From assembly GCF_000833025.1 (NCBI RefSeq), contig NZ_CP010817.1, positions 682,001 to 746,000 of the forward strand: a stretch of 64,000 nt of DNA, written 5' to 3'. The translations under genes and the position numbers were made by a program. The stretch is from Myroides profundi (GTDB lineage: Bacteria > Bacteroidota > Bacteroidia > Flavobacteriales > Flavobacteriaceae). Shown here in pieces: positions 1-64,000 of this stretch (within the stretch, counting starts at the first letter, position 1; the number at the start of each line of letters is the position of its first letter). Below the pieces are notes generated by a model. It did no database searches and had not been told where the DNA came from. It saw only the letters and a program-made list of their open reading frames with translations.

Positions 1-298
1 CCTCTGGCATTAAGTTTCTAATTTCTATAGAATCTTGTGCCGTAGTATTGTTAAAAGCGATGGACTTTAGGTGTGCATTTTCTAAAACTAGAGCGTCATT
101 CTCTGTTTTTAGATGCATATACTCCTTGAAATTGTTTACATTTTCATAGACATAACCAGTCACACCATTCGCTGAGCTAATAAACGAACTTTGGTGAAAA
201 GTATGCGTTTGTATTATTAGCCCGAATGATATGATTAAAAGCAGCAAAAACAGTAGCTTAGTACTGTTTTTTATAAAGAAATTGATTATCTGCTGCAT
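1..298 (-). CDS. mreC: Rod shape-determining protein MreC, N-terminal part
   Basis: This is the first 99 codons of a gene that runs off the left edge. The ATG at 298 begins nine bases after the mreB stop. The product starts with a short cytoplasmic tail, one hydrophobic membrane segment (about residues 12-28), and then a helical stretch rich in N, E, K and L (about residues 50-85) that resembles the dimerising coiled coil of MreC. MreC is a membrane-anchored periplasmic scaffold that links MreB filaments to the cell-wall elongation enzymes. The assignment rests on the position directly after mreB, the membrane-plus-coiled-coil layout and sequence character. The beta-barrel domain that would settle it lies outside the window. 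Confidence 0.85.
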   Translation of the reverse strand, partial: MQQIINFFIKNSTKLLFLLLLIISFGLIIQTHTFHQSSFISSANGVTGYVYENVNNFKEYMHLKTENDALVLENAHLKSIAFNNTTAQDSIEIRNLMPE

Positions 299-307
299 AA
301 GTTATTC

Positions 308-1336
308 TTATTTGATCAATACACTTTTGTATTTGTCAATGTTCTTGATTGCTAGACCAGTACCTCTTACAACTGCTCTTAAAGGATCTTCTGCAATATA
401 TACAGGAAGGTCAGTTTTCTGAGAAATACGTTTGTCTAAACCTCTAAGCATAGAACCTCCACCTGCTAAATAAATACCAGTATTATAGATATCAGCAGCA
501 AGTTCTGGTGGAGTTTGAGATAATGTTTCCATTACAGCATCCTCTACACGTTGGATAGATTTATCTAAAGCTTTAGCAATCTCTCTGTAAGATACAGTTA
601 CTTGTTTTGGTTTACCAGTTAATAGGTCACGCCCTTGAACTAGCATATCTTCTGGAGGAGTTTCTAAATCTTCAGTAGCTGCTCCGATTTGAATTTTGAT
701 TTTTTCTGCTGTACTTTCTCCAACGAATAAGTTGTGTTGTGTACGCATATAATAGATGATATCATTAGTGAATACATCACCTGCAATTTTTACAGATTTG
801 TCACATACAATACCTCCTAAGGCAATTACAGCAATTTCAGTAGTACCACCTCCGATATCTACAATCATATTACCTTTAGGTTGCATAATATCTACTCCAA
901 TACCAATTGCAGCAGACATAGGCTCATGTATAAGGTAAACCTCTTTACCATTCACACGTTCACAAGATTCTTTTACAGCACGCATTTCTACTTCTGTGAT
1001 TCCAGAAGGTATACATACGATCATACGTAATGCAGGTGTAAACATTTTTTTTCTTAATGCAGGAATGCTCTTGATAAAGAGGCTTATCATTTTTTCTGAA
1101 GCATCGAAATCAGCAATAACTCCGTCTTTTAATGGGCGAATTGTTTTGATATTACCATGCGTTTTTCCCTGCATCAAGCTTGCTTCTTTTCCGACAGCAA
1201 TAATTTTACCCGTGGTCCTATCTCGGGCAACAATAGAAGGGTTGTCTACAACAACTTTTCCTCCATGGATGATTAGGGTATTCGCTGTTCCAAGGTCTAT
1301 AGCGATATCCTCAGTCATAAAATCAAAAAATCCCAT
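308..1336 (-). CDS. mreB: Rod shape-determining protein MreB (bacterial actin)
   Basis: The 342-residue product has normal MreB length. It carries the actin-fold nucleotide-binding motifs: phosphate-1 loop IAIDLGTANT (about residues 11-20), phosphate-2 loop VDIGGGTTEIAV (about 159-170) and the adenosine motif YLAGGGSMLRGL near residue 290. MreB polymerises under the inner membrane and steers lateral wall synthesis with MreC, MreD, PBP2 and RodA. The start is the ATG of MGFFDFMTEDIAIDLG. mreC follows after nine bases, so the two should be co-transcribed. A TACTTTTG box on the minus strand at 1377-1384 could be the -7 element of its promoter, although no good -33 element is seen there. purH lies just upstream in the same direction, an order often seen in Bacteroidota. 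Confidence 0.97.
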   Translation of the reverse strand: MGFFDFMTEDIAIDLGTANTLIIHGGKVVVDNPSIVARDRTTGKIIAVGKEASLMQGKTHGNIKTIRPLKDGVIADFDASEKMISLFIKSIPALRKKMFTPALRMIVCIPSGITEVEMRAVKESCERVNGKEVYLIHEPMSAAIGIGVDIMQPKGNMIVDIGGGTTEIAVIALGGIVCDKSVKIAGDVFTNDIIYYMRTQHNLFVGESTAEKIKIQIGAATEDLETPPEDMLVQGRDLLTGKPKQVTVSYREIAKALDKSIQRVEDAVMETLSQTPPELAADIYNTGIYLAGGGSMLRGLDKRISQKTDLPVYIAEDPLRAVVRGTGLAIKNIDKYKSVLIK

Positions 1337-1389
1337 ATAATTAAAAGGCTTTTATAGTTAATATTTTAATGCTTTACAAAAGTAGTAAA

Positions 1390-2916
1390 TTAATGTTTAA
1401 AATGACGAATTCCTGTACAAACCATCGCGATATTATTTTCATCACAATAATTGATACTTAGATTGTCTTTGATAGACCCTCCAGGTTGGATTACAGCTGT
1501 AATTCCAGCGTTGTGAGCTATTTCTACACAGTCAGGGAATGGGAAGAATGCATCACTAGCCATAACAGCACCTTTAAGCTCTATATTAAATGAATTAGCT
1601 TTTTCGATTGCTTGACGTAAAGCATCTACACGAGAGGTTTGTCCTGTACCAGAAGAGCACAGTTGACCATCTTTTACTAATACAATTGTATTTGACTTGG
1701 TGTGTTTACAGATTTTAGAAGCAAATAACAAATCTTCTATCTCCCTGTCAGAAGGTGATAATTTTGTAACGTTTGTTAATAGCTCTTTATTGTCTGTAAT
1801 ATTGTCTTTATCTTGAACTAAAATTCCGTTTAAGCAAGTACGTACTTGTTTCTTAGGAAGTTCAGTTTCTTTTATTACTAAAATAATTCTGTTTTTCTTT
1901 TCTTTTAAAATCTCAATAGCAGCTTCGTCGTATGCTGGAGCGATTACAACTTCGCAGAATAATTTGTTGATTTCTTCAGCAGTTGCTACATCAATAGTGT
2001 TGTTTGCAATTAAAACACCTCCAAATGCAGAAGTAGGATCTCCAGCTAAAGCATCTAGGTAAGCTGCTTTCATTGTGCTTCTTTGAGCTACACCACAAGC
2101 GTTATTGTGTTTTAAAATAGCGAATGTAGGAGCTTCATTTTTAAACTCATTCATTAAGTTTACAGCTGCGTCTACATCTAGTAAGTTATTGTAAGATAAT
2201 TCCTTTCCGTTTAACTTATCAAAAAGGGCATCAAAGTTTCCGAAGAAGTGACCTTTTTGATGAGGGTTCTCTCCATATCTAAGTTCATTTCCATCAGCTT
2301 GGCTAATTTTAAGCACTGTTTCATCTGTATTGAAATAGTTAAAAATAGCTCCATCATAATGAGAAGAAACATGGAAAGCCTTAGTCGCTAATAATCTTCT
2401 GTTTTCTAAAGTAGTTGCTCCATTATTCTCTTGAATCATCTGTAAGAATAATTCGTATTCGTTAACAGAAGCCACGATTACTGTATCTTTAAAGTTTTTA
2501 GCAGCAGCTCTGATTAAAGAAATACCTCCGATATCTATTTTTTCAATAATATCAGCTTCAGGTGCTCCAGATGCTACAGTATTTTCGAAAGGGTATAAAT
2601 CTACAATGACTAAATCAATTTGTGGGATTTCGTATTCTTTCATTTGAGCAACATCTCCTTCGTGATCTTGTCTATTAAGAATACCTCCGAAAATTTTTGG
2701 GTGTAATGTTTTTACTCGTCCTCCTAGAATAGATGGATAAGAAGTTACATCTTCTACAGGTACAACAGGAATGTTTAATTCTTTGATGAATGTTTCTGTA
2801 CCACCAGTTGAATAGATAGTTACATTGTGCTTGTGTAACTCTTTTACGATTGGCTCTAATCCGTTTTTATCAAAAACTGAAATTAGTGCTGATTGAATTT
2901 TTTTAGTTGTGTTCAT
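1390..2916 (-). CDS. purH: Bifunctional AICAR formyltransferase / IMP cyclohydrolase
   Basis: PurH catalyses the last two steps of de novo purine synthesis: formyl transfer to AICAR and ring closure to IMP. The N-terminal MGS-like cyclohydrolase domain contains YSTGGTETFI and LGGRVKTLHPKIFGG. The C-terminal transformylase domain carries the Lys-His motif AILKHNNACGVA. I take the ATG at 2916 (MNTTKKIQSALISVFDKNG, 508 residues), because the longer frame to 2940 adds eight unconserved residues and overlaps a TACTTTTG promoter box at 2938-2945. It lies upstream of mreB with a gap of about 50 bases, so some read-through into mreB is possible. Confidence 0.96.
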   Translation of the reverse strand: MNTTKKIQSALISVFDKNGLEPIVKELHKHNVTIYSTGGTETFIKELNIPVVPVEDVTSYPSILGGRVKTLHPKIFGGILNRQDHEGDVAQMKEYEIPQIDLVIVDLYPFENTVASGAPEADIIEKIDIGGISLIRAAAKNFKDTVIVASVNEYELFLQMIQENNGATTLENRRLLATKAFHVSSHYDGAIFNYFNTDETVLKISQADGNELRYGENPHQKGHFFGNFDALFDKLNGKELSYNNLLDVDAAVNLMNEFKNEAPTFAILKHNNACGVAQRSTMKAAYLDALAGDPTSAFGGVLIANNTIDVATAEEINKLFCEVVIAPAYDEAAIEILKEKKNRIILVIKETELPKKQVRTCLNGILVQDKDNITDNKELLTNVTKLSPSDREIEDLLFASKICKHTKSNTIVLVKDGQLCSSGTGQTSRVDALRQAIEKANSFNIELKGAVMASDAFFPFPDCVEIAHNAGITAVIQPGGSIKDNLSINYCDENNIAMVCTGIRHFKH

Positions 2917-2937
2917 GTTGTGTTTTTTGTCAATGCG

Positions 2938-2945
2938 CAAAAGTA
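2938..2945 (-). promoter_or_regulatory. Probable -7 element of the purH promoter
   Basis: Read on the minus strand this is TACTTTTG, a match to the flavobacterial TAnnTTTG box, 22 bases ahead of the chosen purH ATG. No clear TTG -33 element is visible at 17-23 bases, so the call rests on the -7 box and its position. Confidence 0.45.
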
Positions 2946-3108
2946 ACTATTGTCTATGTATTTATAAAGTTTAATGTAGAAGTTTTTTAGCTTTCTTTTT
3001 ATTTTATTTCTAATAATGATTAATTTAGAAAAATATCTCCTTGTTTTTTGAGTTGTTCATAAGATTAGCGAGGTTGTGTAATGGTTAAAAAGTTAATGGA
3101 ATTCCCTT

Positions 3109-4356
3109 ATGAGATTGTATTTAAGACTTTTATCAACTAGTTTTGGTTTTGCAATTAATGCGTTGCGAATTAATAAACTGCGTACAGCCCTTTCTTTTTT
3201 AGGGGTTACTATTGGTATTTTTTCTATCATAGCCGTATTGGCTGCGGTAGATTCTATGGATAGGAATATTAGAACTGAATTAAGCGGCTTTGATAGAAAT
3301 ATGATTTATGTTTTTGATCGCTCTTTTGGTCCAACAGAAGTACCTAAATGGAAGTATGAGCAGTTTCCAAAGATGAAGTACGATGAGTACGATTATCTTA
3401 AACGAAATCTAACCAATGTAGAGTATGCATCGTTTAATTATTTTACTAAGTCTGAACAGATGAAGTTTGGAGCGAACTATGCTGAAGTTATTATGAGACC
3501 TAGTTCTTCTGATATGCAGTTTCTCGATAATGTAAAAGTAATTAATGGACGTTTTTTTAATGAATCAGAAGCAGCTAATGGAGTACCTGTTGTTGTTATT
3601 GGCCATGAAGTTGCTAATACACTATTTGAGGATTTTGATCCAGTAGGTCAGTATGTTCGGCTCTATGGTAAGCGTTTTACAGTTATAGGAGTTATTGAGA
3701 AACAAGGGTCTATAAGTGTTGGAGGGAGTCAAGATGAGAGTGTTTATATGCCTGTGAATATAATGAGACAGATGTTTGGTGATAATAGTTTAGCATCTAC
3801 TACAGTAGTGATTCTTAAACCTAGTAAAGATGTAGACATTAAGCAGTTTGAAGATGAAATAGCAGCGAAATTAAGATTGTATAGAGGATTGAAAGAAGGA
3901 GAGGATGATAATTTCTTTATTAATGTGTTTGGGGGAATGCTAGATATGATTGAGAAGATTATTGGGCAAATGAATGTCGTGGGGTGGATTATTAGTGGCT
4001 TTTCTTTATTGGTAGGTGGTTTCGGTATTGCTAATATTATGTTTGTATCAGTGAAAGAACGTACTCATCTTATCGGAATTCAAAAAGCGATTGGAGCTAA
4101 GAGCCATTTTATCTTATTTCAGTTTTTGTTTGAAGCGGTGATACTTGCGCTTATTGGAGGGCTAGTTGGTATTGTGATGGTGTGGGGGATAGGTCTATTA
4201 GTGACTAGTTTACTAGACTTTACTTTTGTATTGAGTCTTTCTAATATTTTTATAGGATTGATGTTATCAGGTTTTATTGGAGTATTATCAGGATATTTAC
4301 CAGCTAGATCAGCTGCGAAGTTAGATCCTGTAGAAGCCATTAGAATGGGAGGATAA
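3109..4356 (+). CDS. MacB/FtsX-family ABC transporter permease
   Basis: The 415-residue protein has the MacB/FtsX layout: one membrane helix near the N-terminus (about 28-50, starting LRTALSFLGVTIGIFSI), a large periplasmic core domain (about 50-280), then three C-terminal helices (about 290-312, 335-360, 370-395). The C-terminal ARSAAKLDPVEAIRMGG ending is the characteristic tail of this family. Such permeases pair with an ATPase to drive envelope processes such as lipoprotein or peptide movement, rather than classical substrate channelling. No ATPase gene is adjacent, so its partner and substrate are unknown. It is transcribed alone, divergently from purH, and is closed by a strong terminator. 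Confidence 0.9.
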   Translation: MRLYLRLLSTSFGFAINALRINKLRTALSFLGVTIGIFSIIAVLAAVDSMDRNIRTELSGFDRNMIYVFDRSFGPTEVPKWKYEQFPKMKYDEYDYLKRNLTNVEYASFNYFTKSEQMKFGANYAEVIMRPSSSDMQFLDNVKVINGRFFNESEAANGVPVVVIGHEVANTLFEDFDPVGQYVRLYGKRFTVIGVIEKQGSISVGGSQDESVYMPVNIMRQMFGDNSLASTTVVILKPSKDVDIKQFEDEIAAKLRLYRGLKEGEDDNFFINVFGGMLDMIEKIIGQMNVVGWIISGFSLLVGGFGIANIMFVSVKERTHLIGIQKAIGAKSHFILFQFLFEAVILALIGGLVGIVMVWGIGLLVTSLLDFTFVLSLSNIFIGLMLSGFIGVLSGYLPARSAAKLDPVEAIRMGG

Positions 4357-4367
4357 TAACTAGAAAT

Positions 4368-4407
4368 AAAAAAGGATACTAATTATATAACTAGTATCCT
4401 TTTTTTA
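4368..4407 (+). terminator. Rho-independent terminator, usable in both directions
   Basis: An AGGATACTA / TAGTATCCT stem is flanked by an A-run and followed by seven T. It lies between the convergent permease gene and accD, so it can serve both strands. Confidence 0.85.
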
Positions 4408-4425
4408 TGCTCTAACCTTAAGAGA

Positions 4426-5280
4426 TTATCTCATAGGTCTATTTAAGATCAAATCTAAGTATTGATTTACATTCTTTTTCAGATCTCTTCTGTGTGTAAT
4501 GAAATCAAGGAATCCGTGTTCTAATAAAAATTCAGAAGTTTGAAATCCTTCAGGTAAATCTTTACCTGTTGTATCTTTTACAATTCGAGGACCTGCGAAA
4601 CCGATTAATGCACCTGGTTCAGCTATATTGATATCACCTAACATAGCGAAAGAAGCTGATATACCACCTGTTGTAGGGTCTGTACATAATGAAATATATG
4701 GAATTTTAGCATCGCTTAGCATTGCTAATTTAGCAGATGTTTTTGCCATTTGCATTAATGAAAAACCTGCTTCCATCATACGAGCTCCTCCTGATTTTGA
4801 AATCATTAAGAACGGTATCTTATTTTTTAATGAGTAGTCTATACCACGTGCGATTTTTTCTCCTACTACAGATCCCATAGAACCTCCAATAAAAGCAAAG
4901 TCCATTGCAGCAACTACTAATTTTTCTCCTTTTGATTGACCAACAGCGACTTTAACAGCATCTTTTAATTGTGTTTTAGTCATTGCTTCTTTTAAACGAT
5001 CTACATACTTTTTAGTATCTTCAAATTTTAAAATATCTTTTGAAGAAAGGCTTTTGGCTATTTCTTTGTAGTCGTTGTTGTCAAAAAGAATTTCAAAATA
5101 TTCTTTACTACCAATACGAACGTGATATCCATCTTCTGGACTCACCCATAAATTTTGTTCTAACTGATCTTGATCAATTATCTTTCCAGTCGGAGATTTA
5201 TACCATAATCCTTTTGGAATATCTTTTTTGTCTTCTGTTGGCGTCTGAATACCTTTTTCTTTCCTTTTAAACCAAGCCAT
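4426..5280 (-). CDS. accD: Acetyl-CoA carboxylase carboxyltransferase subunit beta
   Basis: AccD, with AccA, transfers the carboxyl group from biotin to acetyl-CoA, the first committed step of fatty-acid synthesis. The crotonase-type core is clear, with [16 protein letters not shown] and [19 protein letters not shown]. The length (284 residues) is usual. The N-terminal region aligns with the E. coli protein ([14 protein letters not shown]..., [14 protein letters not shown]), but all four cysteines of the usual C4 zinc ribbon are replaced: KSPTG and WVSPEDG stand where CxxC pairs are expected. I recall the same loss in other flavobacterial AccD proteins. fbaA lies 44 bases upstream in the same direction. 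Confidence 0.95.
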
Positions 5281-5324
5281 AAAATGTTTCTTTTGTTTAT
5301 ACTAATTTGAAAGCAAGGGGGGAA

Positions 5325-6392
<1,068 letters not shown>

Positions 6393-6438
6393 AGTTGTGT
6401 GTTTAAATTTTGTACAAAAATACTAATTATTATTTGAA

Positions 6439-9006
6439 TTAGAATGGATAATTAATCCCAACGTTTAAGACTGATTCTTTTAAGCTAAACTCTTTGAACC
6501 ATTTTTGTCCTTTATCTTGTGCTGGATTATATGTTTTGAATCCCATATCTAACCTGAATACAAAGAAACTAAAATCATATCTCAATCCTAGTCCCGATGC
6601 TACTGCCATATCTTTTAATGAAGAAACGCCGTTAAAGGTATAGGTATTATCTTTAATATCGTCAAATACATTCCAAATATTTGAGGCATCTACGAAAAGC
6701 GCTCCATACCACTTACCACCAATGTTGAAACGGTACTCAGTACTGAAGAACAATTTCATATTCGCTTCGTTGAAGTCATTGATACCGCCACTTTGCCCAG
6801 GCCCTAATCGATAAGATTGCCATCCTCTGTTATCATTTGATCCACCAGAATAGTAACTTCTTGAGAAAGGAATAGAATTAGAATTACTATAAGGAATTGC
6901 TAGTCCAGCGAAAGCACGCATTGCAACAACACGTTTTTTTCCTAGATCAAAGTATTTAACGAAGTCTACCTCTGTTTTTACATATTGAGAAAACTCCACA
7001 TCCATTATTGTCTTTTTCCCTGTAGGACCTATTTTAGAACTTGTATTTTGCATTAATAAGTTCATAAGACCACCTGCAGACTCTACTTTAGCTTTTAGAG
7101 TATAGAAGCTGTTGTCTAATAGATTAGTTCTAGTTGTATTCGTGAATGTAATATTACTTGCGATAATTAAGTTGTTTTCAGATAGACGCACACGTCTTTC
7201 TTCTATACTTCTTATTTCTTGATGATCTTGAGCTGAGATACCTAGAGGGTTACTTGAATCTAGAGCATCTTTTATAAATAGATTACTTCCTCCCTCAGCT
7301 ATCGTTAGGTTGCCATTTTGATCATAGTAGTCTGGGTTAATAGTCGTATAGTGTTTAGATAAATCATTTAATCTGTCATAAGAAGATTTATAAACACTGA
7401 AGTAATTACTCGGATTGGTATTTCTAATGTATTGTATATTAGCTAAATCAACACTGAAGCTGTTTCTTCTAGATGGTAACCACGTATAGTTTACTATAGC
7501 AGTTAAGCTATTTTTATCAAGACCTATGTTTTTCTGTTTTGTATGACCAAAACTCATAGAAGTCGTAGGTAACATACTCTTAGGGATTAACCTATCTGTA
7601 TTTAAAGGGAATAATAAACGAGGAAAGGTTAATTTAATGTCTCCACCATATTCAGTGACATTGAAGAATACATCATTAGGGTTGCTCATTTGGCGAGAAG
7701 ATCCTAATGACCCTTTTAAGTTTATTTCTAATATCTCAGCACCTCTAAAGACATTTCTGAACAGTAACCCCATACTACCACCTATACCGAAATCTTGGAT
7801 ATTCGAGTGAGTAACATCAAATGATGGATTGAAAGTCATTTTTTTACGAGAAGTAAGATAGATATTACTGATTAGTGACTGACCAGTAGTATCTCTTTTA
7901 TCTTCTATATATTCTATAACAGGGTAGTTGAAAGTACGCAAATTACTGATAGAACGAGATGTTAATACCCTTCTGAAGTCACTAAAAGTACTTCCTTTCG
8001 TGATAAATATAGCATCTGTAAGAGCCTTTGGCTTATACTGAAGTTTTGTAGAACTATAAATATTAAAGTTGTTATAGTGAATACTATCTAAGACGTATTC
8101 TTTGTTTTTAGAACTATTATCTGTGAAGATATTTACGTCACTAATCGTATATATTTTAAACGGAACTTCTTTTAATGAATCCCCTGACTTTACTGTTCTG
8201 GGATCAATGATCAATTCTATATTCGCTCTGTTTTTTTTATTGATGATAGTATCTACTTCATAGCGAATATTTAATTCTTGAAAGTAATACGCACCATTAT
8301 CTCTAAAGTCTGTCGCTAATCTTTTTCGCTCTTCTTCGAAGTTTTTAACATCGAATACAGTATTGCTCTTAATTTTAGACTTAGATAGAGACTTAATATA
8401 TAAATCTTCTAAAGCTTTCGTACTGATATTAGCGTTAATACTATCTATAACATACGGCTCTCCTGTAGTAATGCTATATGTGTTTTTTACTTTCTTTACC
8501 CCAGTAGTATCTAGTTGAGTTGTAATTTTTGTATCAAAAAAACCTTTGTTGAAATAGTAGTTTTTTAAACGAATCTTAGATTTATTTGTTCTAAGACTGT
8601 CGTATAAAGCAGGAGCTTCTCCTGTTTTTAGAAGGAAGTTATTAATCCCAGATATAATAAAAGACTCCCCTAAGCGGTCAACTTGTTTTTTAGAAAGAAC
8701 ACTTTCCATGACTCTTTCTTTACTAGGATTCTCTTTTAGCCATACTTGATATAGCGAATCAGCATTTGGCTTCGCTAGGTTATACAGATATAGTCTTAAC
8801 CTCATATTAGTCATGGGAAAAGTACTGTTCGGGTGTTGGTATAGCTGTGCTATAACCTCTTCTTTAGATATTTTTTTACCATTTTCGAGAATGGTATTAT
8901 CCATTAATAGAGCACGGTCGTTTGGAACCTGCTCAGTGATAGAGCATGCAAAAAAACTTATGCTCATTAATAGAAATAGTAGTATTTTTGGTAAAAATCT
9001 GCTCAA
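6439..9006 (-). CDS. tamL: TamL-type BamA/TamA family outer-membrane lipoprotein
   Basis: The 855-residue protein begins with a lipoprotein signal (MSRFLPKILLFLLMSISFFAC, acylated Cys21). POTRA-like repeats follow (about residues 60-330), then an Omp85-type 16-strand barrel that ends in phenylalanine (NVGINYPF). Barrel signatures include the late NRGWQSYRLGPG and YRFNIGGKWYGALFVDASNIW segments, typical of the surface-antigen domain. In Bacteroidota, TamA is found as such a lipoprotein (TamL) that works with TamB in outer-membrane protein or lipid delivery. No tamB is in the window. A divergent 23S-type methyltransferase gene starts about 40 bases away, and a TATTTTTG box at 9029-9036 on the minus strand fits a promoter. 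Confidence 0.88.
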   Translation of the reverse strand: MSRFLPKILLFLLMSISFFACSITEQVPNDRALLMDNTILENGKKISKEEVIAQLYQHPNSTFPMTNMRLRLYLYNLAKPNADSLYQVWLKENPSKERVMESVLSKKQVDRLGESFIISGINNFLLKTGEAPALYDSLRTNKSKIRLKNYYFNKGFFDTKITTQLDTTGVKKVKNTYSITTGEPYVIDSINANISTKALEDLYIKSLSKSKIKSNTVFDVKNFEEERKRLATDFRDNGAYYFQELNIRYEVDTIINKKNRANIELIIDPRTVKSGDSLKEVPFKIYTISDVNIFTDNSSKNKEYVLDSIHYNNFNIYSSTKLQYKPKALTDAIFITKGSTFSDFRRVLTSRSISNLRTFNYPVIEYIEDKRDTTGQSLISNIYLTSRKKMTFNPSFDVTHSNIQDFGIGGSMGLLFRNVFRGAEILEINLKGSLGSSRQMSNPNDVFFNVTEYGGDIKLTFPRLLFPLNTDRLIPKSMLPTTSMSFGHTKQKNIGLDKNSLTAIVNYTWLPSRRNSFSVDLANIQYIRNTNPSNYFSVYKSSYDRLNDLSKHYTTINPDYYDQNGNLTIAEGGSNLFIKDALDSSNPLGISAQDHQEIRSIEERRVRLSENNLIIASNITFTNTTRTNLLDNSFYTLKAKVESAGGLMNLLMQNTSSKIGPTGKKTIMDVEFSQYVKTEVDFVKYFDLGKKRVVAMRAFAGLAIPYSNSNSIPFSRSYYSGGSNDNRGWQSYRLGPGQSGGINDFNEANMKLFFSTEYRFNIGGKWYGALFVDASNIWNVFDDIKDNTYTFNGVSSLKDMAVASGLGLRYDFSFFVFRLDMGFKTYNPAQDKGQKWFKEFSLKESVLNVGINYPF

Positions 9007-9045
9007 AGTAGTATAGTCAATTTTCAGTCAAAAATACAGTTTTTT

Positions 9046-9780
9046 ATGGTTACGAAAAACCAAATCAAATTAATTAAGAGTTTACATCAGAAAAAATATA
9101 GAAAAGAACACCAACTTTTTATTGCAGAAGGAGTTAAGGTGATAGGCGAATTAGTTAAATCTTCTCTTGTTTTAGAACATATATATTGCACTGAGGAGCT
9201 TCATTTTAATGTTCCACAGTCAAAGGTTTCTATTGTTAGTAAAGACGATTTAAAGAAAATGTCTGCTCTGAGTACTACTTCTAATTGTTTGGCTGTATTT
9301 CATTGTACGGAACAAGAGACTGTAGATTATAGTGATCTTATCGTTGCTTTAGATGATATTAGAGATCCAGGTAATCTAGGGACTATTATACGATTATGTG
9401 ATTGGTTCGGGATTAAGCATATTATTTGTACCAGTGAGACAGTAGATGTTTATAATCCTAAAGTAGTACAAGCTACGATGGGATCTATTGCCCGTGTAAA
9501 TATTGTTTATGGAGATTTAACAGAATTAATAAGAGCAGGAGGAGAGCTACCTATTTATGGAACGTTTATGGATGGTGAGAATATCTATCCTAAGACTGTA
9601 GCGAATAAGGGTATTATCATCATGGGAAATGAAGCTAACGGTATTAGTAATGCCATAGAAGATTTAGTGACTGATAGAATAGCTATTCCGCGTTATGGAA
9701 ATTTACAACAGACCGAAAGTTTAAATGTAGCCATGGCAGCCTCTATCGTACTAAGCGAATTTAGAAGACATAATTTTTAA
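9046..9780 (+). CDS. TrmH/SpoU-family RNA methyltransferase
   Basis: The protein has 244 residues, with an N-terminal RNA-binding (L30e-like) substrate domain and a C-terminal SPOUT knot domain. The three SpoU motifs are present: LDDIRDPGNLGTIIRLCDW (motif 1), IIMGNEANGIS (motif 2) and PRYGNLQQTESLNVAMAASI (motif 3), which together form the S-adenosylmethionine-binding knot. The family 2'-O-methylates ribose in rRNA or tRNA. The exact target cannot be read from the sequence, though RlmB-like or TsnR-like activity is likely. It is a single gene, divergent from tamL and closed by a terminator. Confidence 0.92.
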   Translation: MVTKNQIKLIKSLHQKKYRKEHQLFIAEGVKVIGELVKSSLVLEHIYCTEELHFNVPQSKVSIVSKDDLKKMSALSTTSNCLAVFHCTEQETVDYSDLIVALDDIRDPGNLGTIIRLCDWFGIKHIICTSETVDVYNPKVVQATMGSIARVNIVYGDLTELIRAGGELPIYGTFMDGENIYPKTVANKGIIIMGNEANGISNAIEDLVTDRIAIPRYGNLQQTESLNVAMAASIVLSEFRRHNF

Positions 9781-9786
9781 TAGCAT

Positions 9787-9819
9787 AAAAAAAGGGAACT
9801 TAAGTAAGTTCCCTTTTTT
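9787..9819. terminator. Bidirectional terminator
   Basis: A GGGAACTT stem closes on AAGTTCCC with a 4-base loop. It is flanked by seven A on one side and six T on the other, between the convergent methyltransferase and sprT genes. Confidence 0.88.
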
Positions 9820-9829
9820 ATATCTGTTT

Positions 9830-10627
9830 TTAATGAAAGGTAAAGTTGACGAATATTCCTCTAGATTTCATTGATTCTATATTTCCTGTCCATGGACTTT
9901 GTGCATTTTTATCTCTGATTAACTCATCATTAATTCCGAATACCCCTCTAATAGAAGGTGAGAATTTAAAGTATTCAAAATAAAGATCCACTCCAACTCC
10001 GACTTCATAGTTAGCTGTAAGCTTTTCTACTCTCCAGACTCCTTCATAGTTATCACTATCTACTTTATTGTTACTTCCTAAGTTTAAGTCTAAAGAAAAA
10101 CCTCCTAATACATAAGGACGTATATTTCCAGTTCTCAAAGCAGAGAATTTTAATAATAAAGGGAAGTGCAAATATGTTGCACTAGTTGATTTTTGAGAAG
10201 AACTGTTTAACTCGTATTCTGAAGGCTCTAGGTTATTGTGCTGTGTAGCATAATAATCATAGATAAGCGCTCTTGGGAAAGACAATTCTCTTTTAGCATA
10301 TGTTAGTCCTGGTTCAAAACGCAAGTCTAGATGCTCCATGATACGCAAGTTCCCCACAAGACCAACATTAAATCCCATAGATGACTTAACTTGGATCTCA
10401 GTATAGTCATTAGGGTATTTTTCTTTTAATGCTTGTAGCTTGTGATAATAGTCTGCATTATAATCGAACTTGTAATTGTATGAATTAACTCCTAAGTAAT
10501 AGCCCCAATGTACACGTTGTTTGTCCCAATCTCTTTTGTTAAGCATGGGATTTTTACCAAATATCCATTGCCCATAAGACTGTGAGCTAACGAATAGAAT
10601 TAAAAAAAATACAATTAGTCTTTTCAT
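9830..10627 (-). CDS. sprT: PorT/SprT, type IX secretion and gliding outer-membrane protein
   Basis: This is a 265-residue outer-membrane barrel protein with a clean signal peptide (MKRLIVFFLILFVSSQSYGQ) and an aromatic C-terminal end (FVNFTFH). The PorT family, SprT in Flavobacterium, is needed for type IX secretion, which exports proteins with C-terminal sorting domains. I assign it from its size, barrel character and position directly after ubiE, where sprT lies in flavobacteria. I use the ATG at 10627 rather than the longer frame to 10657, since the signal peptide starts there and the extra residues come from ubiE overlap. It starts one base after the ubiE stop, so the two are probably one transcript. 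A generic porin-family label is the fallback. Confidence 0.8.
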   Translation of the reverse strand: MKRLIVFFLILFVSSQSYGQWIFGKNPMLNKRDWDKQRVHWGYYLGVNSYNYKFDYNADYYHKLQALKEKYPNDYTEIQVKSSMGFNVGLVGNLRIMEHLDLRFEPGLTYAKRELSFPRALIYDYYATQHNNLEPSEYELNSSSQKSTSATYLHFPLLLKFSALRTGNIRPYVLGGFSLDLNLGSNNKVDSDNYEGVWRVEKLTANYEVGVGVDLYFEYFKFSPSIRGVFGINDELIRDKNAQSPWTGNIESMKSRGIFVNFTFH

Positions 10628-10628
10628 A

Positions 10629-11357
10629 TTATTTTGAAGATGAATATATCGTAGCAATTCCCATCGTTTGAGGAAGATGCTTTACATCTTTAAACCCAAC
10701 TTTTCTTAAAATATTGTTTAAAGCTTCTCCAAAAGGGAAGTTTTTTGCAGAGTCAGATAAATATTTATAAGCTTTTTGGTCTTTAGAGAACAATTTACCC
10801 ATGAATGGCATTACATTCTGTGTATAGAAGAAGTACCCTTGTTTAAATGGGAATTTAGTAGGAACAGAAGTTTCTAGAATAACGAATATTCCTCCAGGTT
10901 TTAATACGCGAAGTATTTCTGACAATCCTTTTTCTAAGTCTTCAAAGTTTCTAATACCAAAACCTACTGTGATAGCATCAAAGGTGTTGTCTTCAAATGG
11001 CAAGTTTTCTGAGTCTCCTTGTACCATTTCTATTCTGTTATCTAGGTTTAGTGCTTTGATCTTTTGTTTACCTACTTCTAGCATTCCAGCTGATAAGTCT
11101 AATCCAATGATTTTAGTAGCCTTTGTTTTAGAAAGTAAAATAGCTAAATCTCCTGTACCAGTAGCAATGTCTAATATTGTATTTGGTTTTTGCTCAGATA
11201 CTAATTTTAATACTTTGCGTCTCCATCCTTGATCAGTACCGAAAGTAATCATTCTATTTAGGTTATCATAGTTACCTGAAATAGTATCAAACATTTGTTC
11301 AACTTGTTGTTTCTTGCCTAATTCAGATCCTTCGTATGGAGTAATATTTTTTGACAT
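10629..11357 (-). CDS. ubiE: Demethylmenaquinone methyltransferase
   Basis: This class I S-adenosylmethionine methyltransferase has 242 residues. Motif I is ILDIATGTGDLAIL, and family segments FGIRNFEDLEKGLSEILRVLKPGG and FDTISGNYDNLNRM are present. UbiE/MenG performs the last step of menaquinone synthesis; Bacteroidota use menaquinone, so the ubiquinone reaction is probably not relevant here. The C-terminus reads LPQTMGIATIYSSSK, typical for the family. A TATATTTG box at 11374-11381 (minus strand) is a plausible -7 element. Confidence 0.95.
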   Translation of the reverse strand: MSKNITPYEGSELGKKQQVEQMFDTISGNYDNLNRMITFGTDQGWRRKVLKLVSEQKPNTILDIATGTGDLAILLSKTKATKIIGLDLSAGMLEVGKQKIKALNLDNRIEMVQGDSENLPFEDNTFDAITVGFGIRNFEDLEKGLSEILRVLKPGGIFVILETSVPTKFPFKQGYFFYTQNVMPFMGKLFSKDQKAYKYLSDSAKNFPFGEALNNILRKVGFKDVKHLPQTMGIATIYSSSK

Positions 11358-11502
11358 TGTATTTTATTTTTGACAAATATAATTATTAAAAGCCAAATGA
11401 GAAGTTTCGTTTTGTGTCAAAATGAAGAATAAATGCTTTTTAAATAAGGAAGTAGCTAAAGACAACTACCAATTATCTAAAATAAGAAATAGGAGGGATG
11501 TA

Positions 11503-11533
11503 AAAAAGAAAACCTGAGCATGTGCTCAGGTTT
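11503..11533 (-). terminator. Terminator after the GNAT gene
   Basis: An 11-bp stem (AAACCTGAGCA against TGCTCAGGTTT) has a two-base centre, and a T-run follows on the minus strand. It lies just beyond the stop at 11546. Confidence 0.85.
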
Positions 11534-11545
11534 ATCTATATGAGA

Positions 11546-12106
11546 TTAGATATACATATGGTAGTATTCACCACCTGCAAATTCTAGTTGATTCCCTTGT
11601 TTAAATCCTAGTCGAGAATAAAGTTTCATTGCACTAGGGTTTTCTAAATCTACGATTAGTCCTACTTGTTCATGACCTTGTGACTTAGCATAGTCTACAG
11701 CATGTTTCAGTAAGTGACTACCTACTCCCTTACCTTGTACTTTAGGAGATACAGCTACAGTATCTAAGTAGTATTCTCCACCAGCAGTTTCTGGTTCAGG
11801 TATCATGTCATTATTATATTGTTGCTTCATTAGGTCTAGTACAGGTTCTCTTAACGTGATGAAGTCATCTCCGTTATACCCAGTAATAGATCCTACGATA
11901 TCACCCTCTTCATCTATCGCTACGAAAGTGTTTTCATAACTATATAAGTTACCTGGTTTACGGAACATAATAGTTAGAAAGTTAATGGCTTCTTCGATGT
12001 CTTCTTTTTGGATAAATGTGAAGACAATATCTTCCATTGCTTGTAGCATTAATTCTGGAACTACGTCGTAATCTTCTCTTTTTGCAGGTCTAATTGTATA
12101 ATGCAT
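11546..12106 (-). CDS. GNAT-family N-acetyltransferase
   Basis: This single-domain protein of 186 residues has the GNAT fold. The acetyl-CoA pyrophosphate-binding motif is VSPKVQGKGVGSHLLKHAVDYAK (about residues 133-155), followed by the late strand NPSAMKLYSRLGFKQG. The N-terminus MHYTIRPAKREDYDVVPELMLQ is the usual first strand and helix. Substrate is unknown: family members acetylate amines in proteins, metabolites or antibiotics. It is a single gene with its own promoter-like TACCTTTG box at 12128-12135 on the minus strand and its own terminator. Confidence 0.88.
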   Translation of the reverse strand: MHYTIRPAKREDYDVVPELMLQAMEDIVFTFIQKEDIEEAINFLTIMFRKPGNLYSYENTFVAIDEEGDIVGSITGYNGDDFITLREPVLDLMKQQYNNDMIPEPETAGGEYYLDTVAVSPKVQGKGVGSHLLKHAVDYAKSQGHEQVGLIVDLENPSAMKLYSRLGFKQGNQLEFAGGEYYHMYI

Positions 12107-12161
12107 TTTTCTTAATTTGAATTAGTACAAAGGTAAGAAAGTTTAAGAGAACTCCTGATTA

Positions 12162-13610
12162 TTACTGATGTGCTCTTCGTTCATTTATTTTATCCCATTC
12201 TTCAGAAGCATTCTCTATACCTATTTTATTAGGTTCGAATACAGGATCTTTTCCTTCTTTGCGTTGTGCTACATAATCTTTTAATGCTTTTAGAGCAGGC
12301 TTTCTTAGGATAAAGATAGCGATGATATTAATCCATGCCATAGCTCCTACACCGATATCACCGATTCCCCATGCTATACTTGGTTCACTAGTAGAGGCAA
12401 AGAATACAATGCTTAATATGATGATACGCATAACCCATCTAAGAACAATATTTTTCTTTTTACTTAAGTATTCAAAGTTTGACTCAGCGATGAACACATA
12501 AGACATAGCGGTAGTAATAGCAAAGAAAGTTAGTGCTATAGCAATGAATTGAGAAGCGAATACTGGAAAGTGTGTCGCAACAGCTTTCACCGTATAAGCA
12601 GCTCCTGCTTCTACACCTGGCATATTTTCTACTATATAAGCTCCTGACTCATCTATCACATTATACGAATTCGTAAATAAAATCATTAAGGCTGTTGCTG
12701 TACATACGAATAGTGTATCTACATAAACAGAGAAAGCTTGTACTAATCCTTGTTTTACAGGATGAGATGTTTCTGATGCAGCAGCAGCATGTGGTGCTGT
12801 ACCTTGTCCTGCCTCATTAGAGTATATCCCTCTTTTTACTCCCCATGCGATTGCAGCACCGAAGACTCCACTAAAAGCAGATTCTAGGTTGAAGGCAGAT
12901 TTAAAGATTAAAGCAAAGATGTGAGGAACCTCTTGTATGTTTAGTCCTATAATAACAATAGCCATGATAATGTAGGCACTTGCCATAAAAGGTACAATGA
13001 TCTGAGCTATTAATCCCATTTTCTTCGCTCCACCGAATACTGCAAACCCTAAAAATAAACAGATACCGATCCCACTAACCCACGTATGGATAGAGAATGC
13101 AGAATGCATACTTACAGCGATACTATTGCTTTGAATACTCGGTAAGAATAGACCACAGCTGATTAGAGTTACGATAGAAAAGAATAGAGCAAATGCTTTG
13201 CTTTTCATTCCTTTTTCTATGTAGAAAGCTGGTCCTCCTACGTATTGACCATTTTTATCTACTTTGTAAATTTGTGCTAATGTAGATTCTATAAATGCAG
13301 ATGCACTTCCTAAAAAGGCAATAGCCCACATCCAGAAGATCGCTCCAGGCCCTCCGGCAGCAATAGCTGTAGCTACTCCTACGATATTTCCTACTCCTAC
13401 ACGCCCAGCGATAGCCATACTAAATGCTTGGAATGGACTCACGCCTTTGTCAGAAGAGCCTTCTGTAAAAAGTAATTTCACCATGTGGCGAAAGTATCTG
13501 ATCTGTATAAAACCTGTTGTAATCGTAAAGTAAAGTCCTGCTAACAGACAGAGCGCGATAAAAATGTTAGACCAAATTAAGTCATTTAGTAATTTAATAA
13601 TTTCTTCCAT
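12162..13610 (-). CDS. AGCS-family sodium:alanine/glycine symporter
   Basis: The 482-residue integral membrane protein has about ten or eleven helices and the AGCS signatures FSMAIAGRVGVGNIVGVATAI (near residue 65) and WGVKRGIYSNEAGQGTAPHAAAAS (near 255-280). The family imports small neutral amino acids such as alanine or glycine with sodium. It sits alone between two unrelated genes. The start ATG at 13610 gives MEEIIKLLNDLIWSNIFI, directly before the first helix. The specific substrate cannot be told from the sequence. Confidence 0.93.
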   Translation of the reverse strand: MEEIIKLLNDLIWSNIFIALCLLAGLYFTITTGFIQIRYFRHMVKLLFTEGSSDKGVSPFQAFSMAIAGRVGVGNIVGVATAIAAGGPGAIFWMWAIAFLGSASAFIESTLAQIYKVDKNGQYVGGPAFYIEKGMKSKAFALFFSIVTLISCGLFLPSIQSNSIAVSMHSAFSIHTWVSGIGICLFLGFAVFGGAKKMGLIAQIIVPFMASAYIIMAIVIIGLNIQEVPHIFALIFKSAFNLESAFSGVFGAAIAWGVKRGIYSNEAGQGTAPHAAAASETSHPVKQGLVQAFSVYVDTLFVCTATALMILFTNSYNVIDESGAYIVENMPGVEAGAAYTVKAVATHFPVFASQFIAIALTFFAITTAMSYVFIAESNFEYLSKKKNIVLRWVMRIIILSIVFFASTSEPSIAWGIGDIGVGAMAWINIIAIFILRKPALKALKDYVAQRKEGKDPVFEPNKIGIENASEEWDKINERRAHQ

Positions 13611-13891
13611 TGTGTTGTTTGTGCTTATTGTTGTGTGTTTTTGTAGTACATCTTTTGTTGTTAAGTAGAAATGTACTTGTTTTAGATTTGTGGAAATTAA
13701 GAAAATTTTAAGTATTGAAGGGTGTTAAAATTGTCTTTTTTTAAATTTAAAATCATTCTTTGTAAATCTAACTAACTTATATAGTCAGTTTAGTGAAGTA
13801 TTTGTTTTTTGTTGGTAAGAAATTTAGTGGATTAATAAAGTCGTTTTTTAACTTTGGAGAAATAACTAACAAAACTATAAACACTGCGCTT

Positions 13892-14383
13892 ATGTCACAC
13901 CTAGATTATATTAGACGTTCAGAAGGAATGTCTTTAGAAGAAATATTAATAGCCCGCATTCCTATTGTTTTGGATGCATTGGACAAGGTAACTTTACAGC
14001 ATAAATGGGATTATGCTTATGCAGAGGGGAAGTGGACAGTAAAAGAATTGGTACAACATCTAATAGACTGTGAGCGAATATTTAGTTATCGCGCTCTACA
14101 TATCGCTCGTAAGGATACAAGTGTCTTAAGTGGATTTGATGAGAATCACTATATAGATAATGCAAAAGGGGAGAATAAAGAACCTCAAGATTTAATAGAA
14201 GAATATGTGACACTGATGAAGAGTGTATACTATCAGTTTAAAGGTTTTACAACAGAAGCGTTAGCCTTAAAAAATCAGATGGCTCATTATGTACTTTCAG
14301 TAGAAGAGATCGGTAGGCTTAACTATGGACATACCTTACATCATATAGAGGTTCTATCAGAGAGGTATTTAGATAAAGAATAG
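13892..14383 (+). CDS. DinB-family protein
   Basis: This is a small four-helix protein (163 residues) of the DinB/YfiT-like superfamily. Three histidine-containing helices can form the metal site: ELVQHLIDCERIF, the following ALHIAR region, and NYGHTLHHIEVL near the C-terminus. Members are metal-dependent thiol transferases or uncharacterised stress proteins. I use the ATG at 13892 (MSHLDYIRRSEGM), because the longer GTG-initiated frame to 13793 adds 33 residues that do not fit the fold. Function here is not known. Confidence 0.8.
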   Translation: MSHLDYIRRSEGMSLEEILIARIPIVLDALDKVTLQHKWDYAYAEGKWTVKELVQHLIDCERIFSYRALHIARKDTSVLSGFDENHYIDNAKGENKEPQDLIEEYVTLMKSVYYQFKGFTTEALALKNQMAHYVLSVEEIGRLNYGHTLHHIEVLSERYLDKE

Positions 14384-14407
14384 TGAAGTATAAAGTAGGT
14401 ATAAAAG

Positions 14408-14437
14408 AAAATAGCCACTCTTATGAGTGGCTATTTT
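14408..14437. terminator. Bidirectional terminator
   Basis: A perfect 13-bp stem (AAAATAGCCACTC against GAGTGGCTATTTT) with loop TTAT lies between the convergent DinB-like and ppa genes. The A/T outer ends of the stem serve as the U-tract in either direction. Confidence 0.85.
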
Positions 14438-14447
14438 ATATATGTTA

Positions 14448-14975
14448 TTAGTAACGGATGCTGAATAAACCTTCAGCTTTGTTTTCTAATTTTTCAAAAC
14501 GCTCAGTACATTCTTTGATTAATTGAACAGCAGCTGCTTTATCTCCAAAACCATCAGTAGTAACTGTTTTGTTTTCTAAGTCTTTGTATACTTTGAAGAA
14601 GTGTTCTACTTCTTTTTTGAAGTGCTCGTTTACATCTTGAATATCGTTTAATTTATTCATGATTGGATCAGATACAGGTACACATAAGATTTTTTCATCT
14701 TGTCCTTTATCATCAGCCATATAGAAAACTCCTACAGGTTTTACCTCTACTACCATTCCTGGAAGAGATGGCTCAGTGAACATTACAAGTACGTCTAGAG
14801 GGTCTCCGTCTAATGCTAATGTTTCTGGAATGAATCCGTAATCAGCTGGATATCTCATGTTAGAATATAAAAGACGGTCAAAACGCAATCTTTTTAAATC
14901 AAAATCATACTCATATTTGTTTCTGCTGCCTGCTGGAATCTCAACAAATGCATCAAAAGTTTCGAATGTATTCAT
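14448..14975 (-). CDS. ppa: Inorganic pyrophosphatase (family I)
   Basis: This 175-residue soluble pyrophosphatase hydrolyses pyrophosphate and pulls biosynthetic reactions forward. The metal-binding signature DGDPLDVLVM is present at about residues 56-65. The flanking family segments FVEIPAGSRNKYEYD, NMRYPADYGFIPETL and VKPVGVFYMADD are intact. It has its own promoter: on the minus strand TTG, 20 bases, TACTTTTG (15013-15043), placing the transcription start shortly ahead of the ATG at 14975. Confidence 0.96.
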   Translation of the reverse strand: MNTFETFDAFVEIPAGSRNKYEYDFDLKRLRFDRLLYSNMRYPADYGFIPETLALDGDPLDVLVMFTEPSLPGMVVEVKPVGVFYMADDKGQDEKILCVPVSDPIMNKLNDIQDVNEHFKKEVEHFFKVYKDLENKTVTTDGFGDKAAAVQLIKECTERFEKLENKAEGLFSIRY

Positions 14976-15012
14976 ATTTTTTTATTTAAATCTTATTTCT
15001 AAAAATCGTGTG

Positions 15013-15043
15013 CAAAAGTACTCTAATTACTTGTTTATAACAA
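15013..15043 (-). promoter_or_regulatory. ppa promoter, flavobacterial consensus
   Basis: On the minus strand: TTG at 15041-15043, a 20-base spacer, then TACTTTTG at 15013-15020. This matches TTG-N17-23-TAnnTTTG in both elements and spacing. Confidence 0.7.
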
Positions 15044-15058
15044 GTTTTAGATTAATTA

Positions 15059-17548
15059 TTAGAAATAAATTCCGAAAGATCCTCTAATGGCAAACTTTCT
15101 AGCATCTGGCATATCTAGGTAATTTCCTCTCCAACTTAGATCAAGTCTAAAGATTTTAAATATATTACCTACACCAACATAATATTCATAGTATACATCA
15201 CTAGGTGCCTTGTATTGTAGCCCTGATGCATTTAAGTTTATATTCTCTTGTGATACTTTTCCGTATATTCCTCTAACTCCTACGATCTCACGTAAATTGA
15301 AATCTCTTAACCATGGAATACGTGAGAATAAGCGACCTCCAAAATTGTGCTCTAAATGCAATGATGCATATTGGTCAGTAACAAATTCATAGTAGTTTAA
15401 GTTAGCAAACGTATTTTCTATATTAAACCACGATTGGTTACCAGGTACAACACTTAATAATCCTAATGGTACTTCTCCGAATGTCTTTCCTGCTTCGAAT
15501 GTTGGTGTCAATGTACCAAAGCCTCCTAACAATAAAGGTTTTCTAGCATAGAATTGAACTTTTTTATACTCGAAGTCACTATCTATTACACCTTTGAACC
15601 CTTGTGTATACTTTAAGAACATACGTAGATATTTTTTATCTACATCCGTTCTATCTACACCGTATCCTATTGTTTTTCGTTTAGGTGTATATTCAGCAGT
15701 TAGGTTAAATTCAGACTGTTTTGTTTCGTTAGCGATGATATTATTCTCTTTATCCTCGTAGTAGTCTAGGTTAAATAAGTCTGATGCCGCTCTTAGTGTT
15801 CTATAATTAAACGAAGTACTAAACTTTAAGTTCTTGACAGGTTCTATCTCTAGACCTACTGTAGAAAGATTAATTTTAGTCAACTTAGTATTATCTCCAC
15901 TTGCAAATAAAGAGTTCGAAGCAAAACTTCTTCCCAACACATCATTTGTCTCAGTAAGACTTACACCTATTTGCTCTATATCTCTACGATTCCCTCCGAA
16001 TAAGATTAATCTACTATCGTTGTGCAATAGTACTTTAGCACTGATACCGTATTTAAACTGATTGTCTTTAAATCCATATGCACCATATCCTTCTAATCTC
16101 CATTTGTCATTTGGTCCAAAGTAAGTTCTTCCACCAGCACGTAAACGCAATCCTTCTATATCATTATAACCAAATGTAGAAAAGATAGGTCCGTAGTCAA
16201 ATTTATACTTATCAATATTATAGTAGTTACTTGCTATAGTAGATGATAGATCAAATAGAAACTTAAACTTAGGTACTGTTTTTAATGTATCTAGCATTTT
16301 ATAGATTCCTAGTTCGTCTTTACTTAATGATTCAAAGCGATAACTTTTCCAGAAGTCTTCATCTCTCTTATAGATTCCTTCATCATATACATTCACATTC
16401 TTTTGATAGAATTCATCAGGATGCTCTATGTCAAATTTGTGATGTTTATAGATAGAAGTACGTTTACCATAGACCCCTTTAGACTTCTCTCTTTTAGAAA
16501 GGGCAAAGTCAGACATGAAGTGATCTTTAGTCAATAGGAATACAGAATCATTTAGAACATCGAACTCTTGCTCTATATAGATCTCTTTTACCCAGTTAAT
16601 ATTCGCATCTCTACTCGCTTCCATATTGATCTTCTTGATTGCGAATGTAGAGTCGTTTACCCAGAAGTCTCCTTTGAATGTTAGTTCTCCTTTACGTCTA
16701 GGATAGTACACGATATTAAAGCACCATTTATCATCTATATATGCACTATCAGCTAGTACATAGTTATACACATTAATACCTGTACGAGATAGTGGACTGA
16801 CGAAGTCTTTGTCGAATATCTTGATATAGTTGTTATAGATATTATACTCAGCGTATAAGTCTTTAACGAACTCGATGATATGTTGATTCGTATCAAAACC
16901 TGAGTTTTTGTTTCCTAAGGTTTTTTCGATTTTCTTACCGTTTCTATTATCACCATATACCTGACCTATATTTTCATTGATAAAAATAGGTAAGTATGTC
17001 TTTCCAGTAATGCGGTTGGTATCTATTTGTTCGAAGATGAACTCCATACCTCTGAATAGTTTTTTCTTCTGGTATGCACTATCTATACTGTTTAAATCAA
17101 ATTCTACTTTCTCGTATTTATCATACTCGTATTGAGAGAACATGTATAAACCATTCTTGCGTTTACGCTCCCATATTTTACGTAGAATATCTAAGGCAGG
17201 GTTATTCTTCTTAGAAGTTTTACCAGCATAGATTTTAACTTCATCTAAGGTGTTGTCATCTTGTAGAACGACTTTTAGATCTAGATTCGTTTTTCCCTCT
17301 AACGGAATTTCAAGTGTTTTATAACCCACGAAAGATACCACTAGGGTAGTATAGGTCTTAGTAGACTCTAAGTAGAACTTACCAGATTCATTAGCAATAA
17401 CTCCGTCAGTAGAGTTTTTAAAGTAAACGCTAGCAAATGGTACCTCTAAGTTGTTTTCGTCAATTATTTTCCCACTTACTTTGGTTTGTCCCCAACTAAA
17501 TACCGAAACGAGTAGAAATAGTAATAAAAACTTAACTTTATTTTTCAT
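15059..17548 (-). CDS. Outer-membrane protein with carboxypeptidase-regulatory-like domain and DUF5686
   Basis: This secreted protein of 829 residues begins with the signal peptide MKNKVKFLLLFLLVSVFSWGQ. A carboxypeptidase-regulatory-like domain of about 80 residues follows (KVSGKIIDENNLEVPFASVYF..., FVGYKTLEIPLEG), as in the N-terminal plug-side domain of many TonB-dependent proteins. A long DUF5686 region then covers about residues 110-829 and ends in a barrel-like, aromatic terminus (RGSFGIYF). This combination is common and conserved in Bacteroidota, but its function is unknown; an outer-membrane barrel is likely. It is not a TonB receptor: no plug domain is visible. Confidence 0.85.
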   Translation of the reverse strand: MKNKVKFLLLFLLVSVFSWGQTKVSGKIIDENNLEVPFASVYFKNSTDGVIANESGKFYLESTKTYTTLVVSFVGYKTLEIPLEGKTNLDLKVVLQDDNTLDEVKIYAGKTSKKNNPALDILRKIWERKRKNGLYMFSQYEYDKYEKVEFDLNSIDSAYQKKKLFRGMEFIFEQIDTNRITGKTYLPIFINENIGQVYGDNRNGKKIEKTLGNKNSGFDTNQHIIEFVKDLYAEYNIYNNYIKIFDKDFVSPLSRTGINVYNYVLADSAYIDDKWCFNIVYYPRRKGELTFKGDFWVNDSTFAIKKINMEASRDANINWVKEIYIEQEFDVLNDSVFLLTKDHFMSDFALSKREKSKGVYGKRTSIYKHHKFDIEHPDEFYQKNVNVYDEGIYKRDEDFWKSYRFESLSKDELGIYKMLDTLKTVPKFKFLFDLSSTIASNYYNIDKYKFDYGPIFSTFGYNDIEGLRLRAGGRTYFGPNDKWRLEGYGAYGFKDNQFKYGISAKVLLHNDSRLILFGGNRRDIEQIGVSLTETNDVLGRSFASNSLFASGDNTKLTKINLSTVGLEIEPVKNLKFSTSFNYRTLRAASDLFNLDYYEDKENNIIANETKQSEFNLTAEYTPKRKTIGYGVDRTDVDKKYLRMFLKYTQGFKGVIDSDFEYKKVQFYARKPLLLGGFGTLTPTFEAGKTFGEVPLGLLSVVPGNQSWFNIENTFANLNYYEFVTDQYASLHLEHNFGGRLFSRIPWLRDFNLREIVGVRGIYGKVSQENINLNASGLQYKAPSDVYYEYYVGVGNIFKIFRLDLSWRGNYLDMPDARKFAIRGSFGIYF

Positions 17549-17565
17549 AGCAAAGTAGTATTCAT

Positions 17566-17600
17566 AAAAAAAGACTCCATCTTAGCATAAGATGGAGTCT
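17566..17600 (-). terminator. Terminator after pdhB
   Basis: A stem of AGACTCCATCTTA against AAGATGGAGTCT is followed by a seven-T run on the minus strand, directly after the pdhB stop. Confidence 0.88.
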
Positions 17601-17621
17601 ATCAAATATACGTTATTTTTT

Positions 17622-18599
17622 TTACTTGTAAAGTACTTTTTTCACAGCTTTCACTACATCGTTAGCGTTAGGTAGCCACTCTTGTAGTAATACTGGTGAA
17701 TATGGTGCTGGTGTATCAGCAGTCGTGATTCTTTGGATAGGAGCATCTAGATGATCGAATGCTTGCTCTTGTACCATATAAGTAATTTCAGAAGAAATAC
17801 TTCCAAATGGCCAAGCCTCCTCTAGAATTACTAGACGGTTTGTTTTCTTAACAGACTTAAGAATAGCCTCTTGATCTAATGGACGTACAGTACGTAAGTC
17901 AATAATCTCACAAGAGATACCTTCTTGAGCTAATTCGTCAGCAGCTTTATAAGCTTCTTTGATGATTTTACCAAAAGAAACGATAGTTACATCAGTACCT
18001 TCTCTCTTAATATCAGCTACTCCTAATGGGATAGTGTATTCTCCTTCTGGCACTTCACCTTTATCACCATACATTTGCTCAGACTCCATGAAGATAACAG
18101 GGTCATTATCACGGATAGCCGCTTTTAATAATCCTTTACAGTCATATACGTTAGATGGTACTACTACTTTTAATCCAGGTACATTAGCATACCAGTTTTC
18201 AAAAGCTTGTGAGTGAGTTGCACCTAATTGTCCTGCAGATGCAGTAGGTCCACGGAATACGATAGGAATATTAAATTGACCACCAGACATCTGACGCATC
18301 TTAGCAGCGTTATTTATAATTTGGTCGATTCCTACTAAAGAGAAGTTGAAAGTCATAAACTCAACGATAGGACGGTTACCATTCATTGCAGATCCAACTG
18401 CAATACCAGCAAATCCTAACTCAGCAATCGGAGCATCGATAACACGTTTTGGACCGAATTCGTCCAACATACCTTTAGAAGCTTTATAAGCACCGTTATA
18501 TTCAGCTACTTCTTCACCTATTAAATATATTGATTCGTCGCGACGCATTTCTTCGCTCATCGCTTCACACACGGCCTCTCTAAATTGAATCGTTCTCAT
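17622..18599 (-). CDS. pdhB: Pyruvate dehydrogenase E1 component, beta subunit
   Basis: The 325-residue transketolase-like beta chain of the heterotetrameric 2-oxo acid dehydrogenase E1 contains the thiamine-diphosphate-side segment EEVAEYNGAYKASKGMLDEFGPKRVIDAPIAELGFAGIAVG and the C-terminal domain IDLRTVRPLDQEAILKSVKKT. With the alpha chain it decarboxylates pyruvate and reductively acetylates E2-lipoyl. The E1-alpha gene and E2/E3 are not in this window, so the subunit is encoded apart from them. Branched-chain 2-oxo acid dehydrogenase E1-beta is the main alternative; similarity to flavobacterial PdhB favours pyruvate. Confidence 0.9.
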   Translation of the reverse strand: MRTIQFREAVCEAMSEEMRRDESIYLIGEEVAEYNGAYKASKGMLDEFGPKRVIDAPIAELGFAGIAVGSAMNGNRPIVEFMTFNFSLVGIDQIINNAAKMRQMSGGQFNIPIVFRGPTASAGQLGATHSQAFENWYANVPGLKVVVPSNVYDCKGLLKAAIRDNDPVIFMESEQMYGDKGEVPEGEYTIPLGVADIKREGTDVTIVSFGKIIKEAYKAADELAQEGISCEIIDLRTVRPLDQEAILKSVKKTNRLVILEEAWPFGSISSEITYMVQEQAFDHLDAPIQRITTADTPAPYSPVLLQEWLPNANDVVKAVKKVLYK

Positions 18600-18902
18600 A
18601 ATTTTCTATTTTGTGTAATTAATTTACGAAAGCAAAAATAGGAAAAAATATCTTTATCTTGAGTATCTGTTTTATTGTTTTATAGGTTTTAACCTTACGA
18701 ATCCGTTTTTATTATATTTTTTACATCCTACTTTATTTCTGATTTACAATTCTTTAATATTATACACCTTTAATTGAAGGTGTTGTAGTATTTTGGCTTT
18801 TATATACGCTCATTTATCCCTAGTGTAGTAGTTATAATAGTGTAAGGGGATGTAAAGGAGATAAAAAAAGAACCCCTTCTAGATGACTAGAAGGGCTAAG
18901 CA
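18600..18902. other. Intergenic region, no gene seen
   Basis: This AT-rich stretch upstream of pdhB has no plausible reading frame. It contains a 7-bp inverted repeat, ACACCTT / AAGGTGT, at 18764-18783 and the downstream terminator of the acetyltransferase gene. On the minus strand TATTTTTG at 18633-18640 may be the pdhB -7 element. Confidence 0.6.
18862..18897 (-). terminator. Terminator after the RimJ/RimL-type acetyltransferase
   Basis: A 9-bp stem, CCCTTCTAG / CTAGAAGGG, has a four-base loop and a following T-run on the minus strand, just after the stop at 18903. Confidence 0.87.
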
Positions 18903-19448
18903 TTATTTTTGAGACTGTAACCAGTCTTCATATTTTAATCTTGTGATTACTTCGATACGATCGTCTTTAAAGTATTTGTCGTATCTGTTTTCTGATTTAT
19001 AAGCGAATGTAAATCCACATTTAGACTGAGCGCGTAGTGATTTCATATTCTCTTCATAGAATCCGCACCATAGGTCTACCATCTTTAGGTCTACAAATGC
19101 ATGTTTGATTAATCGGTCAAGAGCCTCCGGGAGATAACCTTTGCCCCAATGTGGTACACCTATCCAATAAGCTACTTCTGCTTCGTTTTCAGAAATGTCA
19201 AAGTTACTGTTTTCTCCAATTAATAATCCGATACATCCTATTGCTTCATTGGTGTCTTTTAGAGCTACGGCGTATATCTCAGGGTGTGCAAATTCGTTGT
19301 TGATTACTGCTTTACTTTCCTCTACACTTTTATGTGCAGGCCAACCTGCTGCTGGGCCTACTTGCTCGTCTTTTGCGTATAAATATAAACTCTCTGCATC
19401 TGACTCTTCCCAAGGGCGCAAAATCAATCTTTCTGTTTCTAGTCTCAT
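18903..19448 (-). CDS. RimJ/RimL-type GNAT acetyltransferase
   Basis: This 181-residue GNAT protein starts MRLETERLILRPWEESDAESLY, the hallmark first strand of the RimJ/RimL branch. AEVAYWIGVPHWGKGYLPEALDRLIKHAF carries the acetyl-CoA-binding loop. RimJ/RimL relatives acetylate protein N-termini or small amines; which applies here is unknown. A TACTTTTG box at 19511-19518 on the minus strand is a plausible promoter element about 60 bases upstream. The neighbouring AraC-type regulator is divergent, so regulation by it is possible but unproven. Confidence 0.88.
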   Translation of the reverse strand: MRLETERLILRPWEESDAESLYLYAKDEQVGPAAGWPAHKSVEESKAVINNEFAHPEIYAVALKDTNEAIGCIGLLIGENSNFDISENEAEVAYWIGVPHWGKGYLPEALDRLIKHAFVDLKMVDLWCGFYEENMKSLRAQSKCGFTFAYKSENRYDKYFKDDRIEVITRLKYEDWLQSQK

Positions 19449-19621
19449 CTTCTTTTCATTTTGTGTACTCTTGTTTTTTGTTTGTAAGAGTACTTGTTAT
19501 TATTCTGATGCAAAAGTAGGTGGATGACATGAGTCTGAGTGTATGATTATTTTAGAAGAAAATGTAATTTTAGAAACTAAATTTGTTTATTTGTATTGTA
19601 TTCTAGTTTTATTGTGTGTTT

Positions 19622-20458
19622 ATGGAAAGTGCTTTGATGGATTTAAATGATCGTATTACTCTTCGCTTTGGGGTAGATTATGGGATATGTACGAAGGAGA
19701 ATCAGTATGATTATCCTGTGACTATACCTTATTTGACTTTCTTTTTTGTAGAAGTAGGAAGTGCAGTGGTCAGTGTTGATTTTAAAGATTATGCGCTGAG
19801 TAGAGGGAGCTTTATTATCGTAGGAGAGGATAATATGGTTACTTTCAGAGAGGTGTCGGAAGACTTTCTGATGCATTGCTTTTTGATTCAACGTGATTTT
19901 GCTAGTGAGATTGCTTATGTATTGCCAAATGAGTTGTTTAGTTATTTACATTATTTCCCAGTGCAGCACCTTACAGAAGAGAACGTAGTGATATATAATC
20001 ACTGGCATTCGCTGTCTCTTTATATTATGGAGCATACTTCTATACATGCAAGAAGAATGTTGTGTAACCAATTTCAAACTTTGTTCTTAAGTTTGTCAGA
20101 GCAGGTTAACTATGACGAATTAGTTATAGAGAAACACTACAGTAGGCAAGAGGAGCTGTGTTGGAAGTTTTGGGATTTGATCACCCATCATGCTAAGCAG
20201 CATAGAGATGTCGCATTCTACGCGGATACTTTATTTATCACGCCTTATTATTTATCACAGATTACACAGCAGTTTTTAAACTATAGTCCTAAAGAGCTTA
20301 TTAATCGCCAAGTCGTCTTAGAGATTAAACATTACCTTCGCAATACGGATTTGAACATTAGCCAAATAGCCGAGCAGTTAAACTTTCAAGATCCTTCTTA
20401 TATGGGACGTTTCTTTAAGCGAGAGACAGGAGTGAATCCATTAGAATTTAGGAGATAG
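19622..20458 (+). CDS. AraC-family transcriptional regulator
   Basis: The N-terminal half looks like a cupin-type ligand-binding domain. The C-terminal 100 residues contain the two helix-turn-helix units of AraC/XylS, with DTLFITPYYLSQITQQFL and the conserved second unit ISQIAEQLNFQDPSYMGRFFKRETG followed by the family ending NPLEFRR. I start at the ATG at 19622 (MESALMDLNDRITLRFG); a GTG two codons upstream is possible. AraC proteins usually act on adjacent promoters: candidates are the divergent acetyltransferase gene, or sites in the long repeat-bearing intergenic stretch downstream. The ligand is unknown. Confidence 0.88.
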   Translation: MESALMDLNDRITLRFGVDYGICTKENQYDYPVTIPYLTFFFVEVGSAVVSVDFKDYALSRGSFIIVGEDNMVTFREVSEDFLMHCFLIQRDFASEIAYVLPNELFSYLHYFPVQHLTEENVVIYNHWHSLSLYIMEHTSIHARRMLCNQFQTLFLSLSEQVNYDELVIEKHYSRQEELCWKFWDLITHHAKQHRDVAFYADTLFITPYYLSQITQQFLNYSPKELINRQVVLEIKHYLRNTDLNISQIAEQLNFQDPSYMGRFFKRETGVNPLEFRR

Positions 20459-21436
20459 ACTTGCTGATTTGTAGTTTATATCTCTATTATAGTATTGTCG
20501 TTAGATTATAGCGATCAGCCTTAGCTAAACACTGTGTTTTGAATGTGTATATTCTCTCTCCTTATTATTTACTTTTTCAAGAGGGATAGTAATCCGTCTT
20601 TATATTATTAATTTATTGTCTACATTTTTTCTCTTATTCTTTACCTTTTTAGGGGGTGTATTGAGGTTGTTTTATATCCTAGTGATTGATTTTTTTCATT
20701 TAAAATGGCTTTTTAGGTTCTTTTAGGCCTATTTATAGTAAAAAAGAGAGGATGTTTTTTTTATCTATTTTTACTGTTTTTTAGGTTTAAAGTATTGATA
20801 ATTAGTTGTTTGTTGTTGTTTTGACTTTTAGGGAGGTTATATGTTGATGAGCTTTAAAGCCAGTATACATAAGGCTTTGTGCTATTTCCTTCAACAGTTC
20901 TTCAACATTTCTCCATGATTGCTCTAGTTGAGAAGCTGTTTGTTGAAGAAATCTTGAAGAAGTGTTGTAGCGGTGTTGAAGAAGTAGAGATAATTGTTGA
21001 ATTACTTAAAAAGAAAAGAGTTTTGCTTAGATAGCTATAATAAGGAAGGTGATATTAGTACTATAAGCATAGATTAAAACCTGAATTTGTCTGTGGCGAT
21101 AACGTAATTCTGTTCGAGTATTAAGAGTAGAAGTGAGTGAGTCAAAAGATTATTTAACCAAATTCGTGTTAATTCTTTTATTAAAAGAGTTGTTATTTAC
21201 AGAGAAATAATAGGATAATGACAGGAGTACACCTACCATAAATAGGAAAGAAAAAGTTTGTAATTCAATATAATTAGAGGTTCTGAGGTATTAGAAAAGG
21301 GTTGGTGTAAAAGTTTATTAATTAGAATCTATTTAAATAAGGTTAATAATTTTATATGCATGCATAGTAAAATATCAAAAATAAATTCTTATTTTCGTTC
21401 GGTAAGTAAATGTGAAACACAAAAAACGATATAAAA
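20459..21436. other. Long gene-free region (about 980 bp)
   Basis: No convincing gene is present on either strand. Between 20889 and 20983 there is a cluster of TTCTTCAACA / TGTTGAAGAA motifs in both orientations. The stretch after about 21000 is AT-rich and leads into etfB; a weak TATTTTCG at about 21391-21398 resembles a -7 element. A minus-strand frame of about 60 codons without a start crosses the repeat cluster, but it is likely a by-product of the repeats. Confidence 0.6.
20889..20983. repeat. Cluster of TGTTGAAGAA motifs in direct and inverted orientation
   Basis: Exact TGTTGAAGAA occurs at 20941-20950 and 20974-20983, a one-mismatch copy TCTTGAAGAA at 20952-20961, the exact reverse complement at 20898-20907, and a partial reverse copy CTTCAACA at 20889-20896. 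The inverted pairs can form a hairpin; the spacing of the direct copies is irregular (11 and 22 bases between starts). Confidence 0.7.
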
Positions 21437-22183
21437 ATGAAAATATTAGTTTGCATCAGTCATGTGCCTGATACTACTTCAAAAATCAACTTCACGAATG
21501 GAGATACAACATTTGATACAAACGGAGTACAGTTTGTAATCAATCCTAATGACGAGTATTCTTTAACTAGAGCTATCTGGTTCAAAGAGAAGCAAGGAGC
21601 TACAGTTACTGTAGTGAATGTAGGTGGACCTGATACTGAGGCTACATTGCGTAAAGCATTAGCTATCGGAGCAGATGAGGCTATCCGTGTGAATGCTAAT
21701 CCTACTGACGGAATGTTCGTAGCAAAACAATTAGCAGAAGTAGTAAAAAATGGAGGTTTTGACTTAGTACTAGCTGGTAAGGAATCTTTAGATTATAATG
21801 GTGGAATGGTACCAGGAATGCTAGCTGCATTCTTAGGATACGATTTCGTAAACTCATGTGAAGGGTTAGAAGTAGAAGGTACTTCTGTGAAAGCGATTCG
21901 TCAGATAGACGGTGGTAAAGAGACTATCTCTGGAAAATTGCCATTAGTAATCGGTGGACAAAAAGGAATAGTAGATGAAAAAGACTTGCGCATACCTAAT
22001 ATGCGTGGTATTATGTCAGCTAGAACAAAAGCATTAGCTGTAGTAGAACCAGTAGGAGCAGAAGCAACTACTAAAGATGTGAAATTCGAAAAACCAGCTC
22101 CAAAATCAGCTTGTAAAATGATTTCACCTGATAACATTGATGAGTTAATCAACTTGTTACACAACGAGGCAAAAGTTATCTAA
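21437..22183 (+). CDS. etfB: Electron transfer flavoprotein, beta subunit
   Basis: This 248-residue ETF beta chain accepts electrons from acyl-CoA and related dehydrogenases as part of the FAD/AMP-containing heterodimer. Recognised segments are MKILVCISHVPDTTSKINF, the AMP-binding loop DLVLAGKESLDYNGGMVPGMLAAFLGYDFV and the late MRGIMSARTKAL. etfA follows after 36 bases, so the pair is one operon. The upstream region is the nearly 1-kb gene-free stretch. Confidence 0.96.
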   Translation: MKILVCISHVPDTTSKINFTNGDTTFDTNGVQFVINPNDEYSLTRAIWFKEKQGATVTVVNVGGPDTEATLRKALAIGADEAIRVNANPTDGMFVAKQLAEVVKNGGFDLVLAGKESLDYNGGMVPGMLAAFLGYDFVNSCEGLEVEGTSVKAIRQIDGGKETISGKLPLVIGGQKGIVDEKDLRIPNMRGIMSARTKALAVVEPVGAEATTKDVKFEKPAPKSACKMISPDNIDELINLLHNEAKVI

Positions 22184-22219
22184 TTTCATTTATTTGTAAA
22201 CCTTTAAAAAAGAAGAATT

Positions 22220-23188
22220 ATGTCAGTTTTAATATATGCTGAATCAGCAGAAGGAAAATTTAAAAAAGTAGCATTAGAGTTAGCTTCTTATGCTAAGAAA
22301 GTAGCAGAGTCATTAGGAACAACTGTGACGGCTGTAACGATCAATGCTTCAGACGTAAGCGAATTAGGAAAATACGGTGTAGATAAAGTATTAAAAGTAT
22401 CTAACGATAAGTTAGCTAACTTTAATGCTAAAGCTTATGCAGATGTAATCAAACAAGCGGCTGCTAAAGAAGGAGCTAAAGTAGTAGTATTATCTTCTAC
22501 AACAGACAGTTTATACGCTGCTCCTTATGTAGCAGTAGCTCTAAACGCTGGATATGCTTCTAACGTGGTAGCTTTGCCAGAGAGTACTTCTCCTTTTGTA
22601 GTAAAAAGAAACTCTTTCTCTACTAAAGCATTTACGCATACAGAATTAACTACAGATGTAAAAGTATTAGCATTAGCTAAGAACTCTTACGGACTAGTAG
22701 AGGCTTCTGGTGCTGCTGCAGCTGAGGATTTTGCACCATCGTTAAACGATGCTGACTTCAGCCTAAAAGTAGAAGGAGTAGAAAAAGTATCTGGAAAAGT
22801 AACTATCGCTGATGCTGATGTAGTAGTATCAGGAGGACGCGGATTAAAAGGACCAGAGAACTGGAAGATGATCGAAGACTTAGCAGAAGTATTAGGTGGA
22901 GCATTAGCTTGTTCTAAGCCTGTATCTGACTTAGGATGGAGATCTCATGAAGAGCACGTAGGACAAACAGGTAAGCCTGTAGCTGCGAACTTATATATCG
23001 CTGTAGGTATCTCTGGAGCTATCCAACATATCGCAGGGGTGAACTCTTCTAAAGTAAAAGTAGCTATTAATACAGATGCGGAAGCACCATTCTTTAAAGT
23101 AGCTGACTATGGTATCGTAGGAGATGCATTCCAAGTAGTACCTCAATTAGTAGAGAAATTAAAAGAATTTAAAGCAAAGAATGCATAA
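22220..23188 (+). CDS. etfA: Electron transfer flavoprotein, alpha subunit
   Basis: This 322-residue alpha chain has the C-terminal FAD-binding domain clearly visible (about residues 205-315): [60 protein letters not shown] and [19 protein letters not shown]. It passes electrons with EtfB to ETF:quinone oxidoreductase or the menaquinone pool. It is co-transcribed after etfB and followed by a probable hairpin before the nuclease-family gene. Confidence 0.96.
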
Positions 23189-23215
23189 GCATTTTATAAG
23201 CTTTTAAATATATAA

Positions 23216-23263
23216 GGCAACTAAGACGAAGAATATTTATATCTTTGTTTTAGTTGCTTTTTT
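23216..23263 (+). terminator. Probable terminator with long stem after etfA
   Basis: GCAACTAA pairs with TTAGTTGC across a loop that itself can fold further, and seven T follow. A TATCTTTG box (23240-23247) lies within the loop region and could serve the next gene, at 23279. Confidence 0.6.
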
Positions 23264-23278
23264 TGTATAAAAATAATT

Positions 23279-23911
23279 ATGAGTTTAATAAAATTAACGG
23301 TAAGCGGAATCTCTTATAGTCATACACAGAATGGTGCGTATGCACTTATATTAGAAGAAGAGGTAGGAAGTAGAAAATTGCCTATCGTAATAGGAGCTTT
23401 TGAGGCTCAGTCTATTGCGATAGCGATAGAGGATGATATTAAACCACCTAGACCTCTGACTCATGATCTGTTTAAGACCCTAGCAGATCGATATAGTATC
23501 ATAGTCAAAGAAGTTATTATAAACAGGCTATTAGATGGAGTTTTTTACTCTAGCTTAGTTTGTGTAAGAGATGGTGTAGAGGAGACGATAGATGCGCGTA
23601 CTTCGGATGCGATAGCATTAGCGATACGCTTTTATGCACCTATTTATACTTATAAAGATATCTTAGATAGAGCAGGTATTATTCTTAATGCTGAGGAAGA
23701 ACAAGAAGAAGAGGAGGCAGAAGATCAGAAGGTTCCTTATTCTGGTGAAGATATTGCTTCTCAGGTAGAGCAGTTTTTAGAAGAGGAAGCGAAGGCTAAT
23801 GATTATTCTAGTTATACTAAATCTGATTTAGAAAAAATGCTAGATGATGCTCTATCAAATGAGGATTATGAAAGAGCAGCCTTGCTAAGAGATGAATTAA
23901 ATAAAAGATAA
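23279..23911 (+). CDS. Bifunctional nuclease (BFN/DUF151) family protein with C-terminal UVR motif
   Basis: The 210-residue protein combines an N-terminal BFN/DUF151 domain (about 1-130; [30 protein letters not shown]) with an acidic linker ([11 protein letters not shown]) and a C-terminal UvrB/UvrC-type helical hairpin ([25 protein letters not shown]). Plant BFN proteins have RNase and DNase activity. The bacterial role is not well defined. It starts the run toward thyA. In related flavobacteria I remember a nucleoside transporter in this neighbourhood, but none is present here. Confidence 0.88.
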
Positions 23912-23937
23912 TAAACCTATATATAGACAACACAACA

Positions 23938-24762
23938 ATGAAACAATACTTAGACTTAGTACAGCAAGTACTAGATAACGGAACACAAAAAGGAGATCGT
24001 ACAGGGACAGGAACTAAGAGTATATTCGGTCATCAGATGCGATTTGATTTATCAGAAGGATTTCCTTTGGTTACAACTAAGAAAGTACATTTAAAGTCTA
24101 TCGTATATGAGTTGTTGTGGTTCTTAAACGGAGATACGAATATTAAGTATCTTAGTGAGAATGGCGTGCGTATATGGGATGAATGGGCTGATGAGAACGG
24201 TGATCTAGGACCTGTATATGGATATCAATGGAGAAACTGGAATGGAGAAGGGATAGACCAGATAAAAGAGGTGATAGATACACTGAAGAATAACCCTAAT
24301 AGTAGACGTATAATGGTGTCTGCGTGGAATCCTAGTGTGATGCCTGATACTTCTGTTTCTTTTGCAGAGAATGTAGCTAATGGTAAGGCGGCATTACCTC
24401 CATGTCATTCATTCTTTCAGTTCTATGTAGCAGATGGTAAACTGTCATGTCAGTTATATCAGCGCAGTGCAGATGTATTCTTAGGAGTGCCTTTTAATAT
24501 TGCTTCTTATGCTTTATTAACGATGATGGTAGCTCAGGTATGTGATCTAGAAGTAGGTGATTTTATCCATACATTCGGAGATGTACATATCTATAATAAC
24601 CATATCGAACAGGTAACGTTACAGTTAAGTAGAGAACCAAAACCGTTGCCTCGTATGGTGATAAATAAAGAGGTGAAAGATATATTTAGTTTTAAATACG
24701 AAGATTTTACACTTGAGGGGTATGATCCTCATCCTGCTATAAAAGGACAAGTGTCTGTATAA
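23938..24762 (+). CDS. thyA: Thymidylate synthase
   Basis: ThyA converts dUMP and methylene-tetrahydrofolate to dTMP and dihydrofolate. It is 274 residues long, close to the E. coli enzyme. The catalytic cysteine is in [13 protein letters not shown], and the folate/dUMP site appears as [20 protein letters not shown] and [15 protein letters not shown]. The dihydrofolate it makes is recycled by the folA product encoded two genes downstream, so the cluster is a functional unit. Gene spacing is short (26 bases from the nuclease gene and 23 to the next). Confidence 0.97.
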
Positions 24763-24785
24763 ACAGAATAATAAAAATATAGCTT

Positions 24786-25196
24786 ATGAAAAGAGATGAA
24801 TCTTACGAAATGTATGAATATGCACGCAAACGATTAAAACAAAGAAAGATGTTATTCTTTCACTTTGTAGTATTTGTTTTAGGAAGTATTGCCATGTTTT
24901 GTTTTAACGGCTTAGTTCAAGATCAGACTACAGTTACGATTTGGTGGCCGTATGCTATCGGGATATGGGCATTGTTAGTATTCTTACACGCTGTGAACGT
25001 GTTAATCGTAGATCGCTTTATGGGTAAGCGATGGGAGGATAAGCAAGTAAGACGTTTAGTAGAACTACAAGAACAACGTATCAAAGAATTAAGAGCAAAA
25101 GTAGAGAAGGATTTTCCATTAGTAGATACACAGAGAGATTTAGCACAAATCCAACAACCAACTCCTACTAGCTCACCAGAATTAGATAAAAAATAA
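24786..25196 (+). CDS. 2TM-domain membrane protein
   Basis: This 136-residue protein fits the 2TM family. A charged N-terminus (YEMYEYARKRLKQRK) precedes two membrane helices (about residues 22-44 and 55-78), and then comes a conserved cytoplasmic RFMGKRWEDKQVRRL segment and a charged helix. Its function is unknown. The position between thyA and folA, five bases before folA, is consistent with co-transcription but gives no metabolic clue. Confidence 0.82.
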   Translation: MKRDESYEMYEYARKRLKQRKMLFFHFVVFVLGSIAMFCFNGLVQDQTTVTIWWPYAIGIWALLVFLHAVNVLIVDRFMGKRWEDKQVRRLVELQEQRIKELRAKVEKDFPLVDTQRDLAQIQQPTPTSSPELDKK

Positions 25197-25200
25197 ATAT

Positions 25201-25686
25201 ATGCTGACACTGATCGCTGCAGCTGCAGAGAATAATGCTTTAGGTAAAGACAATGATTTGTTATGGCATTTGCCAGATGACTTTAAGCACTTTAAGGACT
25301 TAACGTCTCACCATTTTATTATCATGGGAAGAAAGACTTTCGAGTCATTTCCAAAACCGTTGCCTAACCGTACGCATATCATTATTACCCGTCAGGAAGA
25401 CTATGATGCTCCTGCGGCGTGTATCGTAGTGAATAGTTTAGAAAAGGCTTTAGATTTAGTAACAGAGCAAGACGAAAGTTTTATTATAGGAGGTGGGGAA
25501 ATCTATAATTTAGCTCTTCCTTTTGCAGATAAGATAGAATTAACTCGTGTACATACGGTATTAGAGGCAGATGCTTTCTTTCCTGTTATAGATCCTAAAG
25601 AGTGGAAGTTAGTCAGAGAGGAGTTTCATGATAAAGATGCAAGACATCAGTATCCGTTTACCTTTTTGACATATATGAAAAGCTAA
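25201..25686 (+). CDS. folA: Dihydrofolate reductase
   Basis: This 161-residue enzyme reduces dihydrofolate with NADPH. Characteristic segments are LIAAAAENNALGKDNDLLWHLPDDFKHFKDLT (substrate and Met20-loop region), IIMGRKTFESFPKPLPNRTHIIITR and SFIIGGGEIYNLALPFADKIELTRV. The pairing with thyA in one transcript is logical because ThyA oxidises the cofactor that FolA regenerates. This is the target of trimethoprim-type inhibitors. Confidence 0.96.
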   Translation: MLTLIAAAAENNALGKDNDLLWHLPDDFKHFKDLTSHHFIIMGRKTFESFPKPLPNRTHIIITRQEDYDAPAACIVVNSLEKALDLVTEQDESFIIGGGEIYNLALPFADKIELTRVHTVLEADAFFPVIDPKEWKLVREEFHDKDARHQYPFTFLTYMKS

Positions 25687-25698
25687 AAAAAGTAAGTT

Positions 25699-26565
25699 AT
25701 GAAAAAGATATTTTCTTGTTTAATTGTTGCTCTAGTTGGATTTTTGGGATATGCTCAAGAATCTTCTAAAACAATAGATCAAAAAAAAGAAACTGTAGTG
25801 AAGGATGAGCCAATCATCATTAAGGATACCTTACGACTAAAGTTTCAGAATAATGAAAATGTAGGTAAGGATCAGCAGTTCTTAGGTAAAGATATTTATG
25901 AAAGTACTTATCTAAAAGAAGGAGATGTTTTTAGAAAGAACACAAAATATAGTGGTACTTCTTATAAGAGTAAGAATTTTGACTCTCTTACCTTAATCGA
26001 TATTACTAATCCTCTAGAGTTAATGCTTTTCTATAAAGAAAAGAAGGCTTTTGTATTAGTTAATAGAGAATTAGCAGAACGCAATGTCATCGAATTAGGA
26101 GTTAAGTTTCCAACTATGGAGACTAGTTTTGCAGGGGTGAGTACGAAGCGTAATTATTGGTTAGTAAATGAGCGCAACAGATCAGTGAATTTATATAACA
26201 GTGTTACTTATGAGCTACACCGTGTATTTACTTTTCCAGAAGGAGCTAAGATTAAACAATATTTGACACTGCCTCATCTGTTCTTTTGGGTAGATGAAGA
26301 GAACGTATTACATGGAAATGACCTAGTCGGTAAAGAGGTTGTTACGTATAATCTAGAGACGGAATACGATTTAATGCAAATATTAGAGGTAGATAAATTA
26401 CTTTATTCTTATAAAGATAAATTATACTTTGTTGATTTAAAAGCGAATAAGACTTCTGTTCTAGATACAAAAGAAAAAAGCATTTCAGGCTTCTTTTATG
26501 GCAATCAAAAATTGAGTATTTTTGACGGACAGAAATTAAATAATTACTTTATAAAATTACCGTAA
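25699..26565 (+). CDS. Uncharacterised secreted or periplasmic protein
   Basis: The 288-residue product starts with a signal peptide (MKKIFSCLIVALVGFLGYAQ). The rest is mostly beta-strand-like with many aromatic and charged residues (VNLYNSVTYELHRVFTF, LPHLFFWVDEENVLHGNDLVG), suggesting a propeller-like fold; I recognise no family. It sits inside the cytoplasmic thyA-folA-kinase cluster, 12 bases after folA and overlapping the kinase start by one base (TAATG). The translational coupling suggests shared expression, not shared function. Confidence 0.75.
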   Translation: MKKIFSCLIVALVGFLGYAQESSKTIDQKKETVVKDEPIIIKDTLRLKFQNNENVGKDQQFLGKDIYESTYLKEGDVFRKNTKYSGTSYKSKNFDSLTLIDITNPLELMLFYKEKKAFVLVNRELAERNVIELGVKFPTMETSFAGVSTKRNYWLVNERNRSVNLYNSVTYELHRVFTFPEGAKIKQYLTLPHLFFWVDEENVLHGNDLVGKEVVTYNLETEYDLMQILEVDKLLYSYKDKLYFVDLKANKTSVLDTKEKSISGFFYGNQKLSIFDGQKLNNYFIKLP

Positions 26566-27179
26566 TGCATATAGCTATTGCTGGAAATATAGGCGCAGGA
26601 AAGACTACGCTTACGAATTTATTAGCCAAACACTATGGGTGGGAACCTCATTATGAGGATGTAGTAGATAATCCTTATCTAGATGACTTCTACCACCAGA
26701 TGGACAGATGGTCTTTTAACTTACAAGTGTATTTTTTAAATAGCCGTTTTCGTCAAGTTTTACAAATTAGACAAAGTGGTAAGACGATTATCCAGGATCG
26801 TACAATATATGAAGATGCACATATCTTCGCGCCAAACTTACACGCAATGGGCTTAATGTCTAATCGTGATTTTCAGAACTACTCATCTTTATTCGAATTG
26901 ATGCAAGAGTTGGTAGGGGCTCCAGATTTATTAATCTATTTAAGAAGCTCTGTACCTAACCTAGTAGGACAAATCCAAAAGAGAGGAAGAGATTATGAAA
27001 ACTCTATTTCTATCGAGTATTTAAACAAATTAAATGAACGATATGAGGAGTGGATTAGAGGGTATGACAAAGGAAAGTTATTAATTATCGATGTAGATAA
27101 TTTGGATTTCGTGGAAAACCCAGAAGATTTAGGAAACGTAATCAATAAAATAGATGCTGAGATAAACGGTCTATTTTAG
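26565..27179 (+). CDS. Deoxynucleoside kinase
   Basis: This 204-residue dNK/dGK-type kinase phosphorylates deoxynucleosides for salvage. Seen: P-loop GNIGAGKTTLTNLLAKHYGW at the N-terminus, the substrate motif IIQDRTIYEDAHIFA and the arginine-rich lid QKRGRDYENSISIEYL. Its ATG overlaps the stop of the preceding gene. It fits with thyA and folA as a dNTP-supply cluster. Which deoxynucleoside is preferred cannot be read from the sequence. Confidence 0.92.
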   Translation: MHIAIAGNIGAGKTTLTNLLAKHYGWEPHYEDVVDNPYLDDFYHQMDRWSFNLQVYFLNSRFRQVLQIRQSGKTIIQDRTIYEDAHIFAPNLHAMGLMSNRDFQNYSSLFELMQELVGAPDLLIYLRSSVPNLVGQIQKRGRDYENSISIEYLNKLNERYEEWIRGYDKGKLLIIDVDNLDFVENPEDLGNVINKIDAEINGLF

Positions 27180-27198
27180 AGCTAATATAGAATAAAGG

Positions 27199-27234
27199 AA
27201 AGCCCTGGTATCATTTGATATCAGGGCTTTTTTT
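27199..27234. terminator. Terminator between the kinase and Lrp genes
   Basis: Outer stem AAGCCCTG / CAGGGCTT and inner stem TATCA / TGATA close to a short loop, followed by eight T. It is placed for the plus-strand kinase operon and reaches the stop of the convergent Lrp gene. Confidence 0.87.
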
Positions 27235-27694
27235 ATAAAGGTACATTAGAGGTCTTTTTGATTGTCTGAATTACAAAAGAACTTTTGATATTAGAGATGA
27301 TCTCTAGTTTAGAGATCTTGTGTACTACGAATTGTTGATAGGCTTGCACGTCGTCAACTAATAACTTTAAAAAGAAGTCATAGTCCCCCGCTATATAAGA
27401 AGCTTCTAATACTTCGTCTAATCCCTTTACATACTTCTCAAATTCTTCGAATAGACTTTCTTGATGTCTGATCAGTATGACTTGACAGTATACGATTAGT
27501 TTTTTTCCTAATAGATCTGGGTTAAGTTGGGCAGTGTATCCTTGAATAATACCTGTTGCTTCAAGCTTCTTTATTCGTTCGTGTACTGGTGTAAGTGATA
27601 AGTTTACTTTCTCTGCTAGCTGTTTTGTCGACTGTTTTCCGTCTAATTGAAGTTCGATAAGTAGTCTTTTATCAATTTCGTCTATGTGTTGCAT
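27233..27694 (-). CDS. Lrp/AsnC-family transcriptional regulator
   Basis: This 153-residue regulator has an N-terminal winged helix-turn-helix (IDKRLLIELQLDGKQSTKQLAEKVNLSLTPVHERIKKLEATGIIQGY) and a C-terminal RAM/AsnC ligand domain (about 65-150). Such proteins form octamers, bind amino acids and control transport or metabolism of those amino acids. It is divergent from the leader ORF and SusCD operon starting about 27.8 kb. The shared 160-base region and the usual local action of this family make it a candidate regulator of that operon. Confidence 0.93.
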   Translation of the reverse strand: MQHIDEIDKRLLIELQLDGKQSTKQLAEKVNLSLTPVHERIKKLEATGIIQGYTAQLNPDLLGKKLIVYCQVILIRHQESLFEEFEKYVKGLDEVLEASYIAGDYDFFLKLLVDDVQAYQQFVVHKISKLEIISNIKSSFVIQTIKKTSNVPL

Positions 27695-27795
27695 AGTTAA
27701 TTTTTCTGTTTAGTGAAGTTTAGGTTATGTAAAAGTAATGCTTTTTTCTTTTGAAGATATTGATTGTAGATGTTTTTTCCTTAATTGTGGTTGTG

Positions 27796-27827
27796 TTGTA
27801 GAAAAAATATTTATGTGTATATCTTTG
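27796..27827 (+). promoter_or_regulatory. Promoter of the leader ORF and SusCD operon
   Basis: TTG at 27796-27798, 21 bases, then TATCTTTG at 27820-27827 matches the flavobacterial promoter. It predicts transcription starting near 27834, about 22 bases before the leader ORF and about 275 bases before susC. Confidence 0.65.
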
Positions 27828-27856
27828 CACTGTTATATCAGATAAAAAATAAGTAA

Positions 27857-27982
27857 ATGAAGATTATACAAAAAATAGTAAAACCTATTTCGAAATCATG
27901 CAGTACACCTGTTCTTGCTAAAAACTTCTCTATGTGTATGGAGAAGATGTGTGTACCCTTATGTGAAGAAAAGCTTTATTGA
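27857..27982 (+). CDS. Cys/Met-rich leader peptide (41 residues)
   Basis: A short frame from ATG (27857) to TGA (27982) lies between the promoter and a terminator ahead of susC. It encodes a basic N-terminal half (MKIIQKIVKPISKSC) and a C-terminal half crowded with sulfur residues: Cys at 15, 27, 32 and 36, Met at 26, 28 and 31, within SMCMEKMCVPLCEE. No family is recognised. Two readings seem reasonable: a leader peptide whose translation senses cysteine or methionine supply, or a metal- or thiol-sensing peptide. A comparable idea is the DUF2946 CruR leader that controls a TonB-dependent transporter in Bordetella. I infer that it is translated; the sequence alone does not prove it. Confidence 0.55.
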   Translation: MKIIQKIVKPISKSCSTPVLAKNFSMCMEKMCVPLCEEKLY

Positions 27983-28001
27983 TTTTTTGTTTTAATAACA
28001 G

Positions 28002-28033
28002 AAAAGGAGGCTTTGGTAGAGCCTCCTTTTTTT
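28002..28033 (+). terminator. Terminator/attenuator between the leader ORF and susC
   Basis: An 11-bp perfect stem (AAAAGGAGGCT against AGCCTCCTTTT) with a 7-base loop and a T-run starts 20 bases after the leader ORF stop. It lies inside the predicted transcript, so it must be bypassed for susC to be expressed; this is the signature of attenuation. Confidence 0.75.
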
Positions 28034-28034
28034 G

Positions 28035-28088
28035 TATCGTTTTTTTAAGCAGCAAAAAAACGATAGGTAATGTGTGTGCTGCTAAAAA
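28035..28088 (+). promoter_or_regulatory. Two mutually exclusive hairpins in the susC leader
   Basis: TATCGTTTTTTT (28035-28046) pairs perfectly with AAAAAAACGATA (28054-28065). Its loop holds AGCAGC (28048-28053), which can instead pair with GCTGCT (28078-28083), extended by the T-run at 28041-28046 against AAAAA at 28084-28088. The two structures cannot form together, and the second would approach the susC start at 28109. This is a plausible switch, not a proven one. Confidence 0.45.
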
Positions 28089-28108
28089 TAATAAAATTTT
28101 TAGTATAA

Positions 28109-31100
28109 ATGAAAAGTATTAAACTTCGGCTACTAATAAGTAGCTTGCTACTGCTGTGTAATGTGGCTTTAGCACAACAAGTAACTGTGACAGGTGTGGT
28201 AAGTGAACAGGGGGGATTCTCTCTACCTGGAGTCTCAGTTATCGTAAAGAACTCAACTAAAGGAGTACAAACTGACTTAGATGGTAAGTATGCTATCGAT
28301 GTAAATGAAGGTGATGTGCTTCAGTTCGAATATGTAGGATTTAAACCTCAGTCTATCACTGTGACTAAGCAGCGCGTAGTGAATATTAGCTTAACTGAGG
28401 ATGTAATAGGCTTAGACGATATCGTAATCGTGGCTTATGGTGCTCAAAAACAAAAAGCTGTAGTAGGTGCGATTAGTCAGATTAAGAGTGATGCTTTAGA
28501 TAAGCAAGTGTCTACTTCTGTAGTGTCTGCACTACAAGGTACAGTAGCTGGAGTGAATATCATAAACTCTAGCTCTCAACCTGGAGAGAGCCCTACAATA
28601 CGTATTCGTGGTATCGGTTCTATCAATGCATCAGCAGATCCATTAATTATATTAGATGGAGCACCGTATTCAGGATATATTAGCTCTATAAGTGCAGATC
28701 AGATAGAAAGTATCAACGTACTAAAAGATGCGTCTTCTACAGCCTTATATGGTTCTCGTGGAGCAAATGGTGTAATCCTGATTAAAACAAAAATGGGTAA
28801 GCTAAATAGCCAACCAGACGTGAATATCAAGTTGAGTTCTGGAGTAGCATTCGACGCTGTGAAAACACACAAGGTATTAGATACTCGTGGGTATACACAG
28901 TATCTGTGGGAAGCTAGAAAGAATAACTATCAATATGTGCTAGGACAAGATGAAGAGACAGCACGTAAAACGGCTTCAGATGGGTTAGTAAGTTACTTTG
29001 GTTATAACCCATTTGGAACAGATCAACCTGTGGATTATAATGGTAATTGGACAGTTAAGAATCCGTTGTTATGGGAGACAGACTGGAAAAAAGAATTGCA
29101 GAGAAACCAAGCGTTTAGAAATGAATACAATTTTAATGTAGCAGGTGGAGGTGATCGTACGACTTATTTCCTTTCAGGTAACTACTTAAACCAAGATGGA
29201 ATGATCAAGACTTCTAACTTTGAACGTACGACTGTTCGTCTTAATATAGAAAGTCAAGTGACAGACTGGTTACAATTAGGAGCTAATACTGCGTACTCTG
29301 CTTCTAATCAAAACTTCCCTGTACAGAGTGGTACTAATCTTTATAGTCCAATGGGATGGATCTATGCTATGCCTAGTGTGTATCCTGTATATAAAAGAGA
29401 CTTAAATGGACAAGTAGTATATGATGCTCAAGGAAGTCTGATCTATGACTATGGTAATGCTTCTAGTAAAGATATTAATAGTGTTCGTCCTATCATGAGT
29501 GGTGAGAATGCAGCAGGGATATTACAAAATAATAGTACTGTAATTAGACGATCTACGACGAGCTGGAATGGTTTTGCTAAGTTAGATTTGGCAGAAGGGT
29601 TATATTTCAGAACTAATCTGTCTTATGAGAAATTTGATTATGACAATAAAGAATACAATAACTCTCAGTATGGTCAGGCATCTAGTGTGAATGGTCGTGT
29701 ACTTAGATTCAAGGATACGTCAGAGACATTGAATTTTATTAATGCATTGCACTACGATAAGACATTAGGAGAACACCATATCGCAGTAGATGGTATCTAC
29801 GAGGCTTATAAGTTTAAGAAAGATTTCTTTAATGCTTCTACTACAGGATTCTTACCTGGTAATACAGAAATAGGGAGTGGTACATCATTAGAGGGTATCA
29901 ATGGATATGATGTAGAGGATAGATTGACTAGTTATTTAGGAAGGGTAAGTTATGACTATGCAAACAAGTATTTTGTAGAAGGATCGTTTAGACGTGATGC
30001 AAGTACTCGTTTTGATAAATCTGTACGAAAAGGAAACTTCTACTCAGTAGGAGGATCTTGGATCGTGTCATCAGAAGATTTCTTAGTAGACAATAATACT
30101 ATTGATTTATTAAAATTAAGAGTTTCTTATGGTGAGCTAGGGAACAATAATATCACAGGTAAGTACTTTCCTTACTTAAGATTATTTGATACAGGATATA
30201 ATCAGTTAGATAATCCTGGAGTTGTATTAGGTGATTTAGCTGATCCATATTTGACATGGGAAAAAACGGCTTCGTTCAATGCTGGTATTGATTTTAGCTT
30301 GTTTAACAATAGAATAGAAGGATCTGTAGATTACTATAAAAAGCGTTCTATTGATTTATTATTTGCTATTCCACAAGCTCCTTCTACAGGTAACTTAGAG
30401 ATATTATCTAATGCAGGAACAATAGAAAACTATGGACTAGAAGTAAGTTTGACTTCTCATAATATACGTTCTGGAGATTGGAAATGGGATACTTCATTTA
30501 ACTTCTCTATTGATAGAAATAAGATTAAATCACTGACGCAAGACAGTTTTATCAGTGGGTTAAATAGATGGGCAGAAGGTCGCTCTCTTTATGATTTCTA
30601 TTTAAGAGACTGGGCTGGTGTAGACCCTAATGATGGATATGGAATGTGGTATAAGGATGTAGTAGATACAAATGGTCAAGTGACAGGAAGAGAAACTACA
30701 AAGGACTATAATGAGGCAACACGTTACTATAATAAGTCTGCTCTACCAAAACTAGTAGGAGGATTTAATACGGCTTTATCTTATAAAAACTTTGATTTTA
30801 GTGCATTCTTTAATTTTAGTTTAGGAGGTTATATTTATGATAATGATTATTCTGGATTAATGAATGGTATGTCTATAGGGTATCAAAGTTCACCTGATAT
30901 AGTTAATCGTTGGCAAAAGCCTGGTGATATTACGGATATCCCAGTACTTATTAACTCTACAAATAACTTCGCTGCAACATCTACTAGATTCTTATATAAG
31001 AATGATTATTTAAGATTAAAAGCATTAACACTAGGATATACTTTACCTATCGAGAGTTTAGGTAAGTTTAAATTAAAACAAGCAAGGGTGTATGTACAAG

Positions 31101-31225
31101 GAGAGAACTTATTGACTTTCCAGTCACATAAAGGTATCGATCCAGAGCAAGCAATTAATGGGGTGACTAACTATCGTGTACCTCTATCTGCAACCCTATC
31201 TGTTGGATTAAATATTAATTTCTAA
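28109..31225 (+). CDS. SusC/RagA-family TonB-linked outer-membrane transporter
   Basis: This large (1038-residue) TonB-dependent transporter has a signal peptide (about 1-22, MKSIKLRLLISSLLLLCNVALAQ), a carboxypeptidase-like domain (about 25-105; GVSVIVKNSTKGVQTDLDGKYAI), a plug domain with the SusC signature (LQGTVAGVNII, RIRGIGSINASADPLIILDG, INVLKDASSTALYGSRGANGVILIKTK) and a 22-strand barrel ending in LSVGLNINF. The following gene is its SusD lipoprotein, which acts as a lid. Substrate class is unknown: no glycoside hydrolase, peptidase or sulfatase gene is adjacent. The Cys/Met leader and Lrp regulator hint at an amino-acid or sulfur-related substrate, which is inference. Confidence 0.95.
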   Translation: MKSIKLRLLISSLLLLCNVALAQQVTVTGVVSEQGGFSLPGVSVIVKNSTKGVQTDLDGKYAIDVNEGDVLQFEYVGFKPQSITVTKQRVVNISLTEDVIGLDDIVIVAYGAQKQKAVVGAISQIKSDALDKQVSTSVVSALQGTVAGVNIINSSSQPGESPTIRIRGIGSINASADPLIILDGAPYSGYISSISADQIESINVLKDASSTALYGSRGANGVILIKTKMGKLNSQPDVNIKLSSGVAFDAVKTHKVLDTRGYTQYLWEARKNNYQYVLGQDEETARKTASDGLVSYFGYNPFGTDQPVDYNGNWTVKNPLLWETDWKKELQRNQAFRNEYNFNVAGGGDRTTYFLSGNYLNQDGMIKTSNFERTTVRLNIESQVTDWLQLGANTAYSASNQNFPVQSGTNLYSPMGWIYAMPSVYPVYKRDLNGQVVYDAQGSLIYDYGNASSKDINSVRPIMSGENAAGILQNNSTVIRRSTTSWNGFAKLDLAEGLYFRTNLSYEKFDYDNKEYNNSQYGQASSVNGRVLRFKDTSETLNFINALHYDKTLGEHHIAVDGIYEAYKFKKDFFNASTTGFLPGNTEIGSGTSLEGINGYDVEDRLTSYLGRVSYDYANKYFVEGSFRRDASTRFDKSVRKGNFYSVGGSWIVSSEDFLVDNNTIDLLKLRVSYGELGNNNITGKYFPYLRLFDTGYNQLDNPGVVLGDLADPYLTWEKTASFNAGIDFSLFNNRIEGSVDYYKKRSIDLLFAIPQAPSTGNLEILSNAGTIENYGLEVSLTSHNIRSGDWKWDTSFNFSIDRNKIKSLTQDSFISGLNRWAEGRSLYDFYLRDWAGVDPNDGYGMWYKDVVDTNGQVTGRETTKDYNEATRYYNKSALPKLVGGFNTALSYKNFDFSAFFNFSLGGYIYDNDYSGLMNGMSIGYQSSPDIVNRWQKPGDITDIPVLINSTNNFAATSTRFLYKNDYLRLKALTLGYTLPIESLGKFKLKQARVYVQGENLLTFQSHKGIDPEQAINGVTNYRVPLSATLSVGLNINF

Positions 31226-31237
31226 AAGAGTAAATAC

Positions 31238-32629
31238 GTGATAAAATCAATAATAAAAAGTATCGTAGCTGTATTATTCATTAGTACAGTTACAGGGTGT
31301 TCATCAGATTTCTTAGATGACCCAAAACCAAAAGATAGTATATCTCCAGAAGTAGTATTTGGGAGTAAAGAGGGGGCGACCTCATTCTTATCAGGAATTT
31401 TGAGATTACAGAGAAGCACTTTGATTAATGATGAAGCGTCTGGATTACATAGTATTTTATTTGCTCGAAGTGTAAAAGGAGCAGATTTGATACAAAAACA
31501 GATTTGGTTTGGCTCAGATTATGACTACCAGGTGTATTTAAGTACAGGGACTAGATCTAAGTTCTCATGGCGATTGCCTTATAGAATCATAGATCAAGTA
31601 AATAACTTTATTCAAGGGGTAGAGAGTAGTACAAAGCTTAATAAAGAGGATAAAGATGAGCTGATCGGTCAAGCATTAGCATTAAGAGGATATTATTACT
31701 TTCAATTAGCAATAGAGTTTGGAGATGCTTATTTATCTAATCAAAACGTAACATTTCCACCGATATATACAGAGCCAACTACTGTACCTAATCCATTCTC
31801 TACTAAGGAAGAGTTCTTTGGAAGAATAGTAAAAGACTTGGAAGAAGCTTCATCTAGACTAGGAGGAGGTAGAATAAATAAATCATATATCAATAAATCA
31901 GTAGCTCAAGCTTTTTTGGCTCAGGTATATCAATACATGGGTAAATGGGATCTAGCAAAGAAGAATGCGAATGAAGCTTATGGAGGAAATATACTAAAAG
32001 TATTGAATGCAGAAGATTACAACAAAGGCTTTGATACGATGAGTGCGACAGAGTGGTTATGGGCATTGCCTCAGAGTGCTGATCAGTCTGTGTATTATAA
32101 ATCACATCCACATGCTATGATGGATCATATAGCGGTAGCTTATCACGGTACGTTTATCAATGATGAGTTTGTGAAATATTTTAGCCCAACAGATGTGCGA
32201 AACTTGTTTAGTAATTTTTATGAAAAGCCTAAAGGAGATTGGCAAGAGTATGTGACTTCTAAGTTTAAATTCACATTCGAAGCAGATTTACCAGTTATCA
32301 GATATCCTGAATTGGTATTAATAGAAGCTGAAGCAGAATATCATTTAGGCAATGAAGGAAAGTCAAAAGAGATATTAGATGCTATCCGTCTAAATAGGGA
32401 TGCAAAAGCAAAAGCTACAAGTGCTACTGGTACAGCGTTACTAGATGTAATCTTATTAGAGAGAAGAAAAGAATTATATGGAGAATGCGGAGTAGAGTGG
32501 TTCGATGCTAAGCGATTATTAAGAGGGATCACTCGTACAGGTAATCACAGAACTGTAGTATCTCTTCCTGCACAGGATAAACGCTTTCAGTTAGTCATTC
32601 CTCAAGAAGAGTTAGATGCTCGTAATTAA
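31238..32629 (+). CDS. RagB/SusD-family surface lipoprotein
   Basis: This 463-residue SusD homologue has a lipoprotein signal ending in VTGC (Cys21). The residues after it (SSDFLDD) resemble flavobacterial surface-export signals for lipoproteins. TPR-like helices typical of SusD appear in the middle (QALALRGYYYFQLAIEFGDA, VAQAFLAQVYQYMGKWDLAKKNANEAY), and the C-terminal family segment ERRKELYGECGVEWFDAKRLLRG is clear. It starts with GTG 12 bases after the susC stop. With SusC it forms the outer-membrane nutrient-capture pair; the ligand is not readable. Confidence 0.94.
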   Translation: MIKSIIKSIVAVLFISTVTGCSSDFLDDPKPKDSISPEVVFGSKEGATSFLSGILRLQRSTLINDEASGLHSILFARSVKGADLIQKQIWFGSDYDYQVYLSTGTRSKFSWRLPYRIIDQVNNFIQGVESSTKLNKEDKDELIGQALALRGYYYFQLAIEFGDAYLSNQNVTFPPIYTEPTTVPNPFSTKEEFFGRIVKDLEEASSRLGGGRINKSYINKSVAQAFLAQVYQYMGKWDLAKKNANEAYGGNILKVLNAEDYNKGFDTMSATEWLWALPQSADQSVYYKSHPHAMMDHIAVAYHGTFINDEFVKYFSPTDVRNLFSNFYEKPKGDWQEYVTSKFKFTFEADLPVIRYPELVLIEAEAEYHLGNEGKSKEILDAIRLNRDAKAKATSATGTALLDVILLERRKELYGECGVEWFDAKRLLRGITRTGNHRTVVSLPAQDKRFQLVIPQEELDARN

Positions 32630-32697
32630 TTGAGCATTTATTTTTAAAAAAAGTATCCATTTTAGAATGGTATTTGGTTGTTGTTTTTAGTTAGCGT

Positions 32698-32732
32698 AAG
32701 AGGTTGTCATTCGTGGCAACCTCTTTTTTTTG
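32698..32732 (+). terminator. Terminator after the first SusCD operon
   Basis: A 9-bp stem, AAGAGGTTG / CAACCTCTT, followed by a run of T. It lies 70 bases after the susD stop. Confidence 0.85.
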
Positions 32733-32747
32733 TAGGGTTGAGGTATA

Positions 32748-32775
32748 AAAAACACCTCTTAGTAGAGGTGTTTTT
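32748..32775 (-). terminator. Terminator after gldA
   Basis: A perfect 12-bp stem (AAAAACACCTCT against AGAGGTGTTTTT) with a TAGT loop lies immediately beyond the gldA stop; the T end of the stem acts as U-tract on the minus strand. Confidence 0.83.
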
Positions 32776-32777
32776 GC

Positions 32778-33674
32778 TTATTGTGTAATCTCTCTAAAGA
32801 GACTTTCTAGATTCTTGTTTTTCACTTGCATAGATAGTGTTTTAAGACCATTCTCTTGAGCGAAGTCATATACAGTAGGTCTATAATCATTATCTATAGG
32901 GAATACTAATTCCCATTGTGTGTCATGAATATGATTAGCACGAATAAGATTAGGGATTCTATCTATAAACTGAACTTCTATTTTAAAGTCAAATTCAACA
33001 GCTATTATCTGTTCATTTTGATTCTCTAACATAGCAGAAAGCATTTGATCCGCTACTATTTGTCCTTTTTTGATAATAATCACCCGGTCACAAATAGCTT
33101 CTACTTCTTGCATAATATGTGTAGAAAGAAATACTGTCTTATCCTTACCAATGTTTTTAATTAACTCTCTGATCTCTACTAATTGATTAGGATCTAATCC
33201 TGTGGTAGGTTCATCTAAGATAAGTACCTCTGGATCGTGAAGAAGAGCAGTGGCTAATCCTACACGCTGTCTATATCCTTTCGATAATTCACCTATTCGC
33301 TTATGTGCTTCAGGGCTTAGACTTGTTAAGTTAATTACTTCGTCAATTCTATTTTTAGCTACTTTATAAATATCAGCATTGAACTGTAAATACTCTCGCA
33401 CATACATCTCTAAATACAGCGGATTGTGCTCTGGTAAATAACCTATAGAGCGCTGTACATTTCGCTGTTCTGTCTCTACGTTAAAGTCATTGACATAAGC
33501 TTGACCTTCATCACTGTGAATGTATGTCGTTAGAATCTTCATTAGTGTAGACTTACCTGCCCCATTAGGGCCTAAAAAGCCAGCTATTTGACCTTTTGGG
33601 ATAGAGAAACTAATACTGTCTAAGGCTTTCTGTTTGCCATAAAACTTGCTTATATTTTTAACCTGTAGTGACAT
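32778..33674 (-). CDS. gldA: Gliding motility-associated ABC transporter ATPase GldA
   Basis: This 298-residue ABC ATPase has Walker A GPNGAGKST (about residues 34-42), the Q-loop/YLPEHNPLYLEMYVREYL segment, signature LSKGYRQRVGLA, Walker B EVLILDEPTTGLD and the switch histidine in FLSTHIMQEVEAI. From memory it closely resembles Flavobacterium johnsoniae GldA, the ATPase that works with the GldF/GldG membrane proteins. Those partners are not in the window. In flavobacteria gldA is encoded apart from gldFG, so this is not odd. A generic drug or lipid ABC ATPase is the alternative. Confidence 0.83.
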   Translation of the reverse strand: MSLQVKNISKFYGKQKALDSISFSIPKGQIAGFLGPNGAGKSTLMKILTTYIHSDEGQAYVNDFNVETEQRNVQRSIGYLPEHNPLYLEMYVREYLQFNADIYKVAKNRIDEVINLTSLSPEAHKRIGELSKGYRQRVGLATALLHDPEVLILDEPTTGLDPNQLVEIRELIKNIGKDKTVFLSTHIMQEVEAICDRVIIIKKGQIVADQMLSAMLENQNEQIIAVEFDFKIEVQFIDRIPNLIRANHIHDTQWELVFPIDNDYRPTVYDFAQENGLKTLSMQVKNKNLESLFREITQ

Positions 33675-33710
33675 TATCTTGATTTATATGATAGTAACAA
33701 AAGTATATAT

Positions 33711-34100
33711 TTAATGTGAAAATCCGAAAGAAACACTGAATACAATAATACCTATTACAATCAATGTGATAAATACATATAACCAATCTTTCTCTAAGAA
33801 AAACGATAAAAGTGATAGAAATATTCTAAGCACAGGTGTTAAAAATAAAAGCAATATCCCCAAGAAGATAATAGATTCCCCATCTACCTGGGCTACACCT
33901 GATAAAATATTGTTTATCACGTTGATTATATTATCATCTTTTTCTATAAAATTAGTGAAGTTTACTTGTTCACTTCCTTTGCTAGAAAAAAGTATAATAC
34001 CTCCTATACCAGCGACAGATAGGGCAGTCCATACTCCATATCGCAGTACATTACCAATTATAGATTGTAAGTCTGTATCTGAAAATTTAGTTGTTCCCAT
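33711..34100 (-). CDS. DUF1634-family membrane protein
   Basis: This 129-residue protein has three membrane helices (about residues 18-38, 75-95 and 103-125) and matches the DUF1634 pattern: an N-terminal helix preceded by DLQSIIGNVLRYGVW and followed by a loop to FLGILLLFLTPVLRIFLSLLSFFLEKDWLYVFITLIVIGIIVF. It starts four bases after the end of a TauE/SafE exporter gene, the typical partner, suggesting that it is an accessory subunit of that permease. Confidence 0.82.
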   Translation of the reverse strand: MGTTKFSDTDLQSIIGNVLRYGVWTALSVAGIGGIILFSSKGSEQVNFTNFIEKDDNIINVINNILSGVAQVDGESIIFLGILLLFLTPVLRIFLSLLSFFLEKDWLYVFITLIVIGIIVFSVSFGFSH

Positions 34101-34104
34101 AATC

Positions 34105-34947
34105 TTATATATTACCTACTACTCCGTTATAAATCATATTAATCGCTAAAGCTAAGATTAGAAAAGCAAAGAATACTTTTAGTTTTTTAGGGTTGGCCTT
34201 AAGAAGTACTTTGGCTCCTACCATTGCCCCAACTAATACACCTATTATTACGGGCATACAGATAGAGGGTTCTATATATCCTTTTTGGATATAGATAACT
34301 GAGCTAGCAATAGCTGTTACTCCCATCATAAAGTTACTTGTAGTAGTAGATACTTTAAAAGGAATCTTCATAATAGAATCCATAGCAATTACTTTAAAAG
34401 CACCTGAGCCAATACCTAAAAGCCCAGACATCATTCCAGCAATCCCCATCATACTAAAGCCTCCAATGATATTCTTCATACCATATTTTACAGTTGTACC
34501 ACTAGGGGTAGGGTATGTACTGACTAGTTTTAAGTTATGAGCAAGTTTACTTGAGTTCTCAGGAGTAACCAAGTGATCTTCTTTTTTTCGAAGAGAATTG
34601 ATAGAAGAAAAAGTAAGAGTTAATCCAAAAATAACTGCAAGGACAGAAGTATTCGCATTGGTAGAGATGATAGCCCCTATAACAGCACCTGCAGTAGTAG
34701 CTATTTCTAGAAACATTCCTAATCTCATATTGGTAATTCCTTCTTTGACATAGGCTGAAGCTGATCCTGAAGAAGTTGCTATTACAGCAACTAAGGCAGT
34801 TCCAATAGCATAATGCATATCAACACCTAAGAATACAGATAACAAAGGAATGATTATTATACCGCCTCCTAGTCCTGATAAAGAGCCTATGAAGCCTGCT
34901 GCAAATGCTCCTAAGAACATGATCAGCGTGAAAGTTAATAAGGTCAT
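34105..34947 (-). CDS. TauE/SafE-family sulfite/anion exporter
   Basis: This 280-residue protein has about eight membrane helices and the internal duplication usual for TauE/SafE: GSLSGLGGGIIIIPLLSVFLG near the N-terminus and MMSGLLGIGSGAFKVIAMDSIM near residue 175, each carrying the glycine-rich repeat. Members move sulfite, sulfonates or other small anions across the inner membrane. A TauE-DUF1634 pair is a known arrangement and forms a two-gene unit here. The actual substrate is uncertain. Confidence 0.9.
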   Translation of the reverse strand: MTLLTFTLIMFLGAFAAGFIGSLSGLGGGIIIIPLLSVFLGVDMHYAIGTALVAVIATSSGSASAYVKEGITNMRLGMFLEIATTAGAVIGAIISTNANTSVLAVIFGLTLTFSSINSLRKKEDHLVTPENSSKLAHNLKLVSTYPTPSGTTVKYGMKNIIGGFSMMGIAGMMSGLLGIGSGAFKVIAMDSIMKIPFKVSTTTSNFMMGVTAIASSVIYIQKGYIEPSICMPVIIGVLVGAMVGAKVLLKANPKKLKVFFAFLILALAINMIYNGVVGNI

Positions 34948-35128
34948 TTTTTATATTATTTTGTTCTTAAGTGGTTAAAAGTAATTATTTATCAAATAAA
35001 TATCGAATAAAAGGCCAACTTTATAATTTAAAATAATATATTAGAGTCTTTTTTTGACAGTTTTGGTGAGTACAAAACCAAAGTTGTAAAAACGTCATTA
35101 TATGTAAATACAAATTAATAATTAACCA

Positions 35129-36208
35129 ATGGAAAAACTAAACATTAACAAGGATTGGTTGTCTTTATTCCAAGGACAAAATCCTGCAATAATTGCAGGT
35201 CCTTGTAGTGCGGAAACGCCAGAGCAAGTCATGAGAATCGCTAAGTCACTGCCAAAAGAAGTTAAAGTCTATCGCGCTGGGATTTGGAAACCTCGTACTC
35301 GTCCAGGTGGATTTGAAGGAGTAGGTGCCATTGGATTGAAATGGTTACAACAAGTTAAAGCTGAGACAGGAATGTTATTAGCTACTGAGGTTGCAACCGC
35401 AGAACACGTACAATTGTGCTTAGAGCACGATATTGACATCTTATGGATTGGGGCACGTACTGCCGTAAATCCTTTTGCTGTTCAAGAAATTGCAGATGTA
35501 CTTAGAGGTACTGACAAAGTTGTTTTGTTAAAGAATCCAGTGAATCCGGACTTATCTTTATGGATGGGTGGAGTAGAGAGACTTGCAGAAGCAGGTATTA
35601 CTAAATTAGGAGTTATTCACAGAGGGTTTAGTACTTATGAGAAAACTAAGTATCGCAATATCCCTGAGTGGCAAATCCCAATTGATCTAAAATTACATTT
35701 ACCTAATATTCCTATTTTCTGTGATCCATCACATATTACAGGTAATAGAGATAAAATATTAGGTGTATCTCAGCAGGCATTAGACCTTAACTATGAAGGA
35801 TTAATGATAGAGACACACTGTGATCCTGATAATGCATGGAGTGATGCTGCTCAACAAGTAACACCTGATCAATTAGGAGATATTATTTCTAAATTACAAG
35901 TGAGAAACGTAACGGATGAAACTGAAGAGTTCTTACAACAAATACAAGCTCATCGTATCCAAATCGATGATATGGATAGTAAGTTACTTGATCTATTGAG
36001 AAAACGTATGGCTATCTCTGATGCTATCGGAACATTGAAGAAGGAGAAAAACGTAGCTGTATTCCAACAAGATCGTTGGTTGAAAATTCTTGAAAAGATG
36101 CAAGAGGAAGGTAAACATATCGGATTTACAGAAGAGTTTATCACTGCTATTTATACTGCTATTCACCAAGAGAGTATTCATAGACAAGATAAAATTATCA
36201 ACAAATAG
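35129..36208 (+). CDS. Bifunctional DAHP synthase / chorismate mutase
   Basis: The fusion protein of 359 residues has an N-terminal DAHP synthase barrel (about 1-265; IIAGPCSAETPEQV, KPRTRPGGFEGVGAIGLKWL, IWIGARTAVNPFAVQEIADVL, IFCDPSHITGNR). The C-terminal AroQ-type chorismate mutase is helical (about 270-355; IDDMDSKLLDLLRKRMAISDAIGTLKKEKNVAV). It thus controls both the first shikimate step and the branch to prephenate. The mutase domain often acts as the allosteric sensor for phenylalanine or tyrosine in such fusions. aroA, another pathway gene, is at 54.2 kb. Confidence 0.95.
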   Translation: MEKLNINKDWLSLFQGQNPAIIAGPCSAETPEQVMRIAKSLPKEVKVYRAGIWKPRTRPGGFEGVGAIGLKWLQQVKAETGMLLATEVATAEHVQLCLEHDIDILWIGARTAVNPFAVQEIADVLRGTDKVVLLKNPVNPDLSLWMGGVERLAEAGITKLGVIHRGFSTYEKTKYRNIPEWQIPIDLKLHLPNIPIFCDPSHITGNRDKILGVSQQALDLNYEGLMIETHCDPDNAWSDAAQQVTPDQLGDIISKLQVRNVTDETEEFLQQIQAHRIQIDDMDSKLLDLLRKRMAISDAIGTLKKEKNVAVFQQDRWLKILEKMQEEGKHIGFTEEFITAIYTAIHQESIHRQDKIINK

Positions 36209-36228
36209 TAGTTGGTAATGTGAATTAT

Positions 36229-36262
36229 AGAAGGGCTTTTACAGATGTAAAGGCCCTTTCTT
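36229..36262 (+). terminator. Terminator after DAHP synthase
   Basis: A two-tier hairpin: AAGGGC with GCCCTT, and TTTAC with GTAAA inside, followed by TTTCTTTGTTT. It starts about 20 bases after the stop. Confidence 0.78.
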
Positions 36263-36354
36263 TGTTTAAAGCATTGTATAATAGTGAATCAGGTTAACTA
36301 AGAATTGTCTTTAAACCTGTTTAAGGAACATATTTTTTGAAGTATATTTGCCAT

Positions 36355-37320
36355 ATGAATGGTATAGTTTACAAATCAACAGGTAGTTGGTACTCAGTGA
36401 AAGGTGAAGACGGTGTGTTTTATGACTGTCGAATTAAAGGTAAGTTTAGGATTAAAGGTATTAAAAGTACTAATCCAATTGCTGTAGGTGACCATGTTCG
36501 CTTTGAACTAGAAACTACAAACGATGTTACTACGGGGGTTATTAATGATATAAAACCTCGTAAGAATTATGTTGTTCGTAAGTCTGTAAACTTATCTAAG
36601 CAAGTACATATTCTTGCTTCTAACATTGATACTCTATTCTTAATTGTAACCATAAATAATCCTGTTACGACTACAAGTTTTATTGACAGGTTCTTAGTGA
36701 CTGCTGAAGCTTATGGAATTAAGACAGTATTAGTATTTAATAAAATAGATACTTATTCTGAAGATGCTTTAGATGAGCAGTTGTACATGCAGTATATTTA
36801 TTCTCAGATTGGTTATGAGTGTTTAAGAGTATCTGCTGTCACAGGTAAGGGAATAGATGCCATTAAAGAAAGAATGAGAGGTAAGGTATCTACATTTACT
36901 GGGCATTCAGGAGTAGGGAAGTCTACTTTAATTAATGCTATAGAACCAGGATTACACTTAAAGACTGCTCAAATCTCAGAACAACATCAACAAGGACAGC
37001 ATACTACGACATTCGCAGAGATGTTTGACTTATCATTCGATGCTAAGATTATTGATACCCCAGGTGTTAGAGGATTTGGTGTAGTAGATATGGAACCACA
37101 AGAAGTAGGTGACTATTTTCCTGAGTTTTTTGCTTTAAAGGATCAGTGTAAGTTTAATAATTGCTTGCATAGAGAGGAGCCATACTGTGCTGTAAAGGAC
37201 GCATTGGATAGAGATGAATTAGCCTGGTCTAGATATAAGACTTATATTCAGATTCTAGACGGAGAAGAAGAACATTATCGAACAGATATATATAAAGATG
37301 GAAAGAACCAAGACGAATAG
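36355..37320 (+). CDS. rsgA: Ribosome small subunit-dependent GTPase A
   Basis: RsgA is a circularly permuted GTPase that checks late 30S ribosome maturation. The order is permuted as expected: N-terminal OB fold (about 1-70), G4 VLVFNKID, G1 GHSGVGKST, G3 DTPGVRGF, then a C-terminal zinc knuckle (CKFNNCLHREEPYC). I use the ATG at 36355 (MNGIVYKSTGSWYSVKG). The longer TTG frame adds six residues and overlaps a TATATTTG box at 36343-36350, which would put transcription start almost at the ATG. The stop codon lies in the loop side of a terminator hairpin (37306-37328). Confidence 0.94.
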   Translation: MNGIVYKSTGSWYSVKGEDGVFYDCRIKGKFRIKGIKSTNPIAVGDHVRFELETTNDVTTGVINDIKPRKNYVVRKSVNLSKQVHILASNIDTLFLIVTINNPVTTTSFIDRFLVTAEAYGIKTVLVFNKIDTYSEDALDEQLYMQYIYSQIGYECLRVSAVTGKGIDAIKERMRGKVSTFTGHSGVGKSTLINAIEPGLHLKTAQISEQHQQGQHTTTFAEMFDLSFDAKIIDTPGVRGFGVVDMEPQEVGDYFPEFFALKDQCKFNNCLHREEPYCAVKDALDRDELAWSRYKTYIQILDGEEEHYRTDIYKDGKNQDE

Positions 37321-37334
37321 TCTTGGTTTTTTTT
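37306..37334 (+). terminator. Terminator overlapping the 3' end of rsgA
   Basis: AACCAAGAC pairs with GTCTTGGTT across GAATA; the TAG stop codon spans the loop and the start of the 3' arm. Eight T's follow, including those of the stem end. Translation to the stop would cover the hairpin, so termination depends on ribosome position. Confidence 0.8.
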
Positions 37335-37451
37335 ATGTATTTAAAGTAGTAGTCAGATTAATTAAGAATCTTTTTGGTGTAAGTCCTCTTGCTATGTTGT
37401 ATAATTGTGGTAAATTTTGACTTTATAATTACTACCACAAAAAATAAGATA

Positions 37452-39419
37452 ATGAATAAAATAGCCTGTTTTTTATTTGTAATAATATGTTGTCTACAGA
37501 CTCCTTCTTATGGACAAGATTTCTTAGGAAAAGTAAAGCCAGCTGAGTTAGCAGAACTTAGCAATACTTCTTTTGCTAAGGATAAAGCAGTCATACTACA
37601 AGAAGAAGTTAGAGTGGACTTTGAATATTCTGATGAATATGGTTTTAGAGTAAATGAGACTGTATCACGTAAAATCAAATTATATGATGAGGTAGCTAAG
37701 GAAAAGTTGAAGTTCGTAGTTCCTTATGCACCTAAAGGGTACGCAAGAGAGGATATGACTATTAATGTATCTAATATATATCGATTAGTAGACGGTAAAG
37801 TGGTAAAACAGAAATCTCCAAAACTAAATCTAATTGATGAAGATAAAGGTAATTGGAGAGAGAAGGGAGTGAGTTATAATGATGCGAAAGCAGGAGATAT
37901 TATAGAGTATTCTTATATTAAATCTACGAACTATATAGATGAATTACCTGAGTGGTATATACAGAGTGATATGCCTAAAGAAAGTACAAGTTATACAGTA
38001 GTAGTACCCGAGTACTTTTTATATAGCATCGTAAAAAAGGGCGATATAAAGCTAACAGAACAAGAGTATAACAGAAGAGTATCTTTTCGTGGGGTGAATG
38101 GCTTTATGATTAAGTCTGAAATCAATGCTATAGAAAAAACATATAAAGCACAATTAGTACCTTCTTTTATTGTAGAGCCTTATCTTGATAATCCTGCAAA
38201 CTATATTTCAACAGTGCGCTTTGATTTACAGCAAGTACAGTTCCCTGGTAATTCTGCGGAAAAAGTAATGCAAACAGAGAAAGAGTTTTATGCTGACCTA
38301 CTTAAAAATAGAGGGTTTGGTAAAGAATTAAAACAAGATAAGTTTCTTAAAAAAGAAATTAACCTAGAGGATTATAAGGGGCTAAGTACAGAAGCTCAGA
38401 TTTCAAAACTATTAAATATAGTACAGAGTCGAGTAACGTGGAATCAAGAATATGGACTTTACGCACAGAACGGTATTAAAACTACTTTCTATAAAGGGAC
38501 TGGAAATAGTGCTGATGTGAACTTACTATTGACAGCCATGCTAAGATATGTTGGTATAAAAGCTAATCCAGTATTATTGAGTACTAGAAGTAATGGTGTG
38601 AAGACCGCTTGGCAACGCAACTATTATAACCATATTATTACTGCTATAGAAGCTGATAATAGTATTTATTTAGTAGATGCTACGAATAAGTATACGACTC
38701 TTAATATCTTATCATTAGATGACTTAAATGGTACAGGTACTATACTATACGATACAGGAGCTATTCTTAAAGTGAATCTAATGCCTCAGTTTATTTCTAG
38801 TAAAGAAGTGAAGTATCAGATCACTCCTAACTCGAATGGAAGTATTTCAGGTCAGATTATAGAGAACTATAAAAACTATCGTGCTCTAGAGTTTAGAAAT
38901 ATGTATGATGGTAGTGAATGGAGATTTGGGAAGTGGTACGAGAGCCAATATGTAGGGATGAATGTAAGTAGTACACGTGTGTATAATGGTGATAATAATG
39001 AGAAGGATGTAAGAGCAGTATTCTCGTTCAGTAAGCAGAATGGTGTATTGTTTTTTAATGATAAGTATATTATTAATCCATTTCAGTTCTACCCATTGTA
39101 TTCTAATCCATTTCAAAACGAATATAGAAACAATCCTATTTACATAGGGTATCCAGAGTTAGACAATTATCTAATGGGGATAGTCATTCCTGAAGGGTAT
39201 AAAGTAAGTACTCTACCTCAAAACTTTACTTTAAAAAGTGAGCAGACAGGATTAGAAGTACAAACTAAGTTTGAGGTAAAAGACAATCAAGTACTGTGTA
39301 GTTTGATTTTTATTAAAGCTAAAGGAGTGATTGCTTCAAAAGATTATGACAGCGTGAGAGATGTGTACATTCAATTATTAGAACAGTTAAAAACACAAGT
39401 TACATTAGAGAAGAAATAA
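37452..39419 (+). CDS. Secreted DUF3857 / transglutaminase-like protein
   Basis: This 655-residue exported protein begins with the signal peptide MNKIACFLFVIICCLQTPSYGQ at the ATG at 37452; the longer frame to 37389 adds 21 residues that would spoil the signal. An N-terminal DUF3857 domain (about 40-215) precedes a transglutaminase-like core (about 265-380), in which GTGNSADVNLLLTAMLRYVGIKANPVLLSTR has Asp-Val where the catalytic Cys would be expected, followed by HIITAIEADNSIYLVDAT. The rest resembles the C-terminal DUF3858-type region. The family's role is uncertain; the lack of a cysteine suggests binding rather than catalysis. Confidence 0.83.
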   Translation: MNKIACFLFVIICCLQTPSYGQDFLGKVKPAELAELSNTSFAKDKAVILQEEVRVDFEYSDEYGFRVNETVSRKIKLYDEVAKEKLKFVVPYAPKGYAREDMTINVSNIYRLVDGKVVKQKSPKLNLIDEDKGNWREKGVSYNDAKAGDIIEYSYIKSTNYIDELPEWYIQSDMPKESTSYTVVVPEYFLYSIVKKGDIKLTEQEYNRRVSFRGVNGFMIKSEINAIEKTYKAQLVPSFIVEPYLDNPANYISTVRFDLQQVQFPGNSAEKVMQTEKEFYADLLKNRGFGKELKQDKFLKKEINLEDYKGLSTEAQISKLLNIVQSRVTWNQEYGLYAQNGIKTTFYKGTGNSADVNLLLTAMLRYVGIKANPVLLSTRSNGVKTAWQRNYYNHIITAIEADNSIYLVDATNKYTTLNILSLDDLNGTGTILYDTGAILKVNLMPQFISSKEVKYQITPNSNGSISGQIIENYKNYRALEFRNMYDGSEWRFGKWYESQYVGMNVSSTRVYNGDNNEKDVRAVFSFSKQNGVLFFNDKYIINPFQFYPLYSNPFQNEYRNNPIYIGYPELDNYLMGIVIPEGYKVSTLPQNFTLKSEQTGLEVQTKFEVKDNQVLCSLIFIKAKGVIASKDYDSVRDVYIQLLEQLKTQVTLEKK

Positions 39420-39420
39420 A

Positions 39421-39451
39421 AATAAGGCTACCTAAATCAGGTAGCCTTATT
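39421..39451. terminator. Inverted repeat, possible bidirectional terminator
   Basis: A perfect 13-bp stem, AATAAGGCTACCT / AGGTAGCCTTATT, with a 5-base loop lies between the convergent DUF3857 and M16 genes. It has no clean T-run, so termination is likely but not certain. Confidence 0.65.
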
Positions 39452-39504
39452 CAATTATTATTAGTAAAGAGAAAAATAAAGTGGAACAATAACCACTTGT
39501 TATT

Positions 39505-42315
39505 TTATTGAGGTGTGAGTATAAATACTCCGTAGGTAGAGGTATTAAATATAGATTTTGAAATCTCTTTAATGTCATCAGGAGTGATACTATTTAGTAT
39601 TTCATCATAATTATTAAAGTCCTCAAGAGAACCAAAGTTTAATAGAGTTTCTCTAAGCTTTTCTACCCATTGGAATGTACTTGTATCTGTTAGATGTAAG
39701 CGTTTATTATTCAGAATCGTTAATTTCATCTGTTCTAATTCTGTCTTTGAGATACTTTTTGTCTGTAGAGAGTGAATCACTTCTTTAGCTAAGTTCTCTA
39801 GTTTGTCTATATCAGTTAGAGAAGTAGAGAAGAATAAACTAACAGATGTTCTAGGCTCAGGGTAAACTTCTACGTCTAGAGCAGAATAAGGAGAATATAC
39901 TAATCCTTCTTTTTCTCTCGATAGTGTTAAGAACTGGTTGTTAAACATCTCTCTTACGATATGAGCCATCATGCTCTCTTTTAGAGTAGGTTTAATTGTT
40001 CCATTGAATACTATTGTCACATCAGGTCTTTCGATATCACTACTCGTTAGCATAGCTCGTGTGATTTCTTCTTTTGCGAATACCTTAGATGAATTAGCCT
40101 TGTTTTTATCTCCTTGCTTTGGAGCATTATTTAAAGCACCGAAGTAAGCGATCGCCTTCTTCTTGATATCATCTGTATCAAAATTCCCTGCGATAAGTAC
40201 ATACACTTCTTCTAGATTAGCAAAAGATTGATTGTATAAAGTAAAGAAACTATCTAGATTAACTTTCTTCCAGCCTTCTATCGTTGTGAGCTCTTCAGAG
40301 AATAAACTACCTCCTTTTTTATATTCTTCTATTTGATGTCCTATTTTGATAGCAGGATTATCTAGTAAAGCAGAAGGCTTAGAAGTAGTATCTATAGAAG
40401 AGATACTTTCCTCTATATATTCTTTAAAATCCTGTTGAGGTGTGATATAGTCATATAACTTTCTATAGGTCCATTCAAAAAGGTCTTTGCTATTTCCTTT
40501 TCGCGAAGAAGTATTGATAATACTAGCATCCTTATTTATACTCACGAGTGTAGATATTTCTCTATCAGATCCCGCTTGCATATACCCGTCATTAGTAAAA
40601 CCGTGTATCCAAGAAGAGTCTATAAAATATCCAGCATCTTGATAATATTTTTGTTCAGATGTAGGTATTTGATTTAGCCCATTTCTTGTGAACAAAGTCA
40701 TGATATAATTATCATCTGTTGCCTTTGTTGGTTTAATACCTATGCGTAGTCCATTCGCTAATGTTAGTTCTGTAAGATTAATATCCGCATATAGCTGTTC
40801 TTTTACAGCTATATCAGTTGTTGCTTTTTGTATTGGAGGCATTGTTCTCCAATGGAAAGAACCACGTGGTCTTTCGTGCGTCTTCTTTTGTTTAGCAGAT
40901 TTGAATACTAATGTTTTTGTACTTCCTTCATTCCAATACTTGTTTAGTTCATCAGCAGAGTCTATTGAGAACAAACTATCATTATATGTAAGTAGATATA
41001 GGTTCTCTTGATCAGTAGACCATGTGTTACTGTGTTTGCTTTCTATATCCTTTGTGGTGATAGTAGGAAGTAATTCAGTTAGTAAAGCATGTCTAGCTAT
41101 AGAAGATAAGTAGTGGCTATTCACTACGACCTGATCAACATAAGCATTGGTGATATAAGCAATGTCTTCGTCTTCAGAAGGAACAGAATGGTTCAGTAGA
41201 TGTTGCTTATAATGTTCAAGCTCTTTTTTGTGAATACCTTTTACAGACATAGTGTTTACTGTACTAGCTACTAAACTTATGCGGTTCTGTAATTCTTCTA
41301 CTGTCTTAGCCTGTATTTCTATGGCATTTTCATTTTTATTAGGTAGATACCATAGACTGTGAGCAGTAGCAGTGCTCTTGCTTATAGACAGTTTCTTATT
41401 GATCCATTGTTTATAGATTTGTTCTATAAGCTGTTGTCTGTAATCTTCTTTAGAAGCTAAGAAAGGCGCTTCTGTAAAGCGAACTATTTCTAATTTATTA
41501 GAATTTATAGTCGCATTGCTCTGCTTTTCTAATAAGTTAGTATAGACAGGGCTAAAAGTGTTTTCGCTTTGTTTTCTATCTAGATTCAACTGCCCTTTAA
41601 AAGATCCAAAGTATTTTTTTATTTGCTCTACAGCATCTTTAGTATTCACATTACCTACGATGATTATAGTAGCTAGAGCAGGATTATACCATCGTTTATA
41701 GAATGCTTTAAGCTTTACAGGATCTAGATTTAGAATCTCTTTTTCAGTAGCGATAGGCAATCTATCTAAGTGAGGAGTACCTTCTAGTTTTTTGCGGTTA
41801 AATAAAGGCTCTGTACCAAAGTCTTTAATCTCTTGGATAACGATTCTTCGTTCTTTTTCTATTCCCTCATCATGTAGATGTGACTTACCTAAGAAGTTAG
41901 CTAGTATATTTATTGCTAAATCCTGTTGTTTGATATCTAAGAGAGACAGATCATATACGGTGCGCTCATAAGTAGTATAAGCATTGATATCTCTCCCAAA
42001 CTGATAGCCTAAACGCTGTAATGTATCAATAGCTTGTCTACCTGGGAAGTCATCACTACCGTTAAAGATCATATGTTCTAAGAAATGAGCAAATCCTTTC
42101 TCATCATTGCGTTCTTGTAGTGATCCTACATTTAAGACTAGACGATACTCTGTCTTCTGTTGAGGTATAGGATGGATGATATAGTTTAGCCCATTGTCTA
42201 ATGTTCCATAAATTGCTTTTTCTGCTTTAGGCAATGGAGAAAAAGTACCTTGCCCTACTACAAGCAGAGGGCAAAGTACTAAAGCAAAGAAATATAGTAT
42301 TTGAGTACGTTTCAT
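39505..42315 (-). CDS. Secreted M16-family zinc metallopeptidase
   Basis: This 936-residue peptidase has a signal peptide (about 1-22, MKRTQILYFFALVLCPLLVVGQ) and two M16 halves. The active half has the inverted zinc motif HFLEH (His77, Glu80, His81) and the distal ligand Glu at about 155 in EKERRIVIQEI. A second domain without a zinc motif lies at about 520-750. The clam-shell enzymes degrade short to medium peptides. It is the last gene of the second SusCD operon, and its ATG overlaps the lipoprotein stop (TAATG). It probably processes peptides captured by that system in the periplasm. Confidence 0.93.
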   Translation of the reverse strand: MKRTQILYFFALVLCPLLVVGQGTFSPLPKAEKAIYGTLDNGLNYIIHPIPQQKTEYRLVLNVGSLQERNDEKGFAHFLEHMIFNGSDDFPGRQAIDTLQRLGYQFGRDINAYTTYERTVYDLSLLDIKQQDLAINILANFLGKSHLHDEGIEKERRIVIQEIKDFGTEPLFNRKKLEGTPHLDRLPIATEKEILNLDPVKLKAFYKRWYNPALATIIIVGNVNTKDAVEQIKKYFGSFKGQLNLDRKQSENTFSPVYTNLLEKQSNATINSNKLEIVRFTEAPFLASKEDYRQQLIEQIYKQWINKKLSISKSTATAHSLWYLPNKNENAIEIQAKTVEELQNRISLVASTVNTMSVKGIHKKELEHYKQHLLNHSVPSEDEDIAYITNAYVDQVVVNSHYLSSIARHALLTELLPTITTKDIESKHSNTWSTDQENLYLLTYNDSLFSIDSADELNKYWNEGSTKTLVFKSAKQKKTHERPRGSFHWRTMPPIQKATTDIAVKEQLYADINLTELTLANGLRIGIKPTKATDDNYIMTLFTRNGLNQIPTSEQKYYQDAGYFIDSSWIHGFTNDGYMQAGSDREISTLVSINKDASIINTSSRKGNSKDLFEWTYRKLYDYITPQQDFKEYIEESISSIDTTSKPSALLDNPAIKIGHQIEEYKKGGSLFSEELTTIEGWKKVNLDSFFTLYNQSFANLEEVYVLIAGNFDTDDIKKKAIAYFGALNNAPKQGDKNKANSSKVFAKEEITRAMLTSSDIERPDVTIVFNGTIKPTLKESMMAHIVREMFNNQFLTLSREKEGLVYSPYSALDVEVYPEPRTSVSLFFSTSLTDIDKLENLAKEVIHSLQTKSISKTELEQMKLTILNNKRLHLTDTSTFQWVEKLRETLLNFGSLEDFNNYDEILNSITPDDIKEISKSIFNTSTYGVFILTPQ

Positions 42316-43520
42316 TATTTTAATTTGTATTCTGTTTTAACTTGGATATATCCATCAGCATTGTTATGAATGAATATAAACTCAAAAGTAAACTTACTAT
42401 CTGTCAGTTTAGCTTTTGATTCTTTCCAAGTATAATTGTCATAATCGTCTTCTATTATTTGATCTACATTGATATGGTCAATCGGATTAAGAGAACCTCC
42501 CATTTCATAGTTTTCAGTAGCCATTAAATCTCCTGCATCTAGTAGTTTTTTTAATCTATCCCAAGCAGAATATTTAAACTCAAAAGGTACAGCTAGATAT
42601 TCATCATTATATAAGTTCTTTAGTGTTGATATAAAAGATACTTCTTTAGTATTAATATCTATAGCGATATGGTTAAGTGTCACCTCAAATGACTCTGTAG
42701 AAGTACGTGTTAATCCTACAGATTTCATTACTTCTTTGTTTTGTGGAGGAGCATCAGGTCCAGGGTTATTCCAAAACTCTAAATCATCAATAGTTAAGTC
42801 TCTAAACATTTTGTAGAAATAAGCCTCCAGTCCCATAGCATTAGAGGTCATTTTAAGAACTGGTTTATCTGTTGTGGCTAATTCGCTTAGTGTTATTATC
42901 GTCTTACCTGTTAGAATTGTAGTATAAGGTAGGTTAAATACTTCTTGTACACCTCCTCCAGGATAGTTAACCTCTGTAGTGACATCTATTTCTCCTAGTA
43001 GAGGGTATAAATCTAATCCTTTTTCTTTATAACCGTCTAGTAAAGTAATCTGTTCTTTCGTTAGTTCATCTATAACACTCAAGGGTAATACTGTAAAAAC
43101 AAGAGGTTTTTCTAAAGGAATAGTTGTATTGTTTTCTACTAAATTTAGTTTTATTCTTTTTGCTTCAGTGATAGTACGAGCTGTTTTACTTTTAAGGGTA
43201 AGTACTGCTTTCTTCTCACCTGGAGCAAAGGTGATAGTTTGACTCTTTAATTCTAAAATATCTTTGCCTTGCTCTTGATTATCTTCCAGACCAAAAGTTA
43301 AAGTGATGGTCTGATGTGTTTTTTTAACTAGTAATACTTCTATAGAGATCTCATCTTCACCATTGTTTTTTAGCACCGTGTTTTGGGTAGATAGATGAAC
43401 TTTATTTTCACCTAAGTATTCTTTAGTAACCCCATCATCTTTACTACAGCTACTTAAAGATAGTGTAGTTAGGAGTAGTATAGTGAATGACTTTACTATA
43501 TGTTTAAAACTTGTTTTCAT
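42315..43520 (-). CDS. Uncharacterised surface lipoprotein of the M16/SusCD operon
   Basis: The start ATG at 43520 gives MKTSFKHIVKSFTILLLTTLSLSSC, a lipoprotein signal with Cys25. The next residues, SKDDG, fit the Bacteroidota surface-lipoprotein export signal (K-D/E-rich), so it is probably on the cell surface. The N-terminal 100 residues look like an immunoglobulin-like domain (HLSTQNTVLKNNGEDEISIEVLL..., FAPGEKKAVLTLKS). The rest is beta-rich without a recognised family; DUF4929-like proteins occur in such operons, but I cannot confirm a match. It starts ten bases after susD and overlaps the M16 gene by one base, and may be a substrate-binding partner. Confidence 0.75.
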   Translation of the reverse strand: MKTSFKHIVKSFTILLLTTLSLSSCSKDDGVTKEYLGENKVHLSTQNTVLKNNGEDEISIEVLLVKKTHQTITLTFGLEDNQEQGKDILELKSQTITFAPGEKKAVLTLKSKTARTITEAKRIKLNLVENNTTIPLEKPLVFTVLPLSVIDELTKEQITLLDGYKEKGLDLYPLLGEIDVTTEVNYPGGGVQEVFNLPYTTILTGKTIITLSELATTDKPVLKMTSNAMGLEAYFYKMFRDLTIDDLEFWNNPGPDAPPQNKEVMKSVGLTRTSTESFEVTLNHIAIDINTKEVSFISTLKNLYNDEYLAVPFEFKYSAWDRLKKLLDAGDLMATENYEMGGSLNPIDHINVDQIIEDDYDNYTWKESKAKLTDSKFTFEFIFIHNNADGYIQVKTEYKLK

Positions 43521-43530
43521 CTTACTTTGT

Positions 43531-44898
43531 TTATTTGAATGAAGGCCAGCCTTTGTTTTGTTGAGCATTGCTATTATATCTCAATTCATTCATGGGTATT
43601 GGCCATGTCCAGCGATAGTCATTAGGTTCTATCTTGATAATGATAGTATTGCTATCTTCTTTTTTTCGTTCTATGGGTGTATTCCATCGTTTTAGATCAA
43701 AGAGGTTGTTCTTTTCTCCAATGAACTCTTTTTGTTTTTCGAAGTGAAGTTTATGACGTAGTTCTTGTTGACTAGGCGTATCTTCTATGTTAGGCTGATT
43801 TATAGCAGATAAGAATGTATTGAGAACTTCTTTTGCTTGTGCTAATTTATTTTGTTCTAAAAGACTCTCTGCTAAGATGAAATATGCCTCTGTACTGCGT
43901 ATCATTACCACATCTCTAGGGTCTTTATCTAGTTGTGACCTTTTGTATTTACCTAGAAGAGAACGCTCTATTTTGTCCTCAGCAGTCGCTTTCATACTGT
44001 GTTTATATTGAGATACGGCATATCTAATATCGTCCAAGTCAAAATTATAATCTTCATTGATGTAAAGTAGATCCCCTTGGTTATCTTCGTAATATAAGTA
44101 GTGATTAGGATTATCTAGGTTGTTGTATAACCAGTATATATTAGTATTATCTGAAGTCCAAATATTGCGATAATCCTCTGTTGAGGTTGGAAGTTTAGCT
44201 CCATCATTTACAAGTTCTTGGGCAATGGACTCTGCTTTTGCATACTCTTTTTCATACATAGCCACTCTAGCTTGTAGTATGTTGATCCCTTTCTCTTTGA
44301 TAAAGTAGTTTTGATGTTTACCAGATTGTTTTATTAAATCAAGACCTTCAGATAAGTATGTTTTGATTAATTTAAGAGACTCTTCTTGAGTTAGTCTAGC
44401 TTTTTCCTCTACGATTAATTTATCTTTAGCGATAATACCTAAAGCTGTAGGGTTATAACGTTCAGAGTATAGCTGTAATAAATCGAAGTAATTATAGGCT
44501 TTTAAGACTAAAGCAGAACCTTTAATATACTGCCATACAGGATCCTGACTATTGAAGTTGTGATCTGATTCTAATAGTACGTTTAGGTGGACAATGGCAT
44601 CATAGTGATTATTCCATATCAAACTACTATTAATCGATAAGGTTGTTTCATCCCATTTATAAGCGAGGCTACTTCCTTTTAGATAATTAATTAGATAAGA
44701 TGGCTGTAGATCTTCTGTATATAAAGTATAATCTTTTGGTTGTATAGGTGTAGCTTTATATGCCTGTGATAGTACTCCATAAGCTTTGATAGGTGAATTG
44801 ATAATATCATTTCCAGAGATTTCGTTCTCAGATTTATTTTCTAGACTGCATCCCCATAGAGAACTAAATACGAATAAGTAGAATATTTTTTTAATCAT
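43531..44898 (-). CDS. RagB/SusD-family surface lipoprotein (peptide-type locus)
   Basis: This 455-residue SusD-like lipoprotein has a short signal ending LWGC (Cys17). The SusD core has TPR-like helices (YIKGSALVLKAYNYFDLLQLYSERYNPTALG, NILQARVAMYEKEYAKAESIAQELVND), and the C-terminal family segment EKQKEFIGEKNNLFDLKRWN is present. Its ATG overlaps the susC stop codon, indicating translational coupling. Together with the M16 peptidase next door this looks like a RagAB-type peptide-uptake pair, as in Porphyromonas, rather than a glycan locus. Confidence 0.92.
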   Translation of the reverse strand: MIKKIFYLFVFSSLWGCSLENKSENEISGNDIINSPIKAYGVLSQAYKATPIQPKDYTLYTEDLQPSYLINYLKGSSLAYKWDETTLSINSSLIWNNHYDAIVHLNVLLESDHNFNSQDPVWQYIKGSALVLKAYNYFDLLQLYSERYNPTALGIIAKDKLIVEEKARLTQEESLKLIKTYLSEGLDLIKQSGKHQNYFIKEKGINILQARVAMYEKEYAKAESIAQELVNDGAKLPTSTEDYRNIWTSDNTNIYWLYNNLDNPNHYLYYEDNQGDLLYINEDYNFDLDDIRYAVSQYKHSMKATAEDKIERSLLGKYKRSQLDKDPRDVVMIRSTEAYFILAESLLEQNKLAQAKEVLNTFLSAINQPNIEDTPSQQELRHKLHFEKQKEFIGEKNNLFDLKRWNTPIERKKEDSNTIIIKIEPNDYRWTWPIPMNELRYNSNAQQNKGWPSFK

Positions 44899-47800
44899 TA
44901 GAAAGTAGCATTAAGAGAGAAAGTTAATATTGGCTGTAATACATCATTTAAAGAACCTCTATCTGTCTGAAAACGGTATGTATAGATATTATCTGCTTGT
45001 ACACTTAGCTGTAGGGATTTAAAATACTTATTGATAAAGTTATTATTGCCTAAGTTGTAACTAAGTTGTATGTAATTTAGCTTGATAAAGTCTGTTTTAT
45101 ATATTGTTCTATTATTAGCAAAGCTTTGATAATATTCTTCTGCATTGCTTGGTAGTTTTTTGATAGGATAAACCTTATCTTCATCTCCTACTTCAAACCA
45201 GCTATCTTGTAATTGTCCCTCTATGGCATTTAAATTAGAACTTTTATAGTCTCTTACATAAGATTGGTTGTACATTTTCTTACCACCGAAATTATAGTTG
45301 ATATTTATATTTAATGCCCAATTTCTATAAGTAAAGTAGTTGTTGAAAAAGCCGTTATAAGGAGCTATACTATATCCAATACGTCTGAAGTGATTTGCAT
45401 TTTTTGGCTGATTTAGATCTATTACATGACCATCATTATCTATGTATTCTGGTACTCCTGTTAATGGATGTATACCATTAGTTTCCAGCCCATAGATGAT
45501 ACCTAGAGGTTTACCTACTTCGTATTCTGGTATTACAGATTCTTCTGTTAGATATATTCTATCTGTACCATAAAGAGATTTTACCTTATTGGCGTTATAG
45601 GATAAGGAAAGAGAAGTATTCCATCTAAAATCTTTTAGTCGGATAGCATCTCCACTTAACATAAATTCTATCCCCCTATTTTCTAGTTCTCCTATATTTT
45701 TAGTAAATGTATTAAACCCATTACTCATAGCTATAGGCATAGATAGTATAGCATCTTTTGTTGTGTTTTGATAGAAGTTAACTAATAGACTTAGTCTTTC
45801 AAAGAAGCCGAAATCTACGGAGTAGTTTATAGAGTGAGTTTGTTGAGGTTTTAAATCTTTATTTGGTATTCCTTGTAGCACTAATAATCTATAATCTCCA
45901 TAGAATGTATTAGGATTGCTAAAAGTAGACTCTATATCTCTTATTGAGATTCCTGTCATACTTGCTGTATATCCTAATGAGGCTTTAAATTTCAAATCAG
46001 TTAGTATATTTTGATTCTTGAAAAAATCATAGTGAATAGGAGACCATCCTATTCCTGTAGACCATGCATCATTCCATCGTTTACTTGAAGGTAAAAGGGA
46101 AGAACCATCTCTTTTAAAACTTCCATATACATCATAAGTTCCTTTATAAGTATATCCCAACGCAGCTCCAAAACCAAGTTGCGTATTCTTTATTTTGCTT
46201 CCTGAGTTTTTAGGAGCATAACCACCTGTTAAAGAGTTGTTGATACCCGATAGACTACTGATTTCATCATCTATTCCATGACCTTCGCCCCCAATTATTT
46301 TTGTATTCGTAGTATAGTAATCCATATTTACTCCTAGGAAAATATCATGATCGCCTAATTGTTTTTGGTAGTTAGCACGTAGATTATATGTAAAATCGAA
46401 GTTCTTGCTATCAGAGTCAGATATAAAGCCTTTAGCATTGTTAGGCTTTTGCTTTTGACTATAGGCAGTACTAAGGATTCTTTTATAAGTTTCGCTTAAT
46501 GAATAGTCTGCACCTATTACCCCTGCTATGTTTAATTCGGGCAATATATCCCATTGCATTACCATGGAACTGCTAAATCTTTTACTAGTCTGTTTTTGTT
46601 TGTATTGATTGATTAAGTCAGCATAAGAGCGATCTGAATAACTCGTTAGTTTTGTCGAATGCTTTGTTTCATAAGGATTAAGCATAAAGGCTAATGAAGT
46701 AGGATCATTATCCATTCCATTTTCAGTATTGGTAGTCGAAAGCCCAAAACTATTGTTAAGAGATAAGGTTAGATTAGGAGCTAATATATAATCTAAATTA
46801 GCACGTGCGGTTATTTGATTGATATCATTGCCTGGTATACGACCACCTTGTTTACTGTAATTCAGCGAGTAGAAATAAGAGTTTTTTTCGGTACCACCCC
46901 TTACACTAAGGTTATGAGATTGGAAATAATTAGGCTTTACTAATTCTTTAAACCAATCTGTATTAATCCTTCTTAAGGAGTCTAATTTGTGCTCTCCTTC
47001 TTGTAGTTTCTGACTTAGAAGAGGACTGTTCTGATATGTAGTATTGATATATTCAGATGAGTATAGATATCCTGGAGTAGCAGGATTTTGCATTCTGCGT
47101 TCGAATGCTAATTTCTCATCAGTATTCATCATATTAGCCGTTCTTTCCCCTCTCATTGTTATTCCTTGTTTCATAGCATAACTAATAATCGGTTTACCGT
47201 CAAAACCTCTTTTAGAGGTTAATTCGATAACTCCATTAGCTGCCTTAATACCATATAGAGCGGTAGCAGGGGCATCCTTTAATACCTTGATAGTGGAGAA
47301 GTCATTAGGATTAAGAGTCATAAAAGTCTCTGTCGAAATCACAATTCCGTCCATTATAAATAGTGGCTCATTGGCATTTCCTTGATAGTTGAAAGAAGAA
47401 TTACCACGTAGTCTTATCTCTGGTTTTTTGCCCAATTCTCCAGAGTAAGTAACAGTAAGACCAGCTACTTGTCCTTCTAATAACTTCGCCATGTCTAACT
47501 CTGAGCGTTGACTCAGCTGTGTCATGTCTACTGTGATTACAGAACCTGTACTATTACGAATGTCGATATCATTGATATTAGTAGATTTTCGGATGATCAG
47601 TTCATCTAATTGTTTTGTAGTTGGTAATAAATAGATTGTTTGATTTCCCTTTTTTAATTTCATTTCTAGATTTTCATAGCCTTCATGGCTGATGATAACA
47701 GAAGAGTGATAGAGTTCAGGAATTTGGAACTCTCCTTTTTCATTAGAGAAGAAGGTATCTCCTGAGGCTAGTACAGTGATTATAGCTGTATCTAATCCTT

Positions 47801-47918
47801 TTTTAGTTTCTAGATCTAAAATCTTACCTGTGAATACAGGCTCTTGTGCATAGACTCCAATTGCACAAAATAAACTGATTACGAGAGTAGTAATAGTTCG
47901 TAGTGGAGTAAGTAGCAT
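44898..47918 (-). CDS. SusC/RagA-family TonB-linked transporter (peptide-type locus)
   Basis: This 1006-residue TonB-dependent transporter has a signal peptide (about 1-24), a carboxypeptidase-like domain (about 27-100; LASGDTFFSNEKGEFQIPELY), a plug with the SusC signature (LEGQVAGLTVTY, RLRGNSSFNYQGNANEPLFIMDG, IKVLKDAPATALYGIKAANGVIELTSKRG) and a barrel ending LTFSLNATF. It is the first gene of a four-gene operon with susD, a lipoprotein and an M16 peptidase. A strong promoter lies 40-70 bases upstream. The peptidase supports a peptide ligand. Confidence 0.94.
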   Translation of the reverse strand: MLLTPLRTITTLVISLFCAIGVYAQEPVFTGKILDLETKKGLDTAIITVLASGDTFFSNEKGEFQIPELYHSSVIISHEGYENLEMKLKKGNQTIYLLPTTKQLDELIIRKSTNINDIDIRNSTGSVITVDMTQLSQRSELDMAKLLEGQVAGLTVTYSGELGKKPEIRLRGNSSFNYQGNANEPLFIMDGIVISTETFMTLNPNDFSTIKVLKDAPATALYGIKAANGVIELTSKRGFDGKPIISYAMKQGITMRGERTANMMNTDEKLAFERRMQNPATPGYLYSSEYINTTYQNSPLLSQKLQEGEHKLDSLRRINTDWFKELVKPNYFQSHNLSVRGGTEKNSYFYSLNYSKQGGRIPGNDINQITARANLDYILAPNLTLSLNNSFGLSTTNTENGMDNDPTSLAFMLNPYETKHSTKLTSYSDRSYADLINQYKQKQTSKRFSSSMVMQWDILPELNIAGVIGADYSLSETYKRILSTAYSQKQKPNNAKGFISDSDSKNFDFTYNLRANYQKQLGDHDIFLGVNMDYYTTNTKIIGGEGHGIDDEISSLSGINNSLTGGYAPKNSGSKIKNTQLGFGAALGYTYKGTYDVYGSFKRDGSSLLPSSKRWNDAWSTGIGWSPIHYDFFKNQNILTDLKFKASLGYTASMTGISIRDIESTFSNPNTFYGDYRLLVLQGIPNKDLKPQQTHSINYSVDFGFFERLSLLVNFYQNTTKDAILSMPIAMSNGFNTFTKNIGELENRGIEFMLSGDAIRLKDFRWNTSLSLSYNANKVKSLYGTDRIYLTEESVIPEYEVGKPLGIIYGLETNGIHPLTGVPEYIDNDGHVIDLNQPKNANHFRRIGYSIAPYNGFFNNYFTYRNWALNININYNFGGKKMYNQSYVRDYKSSNLNAIEGQLQDSWFEVGDEDKVYPIKKLPSNAEEYYQSFANNRTIYKTDFIKLNYIQLSYNLGNNNFINKYFKSLQLSVQADNIYTYRFQTDRGSLNDVLQPILTFSLNATF

Positions 47919-47958
47919 AATGGTGTGTTGTAATTAAGACTAATTCTAAATTAAAGTG

Positions 47959-47987
47959 CAAAAGTAAGGAGTTTTTTTACTTTTCAA
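47959..47987 (-). promoter_or_regulatory. Promoter of the SusCD-M16 operon
   Basis: On the minus strand, TTG at 47985-47987, 18 bases, then TACTTTTG at 47959-47966 matches the flavobacterial promoter. It predicts a short leader before the susC ATG at 47918. Confidence 0.7.
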
Positions 47988-48338
47988 AACGAACAATGAT
48001 TTTATTTAGATTAGTTATGTATTAAAAAACTACAATACGTGAGTTTTTTACAAAGTAAGCTTAGTTGTATTATAGGTTTTTTGTTTGTTTATTTTATTGG
48101 TTATTAGGTATTTGTTTTGTTTTTGTGTTTAGTTTTATTGCTTTTTATGTGTTGTTTGTTATTTAGAATTACTTCTTATAATATAAAAATAGTTGAGGAT
48201 AGGATGATGTCTAAATATGATGTGATTATTTAGAATACAGTTTTTGAGTAGCTCTAAGGTTCATAGTGGTATGTTAGGTATATGTGAATGATAGAAGCTA
48301 TTTGAGTATATAGTGAGTCCGTTATTTTAGCCCAAAAA
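47988..48338. other. AT-rich gene-free region upstream of the SusCD-M16 operon
   Basis: No gene is seen on either strand. A hairpin of AAAAAACT / AGTTTTTT lies near 48022-48047. Toward the right end the sequence contains AGTGAGTCCGT (48312-48322), the inverted copy of the 11-bp repeats that start at 48339. Confidence 0.55.
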
Positions 48339-48382
48339 ACGGAGTCACTACGGACTCATAACGGACTCACTACGGACTCAAC
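48312..48382. repeat. Four tandem 11-bp repeats plus one inverted copy
   Basis: ACGGAGTCACT, ACGGACTCATA, ACGGACTCACT and ACGGACTCAAC follow each other without gaps at 48339-48382. An inverted copy AGTGAGTCCGT is at 48312-48322. The 11-bp period keeps all copies on one face of the helix, as in iteron or operator arrays. The IS left end begins about 12 bases after the last copy. Confidence 0.85.
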
Positions 48383-48472
48383 GCAACTAAGACTTGTCTC
48401 GTCCTACTATAACTGTACAGTTATAGTTAATAATCCTACTTAATACTGTACAGATTTTTATTAAACCTTTTA

Positions 48473-49402
48473 TTACTGCACAGGTTGTTGTTTTTGTTTA
48501 TTAGTCTTGTAATAATTCTTCCATCTCTTAGTTAGAATACCTGTCTTTAAATGAGCTTGATTTGGAGTTAACCTATCACAACTATCATGAGGTCTAATTT
48601 GGTTATAAGCTTCTATACTATTCTTAATTTTATCAATCGTTTTTTGATAACCTAAACTTGAATAGTTTAAATCAAATTCACCTTTAATTATACCATTTAC
48701 ACGCTCAGCTATTGCATTATCTCTTGGTTCACCACCTTGTGTTGTACTAATAGATATGTTGTTTTCTATCAGTATTTTAGTATAAACACTACTGCAGTAT
48801 TGACATCCTCGATCTGAATGATGAATAAGTTTCTCTGTATAAATCCTGTTCTTTAATGCCATTTTCAAGGCTTGTAAGCATCCATTAGTAGTTAAATCTA
48901 AGCTAAAACTATAGCCCATTATTTTATGAGAATAAGCATCTGTGATTAAACTTAAATAGCCCCAAGTATTATTTAACCTGATATAGGTGATGTCACTTAC
49001 CCAAAATTGTTCTGGTCTAGTAACTTTTACTCCATTATACAAGTCTAAATACTGTCCTCTCCAAGCTCTGGAGTCTGTTGTATATGCTTTGCGCTTTCGT
49101 TGCCTAACCAACATTTTATGACTGTCTAATAAATCAAACAGATAATCTCTTCCTACGCTTATATTGTGCGAACCTAAGCGTTCTTGTAACATATGTTGAA
49201 GTTTTCGAGTACCTACTCTTGGTAGAGTAGCTCTAATATTTAAAACTTCTTGAAGAATAATCTCATCTTTAATAGATTGACTTGCGTATCTGTCTATTGA
49301 CTGATAATAAGCACTTCGAGTTTTACCAAACAGTTGACATATTTTTTTTATTCCCTTATTAGGGTATAAGAGTTTTACTTCTTCAACTGCTTGGAACCAG
49401 AC
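48473..49402 (-). CDS. IS3-family transposase OrfB (DDE integrase core)
   Basis: The frame is open from about 49414 and is reached by -1 frameshifting from orfA. It begins ...VWFQAVEEVKLLYPNKGIKKIC and runs through the HTH_21-like segment (GTRKLQHMLQERLG) into an rve integrase core. DDE-type residues are visible: the first D in FWVSDITYIRL, the second in IHHSDRGCQY, the E in DNAIAERVNGIIKGE. The ending RPHDSCDRLTPNQAH is typical. The first ATG in frame is at 49192, well inside the domain, so independent initiation would lose about 70 residues; frameshifting is the better explanation. Confidence 0.88.
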   Translation of the reverse strand, partial: VWFQAVEEVKLLYPNKGIKKICQLFGKTRSAYYQSIDRYASQSIKDEIILQEVLNIRATLPRVGTRKLQHMLQERLGSHNISVGRDYLFDLLDSHKMLVRQRKRKAYTTDSRAWRGQYLDLYNGVKVTRPEQFWVSDITYIRLNNTWGYLSLITDAYSHKIMGYSFSLDLTTNGCLQALKMALKNRIYTEKLIHHSDRGCQYCSSVYTKILIENNISISTTQGGEPRDNAIAERVNGIIKGEFDLNYSSLGYQKTIDKIKNSIEAYNQIRPHDSCDRLTPNQAHLKTGILTKRWKNYYKTNKQKQQPVQ

Positions 49403-49908
49403 TTTTTTCTGATATCAATATCCAAACTTTTCTCTGCTACATCTATCAATGTATTTAAAGCTACTATCTTAAATTGTGCCTCTGATAAAGCCTTTTTTAA
49501 AGCTTTAATTTCTAAAGATTCTGTATTGGATGTTTTTTCTTCCATAAGTGACGGAATAACAATTTCATTACAAATATCTATGTTTTTATTATAATTAACT
49601 AACAACCAGTTATTTATTGTACTTATACTTTCTACACCATACATTATACAGGCTTCTTGTGCTGTCATATGGTGTTCTGTAATACTATGAACTACTTGAC
49701 GTTTAAGGCTTTCTGAATAAACTTTATTCTTACGTGTAGCATGATACTCGGGACTTGCATATTTCTTAACCCAACGATTTAGCGTAGATTTATTTAGGCT
49801 ATACTCGCGAATTACCGAATTTTGACTTGCTCCATTCTCTATTTCTTGAACTATTTGTTCTATGAATTTTAAATGATAACGCTCTTTGTTTTTTGGTTCT
49901 CTTCCCAT
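49375..49908 (-). CDS. IS3-family transposase OrfA (helix-turn-helix)
   Basis: OrfA has 177 residues with two helix-turn-helix units: QNSVIREYSLNKSTLNRWVKKY (about 33-55) and MTAQEACIMYGVESISTINNWLL (about 80-105). A C-terminal leucine-rich helix follows (ESLEIKALKKALSEAQFKIVALNTLIDVAEK) that allows multimerisation. It recognises the element's ends. The 3' part contains the slippery heptamer A AAA AAG at 49408-49402, where ribosomes can move to the OrfB frame to make the OrfAB transposase. Confidence 0.9.
   Translation of the reverse strand: MGREPKNKERYHLKFIEQIVQEIENGASQNSVIREYSLNKSTLNRWVKKYASPEYHATRKNKVYSESLKRQVVHSITEHHMTAQEACIMYGVESISTINNWLLVNYNKNIDICNEIVIPSLMEEKTSNTESLEIKALKKALSEAQFKIVALNTLIDVAEKSLDIDIRKKSGSKQLKK
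49402..49408 (-). promoter_or_regulatory. Programmed -1 frameshift site (A AAA AAG)
   Basis: The heptamer sits in frame with orfA codons AGA AAA AAG. The -1 frame has a stop (TGA) just upstream and is open from there through orfB. This is the standard IS3-family arrangement. Confidence 0.8.
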
Positions 49909-50047
49909 CTTTTAATGTTTTAAAAACTGTACAGTTTTTTTAGGACGGGTCAGCAACACGAATTCAGTAGAAAGATACATGAGTTTTAATTGTTAATTTA
50001 AAGGTTTATGTGTTTTTATTTTTGTTAAAATAAAGTTTTATTTGTTT

Positions 50048-50055
50048 TATTTTTG
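50048..50055 (+). promoter_or_regulatory. Probable promoter -7 box of the 128-aa-class orphan gene
   Basis: TATTTTTG at 50048-50055 with TTG at 50022-50024 (23 bases between) fits the flavobacterial pattern. Transcription would start near 50062, supporting an ATG start at 50095 or 50119. Confidence 0.5.
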
Positions 50056-50094
50056 CTCTTTTTGATTTGAAGCTATCTATTGTGCTTAGGTAGT

Positions 50095-50472
50095 ATGTTA
50101 TGTTTAAAATTAGAATATATGGGAATGATTAGTTGCTCTAAACATGGATTAAGTGGTATCATATCTTGTATAGGGCAAGACCTAGTAGATAAAATACAAT
50201 TAGGAGAAGAGGTGCTATCTACAAGTCTGTGCAAGATAAAAGTAGTGATGCATATCGATATAGAGGATAAACTAGAATTTAGTTATGTCTTAAGTCTAGA
50301 GACAAGGGATAGATTAAGATTAGCTGATAGATATGAGATTAGTAAAGACGAAGATTTAACTTCTTTAGATTGTCTTTATAAGTCATTAGGAGTTATCTGT
50401 GTAAGATGCTTTGCGGAGTACCGGTATAAAGACGCTTTTAAAGGTTTTTTAATAGGAGCAGAGGTTCTATAA
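50095..50472 (+). CDS. Unrecognised small protein with Cys/His pairs
   Basis: I do not recognise this family. From the ATG at 50095 the product has 125 residues; an alternative ATG at 50119 (MGMISCSKHGLSGII) gives 117 and may be the true start, because the CSKHG segment looks like a folded N-terminus. The possible metal ligands are CSKHG at the start and CVRC near the end (VICVRCFAEYRYKDAF), so a small zinc-stabilised fold is possible. The acidic middle (DIEDKLEFSYVLSLETRDRLRLADRYEI) recalls toxin-immunity or anti-defence proteins, but that is only an impression. It is convergent with the other orphan at 50823 across a repeat. Confidence 0.6.
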   Translation: MLCLKLEYMGMISCSKHGLSGIISCIGQDLVDKIQLGEEVLSTSLCKIKVVMHIDIEDKLEFSYVLSLETRDRLRLADRYEISKDEDLTSLDCLYKSLGVICVRCFAEYRYKDAFKGFLIGAEVL

Positions 50473-50742
50473 TATATAAATGCGTTTACAGTAGAGACAC
50501 AATATCTTGTGTGTCACCCAAACTATGTCACCTAATACAGATTATGAACAGTGGAGATAACACAAGTATAGAGGTTAGAATGCATGATTACAATATATAA
50601 ATGCGTTTAAAGTCACCCAAACGATGTCACCTCATACAGATTATGAACAATGGAGATAACACAAGTATAGAGCTTGTTAAATGTGTTTTTATACAGTGGG
50701 AAGATATACAATGTCTTGTGTGTATCCTCTAATCGATGTCAC
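50471..50742. repeat. Two and a half degenerate copies of an approximately 100-bp repeat
   Basis: Copy 1 (50471-50573) and copy 2 (50592-50674) both begin AATATATAAATGCGTTTA and share GTCACCCAAAC-ATGTCACC, ATACAGATTATGAACA and GGAGATAACACAAGTATAGAG. Copy 2 lacks about 24 bases containing ACACAATATCTTGTGT. A third, diverged partial copy (about 50690-50742) keeps ATACAGTGGGAAGAT, AATGTCTTGTGTGTAT and CGATGTCAC. No reading frame is conserved, so it is non-coding. Confidence 0.8.
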
Positions 50743-50822
50743 GGATTACGGTATCCGCGACAACATGAAGTGAGGCTACAGGTGAACTGTACAGATGTAT
50801 TTGTTTTGGTTTAGAAAACAGC
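50743..50822. other. Gap with a stray AACTGTACAG
   Basis: AACTGTACAG at 50785-50794 matches the palindrome core found at both ends of the IS element, followed by ATGTATTTGTTT, which resembles the subterminal IS segment near 48446. It could be an IS remnant or a shared binding site. Nothing else is seen. Confidence 0.4.
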
Positions 50823-51323
50823 TTATTTTTTAAGCTTTTTGTATTCTCTAATTAAACCTTTAAGTTCTCGATTAGATGTTACATCAACGTCTTTATCAGA
50901 TAAGAAATGTCTGAATGTGAAATGGCTTCTATAGTTCTTTGATACTATTTCTTGATCAAGAATAAATAAGTCATTTCTCAATTGTTGTTTTTCAGTTTCG
51001 ATATTTTCTAAGTCAATAAACTTTTCTTTATAATCTCTTCTAAAAGTAGATGTACTAAAAGGAATAGAATTAAGAATCTGCATTTGTTTTTTAGACTTTA
51101 AGTCTAAAGTAGAGATAATCTTTATCGCGAGTGCATCTATTTCTATTTTAGTTAAAGAGTCTATTTTCTCAGGTAAGTAAGATTTTATTTTTTTAATCGG
51201 CTTTACTTTGCTTGACTGTTTAGTTACAGTTTTTTTTGAAGTTGATAAAGGAGCATGACCAGTTCCAAAGCATTTATCACAAAAAGGATCTAAACCTTCA
51301 CAAGAGCAAATTTCTGTTCTCAT
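50823..51323 (-). CDS. Unrecognised protein with N-terminal Cys-rich knuckle
   Basis: The 166-residue product begins MRTEICSCEGLDPFCDKCFGTG, a CxC-x6-CxxC-x-G-x-G arrangement reminiscent of zinc knuckles of DnaJ type. A basic low-complexity linker follows (STSKKTVTKQSSKVKPIKKIK), then a helical, charged region (about 55-166) with a possible coiled coil at 105-130. I recognise no family. It has its own upstream TATCTTTG box at 51431-51438 on the minus strand. Zinc or nucleic-acid binding is inference from the Cys pattern and the basic linker. Confidence 0.65.
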   Translation of the reverse strand: MRTEICSCEGLDPFCDKCFGTGHAPLSTSKKTVTKQSSKVKPIKKIKSYLPEKIDSLTKIEIDALAIKIISTLDLKSKKQMQILNSIPFSTSTFRRDYKEKFIDLENIETEKQQLRNDLFILDQEIVSKNYRSHFTFRHFLSDKDVDVTSNRELKGLIREYKKLKK

Positions 51324-51654
51324 ATTTTTGAATTACATTTTAATTTAAGGAGGCTTGATAGTAGCCTTGTTATTTTACACTACTGATTTATTATAAAGAA
51401 GTAAATCATGTAGGTCATAAAATAACTGCGCAAAGATAATTGAATTTTTATAGCCTTAGTGAGGTTAAACCTAAAATTGCATTAGCCACATACTGCAGAG
51501 TCATTCTACTTCATAGCTCCTTCATTAGTTTTAAAACCATACTCTTGTATGTTTGTATCTCTAAGTAAGACCTCTTTTGTATCATTGCTTTTCGTTTATA
51601 TGTCTATTGCATATTTTGGATTAAAACTAGAATGACTAGCAATGGGCTATAACT
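51324..51654. other. Gene-free region with weak remnants
   Basis: The minus strand shows two short in-frame stretches separated by stops (SHSSFNPKYAIDI and then KEVLLRDTNIQEYGFKTNEG), which might be remains of a decayed gene. No start or intact frame is visible. A TATCTTTG box on the minus strand (51431-51438) probably serves the orphan gene at 50823. Confidence 0.35.
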
Positions 51655-51686
51655 AAAACAAAAAAGACTGCTTATTAGGCAGTCTT
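51655..51686 (-). terminator. Terminator after the amidohydrolase
   Basis: An 8-bp stem, AAGACTGC / GCAGTCTT, with a T-run on the minus strand, 20 bases past the stop. Confidence 0.82.
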
Positions 51687-51706
51687 CTGATATTATAATG
51701 ATATTC

Positions 51707-53038
51707 TTATTTCTTTGTATTGATGGTGTTTTTATAGATTTTACCACCTTTCATGATTAAGATAAAGTTCTTCTCAGGATTAGCAATAAGAGATAAATCT
51801 TTTAGAGGATCTCCATCTACAAGTAGTAAGTCTGCATAAGCATTTTCTTCTACTACACCTAGTTTACCAGGGTATGGACTACGCAATCCTGATAACTGAA
51901 GTAACTCTCCGTTATCTTGAGTGACCATCTTTAGGATTTCAGCATTAGTGAACCATTTTTGTAAACGCAGGATATAATCATTTTGCTCTTTGTTTAATTC
52001 TGGTTCGAATAAGAAGTCAGTACCCCAAGCTAGTTTTACTCCTAGCTGTTTGGCTAATGGCCATACTTTGTCTTGTCCTTCTAATACAGGTTTGCGTTTT
52101 TCTTTGCGTTGCGCATCCATATTATCGTTGTTGTCCATTAGGTTCTGTAGACTTAACCAAATCTTCTTCTCAGCCATTATTTTTAGAGTCTCTTCATCTA
52201 GCATTTGTCCATGTTCGATAGATTTCACACCAGCTTCTATAGCGCGCTGTACTGCTCTAGGAGTATAAGCGTGCACCATCACATAAGTACCCCAATCTTC
52301 TGCTGCATCTACAGCTGCCTTGATTTCGTCAAAAGTATATTGTGTAACATCGATAGGATCATAAGCAGAAGAAGTTCCTCCACCTGCCATTACTTTGATC
52401 TGACTAGCACCGAAGCGTAGGTTCTCTCTAGTAGCAGTAAGTACTTCGTCACGACCATCTGCTATAAAAGTAGCTCCCATCTCTTCTGCACGAGAAGGCT
52501 TCCCAAAGAAGCGTCTAGAGCGCTCATTAGGAGTTCTAAAGTCTCCGTGTCCTGCAGTCTGACTGATAGTAGCACCTGAAGGCCAAATACGTGGACCTGC
52601 AGTCTTATCTGCATCAATAGCTGCTTTTAAAGGAAATATAGGACCACCTGCATCTCTAACGCTTGTGAAACCACGCATAAGCATGCTGTGTGCTCCTACA
52701 GCTACATTTTGCATTAAGCTTTCAGGAGTTGCATTAGGGGACATCATTTGTTCCATAGTCAAAGCTCCGAATACCATGTGTACGTGTACATCAATTAATC
52801 CTGGCATAAGTGTTTTTCCATTTCCATTGATTTTAGTAACATCTTTGCCTTTAACAGAAATAGAAGAAGGGCTTATCTTCTCTATTTTTTGATCAGAGAC
52901 TAGGACATTCATAGGCGCAGTAAGGGCTGCAGTCTTGTGGTCTAGGATTCTTACATTCTCAATAAGAACTTGTTTGGTCTGAGCAAATGTGATAGAAGTA
53001 CTAACAACAAAAAGTGCTATTATGGATTTTAATTTCAT
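51707..53038 (-). CDS. Secreted amidohydrolase-family protein
   Basis: This 443-residue metal-dependent hydrolase starts at the ATG at 53038 (MKLKSIIALFVVSTSITFAQ, a clean signal peptide); the longer frame to 53074 adds 12 residues that spoil it. Metal-binding motifs are present: GLIDVHVHM (HxH), MVHAYTPRAVQRAIEAGVKSIEHG with two histidines, and WGTDFLFEP (Asp). The sequence resembles the imidazolonepropionase-like or prolidase-like amidohydrolases that are exported in Bacteroidota. The substrate is unknown; dipeptides or related amides are common for this branch. Confidence 0.88.
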   Translation of the reverse strand: MKLKSIIALFVVSTSITFAQTKQVLIENVRILDHKTAALTAPMNVLVSDQKIEKISPSSISVKGKDVTKINGNGKTLMPGLIDVHVHMVFGALTMEQMMSPNATPESLMQNVAVGAHSMLMRGFTSVRDAGGPIFPLKAAIDADKTAGPRIWPSGATISQTAGHGDFRTPNERSRRFFGKPSRAEEMGATFIADGRDEVLTATRENLRFGASQIKVMAGGGTSSAYDPIDVTQYTFDEIKAAVDAAEDWGTYVMVHAYTPRAVQRAIEAGVKSIEHGQMLDEETLKIMAEKKIWLSLQNLMDNNDNMDAQRKEKRKPVLEGQDKVWPLAKQLGVKLAWGTDFLFEPELNKEQNDYILRLQKWFTNAEILKMVTQDNGELLQLSGLRSPYPGKLGVVEENAYADLLLVDGDPLKDLSLIANPEKNFILIMKGGKIYKNTINTKK

Positions 53039-53236
53039 AAAATAAGGAAAATTAGAAGATTGTTCTGTGTGCAAATTATATAGCCTCTAAGTTATTATAA
53101 AAGTAGCTTTCTGCCTAATAATATTTTATGAAGTAACTGATTCTACTTTATTGTTAGAAATTAATCTAATGAAATGAAGGTAGAACTTTAGAAAGTTTTT
53201 AAGTTTGTAAGTAATAGAATAAAAAAGAACAAAGAG

Positions 53237-53689
53237 ATGAAAGTAGTAATCCAGCGTGTGACAAAGGCTTCTGTGACTGTAGAAGGTAGTGTAGTTGGTA
53301 ATATAGGACAAGGACTTTTAGTTTTAGTAGGGGTAGAGGATATTGATACAGAACTAGATATAGAATGGTTATCAGGTAAGATTGTGAATTTGCGTATTTT
53401 CGAAGATGAGAATGGAGTGATGAATAAGTCTGTAAAAGAAGTAGATGGTGAGGTATTATTAGTAAGTCAATTCACTTTACATGCTTCTACGAAAAAAGGA
53501 AATAGACCTTCTTATATTAAGGCTTCTAAGCCAGACTTCGCTATACCTATGTATGAGAAGTTTATAGATAAGTTAGAAAATGATTTAGGTAAACGTATAC
53601 AAACAGGTAAATTCGGAGCGGATATGAAAGTAGAATTGCTAAATGATGGACCTGTAACAATCGTAATAGATAGTCAAAATAAAGAATAA
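53237..53689 (+). CDS. dtd: D-aminoacyl-tRNA deacylase
   Basis: DTD removes D-amino acids (and glycine) mischarged onto tRNA. The length (150) is standard. Family segments are visible: MKVVIQRVTKASVTVEG, LLVLVGV, the catalytic SQFTLHASTKKGNRPSY and the Gly-cis-Pro motif GPVTIVID near the C-terminus. It opens a four-gene run (dtd, a small membrane protein, a MazG-like gene, aroA) with one-base overlaps or short gaps, suggesting an operon. Confidence 0.96.
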   Translation: MKVVIQRVTKASVTVEGSVVGNIGQGLLVLVGVEDIDTELDIEWLSGKIVNLRIFEDENGVMNKSVKEVDGEVLLVSQFTLHASTKKGNRPSYIKASKPDFAIPMYEKFIDKLENDLGKRIQTGKFGADMKVELLNDGPVTIVIDSQNKE

Positions 53690-53892
53690 TGAATAGTTTA
53701 GTAAAGTTTAGTTTATTCACGGTTATCTATGTGATGATGACGTGGTTCTTAACAGATGAGGTCGGTTGTGCTTTTTCAGGTGATGAGCAGTGTTTAATTA
53801 GTTTTGTGGTAAAGTATATTATCTTTATCGCACTGATGTTCGTTTATGACAAATGGGTAAAAGGAAGAATTTTTAAAACAAAAAATAAGTAA
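53689..53892 (+). CDS. Small two-helix membrane protein
   Basis: The 67-residue product has two hydrophobic helices (about 6-22 and 40-57), separated by a short loop with a Cys pair (EVGCAFSGDEQCLIS), and a basic C-terminus. It overlaps the dtd stop (TAATG) and lies two bases before the next gene. No family is recognised; coupling within the dtd operon is the best support that it is real. Confidence 0.7.
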   Translation: MNSLVKFSLFTVIYVMMTWFLTDEVGCAFSGDEQCLISFVVKYIIFIALMFVYDKWVKGRIFKTKNK

Positions 53893-53894
53893 TT

Positions 53895-54221
53895 ATGAAT
53901 ATTCAAGATGCACAGTTAGCAGTTGATAATTGGATTAAGGAACACGGTGTTCGTTATTTTAACGAATTGACGAATATGGCTCAGCTTACAGAAGAAGTAG
54001 GAGAGGTAGCTCGTATCATCGCTAGAAGATATGGAGAGCAATCTGAAAAAGAAAGTGATAAGAATAAAGATTTAGGCGAGGAGCTAGCAGATGTAGTATT
54101 CGTAGTGATGTGTCTAGCGAATCAGACTGGTGTGAATCTACAAGAGGCATTTGACAAAAAGATGGACTTGAAAACAAAGAGAGATCACGACCGTCACCAC
54201 AATAATGAAAAATTAAAATAG
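53895..54221 (+). CDS. MazG-like nucleotide pyrophosphohydrolase
   Basis: This 108-residue all-alpha NTP-pyrophosphatase domain carries the metal-binding EExxE...ExxD pattern: LTEEVGEVARIIARRYGEQ and then DLGEELADVVFVVMCLANQTG. Small MazG-like proteins hydrolyse NTPs or dNTPs, cleaning the pool of damaged nucleotides or acting in stress. The gene sits in the dtd-aroA run. Confidence 0.92.
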   Translation: MNIQDAQLAVDNWIKEHGVRYFNELTNMAQLTEEVGEVARIIARRYGEQSEKESDKNKDLGEELADVVFVVMCLANQTGVNLQEAFDKKMDLKTKRDHDRHHNNEKLK

Positions 54222-54228
54222 AGAATAC

Positions 54229-55455
54229 GTGAATATTAAGCTGTTAAAAAGTAAAGTAGAGCATGACAAGACGCTTGTTATCTCTGGTAGTAAATCCGAA
54301 AGCAATAGATTATTAATATTGCAAGAGTTGTTTCCATCTTTAACGATAGGGAATGTATCTGATTCTGATGATGTATGTGCCATGCAAGGTGCATTAGCAT
54401 CTACGGGTGATGTAGTAGATATACATCACGCGGGGACTACTATGCGATTTTTGACAGCTTATTATTCGTTGTGTAGTACTCGTGAGCTTACTCTGACAGG
54501 GAGTAGTCGTATGCAAGAAAGACCTATCGGTGTACTAGTGGAAGCACTAAGACAGTTAGGGGCTGATATCACATATAGTAAGAAAGAGGGATATCCTCCA
54601 CTTCATATAAAAGGCCAAATCGCAATAGGAGGTAAGGTAGAATTACCTGCGGATGTGAGTAGTCAGTATATCACAGCACTATTATTAGTAGGGACTAGGT
54701 TAAAGAATGGAATAGAATTACACTTGGTAGGTAATATTACTTCTCGTCCTTATATAGAGATGACTCTACAGTTGTTAAGCCAATTAGGAGTGGAGAGCTC
54801 TTTTAATGGGAACATCATTAGTGTAAAACCTTTAGTCAAGGCTAGTACAGAACAGTTTACAGTAGAATCAGATTGGTCATCTGCCTCTTACTTCTATTCT
54901 TTTGTAGCACTGTCACCTATAGGAACGACTATGCAACTGAAGAGTTATAAAGAGGATAGCTTACAAGGAGATAGTCAAGTAAGTCAACTGTATACTATAC
55001 TAGGTGTAGAGACTACATACTTAGAAGACTATACCATAAAATTAGAAAAAGTAAGAGAGACAGACTTTGAGTTTAAAGCAGATTTGATAGAGACTCCTGA
55101 TTTGGCACAGACTATAGCTGTGACTTGTTTTGGTTTAGGCATTCGTTGTGAAATGACTGGACTACATACTTTAAAAATAAAAGAGACAGATCGCTTAGTG
55201 GCTTTACAGAATGAGCTAACTAAATTAGGTGGTGTGGTTGATATCACAGAAGAATCTATTGTTGTTCACCCTTCTAAAGGGATGAGAGAAGGAATAGAGA
55301 TTGAAACTTATCAAGACCATAGAATGGCTATGGCTTTTGCTCCATTATCTCTGAAAGGAGAGGTTACTATTTTAGAAGCAGAGGTTGTAACTAAGTCATT
55401 TATAAATTACTGGGATTGTTTGGCTGAAATCGGTGTAAATATTGTTAAAAAATAG
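54229..55455 (+). CDS. aroA: 3-phosphoshikimate 1-carboxyvinyltransferase (EPSP synthase)
   Basis: This shikimate-pathway enzyme joins shikimate 3-phosphate with phosphoenolpyruvate. It has 408 residues and starts with GTG. Recognised segments: ISGSKSESNRLLIL, the LTGSSRMQERPIGVLVEALRQLGADI loop, DVSSQYITALLLVG, and the late IKETDRLVALQNELTKLGG and TYQDHRMAMAFAPLSLKG motifs. It is the shorter Bacteroidota form. It lies seven bases after the MazG-like gene; the DAHP synthase gene of the same pathway is at 35.1 kb. Confidence 0.94.
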   Translation: MNIKLLKSKVEHDKTLVISGSKSESNRLLILQELFPSLTIGNVSDSDDVCAMQGALASTGDVVDIHHAGTTMRFLTAYYSLCSTRELTLTGSSRMQERPIGVLVEALRQLGADITYSKKEGYPPLHIKGQIAIGGKVELPADVSSQYITALLLVGTRLKNGIELHLVGNITSRPYIEMTLQLLSQLGVESSFNGNIISVKPLVKASTEQFTVESDWSSASYFYSFVALSPIGTTMQLKSYKEDSLQGDSQVSQLYTILGVETTYLEDYTIKLEKVRETDFEFKADLIETPDLAQTIAVTCFGLGIRCEMTGLHTLKIKETDRLVALQNELTKLGGVVDITEESIVVHPSKGMREGIEIETYQDHRMAMAFAPLSLKGEVTILEAEVVTKSFINYWDCLAEIGVNIVKK

Positions 55456-55483
55456 AGCTGTAAAATTAAATATGGCTAAATAC

Positions 55484-55515
55484 TTGACAACCCCTACTCT
55501 GAGGTTGTATATTTG
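55484..55515 (+). promoter_or_regulatory. queA promoter with an inverted repeat in its spacer
   Basis: TTG at 55484-55486, a 21-base spacer, TATATTTG at 55508-55515. ACAACC / GGTTGT (55487-55492 and 55503-55508) forms an inverted repeat that fills the spacer, which could be an operator. Confidence 0.65.
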
Positions 55516-55589
55516 TACTCAATTTGGACATCTATACTCTTAGATTTCCAAATTAGTTTAGTATTATTTTCTAACAAAACACATATTCA

Positions 55590-56639
55590 ATGAAGTTATC
55601 AAACTTTAATTTTGATTTGCCTGAAGAATTATTGGCAGAGTTTCCAGCAGAGAACAGAGATGAGGCACGCCTAATGGTAGTAGATCGTAAAACTGGGACG
55701 ATAGAGCACAAATTATTCAAGGATTTAATTGACTATTTTGACGAGGGAGATGTGATGGTGTTAAATAACACGAAAGTATTTCCTGCACGTTTATACGGTA
55801 ATAAAGAAAAAACAGGTGCGAGAATTGAAGTATTCTTGTTGCGTGAGTTAAATGCTGAACAACGTTTATGGGATGTATTAGTAGACCCAGCTCGTAAAAT
55901 ACGTATCGGTAATAAATTATACTTCGGTGATGATGATTCATTAGTAGCTGAAGTAATTGATAATACAACTTCTAGAGGAAGAACTTTACGTTTCTTATAC
56001 GATGGTTCTTACGAAGAGTTTAGATTTAAATTACAAGAATTAGGAGAAACTCCGATTCCTAAGTACATTAATCGTGAAGTAGTGCCAGAAGATGCTGAGC
56101 GTTACCAAACTATCTATGCTACTGAAGAAGGAGCTGTAGCTGCACCAACAGCAGGATTACACTTCTCTAAACACTTATTAAAACGTTTAGAGATAAAAGG
56201 TGTTGAATTTGCTAATGTAACATTACATATCGGTTTAGGTACTTTCAACCCAGTAGAGGTAGAAGATTTATCTAAACACAAGATGGATTCAGAAGAGATG
56301 TTTGTGAATCAAGAAGCTTGTGATATTGTAAACGCAGCTAAAGAGAGAAAGAATAGAGTATGTGCTATCGGTACAACAAGTATGCGTGCATTAGAAAGTT
56401 CTGTTTCTTCTAGTCAAACGTTAAACCCATTCGTGGGATGGACAAATAAATTTATTTTCCCTCCTTATGATTTCAGTATCGCTGATTGTATGGTGACTAA
56501 CTTCCACATGCCTAAGTCAACATTATTAATGATGATCTCTGCATTCTGTGGACATGACTTAATGATGAAAGCTTATAAAGAAGCTGTAGAAGAGAAATAT
56601 AAATTCTACTCTTACGGAGATGCAATGTTGATTCTGTAA
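55590..56639 (+). CDS. queA: tRNA preQ1(34) S-adenosylmethionine ribosyltransferase-isomerase
   Basis: QueA transfers and rearranges the ribosyl part of S-adenosylmethionine onto preQ1 in tRNA to make epoxyqueuosine. The length is usual (349). Segments include [60 protein letters not shown] and [23 protein letters not shown], plus a C-terminal [19 protein letters not shown]. It is a single gene with its own promoter and terminator. Confidence 0.97.
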
Positions 56640-56661
56640 TAGATCAATCAAAATAAATTAG

Positions 56662-56693
56662 AAAGCCTTTGAGATTCTCAAAGGCTTTTTTTA
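56662..56693 (+). terminator. Terminator after queA
   Basis: A long stem, AAAGCCTTTGAGA / TCTCAAAGGCTTT, with a tight turn and a run of T. Confidence 0.88.
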
Positions 56694-56793
56694 TGAATAG
56701 CATAGAGCGGACTTTTATCTTATATTTAGGAACTTATTTGTTTAAAAAGAAGTAAATTTACAGTTAATACTTAATCAGAAATACTCCTATATA

Positions 56794-58071
56794 ATGACTT
56801 TTGAAAATACACTTGCTTATGCAAAGAGCTTAGATGAAAAAGATCCTTTAGCTAAGTACAGAGATGAGTTTAACTTTCCAGAGGTAAATGGAAAACAGGT
56901 TATATATTTTACAGGTAATTCGCTTGGACTACAACCCAAAAGAGCTGTAGAGTATGTCAATGAGGTTATGAATGATTGGGGGGCTTTAGCAGTAGAGGGG
57001 CATTTCTACGCAGAGAAACCTTGGTGGGATTACCACGAACGTTTAAGTGAACCATTGAGTAGAATAGCAGGAGCGAAGTCGTCAGAAATTACAGTGATGA
57101 ATACATTGACTGTTAACCTTCACATACTGATGACTACTTTTTATCGTCCTACTGCTAGTAAGTATAAGATTATATGTGAGGAGAAAGCATTTCCGAGTGA
57201 TCAATATCTGATACAGTCTCAAGTAAGGTTGCATGGGTTAGAACCTAAAGAAGCTATTATAGAGTTAAAGAAAAGACCTGGAGAACATAACTTTAGATTA
57301 GAGGATATATTAGAAAAGATAGATGAAGTAGGAGAAGAGGTTGCTTTAGTATTAATAGGAGGACTTAACTATTATACAGGGCAGGTGTTTGATATCAAAA
57401 CCATTACAGCTCATGCTCATCAATATGGAGCTAAGGTAGGATGGGATTTAGCTCATGCTGCTGGTAATATAGAGTTAAAGTTACATGAGTGGAATGTAGA
57501 TTTCGCTGCATGGTGTAGTTATAAGTATATGAATGCTGGGCCAGGTAGTGCATCAGGCTGTTTCATTCATGAACGTTATCATACAGATAAAGATTTGATT
57601 CGATTAGCTGGATGGTGGGGACATAATAAAGAACGTCGTTTCTTAATGGAGAAAAAATTTGATGCAGTAGAGAGTGCACATGGATGGCAGATTAGTAATC
57701 CTTCTATTCTTAGCTTAGCTCCTTATTTAGCATCTATAGAGATGTTCGATGAAGTGGGAATGGAGGCTTTGATAACAAAACAGAGAGAGATTACTGCTTA
57801 CCTTGAATTTGTAATGGAGGATGTGGCTAAAGCGGTTAATGCTAATTATGAATTAATCACGCCTAAAAAAGAAATCGAAAGAGGAAGTCAGCTTTCTGTT
57901 TTTCTTCATGGAAAGGGTAAAGATCTGTTTTCGTATTTAATGAATGAAGGAGTAATTGTAGATTGGAGAGAGCCTAATGTAGTTAGGTTAGCACCAGTTC
58001 CTTTCTATACTTCTTATGAAGATATATATCGTTTCGGAGAGATTCTGAAAAAAGCAGATAGTCTTTTTTAG
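56794..58071 (+). CDS. kynU: Kynureninase
   Basis: This PLP enzyme cleaves kynurenine or 3-hydroxykynurenine to anthranilate or 3-hydroxyanthranilate plus alanine. Its 425 residues include YFTGNSLGLQPKRAVEYVNEVMNDW, EKAFPSDQYLIQSQVRLHG, VGWDLAHAAGNIELKLHEW (PLP-binding Asp and His) and WCSYKYMNAGPGSASGCF with the PLP lysine. A ureohydrolase-family gene and kmo follow in the same direction. Tryptophan dioxygenase, kynurenine formamidase and 3-hydroxyanthranilate dioxygenase genes are not in the window. Confidence 0.95.
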   Translation: MTFENTLAYAKSLDEKDPLAKYRDEFNFPEVNGKQVIYFTGNSLGLQPKRAVEYVNEVMNDWGALAVEGHFYAEKPWWDYHERLSEPLSRIAGAKSSEITVMNTLTVNLHILMTTFYRPTASKYKIICEEKAFPSDQYLIQSQVRLHGLEPKEAIIELKKRPGEHNFRLEDILEKIDEVGEEVALVLIGGLNYYTGQVFDIKTITAHAHQYGAKVGWDLAHAAGNIELKLHEWNVDFAAWCSYKYMNAGPGSASGCFIHERYHTDKDLIRLAGWWGHNKERRFLMEKKFDAVESAHGWQISNPSILSLAPYLASIEMFDEVGMEALITKQREITAYLEFVMEDVAKAVNANYELITPKKEIERGSQLSVFLHGKGKDLFSYLMNEGVIVDWREPNVVRLAPVPFYTSYEDIYRFGEILKKADSLF

Positions 58072-58156
58072 ATTATTAGTATGATATATTACTGCATTAG
58101 TGTAGTAGAGAAAATAAGGAATGAATAGTTATTTAATAGAATTTAATTTGCCTGAT

Positions 58157-58186
58157 TTGTCTATCATTTAAATTAAATTACATTTG
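58157..58186 (+). promoter_or_regulatory. Promoter of the ureohydrolase-family gene
   Basis: TTTG with its last three bases at 58157-58159, a 19-base spacer, then TACATTTG at 58179-58186: a near-ideal flavobacterial promoter. The gene is thus not simply dependent on kynU transcription. Confidence 0.75.
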
Positions 58187-58203
58187 CAAAAAAATAAAAT
58201 ACG

Positions 58204-59289
58204 ATGTCAACTAAACAAAATAAGATAGATAATTTCGATCCATCTCAACCAGGGTTAGCAGATGCGACGATATATGGATTGCCTTTTACAGCAGAGGAAA
58301 GTGAGATTATAGTGGTACCAGCACCATGGGAAGTAACAGTAAGTTATGGAGCAGGGGCGTCAGAAGGGCCAGAAGCTATATTAGAAGCTTCTTATCAAGT
58401 AGACTTATTACACCAACAATATCCTGATTTATGGAAATTGGGTATTTATATAGATGAAGCTCCAGAACATTGGGCAACAGATAGTGCGAAGTATAAAGAA
58501 ATGGCTCAGCCAATCATTGAAGCACTTGAGAATGGTGAGAACATTGCAGACTTACCAGAGTTACAAAAAGATTTAGATACAATCAATGCAGTATGTGATA
58601 AATTTCACAAAGAAGTAGAAGAGAAAGTATCTTACTGGATGACAAAAGGAAAACGCGTAGTATTATTAGGAGGAGATCACAGTACTCCATTTGGATATTA
58701 CAATGCTTTAGCAAAACATCACGATGCTTTTGGTATTTTACACTTTGATGCACATATGGATTTAAGAGATGCTTATGAAGGGTTTACTTATTCTCATGCG
58801 TCTATTATGTTCAATACTTTAAAATTACCTCAAGTAAAGACAATTGTACAAGTAGGTATTCGTGATTTCTGTGAGCAAGAAGTAGCAACAGTAGTAGAAG
58901 CTGATGGTAGAGTGTTAGTACATACTGATGCAGATTTGAAGAAAGATGAATTTGAAGGGATGAGTTGGAAAGATAAATGTGATCAAATCATCGCTTCATT
59001 ACCTGAGAAAGTAGCTATTAGTTTTGATATTGACGCTTTATTAGCTTGGTATTGTCCAAATACAGGAACACCAGTACCAGGAGGATTAACTTATGAGCAA
59101 GCAACTTATATGATTACTCGTTTATCAGAATCTAATAAGTTAATTATAGGGATGGATTTAGTAGAGGTAGCACCAGGAGAAGATGATTGGGATGGAAATG
59201 TTGGGGCTAGATTATTGTTCCATATGTGTGGAGCATTTGCAAAATCACAAGGCTTAGCAGTAGGACAAAAGATAGAGTTTAAAAAATAA
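58204..59289 (+). CDS. Ureohydrolase (arginase/agmatinase/formimidoylglutamase) family protein
   Basis: The 361-residue protein has the six metal ligands of the binuclear manganese fold: VLLGGDHSTPFGYY (His), ILHFDAHMDLRDAYEG (Asp, His, Asp) and the pair of Asp in SFDIDALLAWYCPNTGTPVPGGL. In arginase and agmatinase the last motif reads D-x-D-x-x-D-P; here the D-P is replaced by L-A and a WYC stretch, so the pocket is likely different. Members hydrolyse C-N bonds of guanidino, amidino or formimino groups. The flanking kynU and kmo suggest a link to tryptophan breakdown; its substrate is not known. Confidence 0.8.
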   Translation: MSTKQNKIDNFDPSQPGLADATIYGLPFTAEESEIIVVPAPWEVTVSYGAGASEGPEAILEASYQVDLLHQQYPDLWKLGIYIDEAPEHWATDSAKYKEMAQPIIEALENGENIADLPELQKDLDTINAVCDKFHKEVEEKVSYWMTKGKRVVLLGGDHSTPFGYYNALAKHHDAFGILHFDAHMDLRDAYEGFTYSHASIMFNTLKLPQVKTIVQVGIRDFCEQEVATVVEADGRVLVHTDADLKKDEFEGMSWKDKCDQIIASLPEKVAISFDIDALLAWYCPNTGTPVPGGLTYEQATYMITRLSESNKLIIGMDLVEVAPGEDDWDGNVGARLLFHMCGAFAKSQGLAVGQKIEFKK

Positions 59290-59296
59290 ACAAAAA

Positions 59297-59327
59297 TAAA
59301 GAGTCTCACGAGACTCTTTATTTTTTT
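59297..59327. terminator. Terminator between the ureohydrolase and the small membrane gene
   Basis: A 10-bp stem, TAAAGAGTCT / AGACTCTTTA, with loop CACG and a T-run on the plus strand; the minus-strand side also leads into a T-rich stretch. It overlaps the stop codon of the small gene on the other strand. Confidence 0.8.
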
Positions 59328-59482
59328 ATAGGTTTGTCACAAAAGAATATATTATACAAAGAAAGTATAGTGGCAGCAAATAGCAATATAGAGACTAAAA
59401 TATGTTCTATATTGAAGACGATGTAAAAGAGATACCACCCTGTTAAAAGAAGTATCACTAGGATCCAAATTAAATCTTTCAT
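59318..59482 (-). CDS. Small membrane protein, 54 residues
   Basis: An open frame on the minus strand from ATG (59482) to TAA (59318-59320) encodes MKDLIWILVILLLTGWYLF, a short loop with NIEH, a second helix ILVSILLFAATILSLYNIFF and a basic tail. The two-helix layout and length recall the DUF5670 (lmo0937) membrane peptides. It has no Shine-Dalgarno, as usual here, and convergently overlaps a terminator. It fills most of an otherwise empty 300-base gap between two plus-strand genes. Confidence 0.6.
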   Translation of the reverse strand: MKDLIWILVILLLTGWYLFYIVFNIEHILVSILLFAATILSLYNIFFCDKPIKK

Positions 59483-59594
59483 AGGGAATCTGTTAGTTGT
59501 GTTGTTGCTTAAATATACTTAGAATATTGGAGTTAAAATATAAGTAATCAAAGGATTTGTATTTTAATTTGTTAAAAATAAATTAGTTAGCGTC

Positions 59595-60929
59595 ATGGTA
59601 AAAGATGTCTCAATAGTTGGTAGTGGATTAGTAGGTGTGGTGTTGGCAATCAGCTTAAAAAAGAAAGGCTATACAGTAACAGTATATGATAAGAGTGAGG
59701 ATATTCGAAATATAGATTTTAGAGGAAGGTCTATTAATTTAGCTTTATCAGATCGAGGGTGGCGCATATTAAAAGAATTAGGAATAGAAGATGAGGTAAG
59801 GGAACTAGGTATCCCAATGTCTGAAAGAGCAATCCATACTGAGGATGGAAATGTCAAATATCAACCTTATAGTATAAAAGGAGATTCAATATGGGCAATC
59901 TCGAGAGGAGGGTTAAATAAAGATTTGATTTCTATTGCAGAAAGAGAAGGTGTGTTATTTAAGTTTGATACTCCTATATGGGATGTTAATCTAAAAGAAG
60001 GGATCTTATATACAGCAGAGAAAGAGAGTGATCAGTGGAATGAGATTAAAACTGATTTGATCTTTGGTGCTGATGGTGCATATTCTAGAGTCAGATCTAA
60101 AATGCAAAAACAAAGTAGATTCGAATATCAACAATCATATCTACATTTAGGATATAAAGAACTTCGTATAGAAGCAATGCCTAATGGAGAACATCAGTTA
60201 TCTAAGAATGCATTTCATATTTGGCCAAGAAAAGACTTTATGTTTATTGCTTTGGCGAATGTTGATGGTTCTTTTACTTGTACATTATTTATGCCTTATG
60301 AAGGGGAAGTCTCTTTTAATACTGTTCAAACGGATGAGGAAATTAGAAAGTTCTTTAGTTTTTACTTTAAGGATGTAGACGCTTTGATACCAAATTATTT
60401 GGAACAATTTAGAGAGAACCCTGTGAATTCATTGGTTACAATGAAGTGCTTTCCTTGGGTGTCTGAAGATAAGGTCGCTCTTATCGGTGATGCCGCACAT
60501 GCAGTAGTTCCTTTTTATGGGCAAGGATTAAATGCGGGATTGGAAGATGTATATGTGTTAAATCAAATAATAAATCAGGTAGGAAGTGGTAGTTGGTTTG
60601 ATGTATTAAAAAAATACCAAGAAGAAAGAAAGCCTAATGGAGATGCTATAGCAGAGCTGTCTTATCGCAACTTTAGAGAGATGAGTGAGGATACGGCTGA
60701 TGATATGTTCTTGTTAAGAAAAAAGATCGAGGCAAAATTTGCAGCTAAGTACCCTAGTCTGTGGTTACCTTTATATGATAGGGTTACATTTAGTACAGAA
60801 AGTTATGTATCAGCTTTAGCAGAAGGGGATAGACAGGCAGGTATTATGGATGAGGTCATGAAAATGGATGAGATTATACACAAATGGGATAGTGAAGAAG
60901 TGATGAATAAGATAAAGTCTCTTCTATAA
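59595..60929 (+). CDS. kmo: Kynurenine 3-monooxygenase
   Basis: This FAD-dependent hydroxylase of 444 residues adds a hydroxyl to kynurenine using NADPH. It has the Rossmann fold VSIVGSGLVGVVLAISLKKKGYTVTVYDKSED at the N-terminus, the DRGWRILKELGI segment, and the FAD-binding GDAAHAVVPFYGQGLNAGLEDVYVL near residue 305. The C-terminal region (after about 390) lacks a clear membrane anchor. It is third in the kynU-ureohydrolase-kmo run. The 300-base gap before it carries a small minus-strand gene, so an independent promoter is likely. Confidence 0.92.
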   Translation: MVKDVSIVGSGLVGVVLAISLKKKGYTVTVYDKSEDIRNIDFRGRSINLALSDRGWRILKELGIEDEVRELGIPMSERAIHTEDGNVKYQPYSIKGDSIWAISRGGLNKDLISIAEREGVLFKFDTPIWDVNLKEGILYTAEKESDQWNEIKTDLIFGADGAYSRVRSKMQKQSRFEYQQSYLHLGYKELRIEAMPNGEHQLSKNAFHIWPRKDFMFIALANVDGSFTCTLFMPYEGEVSFNTVQTDEEIRKFFSFYFKDVDALIPNYLEQFRENPVNSLVTMKCFPWVSEDKVALIGDAAHAVVPFYGQGLNAGLEDVYVLNQIINQVGSGSWFDVLKKYQEERKPNGDAIAELSYRNFREMSEDTADDMFLLRKKIEAKFAAKYPSLWLPLYDRVTFSTESYVSALAEGDRQAGIMDEVMKMDEIIHKWDSEEVMNKIKSLL

Positions 60930-60939
60930 TATAAAGAAG

Positions 60940-60971
60940 AAGGGTATATGTGATCACATATACCCTTTTAA
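60940..60971. terminator. 28-bp perfect palindrome, bidirectional terminator
   Basis: A perfect palindrome beginning AAGGGTATATGTG and closing on itself, with T's on one side and A's on the other. It lies between the convergent kmo and HerA-like genes, whose stop follows at 60974. Confidence 0.85.
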
Positions 60972-60973
60972 AT

Positions 60974-62515
60974 TTATTTACGTTTACCCTTAGAGTTTCC
61001 TCCTGATAATATTTTATTTAAGATACCAAAAGCGCCTCTTATAAAAGTAGCACTAGTTACAACTTTAATAATTCCTTTTGTAACATCACTATTTCCTTGT
61101 TGTGTTTTAGTAGCACTTGTTTTTGTTTCTTTTGTCTTTTGCTCTTCTTGTTTTAGAGCTTCAAGTTTTGCATTTAATATTTCATAAGCACTTTCTCTGT
61201 CAAAATACTCATTGTACTTTTTAGCAAGAGAAGATTTGGTTATGAGGTTATTTATTTCTTGATCAGATAAAATATCCATTCTACTCATAGGTGCACGCAT
61301 AGTACATACTGCAAGTGGGGTAGGGATACCTTTTTCGTTTAGAGCAGTTACTAAAGCTTCTCCTGTTCCCATAGAAGTAATAATCTCATCCGTCTTATAA
61401 TATTCAGTAGAAGGGAAATTTTCTGAAGCAGTTTTTATTGCTTTGCGATCTTTTTCTGTGAATGCGCGTAATGCATGTTGTATTTTTAGACCTAGTTGTG
61501 CTAGTACACCATTAGGAATATCAGTAGGATTCTGTGTGATAAAGTAAATTCCTATTCCTTTAGAACGGATTAACTTAACGATGGTTTCTATTTGATTTAA
61601 TAGTGTTTTACTAGCTTCGTTAAATATTAAGTGTGCTTCATCTATGAAGATTACTAGTTCTGGCTGTCCACTATCTCCTTGTTCTGGCATCTGAGAATAA
61701 ACTTGTGCCAGTAGGTTTAGCATAAAAGTAGAGAAAAGTTTAGGCTTGTCTTGTATATCTGTTAGACGTAGAATGTTTACATACCCATACCCGTTCTCGT
61801 CAATGCGCATTAAATCCTGTATATCAAAAGAAGGTTCTGCAAAGAATATATCTGCTCCTTGCTGTTCTAATTCTATTATCTTTCGAATAATAGCGCCAGT
61901 TGAAGCTGCGGAAATACGACCATATTCTGCTTCTATTTCTTCTTTTCCTTCGTTAGTTAAGTATTGAAGTGTCTTTTTAAAGTCTTTTAAATCGAGTAAA
62001 GGAAGTTGTTTATCATCACAGTATTTAAATACAAGAGAGACGATACCTGACTGAGTTTCATTTAAATCTAGTATTCTACTGAATAAGATTGGACCAAATT
62101 CAGTTATGGTAGCTCTAAGTCTTACGCCATTTTGTTGCGAAATTGATAATAGCTCCACAGGGAATCCAGAAGGGGTAAAAGGCAAGTTCATCCTAGAATG
62201 TCTGTCTTTTATAAAGTCATTTTCTACACCACTCATTGCTATACCACTAAAGTCCCCTTTAATGTCCATCATTAAAACAGGTATACCTTTAGCAGAAAGT
62301 TGCTCAGATAATACTTGTATTGTTTTGGTTTTACCAGTACCCGTTGCCCCCGCTATAAGTCCATGTCTATTAATGGTTTTGAGTGGAATATTGATAAAGT
62401 GATCGGCTAGAATCTCACCTTCTAATTTTGCTGCACCTATAGTAATATAATCTCCTTTAAAAGAATAGCCTTGTTGGAGATTAGTGCTGAAATTTTCTTT
62501 ATTCATAGTTGTCAT
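60974..62515 (-). CDS. HerA-like ATPase (DUF853 / helicase HerA-C family)
   Basis: This FtsK/HerA-type P-loop ATPase has Walker A GATGTGKTKTIQ, Walker B LVIFIDEAHLIF, and late motifs QNPTDIPNGVLAQLGLKIQHALRAFT. It has about 513 residues from the ATG at 62515 (MTTMNKENFSTNLQQ). The longer frame to 62545 collides with a TATCTTTG promoter box at 62543-62550, so it is unlikely to be translated from there. The family is annotated as helicase-like or ATP-binding; its role here is unknown, and no NurA nuclease is adjacent. The last 60 residues are charged and low in complexity. Confidence 0.87.
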   Translation of the reverse strand: MTTMNKENFSTNLQQGYSFKGDYITIGAAKLEGEILADHFINIPLKTINRHGLIAGATGTGKTKTIQVLSEQLSAKGIPVLMMDIKGDFSGIAMSGVENDFIKDRHSRMNLPFTPSGFPVELLSISQQNGVRLRATITEFGPILFSRILDLNETQSGIVSLVFKYCDDKQLPLLDLKDFKKTLQYLTNEGKEEIEAEYGRISAASTGAIIRKIIELEQQGADIFFAEPSFDIQDLMRIDENGYGYVNILRLTDIQDKPKLFSTFMLNLLAQVYSQMPEQGDSGQPELVIFIDEAHLIFNEASKTLLNQIETIVKLIRSKGIGIYFITQNPTDIPNGVLAQLGLKIQHALRAFTEKDRKAIKTASENFPSTEYYKTDEIITSMGTGEALVTALNEKGIPTPLAVCTMRAPMSRMDILSDQEINNLITKSSLAKKYNEYFDRESAYEILNAKLEALKQEEQKTKETKTSATKTQQGNSDVTKGIIKVVTSATFIRGAFGILNKILSGGNSKGKRK

Positions 62516-62542
62516 TTTGTAAAAAACATCTTTAAACTTTAA

Positions 62543-62550
62543 CAAAGATA
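62543..62550 (-). promoter_or_regulatory. -7 promoter box of the HerA-like gene
   Basis: TATCTTTG on the minus strand, 28-35 bases ahead of the ATG at 62515. It implies a transcription start near 62536, which excludes the more upstream ATG at 62545. Confidence 0.55.
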
Positions 62551-62845
62551 ATGTATTCGCAAAATAAATTATATATAAATTTGAAATGTTAAATTTGAAG
62601 GTAATGTAAAAAATGCTTTAGTTTATTTCATTTAGAGTTGTTATCTTTACCTTAGCTTAACATTTCCTTTTAATACGGGGTGTTAAATTTCCTCTGTGTT
62701 AAATCAAGAAAGAAAGAGTTGAAAAAAATCATTATAAATTTTTTTATTTGATCTAAAAACATAAATTTGCGACTCTCATTAGTTTTAAAAGAGAAAATAA
62801 GTAATAAGTAATAATTGAAAAAAAAAGAATTAAATTTTTAAAAAG
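62551..62845. other. Divergent promoter region between the HerA-like and exbB genes
   Basis: About 300 bases without a gene. A 10-bp inverted repeat, GAAATGTTAA (62583-62592) / TTAACATTTC (62657-62666), is present, along with further TGTTAAAT repeats near 62690 and 62710. On the plus strand TAAATTTG at 62762-62769 is a likely -7 element for exbB. Confidence 0.5.
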
Positions 62846-63685
62846 ATGACAAAAGTATCAAACGAATCAGTTGAGAAAAAAGGATCTAGTTCAGGAGCAA
62901 GCAGAGTAATTGCATCACTAGCAGTAGTATTTTGTATTGTATTTGGTTACATTATCTGGAAATTTGTAATGGGTAACCCAGCTAACTTTGAAAACGGTGA
63001 TCCAGAAAACGGACATCCACTACCAGGGAACTTCATGGGAATGGTTTATAAAGGAGGAATTGTAGTAGCGGCGTTAATTGGATTATTAACAATGACTGTA
63101 GTTTTCTCAATCGAGAGATTCTTTGTAATTTCTAAAGCATCAGGAAAAGGTAATGTAGGTAAATTCGTACAAGACTTACAAGGAAACATCAATGCTGGAA
63201 GAATCAGCGAGGCTATGGATGCATGTGACGCTCAACAAGGGTCAGTAGCTAACGTAGTAAAAGCTGGATTAATCAAGTATGAAGAAATGAAAAAAGAAGG
63301 ATTCAATAGCGAAGAAGCTACTGAAGCTATTCAAAAAGAGATCGAAGAGGCTACTACATTAGAGATGCCAATGTTAGAAAGAAACATGATCGTATTAGCT
63401 ACATTAGTATCTATTGGTACGTTAGTAGGATTATTAGGTACAGTAACAGGGATGATTAAAGCGTTCTCAGCTTTAGCAACTTCTGGTACTCCTGACTCAG
63501 CAGCATTAGCAACAGGTATTTCTGAGGCGTTAGTATGTACTGCAACAGGTATTGGTACTTCTACATTAGCTATTGTTATGTATAACTCATTTACAACTAA
63601 AATTGATAGATTAACTTATTCAATTGACGAAGCAGGATTTGCTATTACTCAATCTTACAGAAGATTCAAAGGTTTAGTAAAGTAA
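62846..63685 (+). CDS. exbB: MotA/TolQ/ExbB proton-channel family protein
   Basis: This 279-residue ExbB-like protein is longer than classical ExbB, with an extra N-terminal helix (about 20-40). The next helices are VYKGGIVVAALIGLLTMTVVFSIERFFV (about 70-95), then MIVLATLVSIGTLVGLLGTVTGMIKAF and the last ISEALVCTATGIGTSTLAIVMYNSF. These carry the proton-channel motifs of the family. With ExbD and TonB it powers TonB-dependent transporters such as the two SusC proteins in this window. exbD follows after about 80 bases. Confidence 0.93.
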   Translation: MTKVSNESVEKKGSSSGASRVIASLAVVFCIVFGYIIWKFVMGNPANFENGDPENGHPLPGNFMGMVYKGGIVVAALIGLLTMTVVFSIERFFVISKASGKGNVGKFVQDLQGNINAGRISEAMDACDAQQGSVANVVKAGLIKYEEMKKEGFNSEEATEAIQKEIEEATTLEMPMLERNMIVLATLVSIGTLVGLLGTVTGMIKAFSALATSGTPDSAALATGISEALVCTATGIGTSTLAIVMYNSFTTKIDRLTYSIDEAGFAITQSYRRFKGLVK

Positions 63686-63767
63686 TTAGAATAAGTAAAT
63701 AATAATAATACTAAGCCTGTGTAGACTTAGAATCAATACAGGTTTAGTTTATAAAAAAACACTATCA

Positions 63768-64000
63768 ATGGCAAAAGGTAAAATGAAAAAGAAAAGTATG
63801 AGAGTGGATATGACCGCAATGTGTGACGTGTCGTTCCTACTTTTGACTTTCTTCGTATTGACTTCTACTGCTAAAATGCCAGAACCATTACCTGTGGATA
63901 CTCCATCTTCAACAGTACAAACTAAATTACCAGAGGTGAATTTAGCTACAGTTACTATCGGAGGTGAAGAAGGATCAGAAAAGGTTTTCTTTGGGGTTTT
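63768..64000 (+). CDS. exbD: ExbD-family biopolymer transporter, N-terminal part
   Basis: The first 77 codons, running off the right edge. A basic N-terminus (MAKGKMKKKSMRVDMTAMCDV) leads into the single membrane helix with the ExbD Asp (VDMTAMCDVSFLLLTFFVLTS), followed by the periplasmic segment ATVTIGGEEGSEKV. It continues the exbB operon and would form the ExbB-ExbD proton-driven motor. Confidence 0.9.
   Translation, partial: MAKGKMKKKSMRVDMTAMCDVSFLLLTFFVLTSTAKMPEPLPVDTPSSTVQTKLPEVNLATVTIGGEEGSEKVFFGV

Follow-up and report, generated by a model that had tools for sequence, protein, structure and literature searches.

A Met/Cys-codon leader with a candidate transcription attenuator upstream of a SusCD importer operon in Myroides profundi

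Introduction

Most work on SusCD systems has treated them as glycan importers, and in many cases what they carry is not known. One susCD operon of Myroides profundi, in the 64,000-nucleotide stretch of DNA analysed here (the window, whose numbering is used throughout), raises the question of why the gene of an outer-membrane importer should be preceded by a short ORF crowded with Met and Cys codons and then by an intrinsic terminator. The original prediction for this DNA had offered control by cysteine/methionine supply, or sensing of metal or thiol by the nascent peptide, with amino-acid control possibly added by a divergent Lrp-type gene. We propose that the leader is probably a ribosome-mediated transcription attenuator that couples SusCD expression to the availability of charged Met-tRNA and Cys-tRNA. 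This reading is based on the elements themselves, on their conservation, on the alternative pairing found in computed folds and on the geometry obtained under an assumed ribosome footprint.

Results

The susCD operon and its upstream region

The proposed regulated genes lie on the + strand and encode a susC-type TonB-dependent transporter (28109-31225; Pfam Plug and CarbopepD_reg_2) and a susD-type lipoprotein (31238-32629; Pfam SusD-like_3 and SusD_RagB), a TonB plug protein followed by a SusD-family protein as in SusC/SusD importers. The SusC protein shares 99% identity with its counterpart in M. odoratimimus CCUG 39352. Its closest relatives in the PDB by sequence were a chain named SusC homolog (1.5e-107), then RagA (E 4.8e-101) and other SusC homologs, and several of the PDB relatives of SusD are named carbohydrate-binding; RagAB is a peptide importer. 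Two PAPS_reduct matches in the genome suggest that it assimilates sulfate. Organic sulfur would therefore not be obligatory, and the importer would be a scavenger rather than the sole sulfur source. Directly downstream of susCD, on the - strand (32778-34947), are genes for a TauE/SafE-type exporter, a DUF1634 protein and an ABC ATPase, and ABC and TauE genes also occur near susCD in L027, L031 and L032; the TauE family includes sulfur-compound transporters.

Upstream of susC, the order of elements is promoter box, leader ORF, terminator, hairpins and susC (28109), so that the 41-codon ORF, the terminator and the hairpins before susC that had been described at this locus were all present. The predicted promoter at 27796-27827 likewise contains a -7 box, TATCTTTG (27820-27827, + strand), which we take to be a promoter element of the TAnnTTTG type. 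Further upstream, a spaced inverted repeat, TTTTTTC...GAAAAAA, with arms 21 nt apart (27773-27807) may be a regulator site, and the L028 locus has TTTTATC...GATAAAA at the matching place, as judged by eye. The leader RNA (27830-28130) folds more stably than every one of 100 dinucleotide shuffles (z -3.5).

A protein search with the 41-residue ORF returned, besides itself, only weak matches (best E 0.004, among 61 and 299 genomes) because the peptide is too short and too diverged. SusC served instead to find orthologs, in seven named loci and across 398 genomes of the GTDB genus, and 13 distinct loci were compared: the window locus (W) and 12 orthologs whose SusC is 62-89% identical to that of W. 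Nine are of the Myroides type (L028, L030-L033, L050, L051, L053 and L055) and three, with 62-64% SusC identity, form a sister clade (L058-L060). The near-duplicates L027 (of the window) and L029 (of L050) were dropped from the counts, and L050 was omitted from alignment A3, covariance model R1 and the ribosome-edge folds owing to an insertion in the P1 hairpin described below. The 13 loci are related by descent, and fold counts across them are non-independent. The TAnnTTTG box was found at most 420 nt upstream of the terminator in 12 of the 13 loci, and farther out in L050, which shares a record with L029; no box of this type occurred between terminator and susC in any of the 13.

A conserved leader ORF with clustered Met and Cys codons

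The leader ORF (27857-27982, + strand) encodes MKIIQKIVKPISKSCSTPVLAKNFSMCMEKMCVPLCEEKLY and includes a cluster, M26 C27 M28 M31 C32 C36 (27932-27964), that would be the stall site, with six Met/Cys codons inside 12. Four Cys had been assigned to the C-terminal half together with several Met; three Met are there, as are three of the Cys, C15 falling in the first half. The search upstream of orthologous susC genes that the original prediction called for gave a clear answer: an ORF 25-72 codons long, again with clustered Met/Cys codons, stood in the same place, followed by the terminator, in 13/13 loci. At least four Met/Cys per 12 codons were reached in all 13 and at least five in ten. By the same measure (at least four), only one of 33 control SusC-type loci scored (1/81 uORFs), the upstream stretch lying partly within the gene in 5/33, and shuffled upstream regions did so in 37/2600 (mononucleotide) and 59/2600 (dinucleotide) cases. 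No such leader was present at 18 loci with about 50% SusC identity (L061-L078), one of which carries an 8-residue uORF, MMMYCCFS, and was placed among the controls. The leader DNA has no second copy in the genome (next best E 0.02).

Which codons are kept depends on the clade: Met in Myroides, Cys and Met in the sister clade. ATGnnnATG was invariant in 8/8 aligned leaders (the near-duplicate L027 among them), and the kept Myroides residues are Met in the pattern MxMxxM (MCMEKM, MKMEMM, MNMAGM, MNMTSM, MKMETM, MIMASM, MCMEEM), with L031 retaining MxM only. The conserved codons of the cluster in the window are accordingly its Met codons. Cys is variable in these leaders; its positions are elsewhere occupied by Lys, Asn, Ile, Tyr, Gly, Ser or Arg, and AMKMEMMGMS and SMIMASMRMP lack Cys altogether. 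The sister-clade peptides are MMLCMGCCLYMGICC, MMLCKCCW...CC and MMCCCGVLKNCC; all three have a C-M pair near the stop. Control by Cys/Met supply, as first suggested, is thus upheld by the anatomy of conserved ORF and terminator, but for Myroides the conserved codons point to Met, Cys being replaceable. The N-terminal part of the ORF varies among loci, and by codon-position counts synonymous changes in the leader ORF were not in excess; both fit a peptide whose codons matter rather than its product, although the counts lend no positive support to translation of the ORF.

A peptide of this composition could also act through its side chains: in the manner of CutF or CruR, the nascent Met/Cys-rich chain would bind metal, copper especially, or sense thiol redox, and stall its own ribosome. 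The motifs MxMxxM and CC resemble copper-binding motifs. CruR, which controls a TonB-like transporter, is described as independent of its signal sequence in the accessible part of PMC9973294, so that having no obvious signal peptide here does not exclude such a mode. The placement of the cluster speaks against it, since in Myroides it occupies the last 16 codons, and in a second SusC family (below) it lies at or near the stop, so that it would still be inside the ribosome when it had to act. About 30 residues are shielded by the tunnel, and the accessible text of the same source puts the CutF metal motif 45 residues from its C-terminal motif; the argument carries less weight for the sister clade, in which some 30 residues separate the start of the main cluster from the stop. 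The ORF also lacks a proline-rich stalling end, matched no Pfam family, and has replaceable Cys positions in Myroides, and a terminator/antiterminator pair would be unnecessary. We therefore disfavour metal or thiol sensing and regard it as unlikely.

Mutually exclusive pairing around the terminator

The intrinsic terminator (GGAGGCTT...GAGCCTCC plus a T-run; 28002-28033, + strand) was near-identical between leader ORF and susC in 13/13 loci. A terminator scan found two terminator-like sites, this one and its mirror on the - strand, against a shuffle mean of 0.4. Transcription from the upstream promoter would have to pass this terminator by read-through to reach susC, as first noted.

The original prediction had pointed to two mutually exclusive hairpins after the terminator. 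It overlooked an alternative pairing that lies upstream instead: the terminator 5' arm, GAGGCUUU (28007-28014), pairs in the minimum-energy fold with AAAGCUUU (27970-27977, + strand), a short way upstream of the stop codon, and the resulting antiterminator encloses a nested hairpin, UUUUUUGUU/AACAGAAAA (27983-28005, + strand). The AAAGCTTT reading of the antiterminator 5' strand was kept in 10/10 Myroides leaders, in five of which the ORF stops upstream of the strand, and it is therefore conserved as RNA and not as codons. When RNA up to the terminator 5' arm was folded with ViennaRNA, the antiterminator was the minimum-energy fold in 12 of 13 leaders, the exception being L031, for which a short segment was used. 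Antiterminator segments were below the shuffle mean in 13/13 cases; seven fell below the 5% level, and six failed to beat 95% of shuffles, L051 being the weakest at 22%. Terminator and antiterminator strand are nearly invariant in Myroides, and covariation is thin. The sister-clade 5' strands differ (AAGaCCUC, AAGCUUuC and AAGCU versus GAGGCUU), and the nested hairpin there shows a two-sided change, CUUUGU/ACAAAG in L058 and L060 versus CUUUAU/AUAAAG in L059. Three of five features sought in an attenuator were found: clustered codons (13/13), a terminator (13/13) and an antiterminator that uses the terminator 5' arm (12/13).

Folded at full length, all 13 leaders preferred the terminator (about -19 to -23 kcal/mol, versus about -5 to -11 for the antiterminator). 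The switch must therefore be kinetic and decided during transcription, as in known attenuators. Assuming that the ribosome's edge lies 13 nt downstream of the A-site codon, we folded 12 leaders (without L050) and counted terminator-arm bases paired upstream. With the ribosome at the main Met/Cys codons, 7-8 arm bases were so paired, and with the ribosome at the stop there were fewer in 12/12 leaders: three in W, L032, L051, L059 and L060, one in L031, and 5-6 in L028, L030, L033, L053, L055 and L058. In these last six the antiterminator was only weakened, with -6 to -9 kcal/mol left, and the weakening at the stop codon is in part trivial because less RNA is free. Fewer arm pairs were also seen with the ribosome at L030 M25, L032 M10-M12 and L059 M31-C34, and none at W C36 and L032 C20. 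Under this footprint, stalling at the majority of the Met/Cys positions would leave AAAGCUUU accessible, and a ribosome on the stop codon would mask all or part of it.

Should the terminator instead be constitutive and partly leaky, the ORF and antiterminator would be incidental and regulation would fall to the Lrp-type regulator at the promoter. A divergent Lrp/AsnC-type gene (27233-27694, - strand; Pfam AsnC_trans_reg), putatively linked to susCD, is indeed adjacent in 8/13 loci, the sister clade included (W, L031, L032, L050, L051 and L058-L060, by tblastn on neighbours). Near L028, L030, L033, L053 and L055 it was not found (within 1.5 kb upstream for L053 and L055), yet these five keep the whole leader, so the leader does not depend on the Lrp gene to be retained; codon cluster and antiterminator strand are, moreover, conserved beyond neighbouring sequence. 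We consider this account improbable. As for the suggested amino-acid control by the Lrp-type gene, its adjacency was recovered in most loci but not in the five, and the regulator may add control at the promoter.

A conserved element between terminator and susC

After the terminator comes a strongly conserved element (28035-28103, + strand), possibly for translational control. It begins with hairpin P1 (UAUCGUUUUUUU/AAAAAAACGAUA, loop AAGCAGC; 28035-28065), with 97.0% of alignment cells paired and two pairs changed on both sides among 12 distinct sequences. For the whole structure, 59/500 column shuffles reached two both-side pairs and 2/500 reached the percentage paired. P2 is a GCUGCU (28078-28083) able to pair with AGCAGC (28048-28053) in the P1 loop; 97.2% of its cells were paired, covariation was nil, and one pair was broken in each of L059 and L060 among the 12 sequences. 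Hairpin P3 (CUAAAAAU/AUUUUUAG; 28082-28103), from the Myroides alignment, is immediately upstream of susC and its stem, by eye, is not kept in L058-L060. The pattern GCT[GA]C[TC]AAAA[ATG]TAAT, GCUGCYAAAAWUAAU-like in RNA, occurs at the P3 start in 13/13 loci. The two later hairpins had been taken to exclude each other; they need not, as loop and GCUGCU could pair as a pseudoknot.

In Myroides sp. N17-2, a tandem second susC (L029:9415-12528) is without leader ORF and terminator and has a degenerate P1 and an A-rich stretch before its ATG. In L029/L050, a MITE-like element of about 150 bp, its ends forming imperfect inverted repeats, is inserted in the P1 5' arm/loop region of the first susC copy; it splits P1 and leaves both arms.

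It is very improbable that the leader is secondary and that P1/P2/P3, as a riboswitch or a pseudoknot bound by protein, forms the main switch and controls susC translation: conservation of the loop AGCAGC and of GCUGCYAAAAWUAAU across both clades, and persistence of a degenerate P1 before the tandem copy lacking leader and terminator, speak for it, but no Rfam covariance model, known riboswitch and T-box classes included, matched the window at gathering scores, P2 is without covariation and loses one pair in 2/12 sequences, and the Met/Cys codons would be left unexplained.

Strong matches in the genus lie only upstream of close susC orthologs

Covariance model R1, built on this region, had matches of E 3.3e-14 or better in 12 of the 398 genomes of the genus, each time upstream of susC, and these are exactly the genomes whose SusC reaches 62% identity to that of the window. 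Eleven of the matches are sequences used to build the model and the twelfth (G593) is the insertion locus; the scan therefore shows that there are no further strong copies and is not an independent discovery. The next match had an E of 8.9e-6, and 137/398 genomes had one at E 0.1 or better. Ten of the weaker matches were inspected (L105-L114); they resemble common terminators and have no Met/Cys leader.

A second SusC family with Cys-clustered leaders

The nearest SusC paralog in the genome (37% identity; G000:C1:3707916-3710960) is also preceded by a leader ORF, ending in MMCMCCCL. Its family comprised 18 loci, one in this genome and the others in 17 further genus genomes (64-78% identity), and in 18/18 the leader ORF has Cys residues that cluster at its end or close to it (MCMCCCM, CMCPCCFL, SCMCC, MYMCGCC, ACCCR, MKCCVNLCCS, MKCCMNLCCC, VYMCCCI, MMACPYLCCQ and MSMCCC among the endings). 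Seventeen reached at least four Met/Cys per 12 codons, L130 having three. In many loci a hairpin follows the leader, and several folds pair the Cys codons with bases at or after the stop. At the level of sequence, this family is independent support for the attenuation reading of the window locus; with two SusCD families of one genome behind sulfur-codon leaders, that reading concerns more than a single curiosity.

In other genera of the family, a SusC of this kind was present in 9/248 genomes (38-40%), none with a leader that reached the same density, the stretch lying inside the gene in 5/9. The scanned neighbours of the second-family susC in this genome held no obvious sulfur gene. A poly-Cys pattern gave 23 matches in the own genome versus 9 in the reversed control; two have an ATG-started frame, one being the second-family leader and the other, MCCCC (L144), a 5-codon frame that looks incidental. 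Across the genus there were 22 matches in 21/189 genomes versus 10 in the reversed control. Two exact matches and one with one mismatch are second-family leaders, and L167 and L181 among the other 19 precede a long ORF.

Ahead of the leader ORF, many second-family loci (L035, L123-L125, L127-L139; in this genome within G000:C1:3707916-3711300) have a palindrome, seen by eye, with the pattern TACCATAnACGTGGTA; it looks like an operator site for some regulator beside the poly-Cys leader.

Discussion

The attenuator would work as follows. Given an active promoter, transcription would start near 27830 and a ribosome would translate the leader ORF. With Met and Cys plentiful, it would reach the stop (27980-27982) and cover 27970-27977; the terminator (28002-28033) would form, and transcription would end upstream of susC. 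When Met or Cys is short, the predicted stall at the Met/Cys codons (27932 to about 27952) would let 27970-27977 pair with 28007-28014, blocking the terminator, and RNA polymerase would continue by read-through into susCD. The cargo would presumably be sulfur-containing peptides or related compounds.

More tentatively, and with less than even confidence, sulfur-codon leaders may serve flavobacteria as a dedicated scavenging control: at least two SusCD families, Met-type and poly-Cys in the same genome, would be opened by Met- or Cys-tRNA starvation to import organic sulfur, with pseudoknot-based translational control in addition at the window operon. Where SusCD cargo is uncertain, a readout of Met- and Cys-tRNA points to sulfur amino acids or peptides, and regulation would become a clue to function. 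If true, ribosome-mediated attenuation would extend from biosynthesis to outer-membrane uptake in Bacteroidota.

Among the closest known systems are the classical amino-acid attenuators of the trp/his/ilv type. They share the leader ORF with codons for the sensed amino acid, the stop beside the antiterminator strand and the mutually exclusive terminator and antiterminator; they differ in that their target is a biosynthetic operon, whereas here it is an outer-membrane SusCD importer, read through mixed Met/Cys codons, in Bacteroidota.

Cysteine codons also feature in short leaders elsewhere. Polycysteine leader ORFs of mycobacteria (Canestrari et al. 2020, as described in PMC9031893 and cited by title in PMC13236596) and Cys leader peptides of Actinobacteria (PMC1262725) consist, as far as the accessible parts of these sources go, of a short ORF ahead of an operon, with Cys codons in runs close to the stop. 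In the accessible part of PMC1262725, the Mycobacterium leaders stand upstream of cys operons and are without conserved terminator hairpins, unlike the present locus with its intrinsic terminator, antiterminator and SusCD target. Polycysteine-type ends occur in the second SusC family; the window ORF (C15, C27, C32, C36) has no consecutive Cys run beside its stop. The uORFC-8-2 motif before cysS in Rhodobacterales, by the accessible account in PMC8632094, combines tandem Cys codons, a short ORF and an intrinsic terminator, with stalling proposed to give read-through; it differs in its cysteinyl-tRNA synthetase target, in using Cys only and in belonging to alpha-proteobacteria. CruR and CutF share an upstream ORF, and CruR a TonB-type transporter as target; in the accessible part of PMC9973294 the CutF metal motif is far from a proline-rich C-terminal motif, an end that the present ORF does not have.

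Flavobacterium psychrophilum belongs to the same family as Myroides. Within the phylum, leader-peptide attenuation has been suspected upstream of its amino-acid biosynthesis operons (PMC9723704) and for Bacteroides thetaiotaomicron transcripts whose long 5' UTRs contain short ORFs (PMC7366714); the mechanism proposed is the same, and the accessible parts of both reports make no tie to SusCD or to Cys/Met leaders. A Met/Cys leader attenuator on SusCD was not apparent among the matches listed in the literature searched by title and start of abstract, subscription papers being mostly outside it. The mechanism, then, is a known one; its use on an outer-membrane SusCD importer with mixed Met/Cys codons looks new.
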